NCBI GenBank assembly: GCA_018057585.1
Contig: JAGPDM010000005.1
Span: 1 to 32,600 of the forward strand
Length of the DNA: 32,600 nucleotides
Source of the DNA: Candidatus Saccharimonadota bacterium
GTDB taxonomy: Bacteria; Patescibacteriota; Saccharimonadia; Saccharimonadales; JAGPDM01
Direction of reading: 5' to 3'
The translations under genes were made by a program, and so were the position numbers. Positions 1-32,600 of this stretch are shown here, piece by piece. Below the pieces are notes generated by a model. That model worked only from the letters and a program-made list of their open reading frames with translations. It did not search any database and was not told the DNA's origin. The first letter of the stretch is position 1, and each line of letters starts with the position of its first letter.

Positions 1-260
1 ATTGTAACGTTATCTTTTGTGATGACTTCTTGTCGTGGAACATCAACAGTAGTGATACGAAGATCAATTTTAAAAATCCTCTGTACGCCTGGAAAAATCC
101 ATCTGAATCCTGGCTCTTTCGTTGCGGTAAATTTACCGAAGGTTAAGATTATACCTTTTTCATACTGATCAACTATCCTAATACCCGACACGAATAGTAC
201 TGGTGCCGCTATTATCGCTCCAGTGAATACTAATCTAAATAATCCAACTAAAACTTCCAT
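1..260 (-). CDS. SPFH/band-7 (stomatin-like) protein, C-terminus cut by window edge
   Basis: The 86 visible residues start MEVLVGLFRLVFTG, a hydrophobic N-terminal segment (about residues 4-26). They continue with the typical start of a band-7/SPFH domain: IVDQYEKGIILTFGKF, then PGFRWIFPGVQRIFKIDLR and VDVPRQEVITKDN. That order (EKG, FGKF, PG..W..P, R....DVP.QEV.TKDN) is diagnostic of stomatin/slipin-like scaffolding proteins, which assemble in the membrane and organise proteases or other partners. The ATG is preceded by AAGGAG (266-271) five bases away, a clear ribosome binding site. The gene lies 76 bp downstream of the membrane-anchored hypothetical 984-337 and may share its transcript. 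The rest of the gene, including any C-terminal coiled coil, lies outside the window. Confidence 0.88.
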   Translation of the reverse strand, partial: MEVLVGLFRLVFTGAIIAAPVLFVSGIRIVDQYEKGIILTFGKFTATKEPGFRWIFPGVQRIFKIDLRITTVDVPRQEVITKDNVT

Positions 261-336
261 AGTAACTCCTTGTTTATCATCATTAACAATCTACCACATA
301 CCGGCTTAGTAAGTCTGGTATTACTTTGTTTAAGTA

Positions 337-984
337 TTAGTTTAATTTGAACGAGTCTACAAACTTATCGAAGACTGCTTTATCTTGATTAATAGTAGTA
401 AGGGTGTACATAACAGTTTTAGCCGTACTTTCTTCACTTTTCGGTACTTCTTTCAGGAAATATAGTGAGTAAATCTTAGCTTCTTTACCGTCTTTTTTCG
501 CTAACAATTCGGCACGGATAGCATTATTACCTAGGAATTTTTCTTCATTATCAGTCGATACTACTTCTGATCCGCTTTTTTTTGCGGCACCAGCGACAGC
601 ATCTTCAAGTGCTTTTCGTTGCTTTGCATCAGCAGTAAAATCAAACTCTCTAGCACTGTAATTTGCCACGGACAGTGAAGTGATTTTATTCCCATCATCG
701 GTTGAGTTTTCGTAATAGACAACATTAACCGGCTTACCCCCTACGTCTAAATTTTGGCTCTTGAAAGTAGGATATCCACCAAAGTTAGCGGTGAAGTTAT
801 CAGGCTTAGATGTGTAAGGTTCGGCCTGTTGCTCCGTTGAGACTGTTTCTGATTCTGAATTATTGTCGTTACGATTCAAGACAACTCTAATTAGAATGAA
901 CGCGATTACGAACGCGACAGCAAAGGCGATCGCTTGAACTACCTTATTGTTTTTCATATCACTGGTTTTATTATTATCAATCAT
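337..984 (-). CDS. Single-pass membrane-anchored hypothetical protein, 215 aa
   Basis: I do not recognise a named family. There is a short cytoplasmic N-terminus (about 14 residues, net basic before the membrane), one strong transmembrane helix (about residues 15-37), a Ser/Thr/Glu/Asn-rich linker, and an external domain of roughly 150 residues without cysteines. The domain ends in a motif of the type FDKFVDSFKLN. The ending resembles that of the larger Q/P-rich protein at 10707-9541 (MIDSFDST), so both may carry PsbP/DcrB-like domains, but this is only a visual resemblance. The start is ATG with AGAGG (994-998) nine bases upstream; MKNN at codon 10 is an alternative start. Confidence 0.7.
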   Translation of the reverse strand: MIDNNKTSDMKNNKVVQAIAFAVAFVIAFILIRVVLNRNDNNSESETVSTEQQAEPYTSKPDNFTANFGGYPTFKSQNLDVGGKPVNVVYYENSTDDGNKITSLSVANYSAREFDFTADAKQRKALEDAVAGAAKKSGSEVVSTDNEEKFLGNNAIRAELLAKKDGKEAKIYSLYFLKEVPKSEESTAKTVMYTLTTINQDKAVFDKFVDSFKLN

Positions 985-1082
985 AGCTTGAATCCTCTTA
1001 GTTGGGTATTACCAATACCTATAGGCTGATATATTTTAGTCAAATTAGTTTATAACAATAAGCATATCTTAGTACTTACTGC

Positions 1083-1088
1083 TATAAT
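1083..1088 (+). promoter_or_regulatory. Extended -10 (TGcTATAAT), leaderless start for DMT transporter
   Basis: TATAAT with an upstream TG at 1080-1081 gives an extended -10 element. Only seven bases separate it from the ATG at 1096, so the transcript should begin at or next to the start codon. No Shine-Dalgarno motif fits in the gap. Confidence 0.65.
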
Positions 1089-1095
1089 CGATTGG

Positions 1096-1944
1096 ATGTG
1101 GTTTATATTAGCACTCATATCTGGATTGCTATTTGCGATCAATAAGCTGATATTCAGATTTGCTTTGAAAGGTGGCAAGGTTAATGCTTTAACCTTTATT
1201 TCTATTCACGAACTAATTGCCGGCCTACTTATTCTTCCGTTTGCTCTTAGGTCAATGCCTTATGATGCAACTTCTTATGTAGTATTACTGATCATAGCTA
1301 CTACACTCCTTATATTTGCTGCCGATGTCTTGTCGACCTTTGCATTACAAAAGATTGAAGCAGGGTTTTACCAGATTATTGGCCAGCTCCGTCATCCGGT
1401 GGTTCTTATTGGTGCTTCATATTTGTTTGACGAGACTTTGGGTTTACAGAAGCTAATCGCCGTAAGCCTGGTGGTCATCGGGGTTCTTATTGCACTCTAT
1501 GACAAAAACAAGCTACTAAAGCTAAATATTGGAATTATTCAAGCTATTTTAAGTACAGTTTTTATTGCTTTTGGATTCTTGCTAATTAAAATAACTACCA
1601 GATATGTTGAGCCGATTGCACTTGGTTCGATCTCGCTAACTGGAGCAGGCCTACTTGGTTTGATGGTTGCAGGCTCTACTAAAAATCTTTATGTTCGTCA
1701 CATGAACAATAATACAAAAAGACTTTTGCTTGCTGCTGCGATAATTTTTGCAATTTTTGAAGTAGTGTTATATACCGCTCTAGATATTGGCGAAGCTTCG
1801 AAAGTCACACCTGTCATGCAGAGTTCGATGGTATTTACGCTAGTAGGTGGCTACATTTTTTTACAAGAGCGTTCAAATCTCATTCAAAAGATTATCGGGA
1901 GTATTGTGATAATACTAGGTATTACTATCCTATATTTTGTTTGA
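1096..1944 (+). CDS. EamA-like DMT-superfamily transporter
   Basis: A 282-residue, almost wholly hydrophobic protein with about ten predicted transmembrane helices arranged as two five-helix halves, the usual size and layout of EamA drug/metabolite transporters. Features of the first half include FALQKIEAGFYQIIGQLRHPVVLIGASYLFDE, here broken by normal family positions (a helix-3/4 region, then a short loop with a D/E pair and helix 5). The second half repeats this with TPVMQSSMVFTLVGGYIFLQER. The substrate cannot be predicted from sequence; amino acids or other metabolites are typical. The start is ATG 1096, seven bases after a TATAAT. The gene converges on the peptide-binding protein with only four bases between the stops. 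Confidence 0.85.
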   Translation: MWFILALISGLLFAINKLIFRFALKGGKVNALTFISIHELIAGLLILPFALRSMPYDATSYVVLLIIATTLLIFAADVLSTFALQKIEAGFYQIIGQLRHPVVLIGASYLFDETLGLQKLIAVSLVVIGVLIALYDKNKLLKLNIGIIQAILSTVFIAFGFLLIKITTRYVEPIALGSISLTGAGLLGLMVAGSTKNLYVRHMNNNTKRLLLAAAIIFAIFEVVLYTALDIGEASKVTPVMQSSMVFTLVGGYIFLQERSNLIQKIIGSIVIILGITILYFV

Positions 1945-1948
1945 AAAT

Positions 1949-3703
1949 CTAATTTCGAAGATGCTGACTTTTGTTTATGGCCCAGTCTTCAACATCATTA
2001 AAACGATCAGCTGGATCAATAAGACGTCTTGAGCGACTACCAGCGACGCTTTTATTCTGGAGATAGCTCAGGTTAGTTCTGTAAAGCGAAGCTGCCGGTG
2101 CATCCTTTAGCCACTCTTCAGTGAAAGTCTTATATTTAGCCGCTCGCAACTTGTCGTCAAGTCTAGTTCGTCCAGCCTCCAAAGATTCGTCGGCAATCTT
2201 TGATTTATATTCAGACAGATTAAATCCACTCTCTCCTGCCTGAGATGAGTGCCAGTAAGCAAAAACATCTGGATCAGAGCCAAGGGCAATACCGAACAGT
2301 AGTGCATCATAATCATGGGGTATTATGTTGTCTTTACGCAAGTTGTCCAAAGTCACTAGCTGGACATTAACGTCGGCTCCAAGCTCCAACCAAGTTGATT
2401 TAAGGTATTCTGCCACTGCTGGAAACTCGTTAGCAGTCTGGCTCGTTAGAGTAAATTTTAACTGTTGACTGCTCTTACTACGGATTCCGGTGTCTTTATT
2501 AACTTTCCAACCAGCTTCATCTAAGCTCTTTCGAGCTTGTTCAATGTCAACCGTCTTTTGCTGTAGCTGTTTATCGAAGCCAATTTGCTCAACCAGTAAT
2601 GGGCTTTTTGTTTGCAAGCCATTCACATTAGCAGATTTGATTAGCTGTTTACGGTCAATTACTGCCGTGAGAGCCTTACGGACATCAACATCGTTTAGTG
2701 GCTTTCGGCTATTATTAAAGAAACTAAATACTGAATTTGTCATCAGCATTGTAAACTCCTGATATTGATCCCTATTCTTCAGCTCAGAGCTATCCACATC
2801 TGCAGCAGCTGTTAGCTCACCTTTATTTAAGGCTCTAACCAGTTGTTTCTTCTCTTTAAAAGTCTGGATGATGAACCTATTCAAGAACGGCCCCTCCTTA
2901 TAATAATCAGCATTATTAATCATCTCTAACTTACCAGAACTAGCATCGAGATTCCTGAACTTAAATGGACCACTACCGATAGGTGCCTGGTTAAAGGCTG
3001 ATGTTCTTAGCTCTTCATAGCCTAGTGATGCGAGTTTATGCTCTGGAATAATCCCAGTAGTAAGAGAATTTATAAAGGGTGCGAATTTATTTGGAAGCTC
3101 AAAAGTCACGACAAACTTATCTGATGATTCAATCTTTATGTCTTTCCAGCTTTCAAGTAGAGGTGAGCGAGTTGCTGGATTCTGAATAGTTTTAAATGTA
3201 TAGACTACATCTTTTGCATCAAGCAGATCACCGTCGTGCCAGGTTACGTCTTGACGAAGATTAACTGTATATTTCAGGCCGCTTTTATCAATCTCTATGT
3301 CTTTAGCTAAGTTCGGCTGTAGATCACCACTCCTATCATATTCAAACAAGCCACTGAATATCAATCTTGAAGCTGCCTGATTGACATCACCACTGGCAAA
3401 TATTGGATTAAGGTTTGACAGCTCACCGACCATGCCCTCTGTATAGGCGCCACCCTGTTTAGGTAAAGACTTCTTGTAAGCACTATCTAGTTGCTGAGAC
3501 TGCAGCGTAATGCCGACTACCATAAGGCTTATGATCACGATCCAACCAATTACAAATCTACGAACGAAAACAAAGTTTTTCTTAATGGGCTGGTTTATCC
3601 CTGAGCGAAACAATACATTAATATTTTTCCAGAACTTCAATGCCTTGCGCACTTTGCGACGCCACCACCTTCTTGTCTGAAACTTCTGATATTCACTCAG
3701 CAT
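1949..3703 (-). CDS. Membrane-anchored peptide/oligopeptide-binding protein (SBP family 5)
   Basis: This 584-residue protein is a DppA/OppA-type extracellular solute-binding protein. A basic cytoplasmic N-terminus of about 48 residues (RRWWRRKVRK) leads into one transmembrane helix (about 50-68), and the SBP_bac_5 domain fills the remainder. Landmarks include GGAYTEGMVGELSNLNPIF, LFEYDRSGDLQPNLA, VTWHDGDLLDAKDVVYTF and PIGSGPFKF. There is no lipobox cysteine, so the helix, not a lipid, holds it to the membrane. No cognate permease or ATPase is adjacent. ATG 3703 is chosen over the TTG just upstream because AAGGAT (3711-3716) sits seven bases before it. It is the last gene of an operon with SecG and a holin-like protein. 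Confidence 0.9.
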   Translation of the reverse strand: MLSEYQKFQTRRWWRRKVRKALKFWKNINVLFRSGINQPIKKNFVFVRRFVIGWIVIISLMVVGITLQSQQLDSAYKKSLPKQGGAYTEGMVGELSNLNPIFASGDVNQAASRLIFSGLFEYDRSGDLQPNLAKDIEIDKSGLKYTVNLRQDVTWHDGDLLDAKDVVYTFKTIQNPATRSPLLESWKDIKIESSDKFVVTFELPNKFAPFINSLTTGIIPEHKLASLGYEELRTSAFNQAPIGSGPFKFRNLDASSGKLEMINNADYYKEGPFLNRFIIQTFKEKKQLVRALNKGELTAAADVDSSELKNRDQYQEFTMLMTNSVFSFFNNSRKPLNDVDVRKALTAVIDRKQLIKSANVNGLQTKSPLLVEQIGFDKQLQQKTVDIEQARKSLDEAGWKVNKDTGIRSKSSQQLKFTLTSQTANEFPAVAEYLKSTWLELGADVNVQLVTLDNLRKDNIIPHDYDALLFGIALGSDPDVFAYWHSSQAGESGFNLSEYKSKIADESLEAGRTRLDDKLRAAKYKTFTEEWLKDAPAASLYRTNLSYLQNKSVAGSRSRRLIDPADRFNDVEDWAINKSQHLRN

Positions 3704-3710
3704 CAATTTT

Positions 3711-3716
3711 ATCCTT
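3711..3716 (-). promoter_or_regulatory. Shine-Dalgarno AAGGAT for peptide-binding protein
   Basis: AAGGAT read on the minus strand lies seven bases before ATG 3703, and decides that start against the in-frame TTG at 3706. Confidence 0.7.
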
Positions 3717-3732
3717 AATTAGCTGGATTTAT

Positions 3733-3951
3733 CTACCCGAGAAACAGGCTTGTTACGATGGACAGAACAAATGCTAAGGCTAGAATTATTGTAATCTGGT
3801 GAATTGACTTATCGACGCCTCGACGGGCTGTGTGAATCTCGCTACTGCCACCAAAACCGGCACCAAGGCTCGCACCACGAGTCTGCACCAATATGAATAC
3901 TACTAATAAAATACTACTGACTATGGTTATTATCTCTAAAGCGGACTGCAT
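3733..3951 (-). CDS. secG: SecG, protein-export membrane subunit
   Basis: At 72 residues this is the normal size for SecG, the small subunit that aids SecYE/SecA translocation cycling. It has two transmembrane helices (about 5-23 and 51-71). The linker carries the family signature LVQTRGASLGAGFGG followed by SS.....ARRG, matching the conserved Q..KG.GLG..FGG and T.RG of SecG. Its ATG overlaps the stop of the upstream holin-like gene by one base (TAATG), indicating translational coupling. The peptide-binding protein follows 29 bp downstream. SecY and SecE are not in the window. Confidence 0.92.
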   Translation of the reverse strand: MQSALEIITIVSSILLVVFILVQTRGASLGAGFGGSSEIHTARRGVDKSIHQITIILALAFVLSIVTSLFLG

Positions 3952-4346
3952 TATTTCTGTTCTCCTCTGATATAATCGGCATGTAAACGTTTATCATCGA
4001 CAAACATGCTAAGTATATAGTTTACCAGTCCAACGATGATTGCCGCAAGGAAAGCCGATTTAAAGTCCTCGACAAAGAATGGTGCGTAGATACTGTGTGT
4101 TAGCGATATCATAAGTCCGTTCACTATTAGCATAAAGAACCCGAGGGTGAAGACGATTGCGGGTAGGCTGAAAATTATGACGATCGGCTTAATTGTAGCG
4201 TTAATAAGTGAAAAGATTAGAGAAGCAAAAATTATCGTATAAATACTGTCATAACCTATCCCGCTGATGAGATTTGCTGCTACCCACAAACCGAGTCCGT
4301 TCATGAACCAACGTAATAAGTACCTGATGATGTCTTGTTTTTGCAT
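3951..4346 (-). CDS. Four-TM phage-holin superfamily IV (PF04020/YvlD-like) membrane protein
   Basis: A 131-residue integral membrane protein with four hydrophobic helices. It matches the PF04020 family (YvlD-like, 'Mycobacterial 4 TMS phage holin') in details such as LLRWFMNGLGLWVAANLISGI, the NATIKPI(V)I turn after helix 2, and SLPAIVFTLGFFMLIVNGLM. Despite the family name, chromosomal members are ordinary envelope proteins of unknown role, and nothing here suggests phage. ATG 4346 is favoured over the GTG one codon upstream because TATAGT (4353-4358) ends six bases before it. It is first in an operon with secG and the peptide-binding protein. Confidence 0.85.
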   Translation of the reverse strand: MQKQDIIRYLLRWFMNGLGLWVAANLISGIGYDSIYTIIFASLIFSLINATIKPIVIIFSLPAIVFTLGFFMLIVNGLMISLTHSIYAPFFVEDFKSAFLAAIIVGLVNYILSMFVDDKRLHADYIRGEQK

Positions 4347-4352
4347 CACTAC

Positions 4353-4358
4353 ACTATA
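4353..4358 (-). promoter_or_regulatory. -10 TATAGT, leaderless start for holin-like/secG operon
   Basis: TATAGT on the minus strand, preceded by TG, ends six bases before ATG 4346. Transcription should start at the A of the ATG. Confidence 0.6.
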
Positions 4359-4403
4359 CAGTTTTTACTATCAGCAGACAAAGGCTAGCTATGGCTCTAG
4401 GAT

Positions 4404-5651
4404 CTAGAACTCTACCGGAATATTACTACTTAGATTTTCTGCACCAGAATCAGTAATCAAGATATTGTTCTCTAGTCTCGCACCAATCGATTCCTCTGGG
4501 ATATAAATGCCTGGCTCAACCGTTAAAACCATTCCTGCTTCCAGAACAGCATCTCTTGGGCCGACATCATGAACATCTAGACCAAGAAAATGGCTTGTGG
4601 CGGTTGGGAAGTATTTGCGTATATTCACAGTATTAGCGGTTTTAATTAAGCCTAGCTTCTTGAGGCTATCACCCATCCTATCTTCAACTGCCTGTTCGTA
4701 ATCTATTAAGTTAACTCCTGACTTCAAGTAATCTAAAGCAAAATCGTGAACTAGCTTAACTTCATCCAGAACCAATTGTTGCCGTTTACTTGGCTCGCCA
4801 TTGATACTAAACGTGCGGGTGATATCGGCCGCGTAATTATTATACTTAGCACCACTGTCCACTAGAAGTAGACTAGATTCATCTATGGCACAGTTGTTGT
4901 CAATGTAATGCAAAACACAGGCATTTACACCACAAGCGACAATCGAATCGTATGCGACGCCAGATGCTCCGCGTTTGCGGTAGCCGTAGGCTAACCCTGC
5001 TTCGATTTCATATTCAACAGATCCATTTTCAATTTGTGCAAACGCCTCTTTCATTGATTCACCAGTTATATCGATAGCTTTCTGTATGGCATTAATTTCT
5101 GGTTGCTGTTTGATGACTCGCAAGTCAGCAATTTGAGCGGATACATTGCAATATTTGGCCAGTGGAAAATCTGTTTTAAGTTTTTCTAGCAATACTCGCT
5201 TTGCCGGGTTGGCGTAAACACCATCAAAGCTGACCTTGGTTTCTGGAGCTGGAAGATAAACCTTCGAAGAAGCTTTAGTGTTCTTTCCACTCAAGCTTGG
5301 CATGAACCTCTTCAATAATTGCCAGCCTTCAACTAGGCTGACTACATTCTTGATGCCACTAAGCTGCTTTGCATCACCATAGCCCATTTGACCATTCCAC
5401 TGCTTCAAATGGGAACTTTCCTCTGGCATTAACAGCCACTCCTGCTTAGCAGTAATCAAGAGCAAACAATCAGACTCATTAATACCAGTTAGATAGAAAA
5501 AGTTGCTATCCTGAGTAAACGGAAAAAACAAATCGGAATGTGACTGGAGCTTATAATTAGCTGGGATAATGACGATATCATCAGAGTCAAGTGCAAGATT
5601 ATCTCTTAGTCTATTTCTATTTTCTGTATAAAACTTTGCATCTAGATTCAT
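4404..5651 (-). CDS. pepP: Xaa-Pro aminopeptidase, M24B family
   Basis: A cytoplasmic dinuclear metallopeptidase that releases N-terminal residues preceding proline; 415 residues, normal for the family. An AMP_N domain fills about 1-130 (FFPFTQDSNFFYLTGI), and a pita-bread M24 domain about 175-415. All five metal ligands are visible: D265 (LLLVDSG), D276 (YAADITRTF), H354 (TSHFLGLDVHDVG), E379 (LTVEPGIYIP) and E394 (GARLENNILIT). The start ATG 5651 is fixed by a TATACT that ends seven bases upstream. In this context it could recycle peptides imported by a system using the nearby peptide-binding protein, which is inference. Confidence 0.93.
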   Translation of the reverse strand: MNLDAKFYTENRNRLRDNLALDSDDIVIIPANYKLQSHSDLFFPFTQDSNFFYLTGINESDCLLLITAKQEWLLMPEESSHLKQWNGQMGYGDAKQLSGIKNVVSLVEGWQLLKRFMPSLSGKNTKASSKVYLPAPETKVSFDGVYANPAKRVLLEKLKTDFPLAKYCNVSAQIADLRVIKQQPEINAIQKAIDITGESMKEAFAQIENGSVEYEIEAGLAYGYRKRGASGVAYDSIVACGVNACVLHYIDNNCAIDESSLLLVDSGAKYNNYAADITRTFSINGEPSKRQQLVLDEVKLVHDFALDYLKSGVNLIDYEQAVEDRMGDSLKKLGLIKTANTVNIRKYFPTATSHFLGLDVHDVGPRDAVLEAGMVLTVEPGIYIPEESIGARLENNILITDSGAENLSSNIPVEF

Positions 5652-5658
5652 GTAGCAA

Positions 5659-5664
5659 AGTATA
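5659..5664 (-). promoter_or_regulatory. -10 TATACT, leaderless start for pepP
   Basis: TATACT on the minus strand, seven bases before ATG 5651, with no Shine-Dalgarno motif between. Confidence 0.6.
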
Positions 5665-5686
5665 GCAAAGATATATGTATTGAGCC

Positions 5687-7111
5687 TTAGTTCAAATATT
5701 GCTTCAGCAGATTGGCTGTTTTCTTGCCCAAGGCTTTTTCTATATCCTCATGATCAGCCAACTTTAAGCTACGAACACTACCGAAGGTTTTGATAATTTT
5801 CTTTCGAGTGGCCGGTCCAACCCCCGGAATCTCCTCAAGCCAGCTTGCTGTGCCAGCTTTTCGCTTCAGATTACTGTGGTAGCTGACTGCGAATCGATGA
5901 CTTTCGTCGCGCACTCTTTGCAACAATTTAATAACATGTGATGATCTTGATAACAGAACCTCCTCCATGCCATCGTCTGTTGGCTTTATGATTGTTTCGA
6001 ATCTTTTAGCTAGGCCAATAAGTGGTATATCAATTGATTTCTGTTCAAGAGCGCTGAGCGCAGCGTTTACTTGACCCTTGCCGCCATCAATCAGAATTAG
6101 ATCTGGTTTTGACCAGTTTTCTAGATTTTTATCGCTAAATCTTCTACTAATAACCTCGCGCATGTGTGCAAAATCGTCATTACCTGGATGCCTCATTTTG
6201 AACTTTCGGTATTGAGACTTATCAGAAACTCCACCTGTGAAAACGACCATGCTAGCAACATTGTTAGTCCCTGACTGGTGTGAGATATCATAGCCTTCAA
6301 TCCTTTTAGGTATAACGTCTAGTTCGAGCAAATCTTGTAAACCACTTAAAGCTTGATCTTTGCTTATATCAAATAATTCATTGTTACCAAATAATATCTG
6401 TTTGTGCAGATTCTCAAGACCGGATAGTTGATCTCTTTTCCGGGCAGCTCTTTCGAAGTCTTGAGCCTTGGATGCCTGTTGCATCTCTTTTCTAATAGTT
6501 TTCTCTAGCAGAACACGCTCGCCCTTCAAGTATGCTGCAAGTTTCCTAAGATTAGCCCTGTAGTCTTCAAGACTAGTATGGCCAGCCTCAAGCCCTGGCG
6601 ATAAGCCTAGATGGTAATGAAGGCTGGCTCTGTCATATTTCTTTCCAGTCGGCCGGCTGTAATCAAACGGGAATATCTTGCGTAGCAATTTGAGTGCTGG
6701 TCTGATGTTGCCGACATAAGGACCAAAATATTCACCACCATCATCCAGTGGTCTCCTGACGACGCTGAGGATCGGATGTGAACTTTTAAAATCAATTCTG
6801 ACATACTGGTAATGCTTATCGTCCCTAAGCAGGACGTTATACTTTGGCATATAACGCTTAATCATCTCGCTTTCAAGGAATAAAGCCTCAATTTCACTGC
6901 CAACAACCAAAAGCTCTAAATCTTCAATGTCTTTGACTAAGAGATCGGTTTTGGTATCACGACTACGTGATTTCTGAAAATACTGCCTTACCCTATTCCG
7001 CAGCTTGGCGGCTTTCCCAACATATATAATCGTACCTTTTATGTCTTTGTACATATAGACGCCAGGTTCTAGCGGTAGATTATCTATTTTTTCTTGTAAC
7101 TTATCATTCAT
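5687..7111 (-). CDS. uvrC: UvrC, excinuclease ABC subunit C, cysteine-free variant
   Basis: UvrC makes both incisions in nucleotide excision repair. Visible domains: GIY-YIG nuclease (about 14-92, PGVYMYKD, IIYVGKA.LRNRV), UvrB-interacting UVR motif (about 200-237), RNase H-like nuclease with D275 (IEGYDISH), D342 (LILIDGGKGQ) and H405 (RDESHRFA), and a C-terminal HhH region (425-474, EEIPGVGPATR). At 474 residues it is much shorter than the about 610 of E. coli. The segment 148-190, where UvrC normally has four cysteines, has none; the whole protein lacks cysteine. ATG 7111 overlaps the end of the upstream HAD gene by eight bases (ATGAATGA), so the two are coupled. Repair function is likely kept because both nuclease centres are intact. 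Confidence 0.95.
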   Translation of the reverse strand: MNDKLQEKIDNLPLEPGVYMYKDIKGTIIYVGKAAKLRNRVRQYFQKSRSRDTKTDLLVKDIEDLELLVVGSEIEALFLESEMIKRYMPKYNVLLRDDKHYQYVRIDFKSSHPILSVVRRPLDDGGEYFGPYVGNIRPALKLLRKIFPFDYSRPTGKKYDRASLHYHLGLSPGLEAGHTSLEDYRANLRKLAAYLKGERVLLEKTIRKEMQQASKAQDFERAARKRDQLSGLENLHKQILFGNNELFDISKDQALSGLQDLLELDVIPKRIEGYDISHQSGTNNVASMVVFTGGVSDKSQYRKFKMRHPGNDDFAHMREVISRRFSDKNLENWSKPDLILIDGGKGQVNAALSALEQKSIDIPLIGLAKRFETIIKPTDDGMEEVLLSRSSHVIKLLQRVRDESHRFAVSYHSNLKRKAGTASWLEEIPGVGPATRKKIIKTFGSVRSLKLADHEDIEKALGKKTANLLKQYLN

Positions 7112-7667
7112 CAAGTTTTGCTAGTTCTGATTCAAGGTGCTTCAATCGCTTGTTCTGCCTGTATCGATGGAGCACTAATCGCTCATAGAATGGTTCGGGA
7201 CCGTAGTCATCGACTAGCAAGCTATACATGCCAGCGCGATTGGAACCGAATATGTCTTGCCAAAGCTTATCGCCAACCATCAATGTGTTCTTCGATTCAC
7301 CGCCAAGCTCAGAAAGTAGATATTTATAATACCTGTGGCTGGGTTTTCTAGTTGTGATACTACCGGTCACAACTGCATCAGCATTAAGCGAGAAGCCGAT
7401 CTTACGAGCCAGCACAGAAAATCTATTGGTTGCAACAACTAGTCTATCTATGTGACCGTCATTCCTTGCCTGTGAAATATATTCTGTGTACTCGCCAACG
7501 ATTTCACCCAAGCTCCCACCCGGTAGCAATGTTCCGTCAATATCAATTGCCACTTTAGTTATACCTGCTTTAGCTAGTTCTTCGAAGTCAATATCTAGAA
7601 TATTAGTCGCTCTGTAGTTTGGTATATGCCAGAATTTAGAGTTTATTGTTTCGGTCATTTTTCTCAT
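7104..7667 (-). CDS. YqeG-like HAD phosphatase (class IIIA)
   Basis: A 187-residue HAD hydrolase of the YqeG/GEP4 type, a group that includes phosphatidylglycerophosphate phosphatases. Motif I is D42-I-D44-G-T (VAIDIDGTLLPGG), motif II region VVATNR, the lysine K108 (TTRKPSHRYY), and motif IV GDKLWQD with D133 and D138. After it comes YSLLVDDYGPEPFYERLVLHR, resembling the family's C-terminus. Longer reading from 7706 is possible, but TATAAT at 7675-7680 ends seven bases before ATG 7667, so transcription probably begins there and the 13 extra codons are not translated. The substrate is not proven. It overlaps uvrC downstream. Confidence 0.87.
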   Translation of the reverse strand: MRKMTETINSKFWHIPNYRATNILDIDFEELAKAGITKVAIDIDGTLLPGGSLGEIVGEYTEYISQARNDGHIDRLVVATNRFSVLARKIGFSLNADAVVTGSITTRKPSHRYYKYLLSELGGESKNTLMVGDKLWQDIFGSNRAGMYSLLVDDYGPEPFYERLVLHRYRQNKRLKHLESELAKLDE

Positions 7668-7674
7668 ACTAACT

Positions 7675-7680
7675 ATTATA
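7675..7680 (-). promoter_or_regulatory. -10 TATAAT, leaderless start for yqeG-like/uvrC operon
   Basis: Perfect TATAAT on the minus strand, seven bases before ATG 7667. It lies inside the longer in-frame reading from 7706 and so argues against that start. Confidence 0.7.
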
Positions 7681-7756
7681 CAGTTTATTATTTTTAAGTC
7701 TGCCACCAGACTGCTCTAGCTCAAACAAACTTTAGAAACTGCATGGCAATTGGTGT

Positions 7757-7762
7757 TAGAAT
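7757..7762 (+). promoter_or_regulatory. Extended -10 (TGtTAGAAT), leaderless start for DAG-kinase-like gene
   Basis: TAGAAT with TG one base upstream. Three in-frame ATGs follow at 7763, 7766 and 7769; only the third lies at the expected transcription start, six bases after the hexamer. Confidence 0.6.
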
Positions 7763-7768
7763 ATGATG

Positions 7769-8665
7769 ATGCAGAAGTTCAAAGAAATAGCAGTATTAGT
7801 TAATGATAACTCCCGTAAGAGCCGTAGTAGCGTAAAAATTATTCGTAATCTGTTTAAAAAAAATGAACTAGAAGTTGCGCGGATCCACAAGATGACCGGC
7901 AGGCAGTCGTTCAAAAAAGCCATAGAAATAGAAAAAAAAGCTAAACCAGACTTGTTAGTTATAGGTGGTGGCGACGGCAGTATTCACAGCATAATTAATG
8001 AGATAGATTTAGATAAGACAGTGGTTGCCATACTGCCACTAGGGACAGTCAACAATTTTGCACGCTCACTCGGTGTCAATGTCAGCTTAAAGAAAGCGAT
8101 TAAAGCCATTGCTGACGGTAAGACTAAGCAGATACACCTAGGCAGTGTAAACGGCCATTTATATACGAACCTATCCGCTGTCGGTATATCTGTTAAAGTC
8201 GCTCAGAACGTTTCCGATAAGTCCAAGCGTTTCTTAGGTAGATTAGCCTACTACGTACAGGGGGTTTACGAAGCAGCTGTACACAAGCCGTTCATGTGTG
8301 AGCTCAAAGTAGATGACCGCCCGACTCAACGTTTCTACACACATCAGATCGTAGTTGCCAATGGGAAGTATCATGGCCCAGTGCGCTTTACGGCCAACGA
8401 AAGCATAGAATCTGGACACCTGACAACAGTCATTTTTGGCAGAACTCGCAAACGTCTCGCCCATCTTAAAAATATTATGTACTTCGTAATACCAGGTTGG
8501 GTTAAAGCTCAGCCACTTGTTATACGTGGTAAGAGTATCGCTATTGTCACCGAGCCAGTTAGAGCAATCGAGGTAGATGGCGAAGCCGTCAGTCAGACAC
8601 CAGCAAAATATAAGCTAATCGAAAAAGGCATGACCGTTATCTATAGAGATAAGTCTAAAAGCTAA
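7769..8665 (+). CDS. Diacylglycerol/lipid kinase family protein (YegS/DgkB-like)
   Basis: A 298-residue protein of the DAGK catalytic-domain superfamily, which phosphorylates diacylglycerol or related lipids with ATP at the inner face of the membrane. The nucleotide-binding signature is GGGDGS (about 66-71), followed by the second motif LPLGTVNNFARSLG (about 89-102). The C-terminal beta-rich half contains VVANGKYHGPVRFTAN and VEVDGE-type AIEVDGEAV. No transmembrane helix is seen. The lipid substrate cannot be decided. ATG 7769 is chosen from three tandem ATGs by the position of the -10 box. Its TAA overlaps the TAG of the convergent trhO by four bases. Confidence 0.88.
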   Translation: MQKFKEIAVLVNDNSRKSRSSVKIIRNLFKKNELEVARIHKMTGRQSFKKAIEIEKKAKPDLLVIGGGDGSIHSIINEIDLDKTVVAILPLGTVNNFARSLGVNVSLKKAIKAIADGKTKQIHLGSVNGHLYTNLSAVGISVKVAQNVSDKSKRFLGRLAYYVQGVYEAAVHKPFMCELKVDDRPTQRFYTHQIVVANGKYHGPVRFTANESIESGHLTTVIFGRTRKRLAHLKNIMYFVIPGWVKAQPLVIRGKSIAIVTEPVRAIEVDGEAVSQTPAKYKLIEKGMTVIYRDKSKS

Positions 8666-9525
8666 GCTGCGGCTAATACTAGCTCACAGGCTTGACTGCA
8701 AGCTTCCCGGTCTTTGCAGTCCTCACAAACAAGCTGCCTTATATTGCAGACAGAATTCTGGCAGTTACGATAACGACTAGTCTTATTATCGCAGTAGGTG
8801 CAGGTGGCAATATCTTCAGCCGTTTCAGCAAACCTTAGTGACGTGCGCTGGTCAAATACATAACAAGTCCCATCCCAATAGCCTTTATCTTCGAAGGCCT
8901 CACCATACTTAACAATACCACCCTCAAGATGATAGACCTCTTTGAAGCCTTTGTGCTTCATGTAGGCGCTTAAATATTCACAGCGGACATCACCAGTACA
9001 GTATGTTATTAGCGGCTTATCTTTATCGAGCTTTTCTAGCTCAGGTTTTATGTCCTTAAAAGCGTTGATGTCTGGAGTAATCGCATTCTTAAATTTGCCA
9101 ATTTCACTTTCGTAATTATTGCGAGCGTCCAGAATAGTGACGTCAGGATTATCTCGGATAAATTCATGCCACTCCTCTGGCCTTAACGGGGTTGACTTAT
9201 CAAAAACATCAAAATCTTCATCTGGTGCTAAAGTGACTAGTTCTTTGCGACGCTTAACAGAAAGTTTCGGAAAGTCTTTATAGCTACCGTCTGACCATTT
9301 ATATTCAATATCACTAAAATCAGCTAAGTCGGCATTTTCCATCTGTTCTATGTAATCTTCAATCGCTTCTTGTTCGCCACCTAAAGTTCCGTTTATGCCT
9401 TGTTCGGAAACAATAATCCTACCATTAAATCCTCGTTCAGCACAGATGATTGTCTGCCACTTACGAACGACATCGGGGTCTTTAACAGGAGTGAATTTAT
9501 AATATAATATTATCTTTTGATCCAT
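8662..9525 (-). CDS. trhO: TrhO, tRNA uridine(34) hydroxylase (rhodanese-domain, UPF0176)
   Basis: TrhO uses oxygen to hydroxylate U34 of certain tRNAs, a step towards 5-hydroxyuridine derivatives. The 287-residue protein has the N-terminal acylphosphatase-like region (KIILYYKFTPVKDP, RGFNGRIIVSEQGINGT), a rhodanese domain (about 113-210, ILDARN, active-site loop YCTGDVRCEYLS with C176, HLEGGIVKYGE), and the Cys-rich C-terminus with several CxxC-like pairs. The usual loop reads CTGGIRCE; here D-V replaces G-I. It starts 15 bp after the stop of the Q/P-rich membrane protein and shows no Shine-Dalgarno motif, so it is probably on the same transcript. An O2-requiring enzyme suggests some oxygen exposure. 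Confidence 0.93.
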   Translation of the reverse strand: MDQKIILYYKFTPVKDPDVVRKWQTIICAERGFNGRIIVSEQGINGTLGGEQEAIEDYIEQMENADLADFSDIEYKWSDGSYKDFPKLSVKRRKELVTLAPDEDFDVFDKSTPLRPEEWHEFIRDNPDVTILDARNNYESEIGKFKNAITPDINAFKDIKPELEKLDKDKPLITYCTGDVRCEYLSAYMKHKGFKEVYHLEGGIVKYGEAFEDKGYWDGTCYVFDQRTSLRFAETAEDIATCTYCDNKTSRYRNCQNSVCNIRQLVCEDCKDREACSQACELVLAAA

Positions 9526-9540
9526 AGTGACTGTAGCGAT

Positions 9541-10707
9541 TTAACTGCTAGGTTGCCCGATCGTGCTGTCGAAGCTATCAATCATAGTCTTGAAATCATC
9601 GGATACATCTATCAATTGCTCGATAGTCGCGGATTGTGTGATGGTAAAGCCATTCGTGCCGTCAAATATTAGGTAAAAGAAAGTTTTCTGCTTTTGACCA
9701 GACTGCTCAATCTCGGCCTCAATACTTTTAGCGCTCAGCCCATCAATTGTTATTAGTTGGCTGTTTATCAAAGTAAATTTGTCGAAACCTTTGGAAATAC
9801 CAGCTTGATACTTATTAAAGAACTCTTCTGAAGTTTGATCAGCTGGCATGTTCTTCAATCTTATAAATACTGCCGATGGTGCCGTTACTCCATTCGCCTC
9901 AGAGCTTAGGTCTTTAAATTCAACAACATCTAGACCGCCGTCAAGTCGTGTCGACTCGTCCCAACCAGTAGGAATTTTAGTTTTAAATTCTAGCTTGTTG
10001 CTTGTGTAGGCCTTACTCGTCTCGACTTTGGCTGTTTGCTTAGCCTCGTCTTTATTAAATACCCCGACTAATTTGACTGCTCCCCAAGCTAAAAGCCCAG
10101 AGACAGCTAGGAACAAGATTATTAAGAAAAACATCTTAATCTTAGACCGCTTCTTTTTAGCTGGTCTTGCAACCATAGGTGCTGCAACTGGGTTCATAAC
10201 TGGTTGCTGCGTTGCTGGAATCCCGGTAACTGGCAATTGTTGATCATTGAACTGATTATAATTTGCTTGGTGGGGGACAGTCTCTGCCTGTGGCGATTGA
10301 GCTTGAAACTGCTGTGGCGGCTCAGGTATCTGTTGATAAGGCGTTGATTGCTGCGGAACTGCCTGAGTCTGCTGTTGTACTGGTTCCACTTGTTGAGGTG
10401 GTTGATAAGCCTCAGGCTCTACAGCTGGTGGGGAGTTGTCCTGCATAAATATCGGCAACTCACGCTTGTTGCCTTGAGAATAGCTATCAGACCGAGCAGT
10501 GACTGGCTCGGATTGCTGAGGTGGTTGATACGTTTGCTCGGGTGTAATCCCTGACTGTGGAATCTGAAATGTATTATCCTGACTTTGATTATTCAGTACG
10601 ACATCCTGTGAAGACGAAAAACCGGCAGGATTTACTGAGTTCGGCTCTGGATAACCACCTTGAGCCTGGCTATTGTTCGAATTTGTTGGTTGTGAGTTTG
10701 GATCCAT
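9541..10707 (-). CDS. Q/P-rich membrane-anchored protein with external domain, 388 aa
   Basis: Three parts are visible. Residues 1 to about 180 are low-complexity and rich in Gln, Pro, Ser and Asn, with a repeated YQPPQQ.EPV (twice) and PPQQ (three times). A basic stretch (RPAKKKRSK) then precedes one transmembrane helix (about 190-212), which puts the Q/P-rich part inside the cell. The external domain (about 225-388) has KLEFKTKIPTGWDES and ends FKTMIDSFDST, a layout like PsbP/DcrB-related domains. I cannot name a function. The start ATG 10707 has TACAGT eight bases upstream. The gene shares a probable transcript with trhO. Confidence 0.8.
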   Translation of the reverse strand: MDPNSQPTNSNNSQAQGGYPEPNSVNPAGFSSSQDVVLNNQSQDNTFQIPQSGITPEQTYQPPQQSEPVTARSDSYSQGNKRELPIFMQDNSPPAVEPEAYQPPQQVEPVQQQTQAVPQQSTPYQQIPEPPQQFQAQSPQAETVPHQANYNQFNDQQLPVTGIPATQQPVMNPVAAPMVARPAKKKRSKIKMFFLIILFLAVSGLLAWGAVKLVGVFNKDEAKQTAKVETSKAYTSNKLEFKTKIPTGWDESTRLDGGLDVVEFKDLSSEANGVTAPSAVFIRLKNMPADQTSEEFFNKYQAGISKGFDKFTLINSQLITIDGLSAKSIEAEIEQSGQKQKTFFYLIFDGTNGFTITQSATIEQLIDVSDDFKTMIDSFDSTIGQPSS

Positions 10708-10715
10708 AGTTTTCT

Positions 10716-10721
10716 ACTGTA
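10716..10721 (-). promoter_or_regulatory. -10 TACAGT, leaderless start for Q/P-rich gene
   Basis: TACAGT preceded directly by TG on the minus strand, ending eight bases before ATG 10707. Confidence 0.5.
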
Positions 10722-10794
10722 CATAATAACTCATATATTGTTACTTAAAAAGCCAAACAACGACTAGCTAGATGCTAGAGGTTAACAATTAGGT

Positions 10795-10800
10795 TATAAT
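10795..10800 (+). promoter_or_regulatory. -10 TATAAT, leaderless start for VTT-domain gene
   Basis: Perfect TATAAT, six bases before ATG 10807. The ATG at 10804 is only three bases from the hexamer and would lie upstream of the expected transcription start. Confidence 0.65.
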
Positions 10801-10806
10801 CAGATG

Positions 10807-11487
10807 ATGCAATTGTTCAAATTAAAAAAAGGTAAAAAGCCGAAATACGATGACTTCATACAGAGCAAGCCCTTTTTAATACTCATAGAAATACTTGCCA
10901 AACCAAAAGACTGGATTAGAAAACTCTATAACTGGGTAGTAAAATGGGCCTCTCATAAGCGAGCAAAGACTGCACTGGCTGGGCTAAGCTTTGCAGAAAG
11001 CTCGTTCTTCCCGCTACCACCAGATCCGCTGTTGATGGCAATGGTTTTTGCCAAGCCAAAACACTGGCTTAAATATGCCAGTATAACCCTGATCGCATCT
11101 GTTGTCGGTGGCATATTCGGTTATTTAATTGGCTTTGGACTGATGGAAAGCGTTGGCCAGTGGATTATAAACACATTGCATATCAATAAAGAATTTGCCG
11201 ATATTGGTGTTGCCTATAAGAACAATGCCAGTTTAGCCGTTTTTGCTGCTGCGTTTACCCCAATCCCTTATAAGATAATCACGATCAGTGCCGGTGCTTT
11301 CAGAATAAACTTCGTCGTATTCCTAATCGCATCAGTCATCGGTCGGGGCTCAAGATTCTTCACTGTTGCTGGATTGTCGGCTTTTCTAGGCAAAAAATAC
11401 AAAGATCAAATCGAAAGATACATCGATGTTATCTCACTATTATTACTTGTTGTTATTGTCGCCTTATTCTTTGTAGTTGCTCACTAG
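10807..11487 (+). CDS. VTT-domain (YqaA/DedA-like) membrane protein
   Basis: A 226-residue membrane protein of the VTT/SNARE-associated superfamily, whose members include DedA flippases and YqaA. A basic N-terminus of about 60 residues is followed by FAESSFFPLPPDPLLMAMVFA, the re-entrant E.....P.P motif typical of YqaA, then SVVGGIFGYLIGFGL, and the second half with FTPIPYKIITISAGAF and IGRGSRFF. The last hydrophobic helix is close to the C-terminus. Lipid or ion transport is the family expectation but is unproven here. It converges on uvrA with an eight-base gap. Confidence 0.85.
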   Translation: MQLFKLKKGKKPKYDDFIQSKPFLILIEILAKPKDWIRKLYNWVVKWASHKRAKTALAGLSFAESSFFPLPPDPLLMAMVFAKPKHWLKYASITLIASVVGGIFGYLIGFGLMESVGQWIINTLHINKEFADIGVAYKNNASLAVFAAAFTPIPYKIITISAGAFRINFVVFLIASVIGRGSRFFTVAGLSAFLGKKYKDQIERYIDVISLLLLVVIVALFFVVAH

Positions 11488-11495
11488 CTAGAGAG

Positions 11496-14309
11496 CTATT
11501 TGAGTATTTTCGAGAGATAGTGGCCAGTGTAAGACTCTTTGACCCTAGCGACCTTCTCCGGTGTACCGCTGGCGATTATCTGGCCGCCAGCCTCACCGCC
11601 TTCTGGTCCAAGATCAATCAAGTAATCAGCCATTTTAATTACATCTAGATTGTGTTCGATAACAACAACCGAGTTTCCACCTTCGACCAACGCCTCAAGT
11701 ACACTGAGCAGTCTTTTGACGTCAGCAAAATGCAGTCCAGTAGTTGGTTCATCAAGAATATACATAGTTTTGCCGGTACTACGCTTACTTAATTCTGTAG
11801 CCAGTTTGATTCGCTGTGCCTCACCGCCAGAAAGCTGTGTGGCAGGCTGACCCAGCCTTACATAGTCTAAGCCGACTTCTTTCAAAGTTTCTAGCTTCCT
11901 GGCTAGCGTAGGTACGTTTGAAAAGAAATCAGCCGCAGTATCGACAGTCATATTCAGAACATCAGATATATTTTTGCCCTTATAATGGATCTCTAATGCA
12001 CCTTGATTATATCTAGCACCATTACATTCGTCGCAATTAACATAAACATCAGGTAAGAAGTGCATTTCAATTTTGATTACTCCGTCTCCAGAACAAGTTT
12101 CACAGCGGCCACCTTTGACGTTAAAGCTGAATCTGCCTGGTTTGTAGCCACGAATTTTAGCTTCAGGTGTTTTAGCAAAGAGCTCGCGAATTGGAGTAAA
12201 TAAACCAGTATAAGTCGCTGGATTAGATCTTGGGGTGCGACCTATTGCCGACTGATCAATCACTATGGCTTTATCCAAGTTCTCGATGCCTTCGATAGTT
12301 TGATGCTTGCCAGCGAGAGCACGCGATCTTTGCAGTTTGTGTGATAGCTCTTTAGCTAGAATCGAATTAACTAAGCTTGATTTGCCAGAACCACTGACAC
12401 CGCTAACGACCGTCATAACACCGAGCGGAATTGTCGCATCTATATCCTTTAGGTTGTGCTCAGTTGCACCACGTATTATTAGTTCCTTACCGTTACCCTT
12501 GCGACGCTTCTTCGGCACAGCTATCTCGTCAAGGCCAGATAAATATCTACCAGTGATGCTGTCTTTGTTAGCTCTAACCTGATCTGGTGTGCCTTCTGCA
12601 ACTACTTCGCCGCCATGGACACCAGCTCCTGGGCCGATATCAATTAAGTAATCCGCATTGTTCATAGTGTCCTCATCGTGCTCAACCACAATTACAGAGT
12701 TACCTAGATCACGTAGCCTAGTAAGCATCTTTATTAATCGTGAATTATCACGTTGATGCAGCCCAATACTTGGTTCATCTAGCACATACAGAACGCCTTG
12801 CAAGCCAGAACCGATCTGTGTCGCTAGGCGAATTCTTTGAGCCTCACCACCACTCAAAGTATTAGCTGCTCGCAGTAATGTCAGGTAATTTAGCCCGACG
12901 TCATTTAAAAAGCCTAACCGTTCTTTAACTTCTTTCAGAACCTGTTTAGCAATAAAAACATCTCTTTCATCAAGCCTTATGTCTGTGAAAAATTCCAATG
13001 AATCAGAGATTGATAATTCGCAAACATCCATGATCGAATAGTCCTGGATCGTGACCCCTAGTGCTTCAGGCTTTAATCGTCGACCCTTGCAAACATGGCA
13101 AGGACGCTCAATCATGTACTTCTCGATCTCTTTACGCATAAACTCGCTATCAGTTTCGGTATGTCGTCTTTCTAGGTTAGGTATAACGCCTTCATATGTT
13201 GCGTCCCAACCACGGCCGTTACCAAGATTGACATAGAACTTCTCTTTACCTGTGCCATACAAAATTGTCGCTTTCTGATCTTCGTTCAACTTCTTCCAGG
13301 GTGTATTAAGATTGAAGCCGTGCTTCTGACCAACTGCTTCTACCTTTTTAAGATTCCAGCTATCATCACGCATATTAGTCCAGACCCTAATGGCACCTTC
13401 GGCAATCGTAAGATTTTCACTTGCAAGCACCATCTCGGGATCAACCTCTTTACGGCTACCGAGACCTGAGCAGGTTGGGCAAGCTCCGTGTGGGCTATTA
13501 AAGCTAAAGGTTCTCGGTGCCAGCTCAGGAATACCGACATCTGGGTGATCAACACAAGCAAACTGTTCGCTAAATATATGAACCTCGTCTGTTTCGGCAT
13601 TCACGATCTTCAATATTCCGTCAGATAGATCTAGAGCTGCCTCAACGGATTCGCTCAAGCGTTGGCGTGATTCCTCTTCATTGATTAAACGATCAACCAC
13701 AATCTCAATAGTGTGTTTATAATTTTTATCAAGATTCGGCCATTCATCAAGACTATAAATAACGCCATCAACTCTCGCCCGCTGGAAGCCCGATCTTTTA
13801 AACTCTTCTGGCACGTGGGCAAACTCACCCTTCTTGTCGTTGACGATCGGAGCTATAACGAGCAACTTCTTAGCTTCAGGCAGGTTGAGAATTGCATCTA
13901 CAATCTGCTTAGCACTCTGCTTGCTAACCTGTTTGCCACAAATCGGGCAATGAGGCACGCCAATCCGAGCAAACAGCAGTCGTAAATAATCGTAAATTTC
14001 TGTGACCGTTGCAACTGTTGATCTTGGGTTACGACTAGTCGATTTCTGATCGATGCTAATAGCTGGGCTTAATCCATCAATCTGATCAACATCTGGCTTC
14101 TCCATTAATCCCAGGAACTGTCGGGCGTAGGAGCTAAGAGACTCAACATATCGTCGCTGACCTTCGGCATAAATCGTATCAAAAGCCAGTGAAGATTTAC
14201 CTGAGCCAGAGAGTCCAGTAATAACGACTAATTTATCCCTCGGGATATCAATATTGATATCTTTAAGATTGTGTTCTCTCGCCCCTCGTACTGAAATAGT
14301 CTCTGCCAT
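11496..14309 (-). CDS. uvrA: UvrA, excinuclease ABC subunit A
   Basis: UvrA is the DNA-damage sensor ATPase of nucleotide excision repair. The 937-residue protein is full length. It has two ABC modules: Walker [10 protein letters not shown] (about 32-40) and GVSGSGKSS, and two signatures LSGGEAQRI. Zinc-binding cysteines are present in [24 protein letters not shown] and the C-terminal [11 protein letters not shown] with VNCDECNG. A reading from 14348 adds 13 codons, but UvrA normally begins close to [10 protein letters not shown], and TATAAT at 14320-14325 lies just upstream of ATG 14309. UvrC is encoded 4.4 kb away; UvrB is not in the window. Confidence 0.97.
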
Positions 14310-14319
14310 AAGGTGACCT

Positions 14320-14325
14320 ATTATA
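14320..14325 (-). promoter_or_regulatory. -10 TATAAT for uvrA, 10 bases before the ATG
   Basis: Perfect TATAAT on the minus strand. With a usual start distance the mRNA would carry only three or four bases before ATG 14309. The hexamer lies within the longer reading from 14348. Confidence 0.6.
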
Positions 14326-14353
14326 CATACTATCTTTATCTTTTTCAATCAGT

Positions 14354-14359
14354 TATAGT
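14354..14359 (+). promoter_or_regulatory. -10 TATAGT, near-leaderless start for pheA
   Basis: TATAGT ends eight bases before ATG 14368. Another ATG at 14361 is out of frame and only one base from the hexamer, so it should not be transcribed. Confidence 0.55.
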
Positions 14360-14367
14360 TATGGCTT

Positions 14368-15192
14368 ATGAATGTTGCAATCCAAGGTCAAGTCGGATCT
14401 TTCCACGACAAAGCTCGTCAGAAACTATTCAAATACAGCGATGGGCTACACTGCTCTAGCTTTTCTGAAGTTTTCGAGACAGTTAAATCAGCTCGAGCCG
14501 AATACGGAATTGTCGCAATCGAAAATTCAATTTACGGTTCAATCAACGAAGTTTATGGACTGCTCTTAGAAGAGAAGCTCTGGGTAGCTGGCGAAATCTA
14601 CTTGCACGTATCTTTCTCGCTGCTTGCAAACCAGGATGCGGAACTCAGCAGTATATCTGAAGTCTATTCACACCCAATCGCACTTGCCGAATGTAAAAGT
14701 TTCCTGGATGATAAGTTAGAACAGGCCGAAAGAATCAATTCCGATGATACAGCTCGTGCCGCCGAAGAAGTAGCTGAAGCTGGGGAGAATTATCAAGCAG
14801 CAATCGCTAGCGAAGATGTTGCTGAAAAGCTAAATCTAAAGGTGCTAGCCACTGAGATCGAAAATGATCAAAATAATTATACGAGGTTCATTATCATTCA
14901 GAAATCAAAGCAACAACCAGACAACGCGAATAAAACCTCGGTCGCCCTAGAGTTACCTGAACAACCAGGAGTCTTACACAAAGCTCTAGGCTATTTTGCT
15001 GAGCGCAACATCAATCTTACTAAGATCGAATCTCGGCCAGTCCCAGGCAAAGCTTGGCACTATCTTTTCTATGTTGATTTTGAAGCCTCGCTGGACGAAT
15101 CTAGGGAAGTTATAAAGGATCTCGAAGCCAATGAGAGCATTGTCACAGTTCTAGGGTCATACGTTAAAGCCAACCCTCTCGGCGACGATTAA
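14368..15192 (+). CDS. pheA: Prephenate dehydratase with ACT domain
   Basis: Converts prephenate to phenylpyruvate, the committed step of phenylalanine synthesis. The 274-residue protein is a stand-alone PDT plus ACT form without chorismate mutase. The catalytic half has GQVGSFHDKAR in place of the usual G..GTFS, IVAIENSIYGSINE, VYSHPIALAEC, and the essential TRF at 172-174 (NNYTRFIII). The regulatory ACT domain (about 190-268) contains ELPEQPGVLHKALGYFA and NLTKIESRP, the phenylalanine-binding motifs. No other aromatic-pathway gene lies next to it, but an aspartate/aromatic aminotransferase at 23114-24298 could complete the step to Phe. It is followed after 19 bp by a small membrane protein. 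Confidence 0.93.
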   Translation: MNVAIQGQVGSFHDKARQKLFKYSDGLHCSSFSEVFETVKSARAEYGIVAIENSIYGSINEVYGLLLEEKLWVAGEIYLHVSFSLLANQDAELSSISEVYSHPIALAECKSFLDDKLEQAERINSDDTARAAEEVAEAGENYQAAIASEDVAEKLNLKVLATEIENDQNNYTRFIIIQKSKQQPDNANKTSVALELPEQPGVLHKALGYFAERNINLTKIESRPVPGKAWHYLFYVDFEASLDESREVIKDLEANESIVTVLGSYVKANPLGDD

Positions 15193-15211
15193 TTAGTAAG
15201 CTATGTAAATA

Positions 15212-15433
15212 GTGGATAAGAATAGAATTAAACGACTGTTAAAAGAACTACTTGCGTGGTTAATGATCTTCACGGGCGTCGTCTTTGGGGCACTACCCTT
15301 GATCCCTGCTTGGGGACTGATAATCGCTGGGGTGTTTTTATTCCGTACAACTAGGCCAGCAGACTGGCAGCCGCCCGAAACCTTTCGTAAGTTCGTGCCG
15401 AAGCGGTTTGCTCACAGAATATTCCACAAGTAG
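15212..15433 (+). CDS. Small two-helix membrane protein, PGPGW-like
   Basis: A 73-residue protein with a basic N-terminus (DKNRIKRLLKELL), two hydrophobic segments forming a hairpin (about 13-27 and 32-45), and a basic C-terminus. The turn PLIPAWGLIIAGVFLF resembles the PGPGW family (PF09656), where P.PGW links two helices; here the motif is IPAWG. Function is unknown. The start is GTG with no visible Shine-Dalgarno motif, 19 bp after pheA, so it is probably read from the pheA transcript. One base separates its stop from the stop of the convergent esterase gene. Confidence 0.7.
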   Translation: MDKNRIKRLLKELLAWLMIFTGVVFGALPLIPAWGLIIAGVFLFRTTRPADWQPPETFRKFVPKRFAHRIFHK

Positions 15434-15434
15434 A

Positions 15435-16376
15435 CTACAAAGACCCGAAGAATTGCCACATGCGATTAGTGCCTGATGCGATATCATCTTGGCGGTGTCG
15501 ATACCTAGCCCCTGGCCAAGCATGACCAAGATTATGATAGAGCTCTGCTTCGACAATTGAACCATTTTTGCACTTACCGTAGCGAACTAAAGTCTTTTCT
15601 TTATTATCGGTAGTTTGTGGCTTGTCGCAGCCTTTAGTCCAATCTTCAATCATGCGAGATCTGGGTAGCCACTCATAGCCGTCAGCCGTCTCACGCCCTT
15701 TTGGTGGCACGGTTGTGTCTTGCTCTCCATTCATAAATAATGCGTTGATCGGTTGGCTCGGTGGGCCAATTAGGCCATTATAGCCACCGATAGCCCCGCC
15801 AACTACTGCCATGGCTTTGTACTGGTCGGGATAGTCTACGACTAGTCGTTGAGTCATCATTGCACCATTAGAAAACCCGGCTACATATTCTTTTTTTGTA
15901 TCAATCGAGTAATCAGCTTCAACTTTTTTAGTTATGCCATAGAGCAACTTGCTGTCTGAGAGCTCCTGGCTACGTGCTTCATCACAACAGATTGTAGCAT
16001 TCCATGACTTAGGCATCAATAAACCCATTTTTTTAGTACCTTCAGGTAGAACCAAGATCGTATTCTCTCTTTCAGCTAGACTAGCAGCACCAGTGTACAA
16101 GCCGATCAATCGTCCATAATCTCTGTAGCCATGGATCATCATTAGTACTGGATAGCTCTTCGATTTATCATACCCATCTGGCACATAAACTCGGTACTTT
16201 CTAGTAACGTCACCTTGCTTGATCGTCTGTAGTGGTAGATTAATAAGCTTACGATCATTCTTATTAAGAAAGCCGAAATATATTACTACAAGTGCGATTA
16301 AAGCTAGTGCAATCAAAATCGCCAATATAATTAAAGTTCCTTTGCCTAGGAATAATAAAGTTTTCTGAATGTGCAC
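15435..16376 (-). CDS. Membrane-anchored esterase, PHB depolymerase/LpqC family
   Basis: An alpha/beta-hydrolase of the poly(3-hydroxybutyrate) depolymerase/feruloyl-esterase-like family, 313 residues. A transmembrane anchor covers about 12-36, and the hydrolase domain starts with YRVYVPDGYD. The triad is visible: nucleophile S169 in GFSNG, acid D220 in NGEQDTTVP, and H285 in LGHAWPG. The CC pair in NATICCDEA matches the disulfide or paired-cysteine site of the family. The orientation of the helix places the enzyme outside the cell. The natural ester is unknown. The start is GTG with GGAG (16383-16386) six bases upstream, and rarA lies 39 bp upstream, suggesting one operon. Confidence 0.88.
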   Translation of the reverse strand: MHIQKTLLFLGKGTLIILAILIALALIALVVIYFGFLNKNDRKLINLPLQTIKQGDVTRKYRVYVPDGYDKSKSYPVLMMIHGYRDYGRLIGLYTGAASLAERENTILVLPEGTKKMGLLMPKSWNATICCDEARSQELSDSKLLYGITKKVEADYSIDTKKEYVAGFSNGAMMTQRLVVDYPDQYKAMAVVGGAIGGYNGLIGPPSQPINALFMNGEQDTTVPPKGRETADGYEWLPRSRMIEDWTKGCDKPQTTDNKEKTLVRYGKCKNGSIVEAELYHNLGHAWPGARYRHRQDDIASGTNRMWQFFGSL

Positions 16377-16415
16377 AACCAGCTCCGTTTTCTTAAATAA
16401 ATTTCACATTATGTT

Positions 16416-17597
16416 CTATTTTTTGCTTATGGTTTCAGGCAAAAAGCCTTGTTGTGGCTGAAAATCTGCCTCCCATTTATAGTTTACATTATAACCTAAA
16501 TTTTTCATAAGTTTTGTTGGTGCATTTCGCAAATGTAGCGGTACTTTATCGTTTGGGTAATCTCGAGCGAGTGTCTTTGATTCAGACATCTGAGTCGCCA
16601 CAGCCCGTGATTTCTTAGCTTGGCACATAGCAATTACTGCTTGCGACAATGCATACTCGCCTTCTGGCAACCCAATACGCTCTACTGCCTGGAAAGCTGC
16701 TACAGCCAAAGTTATGGCGTGGGGACTAGCCATGCCGATATCTTCGCTCGCGAAGATCACAATCCTACGAGCAATAAATTTCGGATCTTCGCCGGCCTGC
16801 AACATACGGAACATGTAATAGAGTGCAGCCTCAGCGTTGCTGCCACGCATGCTTTTAATAAATGCGCTGATTACATTGTAGTGATCTTCACCGTTTTTAT
16901 CGTAAGCTGGTGCGTTACGTTGCATGGCTTGAGCAATCAATTCTGGTTTTATTGATTCTGATTTAGCTAATTTTGCAGCTGACTCTAGTGTGCCTAGTGC
17001 AACTCGGCCATCACCCATCGACATAGCTGCCAGTTGTCTAATGGCTTTATCGGTTATTTTCACTTTTATTTCTTTAGCCGCTTTTTTGATTAAGCTGGCA
17101 AGGCTGTCCTCGCTTAGTGGCTCAAGGACCACAACTCGAGTACGGCTTAGCAAGGCACTAATGACTTCGAAACTAGGGTTTTCGGTTGTAGCACCAATCA
17201 GTATGATTGTGCCATTTTCAACATGGGGCAGAAATGCATCTTGTTGCGCCTTGTTGAATCTATGTATTTCGTCAACAAATAGTAGCGTTCGTTGCTTAAG
17301 TCGTTGGTTCTGCTGAGCATGCTTTATCACCTGTCTAACATCAGCTAGACCGCTAGTAACTGCCGATATCTCAATAAAATCCGCCTTCCAAGCCTCGCCC
17401 ATTATTCGGGCCAAAGTAGTCTTACCTGTACCTGGCGGACCCCACAGAATCAGGCTTGTTGGCTGATTAGCTTCAATAATTTCTCTGATAAATTTTCCTT
17501 TAGCAAGAATATGCTCTTGGCCAATCACATCGGAAACTGTGACTGGACGCATACGCTCAGCTAGTGGTACCAGATTTGCTTGTAACTCATCACTCAC
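16416..17597 (-). CDS. rarA: RarA/MgsA, replication-associated recombination ATPase
   Basis: A clamp-loader-like AAA+ ATPase that acts at stalled replication forks with SSB and DNA polymerase. At 393 residues it is slightly shorter than E. coli RarA. Walker A is GPPGTGKT (53-60), Walker [17 protein letters not shown] (D109, E110), sensor 1 [13 protein letters not shown], and the arginine-finger region ALLSRTRV. The C-terminal MgsA tetramerisation part contains [42 protein letters not shown] and the late [13 protein letters not shown]. The start is GTG 17597; TACTAT (17607-17612) lies nine bases upstream. It is divergent from the flavodoxin-like gene with 35 bp between the starts. Confidence 0.95.
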
Positions 17598-17606
17598 GAT
17601 ACTCTA

Positions 17607-17612
17607 ATAGTA
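17607..17612 (-). promoter_or_regulatory. -10 TACTAT for rarA, close to divergent promoter
   Basis: TACTAT on the minus strand ends nine bases before GTG 17597. The plus-strand hexamer TACTCT at 17600-17605 is nearly back to back with it and could serve the divergent gene. Confidence 0.4.
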
Positions 17613-17618
17613 CCATTT

Positions 17619-17624
17619 AGGAGG
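17619..17624 (+). promoter_or_regulatory. Consensus Shine-Dalgarno AGGAGG
   Basis: AGGAGG eight bases before ATG 17633 is the best ribosome binding site in the window. The start at 17633 is thus well supported; the out-of-frame ATG at 17629 is too close. Confidence 0.8.
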
Positions 17625-17632
17625 ATACATGT

Positions 17633-18364
17633 ATGGCAGATCAAGCAAAAAGAAATTATTCAGATCTAAAGGCAGTTTATCTAAATTGCACGCTTCAGCG
17701 TTCGCCAGGAGAATCACATACTCAGCACCTAATCGATAAATCAGCAGCAATCATGGAAGCACAAGGCGTTGGCGTGACACACATTAAACCAGTCGATGAG
17801 AAGATAGCGTTTGGTATGTCACCAGATATGACCAAAGAAGGTTGGGACGAGGATGCTTGGCCAAGGATTCAGGAACAAATTATGGAAGCAGATATTTTAG
17901 TAATTGGTACGCCAATCTGGTTAGGTGTTAAATCTAGCGTGGCCACAATGGCGATCGAACGGCTCTATAGCAACAGTGGCAAGACTAATGATAAAGGTCA
18001 ATATCTGTACTATGGCAAAACTGGCGGTTGTCTAGTTACTGGTAATGAGGACGGCGTAAAAGCCTGTGCCATGGAAATACTTTATGCACTGCAACATATC
18101 GGCTATGTTGTGCCTCCACAGGCTGATGCTGGCTGGATTGGTGAGGCTGGTCCTGGCCCAAGCTACGGCGACAAACTAGAAGACGGCAAACGAGCTGGTT
18201 ATGATAATGAGTTCACTAATCGCAACACCACTTTCACCACTTGGAATTTATTACAAACCGCCCGAATGCTCAAAGATGCTGGTGGTTTCCCTTCACACGG
18301 CAACATTGGTTCCGAATGGGAAACTGGTGCCCGTTTCGATTTCCCAAATCCAGAATATCAATAG
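17633..18364 (+). CDS. Flavodoxin-fold NAD(P)H-dependent oxidoreductase family protein
   Basis: A 243-residue flavodoxin-like protein related to NADPH-dependent FMN reductases and WrbA-like proteins. It begins with a beta strand and phosphate-binding loop LKAVYLNCTLQRSPGESHTQHLID, where S.....T contacts FMN phosphate. The next flavin-contacting segment is ADILVIGTPIWLGVKSSV, the aromatic-rich P.W.G loop. A third one is GKTGGCLVTGNEDGVKA. The physiological electron donor and acceptor cannot be told. A very strong AGGAGG Shine-Dalgarno motif suggests high translation. It is divergent from rarA and converges, across 79 bp, on the metzincin gene. Confidence 0.88.
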   Translation: MADQAKRNYSDLKAVYLNCTLQRSPGESHTQHLIDKSAAIMEAQGVGVTHIKPVDEKIAFGMSPDMTKEGWDEDAWPRIQEQIMEADILVIGTPIWLGVKSSVATMAIERLYSNSGKTNDKGQYLYYGKTGGCLVTGNEDGVKACAMEILYALQHIGYVVPPQADAGWIGEAGPGPSYGDKLEDGKRAGYDNEFTNRNTTFTTWNLLQTARMLKDAGGFPSHGNIGSEWETGARFDFPNPEYQ

Positions 18365-18443
18365 CCTAGTGCTAATAAATCGAAAATTGATGATCTTACC
18401 TTTTGTCGAAGATGGCGTAGATGTGCTTACTACTAGTGTGTTC

Positions 18444-19955
18444 CTAGACTCGATCAAGCTCACTGGCGGTTGGCCACGGATTGAACTTACAACCTTGCAA
18501 ACTAATTGATTGCTGTTGCATAACGGGTGCCGGCTGGCCAGCACCACCACAGCTCGCATGACCGAAGCCGATAAAGTGGCCTACCTCGTGGTTAATAACC
18601 ATCGAACGATAGTCGTTGATATTGCCACCAGCACCATTCCAGGCAGTAGTGCCACCGTTCCAACGATCAGCATTTATTATTACATTACTACCGGCTCGAC
18701 AGCTCCAACTAGCACTACAGCCACTACTAAAACTCGGCACTAAGTTGGCGGCACTAAGCCACAACGTGAAAGTACAGCCGCTCTTAACTTCAGAGAAGCT
18801 GACCCTACCACTACCTGCCCAACTGCGTGAATCCGCTAAGGTTGATGCCGCTTTTGAAGCAAAGCTACTCAAATTTGCTCCACTTATTCCTTTAGCCTGA
18901 ATACAATAGGTGTAGTGGCTACCACCGCCTGAACGTTTTGGTGCAATTACCCGAGCTTTGGTTTTAATAATCAATTCAGCATTTGGGGCTTTCCCTTCGT
19001 TGACTTGAGCATAAATTGCATTTGTCAATTCAGTACTGTTGGTAATTTCCAATTTTGCACTGTCGATCAATGAATTAAGGTAGGCAGCTATGGCTGGTTT
19101 GCTTGGCACAAAGCTATCATCCTTCTTAGCGAACCAAGTTAATTTCGCCTGCTTACTAGGTACTATAGCTTTATCATTATTTTTAATACTCACTTTTTGC
19201 TCAAGCTTTGTATTTAGCTCGTCACGATTATGCTCGATATCTTTGGTCGATATCTCAGGCTTTTCGTCCTCAAAAGGCAGCTGAATCGTCTTGTTGTTTT
19301 TGTTCATTTTAGTATTGATCCACTCCTGCATCTTTTTGCGATCAACTTTTTTACCTGACTGTTCAGCTTCAATCTTAAATTGCTCTTTATCTTTTATTAT
19401 TTCGGCATTTTGTGGTGGTGTACGCAGCTGCTCATTAACTTCGTTTAGTTGTTCATTAAATTTTTTGTCAGATACTTTTAATGGTAAGTCATATTGCTGT
19501 TTTATAACTAGTTGCCAAACCGGCAGATAGCCCTTTTGTCGCCCGACTATTGCTGTACTTTTTACTTCGTCCATCAATATTCCAAGTTCTTGACGCTTAA
19601 AATTCCTAGCGTATGGCTCTGGCTTTTTGACGCCTTCTTTTTTTACGCCAGCTTCGCTCTCGATTGTTATTTCTTCCGGCACCAAGCTTTCGAGTTGTTT
19701 ATCGCTGTAGCCGCTGATTTTCTCAGTGCCGATATAGCTGTTGGGATAGGCCTTGTCTTTATAAACATAGCCAACTATCAAGTTACTAGCTACAAACACG
19801 AGCAGCAACGAGCCGGCAATAATTCCGATTAACTTCTTATTAATCTTGCGCTTTTTCTTTGCTTTTTTAGCATCAGGTTTTAACTTGCTATCATTAGTTG
19901 ACTGTAAGTTTTTCTCAGTAGGAAGATTTTCTGGATTTTCAACTTTATGTTTCAT
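18444..19955 (-). CDS. Membrane-anchored metzincin-type zinc protease (DUF3152)
   Basis: This 503-residue protein has a Lys-rich cytoplasmic N-terminus (about 1-41) and one transmembrane helix (about 42-64). Next comes a long external region that opens with AYPNSYIGTEKISGYSDKQ, as in YoaR/VanW-type peptidoglycan-binding-like (PF12229) domains. The C-terminal domain from about 330 matches DUF3152: SWAGSGRVSF, INADRW, zinc motif HEVGHFIGFGH (about 456-466), and Met-turn APVMQQQS, with several cysteines likely in disulfides. It is predicted to be an extracellular endopeptidase; the target is unknown. A start three codons upstream (19964) is possible, but the extended -10 TGGTAAAAT favours 19955. 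Confidence 0.88.
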   Translation of the reverse strand: MKHKVENPENLPTEKNLQSTNDSKLKPDAKKAKKKRKINKKLIGIIAGSLLLVFVASNLIVGYVYKDKAYPNSYIGTEKISGYSDKQLESLVPEEITIESEAGVKKEGVKKPEPYARNFKRQELGILMDEVKSTAIVGRQKGYLPVWQLVIKQQYDLPLKVSDKKFNEQLNEVNEQLRTPPQNAEIIKDKEQFKIEAEQSGKKVDRKKMQEWINTKMNKNNKTIQLPFEDEKPEISTKDIEHNRDELNTKLEQKVSIKNNDKAIVPSKQAKLTWFAKKDDSFVPSKPAIAAYLNSLIDSAKLEITNSTELTNAIYAQVNEGKAPNAELIIKTKARVIAPKRSGGGSHYTYCIQAKGISGANLSSFASKAASTLADSRSWAGSGRVSFSEVKSGCTFTLWLSAANLVPSFSSGCSASWSCRAGSNVIINADRWNGGTTAWNGAGGNINDYRSMVINHEVGHFIGFGHASCGGAGQPAPVMQQQSISLQGCKFNPWPTASELDRV

Positions 19956-19962
19956 ATTAAAC

Positions 19963-19968
19963 ATTTTA
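19963..19968 (-). promoter_or_regulatory. Extended -10 (TGgTAAAAT), leaderless start for metzincin gene
   Basis: TAAAAT with TG one base upstream, seven bases before ATG 19955. The upstream ATG at 19964 overlaps the hexamer itself. Confidence 0.55.
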
Positions 19969-19990
19969 CCACTGTTTTATCTTAACCAGA

Positions 19991-20286
19991 CTAAATGCCG
20001 CTATATTTTTCCATCTGCTTGGACTTTTCTGTAATACCGAGATTTTTGTCTATATCTTTGGCCTCGGCATAGCCTAGTGTCAGTTGATTATTTTTCTAAT
20101 TTATAAAAGCAAAGTCTGGACTACCAAGCTGTGTCTTTCTTGGTTCATTGATGGCCTAGATGTGTCCAATAGAGTTCATCGACCGCTCCATGCTAGGCGA
20201 TAGGCGTGTTCTTTGGCTCTATCTGATGCGAAGATGATAGAGACTTCTTTTAAGTAGTCTTCTATCTATTCTACAAACTGGTTCAT
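19991..20286 (-). pseudogene. Remnant of a restriction-modification enzyme N-terminus (Type ISP/IIG-like)
   Basis: This fills most of the 416-bp gap between the metzincin and the Glu-rich gene. Minus-strand translation from ATG 20286 gives MNQFVE, a stop, then IEDYLKEVSIIFAS with AKEHAYRLAW. A frame change follows, and the third frame reads AINEPRKTQLGSPDFAFIN, a stop, then LGYAEAKDIDKNLG and EKSKQMEKYSG. This is the typical N-terminal nuclease region of Type ISP/Eco57I-like restriction-methyltransferases, including the PD...EAK nuclease motif. There are several in-frame stops, at least one frameshift, and the methyltransferase part is missing. A GATAAT seven bases before the ATG still shows the promoter geometry of the neighbours. 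Confidence 0.8.
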
Positions 20287-20293
20287 ATTTACT

Positions 20294-20299
20294 ATTATC
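20294..20299 (-). promoter_or_regulatory. Relict -10 GATAAT of the restriction pseudogene
   Basis: GATAAT on the minus strand ends seven bases before the pseudogene ATG, the same spacing as at intact leaderless genes. Confidence 0.4.
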
Positions 20300-20346
20300 G
20301 TAACATCTTGGCAGTTATTTATAGATAACTGCTTCCAGTAAAATGC

Positions 20347-20352
20347 TATAAT
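20347..20352 (+). promoter_or_regulatory. Extended -10 (TGcTATAAT) for Glu-rich gene
   Basis: TATAAT with TG one base upstream. Transcription would begin near 20359, leaving a leader of about 22 bases with AGGAT seven bases before GTG 20381. This is one of the few leadered first genes. Confidence 0.6.
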
Positions 20353-20380
20353 TGGTAGAAATATTTATAGGATATAACCA

Positions 20381-21529
20381 GTGTCAGCAGAAATTGGACC
20401 AGATAGCGAAAAGGACGAAAAGCTGAAACGAAAGTTTTCGGTAATCTCAGACAGCCCAGAAACAGCACCTGAAAAGACCGACGATGAAGTCGAGCTAGCA
20501 GAGGAAGAACCTAAAAAACAATCTTGGTTAGAAAAGTTATTTCAAGGCAAAAACTCTACCGAGAAGCAGCCCGACAAAACTGTAGAAAGCCCAATACTTC
20601 CTGCCATGGAGGTTGAACTAGTAGCTGAATCACCTGAGGCAGAAGTATCGACACCCGAAGCCACAGCTGAAGAACTAGAAAGACAGCTTAACTTGCAGAG
20701 AGAAGATCAGATAAGGAATGAAGAAATCAGTGAAACGTCGATTGTAGTAGAGCAAGACGAGAAAACAGAATCTATCCCAGAAGTATCGATTCCTGAACAA
20801 ATAGAGAAACCAGAAGACTCACCAGAGATTGAAAACACTGAGATAATTAGTCAAGAGCCAGAAAACCTGGTAGAAACGATAGATGAACCTGAAGCAGTGG
20901 ACCTAAAGCCTGCAAGGCAAGTTGAGAAGCAGAGCGAAAGTAAGCCAAGCGATGATCAAGAGCTAGAGATTAGGGACAATATCGCCAAACCAGTCGTGGT
21001 GGCTATCCAAGACACACCAACTGATAATCTAGTGGCTAAGAACGAGTTAGATAAAGACCAGTTGGCAGAAGCTTATAAAAGCGCGATTGAAACCGAAGAC
21101 GAACCGAAAGACATTGAGCAGGCAGCTACAGAACTAACGTCGAAGCTAACTAAACGTATCGGCCAATTAAAGACGAATCAAGAAGTCCAGACACGGGCAG
21201 AATCAGCAGATCTGCAGAAATCGGTCATTGCCGTATCGGAAAAGATATTAGCAGATCCCAATAAAAGCCATGCTCAACAGCGAGTCCAGGTTAAAAACTT
21301 GATGGAAGTACTTGGTTTCGAAAATGTCGACCAAACCCTAGATTTATTGATCAAGCAGTATGGTGAGCAGTTCATCAGCCAGCTAATGTCGCAACTACTT
21401 ATGATACTTCGCCAAGAGAAGTACGAACTTGATCCGATAGCAATCAGAAAGGCTCGCAAGAAACTCCAAACCAAAATCAGAATGAGCATTGGCCACTGCG
21501 CGATAAAGCTCTCCATGCAAGACTCCTAA
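20381..21529 (+). CDS. Acidic, mostly disordered hypothetical protein, 382 aa
   Basis: I do not recognise a family. Residues 1 to about 230 are very rich in Glu, Pro, Ser and Asp and look disordered, with no transmembrane helix. One short basic-aromatic island (KKQSWLEKLFQGKN, about 46-59) interrupts the acidic stretch. From about 235 the sequence becomes helical, with KSVIAVSEKILADPNKS and MEVLGFENVDQTLDLLIKQYG, then a basic C-terminus (RKARKKLQTKIR). This resembles a long acidic tether with a small C-terminal binding domain, but that is inference. The start is GTG with AGGAT seven bases upstream. It shares no operon with the downstream gene, which has its own -10. Confidence 0.7.
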   Translation: MSAEIGPDSEKDEKLKRKFSVISDSPETAPEKTDDEVELAEEEPKKQSWLEKLFQGKNSTEKQPDKTVESPILPAMEVELVAESPEAEVSTPEATAEELERQLNLQREDQIRNEEISETSIVVEQDEKTESIPEVSIPEQIEKPEDSPEIENTEIISQEPENLVETIDEPEAVDLKPARQVEKQSESKPSDDQELEIRDNIAKPVVVAIQDTPTDNLVAKNELDKDQLAEAYKSAIETEDEPKDIEQAATELTSKLTKRIGQLKTNQEVQTRAESADLQKSVIAVSEKILADPNKSHAQQRVQVKNLMEVLGFENVDQTLDLLIKQYGEQFISQLMSQLLMILRQEKYELDPIAIRKARKKLQTKIRMSIGHCAIKLSMQDS

Positions 21530-21572
21530 CTGCTGGCTATGAATAAGCAATGGCGTTTTAATCTATCTGATG

Positions 21573-21578
21573 TATAAT
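21573..21578 (+). promoter_or_regulatory. -10 TATAAT, near-leaderless start for PNPOx-like gene
   Basis: Perfect TATAAT, preceded directly by TG, ends eight bases before ATG 21587. It favours the ATG over the TTG at 21584. Confidence 0.6.
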
Positions 21579-21586
21579 TTGAGTTG

Positions 21587-22060
21587 ATGAGCACAACTGC
21601 ACAACAACAAGCCAAAACCCTGATCGATCAAAACCCTTTATCGGTAGTTTCGTTTAACAAAAAGCACGAAGCTCCACACTCTAGTGCAGTTTTCGTAATT
21701 CGTCAGGATCCATTCGATCTGTTTTTTGTAACTAAGACAGATACAGAAAAATACCAATGTCTACAGAAAGATAATAAGATTTCTGTAACTAGTTACGATT
21801 TTGCCTCTCAGCAAACTATCCAAGCAACAGGTGTAGCCGAAGAAATAACAGCTGAAGGCGGAACTATGGAAGAGCTGTTTAAAAAGCTAGCTCACATCAA
21901 GCCAAAGGGCGACATCAACTGGCTTCCACCTATTGTCAAACTCAAATCAGGCAATTATGCGATTGTAAGAATCAAGCTAGATAGCTTACGATTCGCCGAC
22001 TTCAGCGTGCAAAATCTCGAAGAAGATCCAAGCCAAGCCTTCACTCAAATTATTGGCTGA
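21587..22060 (+). CDS. Pyridoxamine 5'-phosphate oxidase-like flavin-binding protein
   Basis: A 157-residue split-barrel protein of the PNPOx-like superfamily, whose members bind FMN, F420 or heme. The fold is suggested by LIDQNPLSVVSFNKKHEAPHSSAVFV at the start (given here as its strand-turn-strand pattern), DLFFVTKTDTEKYQCLQKDNKISVTSY in the middle, and IQATGVAEEI after it. This pattern is that of general stress protein 26-like members, not of true pyridoxine biosynthesis enzymes. Cofactor and substrate are unknown. The gene converges on the PH/SHOCT gene with a 13-base gap. Confidence 0.8.
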   Translation: MSTTAQQQAKTLIDQNPLSVVSFNKKHEAPHSSAVFVIRQDPFDLFFVTKTDTEKYQCLQKDNKISVTSYDFASQQTIQATGVAEEITAEGGTMEELFKKLAHIKPKGDINWLPPIVKLKSGNYAIVRIKLDSLRFADFSVQNLEEDPSQAFTQIIG

Positions 22061-22073
22061 CCAACACTTAGTA

Positions 22074-22679
22074 TCAACCAATGATCTTGGCTTTTTCGGT
22101 TTGAAATTCTGTATCTGTTATCGCTCCGTCTGCATGCAATTTAGCTAGTCTCTCTAGCATTTCCAGCTCGTTAACATAGCTATTTTGTGGCTGAACCTGT
22201 TGCTGGCTGTAGGCTGGCTGTTGCTGGACTACTTTTGGCTGAGTTGGTGCTTGATTGATCTGTGTGGGCTTCTGCTGTCTGCTATGAGCTCGGTGGATTC
22301 GATCTTGCGTCACTCTGACAAACCTTCGAATTAATTTATTTGGTGCAAACCTAAGCTCGATCGTACCGTTTGCAGCCGCGAAGCTAACCATGCCAGCCAT
22401 GACACCAATATCGTAATTGATGCTTTCTATATGAGTATAGCTATAGCCGTCGATCCGAGAGTTCATGAATCGTTTGTCGATGTAGTAAACTCTTTCATTT
22501 GTTGCAGCCATGAATACGAAAGAATTATTATTCGTACCATATACTAGAGCTTCGACTGTCTCCTGGGGAGTAAGAGTTTTCTTTAATTCACCAATCTCCA
22601 TCCTACCGATTAAATTCCCAATGAAGCCGAAGTCCTTCCGGCAATCTTCGATCTGTTTTAACTGCTGCCTGGTTGCCAC
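22074..22679 (-). CDS. Bacterial PH-domain protein with C-terminal SHOCT motif
   Basis: A 201-residue soluble protein with two recognisable parts. The first (about 30-135) looks like a bacterial PH domain (bPH_4/YdjM-like), with TNERVYYIDKR, YTHIESINYDIG and GTIELRFAPN. A Gln/Pro-rich linker follows (about 138-168). The last 31 residues, ELEMLERLAKLHADGAITDTEF, form a SHOCT motif, a short helical oligomerisation element. The start is GTG, and overlaps the upstream stop by one base (TAGTG), so translation is coupled to the pterin dehydratase gene. Function of this architecture is not established. Confidence 0.8.
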   Translation of the reverse strand: MATRQQLKQIEDCRKDFGFIGNLIGRMEIGELKKTLTPQETVEALVYGTNNNSFVFMAATNERVYYIDKRFMNSRIDGYSYTHIESINYDIGVMAGMVSFAAANGTIELRFAPNKLIRRFVRVTQDRIHRAHSRQQKPTQINQAPTQPKVVQQQPAYSQQQVQPQNSYVNELEMLERLAKLHADGAITDTEFQTEKAKIIG

Positions 22680-22921
22680 TATTCAATCCTATTATCGATT
22701 ATTCGATCAATCTTTTCGGACATTTGTCTATCCTTTTCCGTCACCTTAGCTTCCGAGTGGGTTGTCAGGCTGATTTCGGCAAAACCATATCCAAGCTTAA
22801 TATCAGGGTGGTGATTCTCAGTCTCGGCTAATTCCCCAACTTCATTAACAAATTTTAAGGCTTGCTTAAAATCATCAAATTTAATCTTCTTGGTTATTGA
22901 ATTTCCAGTTTCGTTCCACAT
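22679..22921 (-). CDS. Pterin-4a-carbinolamine dehydratase (PCD/DCoH family)
   Basis: Dehydrates 4a-hydroxytetrahydrobiopterin, usually to recycle the cofactor of aromatic amino acid hydroxylases; many bacterial members have other or unknown roles. The 80-residue protein is slightly short but has the active-site signature AETENHHPDIKLGYGFAEI (two adjacent histidines then P-D), followed by SLTTHSEAKVTEKD, the conserved L.TH....T..D. The start ATG 22921 has GGAG (22928-22931) six bases before it; the longer TTG reading from 22933 is therefore rejected. It overlaps the PH/SHOCT gene by one base. No aromatic hydroxylase is visible in the window. Confidence 0.9.
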   Translation of the reverse strand: MWNETGNSITKKIKFDDFKQALKFVNEVGELAETENHHPDIKLGYGFAEISLTTHSEAKVTEKDRQMSEKIDRIIDNRIE

Positions 22922-22946
22922 TGCAGTCTCCAATTTACAGGTCTGT

Positions 22947-22952
22947 TAATAT
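22947..22952 (+). promoter_or_regulatory. Extended -10 (TGtTAATAT), leaderless start for miniprotein
   Basis: TAATAT with TG one base upstream, six bases before ATG 22959. It supports the 52-residue ORF as a real transcription unit. Confidence 0.55.
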
Positions 22953-22958
22953 GATAGC

Positions 22959-23117
22959 ATGGAAAAAACAGCGAAATATCTAGTTTTAACTTTTGCAACT
23001 ATCGTTGGCTCATATCTACCCGTTTTATTTGGTGCGAGTTCACTTGGTATGCTGAGTATTGTCGGTGGATTCTTTGGTGGCTTAGCCGGAGTTTATATCG
23101 TCTACAAAATGGACTAA
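22959..23117 (+). CDS. Membrane miniprotein, 52 aa, two hydrophobic segments
   Basis: This short ORF translates to a protein starting MEKTAKYLVLTFATIVG and ending YIVYKMD, with two hydrophobic segments (about 7-24 and 29-48) joined by a Gly/Ser-rich turn (FGASSLGM) and a GGFFGGLAG stretch allowing tight helix packing. It fills an otherwise empty gap between two minus-strand genes. Support comes from an extended -10 six bases before the ATG and from a stop that overlaps the convergent aminotransferase stop by four bases, as at two other gene pairs here. I cannot assign a function; it is not a recognised toxin. Confidence 0.7.
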   Translation: MEKTAKYLVLTFATIVGSYLPVLFGASSLGMLSIVGGFFGGLAGVYIVYKMD

Positions 23118-24298
23118 ATAACTGATTTAAGATTGTCTGCAAATCGATGTATGGACGCTGGACTAATTGATGCCACGTTAATACGAGAGTTGGGCAGGAT
23201 AAGCACACCTTTAGCCCTCAATTGGTCTAGCTGTAGTTCGCTAAAGCCACCTGTAAATAGTTGCAAGAACAGCCCTTTGGTCTGGTTTATCCAGCTATAT
23301 TCACTGCCTAAGACATCAACTATAGCCCTACGATTAGCAATTAGTAAACCTGTACGTATTTGATCAATCTCGCGTTCGACCTGAGAAATGTAGCTGTCAT
23401 TAGATAAAACCTCAGAAGCAGTTTCCGCAACTAGCCGAGAAGCATTCGAGTACAACCGACGAACTATTACGTTGAGCTGCGACTGCCAATCAGATGCTTG
23501 ATCTTTGGGTACATTCAAGCAATAAAGTGCACCCAGCCTCTCCTGGTAAAGTCCGAGATTCTTAGAGTTTGACAAGCAAACCATAGCTGGAACATCAGTT
23601 TTCAGCAGCTTTTTTAGTGCATAGTTGTCGCTCTCAAACGAATCAGCTAGACCATAATATGCACAATCGATAACAACAGCCATAGATTTAGCACTTAATA
23701 TTTCGTATATTTGGTCCCACTGCCTAGCGGTTCTGTCATGACCATCGCCATTGTAGGCAACGGCCTGGAGCAACACCCAGCTATTATCAGATGATGACTT
23801 GAGAGCATCTACGTAAACGCTGTGATCATAGCCTGGGTGATTATCTACCTGGCGTTTGTAGATAGATATATCGAAGTTCTTAAAGATATTTTTGTGATTG
23901 CCGTAGCCTGGATCAATCAACAGCTTTCGTGTATTTGAAGTCTGCTTCATCATTTCCGCTGCAAGCGTAAGGGCGCCAGTACCGCCGATTGATTGAGCTT
24001 GCGGCCAATCTTCCTCGTATTCATCCATCACCCAATTAGAGTGAGCCTTAAGATATCCACCATGACCACGCTGCGACTGGTAACCACGGTCTTGTGTTAA
24101 ATTAATTTCTGATAGCGATTCTGTCATTATTTGATCAACTATCTGAGGACGCATGGGCTTGTTAGATGTAGGATCAAGTATTACACCGATTGTTGAGTTT
24201 ATAGCCTGATCACGGTGGGTTTTAACCATTTCTGGCCAATCAGCCTGGATACGCATTATTTGATCAAGCTGGGTTTTTAGTGGTTTATCGAATTTCAT
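23114..24298 (-). CDS. Aspartate/aromatic aminotransferase, PLP-dependent, fold type I
   Basis: A 394-residue class I aminotransferase close to the AspC/TyrB subgroup. The family landmarks are IGGTGAL (about 104-110), the N183 asparagine region (AVAYNGDGHD, standing for HNPTG), D211 and Y214 (VIDCAYYGLAD), the PLP lysine K246 (LSNSKNLGLYQERLG), and the substrate-carboxylate arginine in LPNSRINVAS near 374. The N-A-H-N-P-T-G consensus is altered to A-Y-N-G-D-G, which is unusual. Aspartate, tyrosine or phenylalanine are possible substrates; the phenylpyruvate from pheA is one candidate. It begins nine bp after the DUF2207 stop with no clear Shine-Dalgarno motif. Confidence 0.88.
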   Translation of the reverse strand: MKFDKPLKTQLDQIMRIQADWPEMVKTHRDQAINSTIGVILDPTSNKPMRPQIVDQIMTESLSEINLTQDRGYQSQRGHGGYLKAHSNWVMDEYEEDWPQAQSIGGTGALTLAAEMMKQTSNTRKLLIDPGYGNHKNIFKNFDISIYKRQVDNHPGYDHSVYVDALKSSSDNSWVLLQAVAYNGDGHDRTARQWDQIYEILSAKSMAVVIDCAYYGLADSFESDNYALKKLLKTDVPAMVCLSNSKNLGLYQERLGALYCLNVPKDQASDWQSQLNVIVRRLYSNASRLVAETASEVLSNDSYISQVEREIDQIRTGLLIANRRAIVDVLGSEYSWINQTKGLFLQLFTGGFSELQLDQLRAKGVLILPNSRINVASISPASIHRFADNLKSVI

Positions 24299-24307
24299 AG
24301 CTTATGA

Positions 24308-26062
24308 CTACCAAGATCCGCCACCGCCACCGCCGATTCCGCCACCGGAGAAGCCGCCGCCAGAGCCACCAGATGAACTGCCCGAAGATTGTGCTGGTGT
24401 GAAGCCAGAGCTAACGGCACCACCAAAGTCGGAACTGAGCGATGAAACAAAAGCAGCCGTCGACAAATTATGGCCATTACCTGAATACCAATCAGTACTT
24501 TGCTCGTTAATGTTCAGCGACTCGAACTGCTTAGCCCACTTCTCTTCAACTCCGAGTGCAATCGCATAGGGTAGTAGCTGATTAAATATTTTCGGGCTCT
24601 TCTCTGGTGCGTCATGGAAATCTAGTCGATCTTTTTCTGCAACCTGCAAGTACATCTTCAAGCCTTCAACCTCGGCCCATTTGTCATAACCAGATTCGGT
24701 AACCGTTGTCTGCTTAGTGACCGTCTCGGCAATACCGCCACCAATTAATGCCGCTGCGATTGATAGGAATATGTATATAAATTCGGTATTTCCAACTAGT
24801 AGTGCAATTATATTTGCGACCACAGTTATCGCCCCCCCAACGCCAATAACAATTTTCCAATTAATCTTCGTCGGGCTAGAAGAAGCCGAATAGTATCCTT
24901 TTGACTCCAGCTGTTGCTTGAGAATCTTCTTCACAGACAGTACGGTTGTCTGGGCATTGCTGGCACTGATCTTATCCAGATCGTTAGTTTCTGAGCCGCT
25001 TGGCGTGACTAGGTGTAAGAGCTTAATCTCATGTTGCGGAAGCCTAGTCGTATCTTGTTTAAGATTATGAAACCTATATTTAGCTTTTTTAAAAATAGTT
25101 TTAGGATTAAGCTGCTCAATCCTTATAAAGCCTTTAACCGCTAGACTGATGATACTGGCGGTGATTTCTGACATGTCTGAGCTATTATCACTGAGCTGGC
25201 CAACCTCGCCTGGGCTTAGGTTGTCTGGAGCTTCATACTGAGGCACAATAACTTCGCTCTTCTGGAGTCGCTTGTGTTTAGCATAGTCTTTAAAACGAAT
25301 AATAGTTCCAAAAATTATTAAAACTACCGCCATGAGCGGACCGACGGCAGGCCACAGATTCGGCAATGGCTTATCTTGGGCCATAAGATAATTATTGTAA
25401 CTGTCTTTAGGTAGTAATATGTTTGTCGTCACACCTGAACCAGGCTCTACAGGAAGATTATTCTCTAGGCTGACAATCTTGCTGTCATTCTTAACACTAC
25501 AAACTGATTGGTCTTTCGAGCCCAGATCACCACTATAACACTCGATTTTGGTTGGAGCTACATTGCCCTCAAAGCTAATCCTGGCTGTGGTTTTGAGTAT
25601 AGTAACATTCCACTGATTACCAGTAATATCAAGATTGAGATAGTCGTTACTTTGCTCTGTTTGAATGACTGGTTTTAGCGTGTAATGAATTACATAAGTC
25701 TGTATACCGCTGACTGTTGTATCAGGATCTCCAATTCTTAAAACTGTATTGTCGCCCTGATCATAGATTTTGGTCGTAGCGATACGATCGTTTTGTTTAG
25801 TGTTAGTAAAATCTACACTGTAATAGTAGTACTTGTTCCCATCTGTTTTGTTTTGATGTGCTACAAACCGTTCTATCCCATGGCGAGCACTAGCGCCGAA
25901 ATCATAGACAATCGTTTCGGTTATGTCGGCTGAATTATCTTGATTGATGGTTATTTTACTATCAAAGCTCTTAATCCACTCTGGCGACTGAGCATTTAAG
26001 CTCGCAGGCAGGGCAAGGCTTATTACGGTCACAGCTATAGCAAGTAAGAATAATCGTCTCAT
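24308..26062 (-). CDS. DUF2207-family membrane protein with Gly-rich tail
   Basis: A 584-residue envelope protein. Residues 1-25 form a Sec signal peptide (MRRLFLLAIAVTVISLALPAS, cleavage likely after LNA). The DUF2207 domain follows (about 27-220, WIKSFDSKITINQDNSADITE, and FGASARHGIER). There are transmembrane helices near 230-250 and a pair near 395-435, with a cytoplasmic helical region between (LSPGEVGQL). The tail is rich in Gly and Ser, ending GGIGGGGGGSW, as is usual for the family. The role of DUF2207 proteins is unknown. ATG 26062 is preferred over 26071 because TATAAT ends seven bases before it. The aminotransferase follows on the same strand. Confidence 0.9.
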   Translation of the reverse strand: MRRLFLLAIAVTVISLALPASLNAQSPEWIKSFDSKITINQDNSADITETIVYDFGASARHGIERFVAHQNKTDGNKYYYYSVDFTNTKQNDRIATTKIYDQGDNTVLRIGDPDTTVSGIQTYVIHYTLKPVIQTEQSNDYLNLDITGNQWNVTILKTTARISFEGNVAPTKIECYSGDLGSKDQSVCSVKNDSKIVSLENNLPVEPGSGVTTNILLPKDSYNNYLMAQDKPLPNLWPAVGPLMAVVLIIFGTIIRFKDYAKHKRLQKSEVIVPQYEAPDNLSPGEVGQLSDNSSDMSEITASIISLAVKGFIRIEQLNPKTIFKKAKYRFHNLKQDTTRLPQHEIKLLHLVTPSGSETNDLDKISASNAQTTVLSVKKILKQQLESKGYYSASSSPTKINWKIVIGVGGAITVVANIIALLVGNTEFIYIFLSIAAALIGGGIAETVTKQTTVTESGYDKWAEVEGLKMYLQVAEKDRLDFHDAPEKSPKIFNQLLPYAIALGVEEKWAKQFESLNINEQSTDWYSGNGHNLSTAAFVSSLSSDFGGAVSSGFTPAQSSGSSSGGSGGGFSGGGIGGGGGGSW

Positions 26063-26069
26063 ATTAGTC

Positions 26070-26075
26070 ATTATA
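26070..26075 (-). promoter_or_regulatory. -10 TATAAT, leaderless start for DUF2207 gene
   Basis: Perfect TATAAT on the minus strand, seven bases before ATG 26062. The alternative ATG 26071 overlaps the hexamer. Confidence 0.65.
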
Positions 26076-26106
26076 CAGACTTGAGACTGGATGTTAATTA
26101 ACTATT

Positions 26107-26877
26107 CTAAGCTTTTCTGTAGAGTCGGTTTGATATAAACGCAAAAATAACCATTATTGCTAAGGACCACAAAATAGCAGGCATGACGTTATCGTAATTA
26201 CCAACACCAAGAGTCAATTCGCGCACGGCACTGGCGACTCTAGAGACAGGCTGGTTCTCGGCAAAACCTTGTAACCAATCTGGCATCGTATTAATCGGTA
26301 CAAATATCGAACTGGCAAATGCTAGTGGAAATACCCAAATCAGCCCAGCTGCCTGTGCGCTTTCAGGATCTTTAGCAAGTAAACCAATACTAATACTGAC
26401 CCAGCTCATCGCAAAACTAAATAGCAGTGCCAAACCAAAGGCTGCTAGCCCCTGCCAGATCGTGCCGCCAAGTTCGTATCCGAGGATGAAACCGAGGATT
26501 ATCATGGCAGTTAAAACAAGTGCATTTCGTAATAAATCAGCGAATGCCCTACCCGCCACAACTGCGAAACGGCTCATTGGTAATGATTTAAATCGATTGA
26601 TAATACCCTTATTTAGATCATCTGCCATGGCAATAGTTGCTTGGGTCGTACCGAATAGAACCACTTGAACAATAATTCCAGGTAGCAAATAGATTATGTA
26701 TTTATCAACACCTGGTGGTAAGCGTAGAGCACCGCCAAACACGTAATTGAAGAGTAGCAGCATCATTAATGGTTGAATGGTGCTGAAGACAATTAATCTT
26801 GGGATTCTTACGTATTTAGTCAAATTACGAACTGTTATAACTTTAGTGTCGCTGATAACACTAACTAATTTATTCAT
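26107..26877 (-). CDS. ABC-2 type exporter permease (DrrB-like)
   Basis: A 256-residue permease with six hydrophobic segments. It matches the ABC-2/daunorubicin-resistance permease family with VRIPRLIVFSTIQPLMMLLLFNYVFGGAL (here about residues 22-50), ATIAMADDLNKGIINRFKSLPMSR, the conserved amphipathic loop, and NTMPDWLQGFAENQPVS near the end. The start ATG 26877 overlaps the ATPase stop by eight bases (ATGAATAA), so the longer reading that begins at 26943, wholly inside the ATPase gene, is rejected. With the ATPase it forms a complete exporter when dimerised. The cargo cannot be predicted. Confidence 0.92.
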   Translation of the reverse strand: MNKLVSVISDTKVITVRNLTKYVRIPRLIVFSTIQPLMMLLLFNYVFGGALRLPPGVDKYIIYLLPGIIVQVVLFGTTQATIAMADDLNKGIINRFKSLPMSRFAVVAGRAFADLLRNALVLTAMIILGFILGYELGGTIWQGLAAFGLALLFSFAMSWVSISIGLLAKDPESAQAAGLIWVFPLAFASSIFVPINTMPDWLQGFAENQPVSRVASAVRELTLGVGNYDNVMPAILWSLAIMVIFAFISNRLYRKA

Positions 26878-27820
26878 CTTTATCCCCTGTAAGCTGTAAG
26901 AAGACATCATCAAGACTCGGCTGAGCCAAGCTAACATGAGCAACTTCTATTTTAGATTTACGCAAAGTCGCAATACTTGCTTCCAGATCACGAACCCCGT
27001 TTTTGACGGTGTAGGTAACCGACCCAGTTCGATCAAATTCAATCGGACTGGTTGCGATACCGGCCTTGTCTAGTGCTTCTTTTGCCGCTTTTACCTTGCT
27101 CCGATTACTGAGTTCAAATGAAAGTTGGTCGGCTCCAAGAGCTTTCTTTAATTCACTACTCGTACCTTCGGCGACTATCTCACCTTTGTTTATAACAACT
27201 ATACTATCGGCTAGCTCATCGGCCTCCTCAAGGTATTGCGTGGTTAAAAGTAGTGTTGTGCCGTCATCGACCATCTGGCGGATCAAAGCCCATAAATCAA
27301 TTCGCGTTTTAGGATCCAAGCCAGTAGTTGGCTCGTCAAGGAACAGTACGTCAGGTCGGTATAGTAAGCTCGCTCCGAGATCGAGCCGACGTCTCATGCC
27401 ACCGGAATATCCTTTGGCTGTTCGATCGGCAGCTTCTTCAAGCGAAATTCGTTTCAACACTTCACTGGCTCTTTTCTTGGCCTCAACCTTGCCTAGGTGG
27501 TAGAGACGGCCAACCATTTCTAGGTTTTCACGGCCAGTTAGGTTTTCGTCAACAGCTGCAAATTGTCCGGCTAAACCAATCTTTTCTCTGACTTTTTCCG
27601 GATACTTAGCAACGTCTATGCCTGCAACAGTAGCCTTACCGCCAGTCGATTTCGATAAAGTTGCTAAAATATTAACTAGGGTAGTCTTGCCTGAGCCGTT
27701 TGGACCCAGAAGCCCAAGTATCTTGCCCTCTTCAACACCAAAGCTAACGCCTTTTAGTGCTTCAGTTCGACCTTGTCGGTCATTAAAAATCTTTTCAATA
27801 TTGTCTACTTCAATAATCAT
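26870..27820 (-). CDS. ABC exporter ATP-binding protein (DrrA-like)
   Basis: A 316-residue ATPase of the DrrA family. Walker A is GPNGSGKTT (39-47), the Q-loop lies in GLAGQFAAVDENLTG, the signature is YSGGMRRRLDLGASLL, Walker [13 protein letters not shown], and the H-loop is replaced by TTQYLEEADELAD, typical for DrrA-type proteins, where Q stands in place of H. The DUF4162-like C-terminus (about 225-316) is present. The start ATG 27820 lies seven bases after TATACT; the reading from 27844 adds eight codons upstream of the expected transcript start. It overlaps its permease, so the two are translated together. Confidence 0.94.
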   Translation of the reverse strand: MIIEVDNIEKIFNDRQGRTEALKGVSFGVEEGKILGLLGPNGSGKTTLVNILATLSKSTGGKATVAGIDVAKYPEKVREKIGLAGQFAAVDENLTGRENLEMVGRLYHLGKVEAKKRASEVLKRISLEEAADRTAKGYSGGMRRRLDLGASLLYRPDVLFLDEPTTGLDPKTRIDLWALIRQMVDDGTTLLLTTQYLEEADELADSIVVINKGEIVAEGTSSELKKALGADQLSFELSNRSKVKAAKEALDKAGIATSPIEFDRTGSVTYTVKNGVRDLEASIATLRKSKIEVAHVSLAQPSLDDVFLQLTGDKDE

Positions 27821-27827
27821 AGTTTTA

Positions 27828-27855
27828 AGTATACGCTTAATCATTTGACGGTCAA
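27828..27855 (-). promoter_or_regulatory. Sigma70-type promoter TTGACC-N16-TATACT, leaderless, for ABC exporter
   Basis: -35 TTGACC (27850-27855) and -10 TATACT (27828-27833) on the minus strand, spaced 16 bases, with seven bases to ATG 27820. One of the few leaderless starts here where a good -35 is also visible. Confidence 0.7.
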
Positions 27856-27914
27856 GAAATCAGAATAACAACAAGAAACTCAGTGAATATTCAGCATGTT
27901 ATTGCTCATATAGC

Positions 27915-29348
27915 TCAGTCATGGTCGTGCGGATATATTGATTCGGCGTAGAGTTGAAGATCTTCTAACAGCTCGATTTTTTTTGGACTGTCTTTATGTT
28001 GTTCAGCAAGCTCAGCCAGTCGCTTAGCGAAAGTTTCATAATTATTCTTAGATTTGAATAGCCTTTCTGAACGATACTTTTCCCATTCTAACTTTTCCTC
28101 ATCGGTTAATTGTTCGGGATAATTACGGGCTTTGTAATGGGCCACCAGATCCTGTAATCTCTCGTCTTGAAATGTAATATCCAGCTCTCCAGCTCGAACT
28201 TTATCAAATTTATCGGTGTCACTACCCAGTACAAAACCATCATAAAGTTTGCTTTCGGCATCAGAAAATCCACCTCCAGATGAAGCTCTTGAACTGCTCG
28301 ACCAGTCTCTTTCGTGTGCTTTCACAAGTTTTTCAGCTATCTCAGCTTTGTATTTTTTGATTAACTCTAAATGTTTCTTAGCTCTTGCACGGTTAAGCAA
28401 TATTCGTTCGGCAGCTGCGTCATCAAGCGTCGATTCTGGTGCCAGTACCGGCGAGGCGTTAAGTTTAATCCCCTTTGCTCCGATCCGTTCTGTGCCTTCT
28501 GGTAGATTCTTTCTAGGCGTGAACATGTTCTCTGCAATCTGCTCAGCAGTTAAATCGAGAATCTGTTGCGGATCGGTCTTAAGATCAAAAACCAAAATTT
28601 TCCGACCATCTTCAATCGGAGCAACTGGTACAACCAGTGCGGTGCTTAAGCAGTCAGAACCAAACTTATCACTGGCATGCACAATTGGAATCATATTATT
28701 AACATCGAGCATCCTTGCGACCGATTTTTTATCTCGGTTATTCAATAAATACTCAAATAACTTAGGCTGATTTGTTTTAATCAATTTAGCTAGACCGATA
28801 GTTGCATAGACATCAGCCAACGCATCATGAGCGTCTTGGTGCTCGATTCCGTTCGCAACCGACAACTTCTCTAAACGGTTGGTTGGTTTGCCGTCTTGCT
28901 CTGGCCAGTTAATGCCCTCTGGACGCAGTGCTCGGGTCAAACGGACCATATCAATGATATCCCAAGTACTGCAGCTATTCTTCCAGGAGTGATCATAGGG
29001 ATTATAGAAATTACGCCAGAACAAATAGCGGTTAAAAGCTTCGTCAAATCTTATCGTGTTATAGCCAAGACTAATTGTGCCTGGACTAGATAGCTCCTTT
29101 TGTATTGCAACCGCAAACTCAGCTTCGATCACGCCCTCTTCTAGTGCTTTCTGCGGGCTAACACCAGTTACCATAACGGCATCCGGCTCGGGTAAGAAAT
29201 CATCAGTCGGCTTGCTGAACAAAACCAATGGCTCGCCAACGATATTAAAATCTAAATCAGTTCTAAGGCCGGCAAATTGTGACGGGCGAGTGGTCTTAGG
29301 ATTTATCCCCCAGGTTTCGTAATCGTACCAATAGAAGCTTTGCGACAT
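27915..29348 (-). CDS. sbcB: Exodeoxyribonuclease I (SbcB-like)
   Basis: A DEDDh 3'-5' exonuclease on single-stranded DNA, active in repair and recombination. The 477-residue protein is the usual length. The active-site residues are D9 and E11 (YWYDYETWG), D102 (NTIRFDEAFNRY), H174 and D179 (HQDAHDALADVYAT). Further family matches are RPSQFAGLRTDLDFN, YLFWRNFYNPYDHSW, ALRPEGINWP and NGIEHQDAH. The C-terminal half is weaker but keeps the SH3-like and helical extension. ATG 29348 follows TATAAT by seven bases, so ten codons of a longer reading from 29378 are not counted. The gene is divergent from padR. Confidence 0.94.
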   Translation of the reverse strand: MSQSFYWYDYETWGINPKTTRPSQFAGLRTDLDFNIVGEPLVLFSKPTDDFLPEPDAVMVTGVSPQKALEEGVIEAEFAVAIQKELSSPGTISLGYNTIRFDEAFNRYLFWRNFYNPYDHSWKNSCSTWDIIDMVRLTRALRPEGINWPEQDGKPTNRLEKLSVANGIEHQDAHDALADVYATIGLAKLIKTNQPKLFEYLLNNRDKKSVARMLDVNNMIPIVHASDKFGSDCLSTALVVPVAPIEDGRKILVFDLKTDPQQILDLTAEQIAENMFTPRKNLPEGTERIGAKGIKLNASPVLAPESTLDDAAAERILLNRARAKKHLELIKKYKAEIAEKLVKAHERDWSSSSRASSGGGFSDAESKLYDGFVLGSDTDKFDKVRAGELDITFQDERLQDLVAHYKARNYPEQLTDEEKLEWEKYRSERLFKSKNNYETFAKRLAELAEQHKDSPKKIELLEDLQLYAESIYPHDHD

Positions 29349-29355
29349 ACTAACC

Positions 29356-29361
29356 ATTATA
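29356..29361 (-). promoter_or_regulatory. -10 TATAAT, leaderless start for sbcB
   Basis: Perfect TATAAT on the minus strand, seven bases before ATG 29348. Its -35 position overlaps the promoter of the divergent padR gene. Confidence 0.65.
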
Positions 29362-29371
29362 AAGAATAATC

Positions 29372-29400
29372 TTGACATTAAGAACTAGGCAGAGTAATGT
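29372..29400 (+). promoter_or_regulatory. Promoter TTGACA-N17-TAATGT for padR-pspC operon
   Basis: -35 TTGACA (29372-29377), 17-base spacer, -10 TAATGT (29395-29400). Transcription should start near 29407, giving a leader of about 34 bases to ATG 29441. TGT...ACA half-sites (29398-29400 and 29411-29413) overlap the -10 and could be part of a PadR operator; that is only a guess. Confidence 0.65.
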
Positions 29401-29440
29401 AGCTTGTGTAACAAGGTACCATTTAAATAAAGATAGATAT

Positions 29441-29785
29441 ATGGAAGATAATAATCAAATAGCTCAACGAACTGCTCAAATAAGAAAAAGCCTGATCGAA
29501 TATTGCGTCTTGCTAATTTGTGCCAAAGATTCAGTTTATACTGGCGAGATCCTTCTCCAGCTACAGGAAGCCGAGATGATTGTTGTTGAAGGAACAGTCT
29601 ATCCCCTACTCAATCGCTTGCGTAAAGAGGGGACATTGGATTATAAGTGGGTTGAGTCAGATGCCGGTCCACCTCGCAAGTATTACCATTTAACAGCTCA
29701 GGGCAAAGAGACCCTTAACGATTATCACAAGCAATGGACCCAGCTCAACAAGACAATAACCAATTTAAAGAAAGGCAGTAGATAG
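29441..29785 (+). CDS. PadR-family transcriptional regulator
   Basis: A 114-residue winged-helix regulator. The pattern LIEYCVLLICAKDSVYTGEILLQLQEAEMIVVEGTVYPLLNRLRKEG (residues about 18-64) is the PadR DNA-binding domain, and the wing follows as LDYKWVESDAGPPRKYYHLTAQGKETL. The C-terminal helix (HKQWTQLNKTI) is short, so this is an s1-type PadR. ATG 29441 is chosen; the longer TTG reading would begin inside the -35 box. It overlaps the PspC gene by one base (TAGTG), so the regulator and its likely target are co-translated, and autoregulation is expected. Confidence 0.92.
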   Translation: MEDNNQIAQRTAQIRKSLIEYCVLLICAKDSVYTGEILLQLQEAEMIVVEGTVYPLLNRLRKEGTLDYKWVESDAGPPRKYYHLTAQGKETLNDYHKQWTQLNKTITNLKKGSR

Positions 29786-31362
29786 TGAATAAAACAGAAT
29801 TGATAAACATCGCCAAGCAGCCATTCTATATTGAGACTCCTGCATACAAGATCTTGAAGGACTACCTTGATGACATTAAAACCCACTACGACGACCAGGA
29901 GGTAATTGATGATATCGAACGCAGCATCGCTGAGAAACTAGCTGGCACATTAAAGGCAAAAGATACAGTTATCGAGCTTTCCGAAATCAAATTGATAATC
30001 GATCAGCTTGGTAGCGTTGATGACATTGCTTCGTCTGATGGCGAGAAGCTAGAGCAGGACCCAAGCTCCGGTTCGAAACATGCAAAAAGGCTATTTCGTG
30101 ATACCAAAAATGGTGAACTAGGCGGTGTCGCTGCAGGTCTAGCAGCTTACTTTGGGATTGACGTCACATGGGTCAGACTAGCTTTTGTAATAATAACCTT
30201 CTTGAACGGATTCGGAATTTTACTTTACTTAATTATGTGGGTGATTACGCCAGAGGCTAAGACCCTTAAAGATGAGTATGCAATGCGCGGTCGCAATCAG
30301 ACCTTGATCGACATCGAACGCAACGTTAAAGAGAAAGCCAAGCAATTTACGGATAGCGGTTTTATAGAGAATTCTGTCAATCTAATCGTGCAGGCTATAA
30401 AGGCAGTCATCAAGGCCATAGGCGTAATAGTGGTTGCCTTAGCGATTACGGCCATGGCCTCGGCTAGCGTAGTAGCAATCGGCATGCTGACGCATTTAGG
30501 TTTTGTTAATTTACCGCAAGTCCTAACTAGCTTCCCAAATACCAATAATGAATATGCATTGATCATTTCTAGTTATGTTGCAGTCTTGTCGTTATCGATA
30601 TTGCTTATCCAGCTCGGACTATCACTGATGACTTTAGAAAACAGACGACTGAAACTATACACTTTAATAGGGCTGATCACTGTACTCATCACTAGTGGTA
30701 TTATTGCTGGCCTATCGTTTACAGCTGCAAGACCTAATCTGCAAAAGGCACTCGAATCCAGCAAGCAACCACAAGTTCGGCAACTGAATAAGTTTGATAG
30801 CATAACAGCCGGAGGTAACGTCAACATTAAGCTTGTTAAAGGTGATGATTATTCGGTCAAAATTGATGGCGTCGTACAGCCTGAAAGCATAAAAACTGAT
30901 GTAAGTAATGGCAGATTAAACATCAACAAGGTCAACGGGTTGTATCTCTGTCTGATTACTTGCGATTATGATTCGTCGTCCGTAGTTATCAGTTTACCGC
31001 AGGATGCCTCAATCTCTGACATACTGCTCAAAGATCAAAGCAGGATAGAGTCAAACAACGTTACAACTAAAACTGCTAGCCTATTTGATCAATCTTACTT
31101 AGGGCTATCAACAGATATCAATATTAACAATCTCGCACTATATCTTAACGATCAATCAATTGGGACTGTCATGTGTAAGTCATTGCAGCAACTTGATCTA
31201 ACTGCTAAAGATCAAGCAACTGTACATACTGACGGCTGTCCAACAAAGAACGGTGATCTCGTTCTTAAAGACCAATCAAATGCAACGGTCAACGTAATGG
31301 ATTCCTTAAGTTTAGAACAGCATGGTCAGTCAGACTTTGAGCAAACTGGTAAGGCCGAATAA
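29785..31362 (+). CDS. PspC-domain membrane protein with C-terminal DUF2807 (GIN) beta-helix
   Basis: A 525-residue envelope protein. Residues 1-90 form a soluble helical region (YLDDIKTHYDDQEVIDDIE). PspC lies at about 100-158 (KRLFRDTKNGELGGVAAGLAAYFG, WVITPEA), followed by further transmembrane helices (about 200-235, 257-280 and 290-312). The external C-terminal part (about 335-525) is a DUF2807 beta-helix, with FDSITAGGNVNIKLVKGD and six D-Q-S-like rungs spaced about 20 residues. PspC proteins respond to membrane stress with PspA-type partners; none is seen here. GTG 29785 is coupled to padR. This PadR-PspC pair is a known pattern. Confidence 0.9.
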   Translation: MNKTELINIAKQPFYIETPAYKILKDYLDDIKTHYDDQEVIDDIERSIAEKLAGTLKAKDTVIELSEIKLIIDQLGSVDDIASSDGEKLEQDPSSGSKHAKRLFRDTKNGELGGVAAGLAAYFGIDVTWVRLAFVIITFLNGFGILLYLIMWVITPEAKTLKDEYAMRGRNQTLIDIERNVKEKAKQFTDSGFIENSVNLIVQAIKAVIKAIGVIVVALAITAMASASVVAIGMLTHLGFVNLPQVLTSFPNTNNEYALIISSYVAVLSLSILLIQLGLSLMTLENRRLKLYTLIGLITVLITSGIIAGLSFTAARPNLQKALESSKQPQVRQLNKFDSITAGGNVNIKLVKGDDYSVKIDGVVQPESIKTDVSNGRLNINKVNGLYLCLITCDYDSSSVVISLPQDASISDILLKDQSRIESNNVTTKTASLFDQSYLGLSTDININNLALYLNDQSIGTVMCKSLQQLDLTAKDQATVHTDGCPTKNGDLVLKDQSNATVNVMDSLSLEQHGQSDFEQTGKAE

Positions 31363-31409
31363 CAGAGTTATAAAGACATAAAGAGTCGGCATCATCAAAC
31401 TGCTAATGC

Positions 31410-31438
31410 TTGACACGGCAAGATAAACGTAATATGAT
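31410..31438 (+). promoter_or_regulatory. Near-consensus promoter TTGACA-N17-TATGAT
   Basis: -35 TTGACA (31410-31415) matches consensus, the spacer is 17 bases, and -10 TATGAT (31433-31438) differs at one position. It is the best sigma70-type promoter in the window. Transcription should begin near 31445, giving a leader of about 25 bases to the small gene at 31470. Confidence 0.8.
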
Positions 31439-31452
31439 TATACTTATTAGCT

Positions 31453-31463
31453 AGGAAAGAGGG
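31453..31463 (+). promoter_or_regulatory. Purine-rich ribosome binding site (AGGAAAGAGGG)
   Basis: An all-purine stretch with AGAGGG ends six bases before ATG 31470, and supports translation of the 40-residue ORF. Confidence 0.65.
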
Positions 31464-31469
31464 TTTCCA

Positions 31470-31592
31470 ATGTTAAACAGTCGAAAACGCAGACTACTTG
31501 ACCCAACCTTGAGGGTTGGTCACCGAGGTAAAATGGTTGAATGGTATCGTCGCCAGGCCAGACAAAGACAAGAAAACCGCAAACTCGACTAG
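31470..31592 (+). CDS. Small basic protein, 40 aa, probably nucleic-acid binding
   Basis: The ORF reads [17 protein letters not shown], then [20 protein letters not shown], ending KLD. Ten Arg and three Lys against four acidic residues make it strongly basic. It is single-helix-like in its second half, with no membrane segment. I find no match to a ribosomal protein I know (not bL34, bL36 or SRA). A strong promoter and a ribosome binding site precede it, so it is expected to be abundantly expressed. Its TAG overlaps the obgE stop (CTAG). RNA or ribosome association is an inference from composition. Confidence 0.72.
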
Positions 31593-32600
31593 TACTTAAA
31601 CTGCTGATCACCGATCCGAACAGAGTCGTCTTGGGCTATCCCTTGTCGGCTCAATTCCTGTAAAATACCGATTTTACGCATAATATCTTTGATTCTAAGC
31701 TGTGAATAGTAATCGGAAAGATCAAGTCGTCTAGCAAAGTGTTCTATTCGCTTGCCGCTGACTTCGTAAATATCATTGATCTTTTCGACCCTCCAGGCTG
31801 ACTCCATCTGTTCTTCACTAAGCTCGAAGACTGGCAATGCATCCTCATCGGGCTGCTCTGCCTTAATACTAGTCTTGTGTTCTGTGATCTGTTTAATTAG
31901 CTCCCTGAGTACCTCTCTGACGCCTTTATGTGCTTGGGATGAAATGGTCATAACCTCAATTTTTGCAGCCTTAGCTAGCTTCTTGGAACGAGCTTTCTGG
32001 TCTTTCTCGTCGATTATGTCTGACTTGGTCGCTACCAGAACCTGTCGCTTGCCACTTAGGTCTATCTTGTAGTTTTTCAGCTCATTTTGGATGGTTTTGT
32101 AGTTATCTAAATAGTCATCATCTGTAATGTCTACAAGATGTAGTAGAACTGCCGTTCTCTCGACATGGCGAAGGAATTCATCTCCCAAACCTCTACCCTC
32201 GCTAGCCCCCTCGATTAATCCAGGAATATCAGCAATAACTAGTGACTCGCCGTCTATATCGGCAATTCCAAGGTTTGGGACAAGTGTCGTAAATGGATAG
32301 TCAGCAATCTTCGGCCTAGCGTTACTGACAACTGATAAAAAGGTACTTTTACCAGCATTAGGCATGCCCACTAGCCCAACATCGGCGATCAGCTTTAACT
32401 CTAGCTCTAATTCACGCTTCTCGCCAGGCTCGCCACGTTCTGAGACCTTCGGTGCTTGCCTTGTGCTACTTTTAAAGTGGGCGTTACCGTAGCCGCCCTG
32501 GCCGCCCTTGGCAATGATAAATTTATCACCGTAATTGACCAGATCGGCAATTACTTTGCCGTCTTCGTAAATAAGCGTGCCTTTTGGCAGGTAGATGGTC
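31589..32600 (-). CDS. obgE: ObgE/CgtA GTPase, N-terminus cut by window edge
   Basis: Obg is an essential ribosome-assembly and stress GTPase. The reading continues through the right edge, so the visible 336 residues lack the start. The end of the Obg glycine-rich fold is present: [34 protein letters not shown]. The G domain follows with G1 GMPNAGKST, switch [13 protein letters not shown]3 [16 protein letters not shown], and NKxD-like ATKSD. The C-terminal OCT domain has [16 protein letters not shown] and ends [13 protein letters not shown]. The stop overlaps the small basic gene on the other strand. Confidence 0.96.

Follow-up and report, generated by a model that had tools for sequence, protein, structure and literature searches.

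The window, a stretch of 32,600 nucleotides from a Candidatus Saccharimonadota contig, encodes on its minus strand a protein in which one membrane helix is followed by a stem with a PG_binding_4 (PF12229) match and a C-terminal head of the DUF3152 family (Table 1). The first ATG places the end of the gene at 19964; the end given in a preliminary description of this DNA, which names no strand, is 19955 and corresponds to a second ATG (Met4). Residues 1-44 carry a net charge of +9 ahead of the helix, which predicts an N-in, C-out topology. The 416 bases upstream of the gene (19965-20380) are low in GC (0.361) and hold no listed open reading frame of at least 80 amino acids. Other genes of the window include one for a family 5 solute-binding protein (SBP_bac_5) and one for an M24 peptidase of aminopeptidase P type.

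Table 1. Coordinates of the DUF3152 gene and its parts in the window.
Feature	Position	Strand	Reading or basis
Whole gene, 506 aa from ATG	18444..19964	minus	predicted DUF3152 metzincin with PF12229 stem and type II membrane anchor
Membrane helix, residues 46-64	19773..19829	minus	hydropathy maximum 2.44; helix 30-69 in model
PF12229 (PG_binding_4), residues 142-227	19284..19541	minus	E 5e-10, 40 bits; stem homology
DUF3152 (PF11350) metzincin-like catalytic head, residues 344-490	18495..18935	minus	E 5.2e-26; model and fold matches
Zinc site HEVGHFIGFGH, residues 459-469	18558..18590	minus	motif; kept in 53/56 aligned domains
Met-turn APVMQQQ, residues 479-485 (Met482)	18510..18530	minus	M482 invariant in 11 aligned rows

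Both Pfam matches lie far beyond chance, with 40 bits against a cut-off of 22.1 for PF12229 and 92 bits against 25.1 for PF11350, and by these scores the protein belongs to both families. The single helix, the DUF3152 domain, the HEVGHFIGFGH motif and the Met-turn listed in the preliminary description were all recovered; residues 459-469 match the metzincin signature HExxHxxGxxH, and Met482 follows downstream. Cysteines are found at positions 354, 397, 416, 422, 472 and 492. A YoaR/VanW-like region with PF12229 repeats had also been described. PF12229 is indeed present, within a stem some 280 residues long, but no VanW domain (PF04294) appears among the Pfam families listed up to E 10. Because a single PF12229 stretch passes the cut-off, the plural is unsupported, and a division of the stem into two repeats gained no support, its halves giving an hhalign probability of 9.5 when aligned against each other.

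The head alone yielded an AlphaFold2 model with a pLDDT of 85 and a pTM of 0.84. In VIA-align this model matched snapalysin (1kuh) first (Z 12.5, rmsd 2.5, 119 aligned), followed by karilysin and matrix metalloproteases (Z about 10.5-11.8), and the best Foldseek match was 1ayk (E 8.3e-4). On this predicted model the head would have a metzincin, snapalysin-like fold, a structural reading for a domain still called 'unknown function'. A sequence search of solved structures returned one weak, apparently unrelated match (E 0.012), with serralysins at E 0.11 or worse. The full-length model, built from 11 rows, was confident for helix and head only; stem residues 68-346 had pLDDT values mostly below 50, the stem alignment containing only two full-length rows. 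Together with the stem homology reported below, the HMM matches and the predicted fold bear out the earlier suggestion of a surface protease in which a putative metzincin head follows a PF12229 stem.

In 3 of the 56 aligned domains the zinc motif is not intact. These possible pseudo-enzymes are L003 (1441-2175), L014 (1411-3078), which is a fused protein, and L036 (3001-3471), a Euzebya domain inside a 1505-residue protein annotated as belonging to the peptidoglycan DD-metalloendopeptidase family. As in these relatives without a zinc site, the head at our locus might be catalytically idle or purely structural; the window protein, however, retains all zinc ligands, the glutamate and the Met-turn, and we consider an idle head highly improbable.

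The PF12229 stem and its heads

When 25 chosen genomes of the window's class were searched for PF12229, 18 contained a match, 16 of them over the cut-off. Of 13 extracted PF12229 frames that lack a DUF3152 head, ten were scanned against Pfam. Four carried Beta-lactamase2, two YkuD, one VanW and one Polysacc_deac_1 as heads, and two had no further domain; one of the ten (L101) fell below the PF12229 cut-off. A stem HMM made from nine fused DUF3152 proteins matched all ten, mostly over the whole stem, with E-values of 9.4e-42 to 2.7e-17 (computed in the set of ten). Among 411 neighbouring ORFs that included the nine fused ones, the best other match reached E 0.017. Judged by this homology, the stem is a chassis common to several proteins, on which the head can be exchanged. 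Because it is homologous to stems that bear VanW, L,D-transpeptidase, deacetylase or Beta-lactamase2 domains, DUF3152 appears as one more head on a common stem, and the stem-and-head arrangement as a general scheme for wall enzymes of the window's order. Stems with deacetylase, Beta-lactamase2 and YkuD heads occur, for instance, in L088 (451-2163), L097 (1162-2958) and L100 (643-2079).

DUF3152 and PF12229 occurred together in eight of ten DUF3152 proteins scanned, six over the PF12229 cut-off and two just under 22.1 (L008, 20.6; L044, 20.5, its place scoring 23.3 in the genome-level search); of the remaining two, L004 gave a DUF3152 match but none to PF12229, and L006 is of the unfused form. 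Not every long DUF3152 frame has the stem match: among ten genomes with such frames, PF12229 was over the cut-off in the same frame in eight, below it in G067 (20.6 bits in the protein scan, no match in the genome-level search) and unmatched in G595. Ten actinobacterial loci were fetched, and a PF12229 scan of eight of their DUF3152 proteins (leaving out L036 and L039, and with L035 as head only) returned no match.

The names of the other heads found on this stem refer to chemistry on peptidoglycan, wall carbohydrates or beta-lactams, which makes wall peptides a possible substrate. The window protein would then be a wall-remodelling enzyme whose head, like those of the homologous YkuD (L,D-transpeptidase), deacetylase, VanW and Beta-lactamase2 proteins in related genomes, acts on the cell's own peptidoglycan, cutting peptide cross-links or stem peptides. 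The modelled fold, however, matches metzincins that cut proteins, and no metzincin is known to cut peptidoglycan. Unfused forms, moreover, do without the stem, and in 10 of 19 loci they adjoin a gene of M14 carboxypeptidase type. Wall remodelling is in our judgement an unlikely function.

Distribution and phylogeny of DUF3152

In a phylum-wide sample DUF3152 was limited to the window's class, with 13 of 379 genomes positive: 11 belong to its order, counting the genome of the window itself, and two are others of the class. Within the order, 67 of 392 genomes had a match (66 over the cut-off). Frames of at least 460 amino acids were found in ten of the 67, spread over nine families; in family f2 every match lay in a frame of 292 amino acids or fewer. 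A contig search with the whole protein gave ten relatives, labelled Candidatus Saccharibacteria (five), TM7 oral taxon 348 (one) and 'bacterium' (four).

Outside the phylum the search covered plasmid records, 14 control genomes and one whole-protein scan of genome contigs. By tblastn the head was found in 14 plasmid records of Actinobacteria (E 6e-3 or better), with one further row at chance level, and an actinobacterial query retrieved 15 plasmid records, again from Actinomycetota. Among the control genomes only Corynebacterium glutamicum had the domain. These results agree with the actinobacterial link proposed in the preliminary description. Rv3207c of Mycobacterium tuberculosis is listed as a DUF3152 protein (PMC3726780), and our literature search found no report of a DUF3152 function. 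A phage origin gained no support, as 50,697 phage records contained no match, and 11 pattern matches in viral contigs included no relative.

We built a tree of 56 domains, 46 from the phylum or its named relatives and ten from Actinobacteria, without an outgroup. Left out beforehand were L001 and L002 (the window); L019 and L021, being the same places as L008 and L006; L022 and L023, which lack DUF3152; and L045, L052 and L057, taken as copies of L024, L020 and L018. The actinobacterial rows split off from the 46 on a branch with support of 100/99, and from 45 with 99/100 (nine actinobacterial rows) after removal of the two longest rows. Identity between actinobacterial heads and that of the window was 27-35% in full-length tblastn matches and 34-39% in four rows of alignment A3. 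The GC3 of the head is as expected (z 0.25), giving no foreign codon signature; overall GC is 0.499 in the head versus 0.377 in the rest of the gene, with no excess at third positions.

The suggestion that the protein was acquired from a host fared differently by age. A recent host-to-symbiont transfer is unsupported, because the split is strong, identity is low and codon composition is native. An old transfer, in either direction, is possible, since the AU test did not reject Actinomyces oris joining the 45 rows (p 0.356) and the tree has no outgroup. A single strict clade of fused proteins gained no support. In the 56-row tree a starred set of 11 rows unites nine of them with two non-fused ones, and on the tree without the two longest rows the fused label needs four changes, although there a single clade of fused proteins was not rejected (p 0.233). 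The five rows nearest to the window are all fused in the full tree; in the reduced tree the nearest two are fused and the next three are not.

This distribution bears on the idea of a host-directed surface protease, anciently acquired from an actinobacterial host and acting on host envelope proteins. Actinobacteria are the hosts on which cultivated Saccharibacteria grow (PMC10633639; PMC8406219). The confinement of DUF3152 to the window's class within the phylum sample, and its recovery outside the phylum only from Actinomycetota plasmid records and one actinobacterium among 14 control genomes, point the same way. Host-directed action is a plausible hypothesis. Yet with 67 positive genomes out of 392 in the order, DUF3152 is not a general requirement of such cells, and the clean split from the actinobacterial rows, the lack of a compositional trace and the unrooted tree weigh against acquisition from a host. 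The combined scenario of old acquisition and host attack seems rather improbable to us.

Unfused relatives and their partner gene

Neighbourhoods were compared at 29 loci: nine fused (window included), one with another N-terminal part (L071) and 19 unfused, no two of which came from the same record by DNA comparison. Fused genes had no conserved neighbourhood among the loci examined; one BLAST cluster, c31, is represented close to the window gene and also close to L069, in different positions. An unexpected finding was made at the unfused loci. In 16 of the 19, a partner gene of one homologous family comes after DUF3152 on the same strand (E 2e-7 or better); L073, L080 and L081 lack it at that level. 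The partner protein has 241-310 residues (the L025 frame is over-extended), one membrane helix as read from the sequences and two invariant cysteines in 13 aligned rows (alignment A4). The members scanned (L028 4335-5081 and homologues) gave no Pfam match over a cut-off. We regard this uncharacterised protein as a candidate anchor or inhibitor of the protease.

With a partner model built from nine of the 16 loci we searched 50 genomes: 19 with unfused DUF3152, ten with fused DUF3152, 20 without DUF3152, and G094. Strong matches (E 3.1e-11 or better) were found in 12 of the 19 unfused genomes and in none of the ten fused genomes, the 20 without DUF3152 or G094. Nine of the 12 were already represented in the model, among them G626, whose DNA is identical to that of L028; G506 is likewise identical in DNA to L031, one of the 19 loci. 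The only new cases beyond those loci are thus G552 and G660, in both of which the partner directly adjoins DUF3152. In G244, from which L084 comes, a weak match (5e-5) also adjoins DUF3152. Further weak matches (E 4.9e-6 to 9.3e-4) in one of the ten fused genomes, five of the 20 without DUF3152 and G094 were confined to the first 84 of 253 model positions. From this separate occurrence in the searched genomes, which comprises few independent cases, the stem of the fused proteins may replace the separate membrane partner.

The M14-type gene beside unfused DUF3152 was assigned by BLAST cluster, with one member called by Pfam; in L028 (1696-3600) and homologues the protein also has a Big_5 domain. 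M14 matches were present in three of the ten fused genomes and in G094, in each case either on a different contig from DUF3152 or at a distance of over 40 kb, and the window's genome (68.5% complete) gave none.

In four genomes DUF3152 lies between an S10 gene with an 86-91-residue hydrophobic ORF and an L3 gene, in an apparent S10 ribosomal operon (L071 5443-7152, L073 5984-6724, L075 6687-7499 and L076 6247-6981). S10 and L3 were called by Pfam in L071 and by BLAST cluster in the other three, and in L075 and L076 the partner gene likewise lies between them. The unfused L074 gene (6559-7263) directly follows 16S-tRNAs-23S-5S rRNA genes (5S 6204-6313), and the long DNA stretches that L074 has in common with other unfused loci may be the same rRNA region.

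Predicted role and relation to known proteins

We infer that the window protein is probably a membrane- or wall-anchored extracellular zinc endopeptidase. The N-terminal helix would fix it in the cytoplasmic membrane, and the stem, by analogy with the heads on homologous stems, would run through or along the cell's own wall. In the modelled head three histidines would hold zinc, Glu460 would act as the general base and Met482 would lie in the Met-turn. Such an enzyme would most likely cut proteins at or just outside the cell surface, either remodelling surface proteins at the contact zone or releasing peptides for uptake, and proteins of the own cell, of the host or of the medium are candidate substrates. 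The M14 genes beside unfused relatives fit protein breakdown. Together with the window's solute-binding protein and aminopeptidase, and with a published remark that Saccharibacteria encode proteases, carboxypeptidases, metalloproteases and transporters for amino acids and oligopeptides (PMC7786006), they favour protein breakdown at the surface. Counted against the endopeptidase reading are the failure of our literature search to find a described DUF3152 function, the wall-related chemistry of the other heads, the low-confidence stem model, the lack of a conserved neighbourhood around fused genes and the lack of an M14 match in the incomplete genome of the window.

A broader and doubtful proposal is that Saccharibacteria took up an actinobacterial-type metzincin, which several lineages outside the best-sampled family mounted on the standard wall stem as an exchangeable, host-facing head. 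Other lineages would use the protease without fusion, alongside a membrane protein dedicated to it as anchor or inhibitor, and often together with a carboxypeptidase. If true, a host-facing protease would be kept at the cell surface in two ways, in cis and in trans. For the question of how small episymbionts act at the host surface, the DUF3152 genes offer a concrete set for removal tests: the putative wall-anchored protease, its unfused counterpart and the linked partner gene, in a family otherwise met here only in Actinomycetota.

Several known systems share parts of this architecture. Snapalysin, karilysin and matrix metalloproteases have the metzincin fold in common with the predicted head, but differ in sequence (about 11-21% identity). 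In snapalysin (M7) the third zinc ligand is Asp (HExxHxxGxxD); the window protein has His469 as its predicted third ligand. The archaemetzincin motif is given as HEXXHXXGXXHCX4CXMX17CXXC (PMC3427221), and it is not matched by the window residues after His469, ASCGGAGQPAPVM.

Actinomycetota DUF3152 proteins, such as WP_271289545.1 of Actinomyces oris, have the same catalytic domain over the Pfam cut-off and, in five rows checked, an N-terminal hydrophobic helix ahead of a C-terminal head as in the window protein; unlike it, those scanned have no PF12229. Unfused Saccharibacteria proteins (about 195-290 residues) have heads 42-64% identical to that of the window in the rows measured, but lack the stem and are mostly followed by the one-helix partner gene, often with the M14-type gene. 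Conversely, PF12229-stem proteins of related genomes have a stem homologous to that of the window, including the membrane helix, and carry a VanW, YkuD, deacetylase or Beta-lactamase2 head instead of DUF3152; relative to VanW/YoaR proteins, the DUF3152 head stands in the place of the VanW domain.
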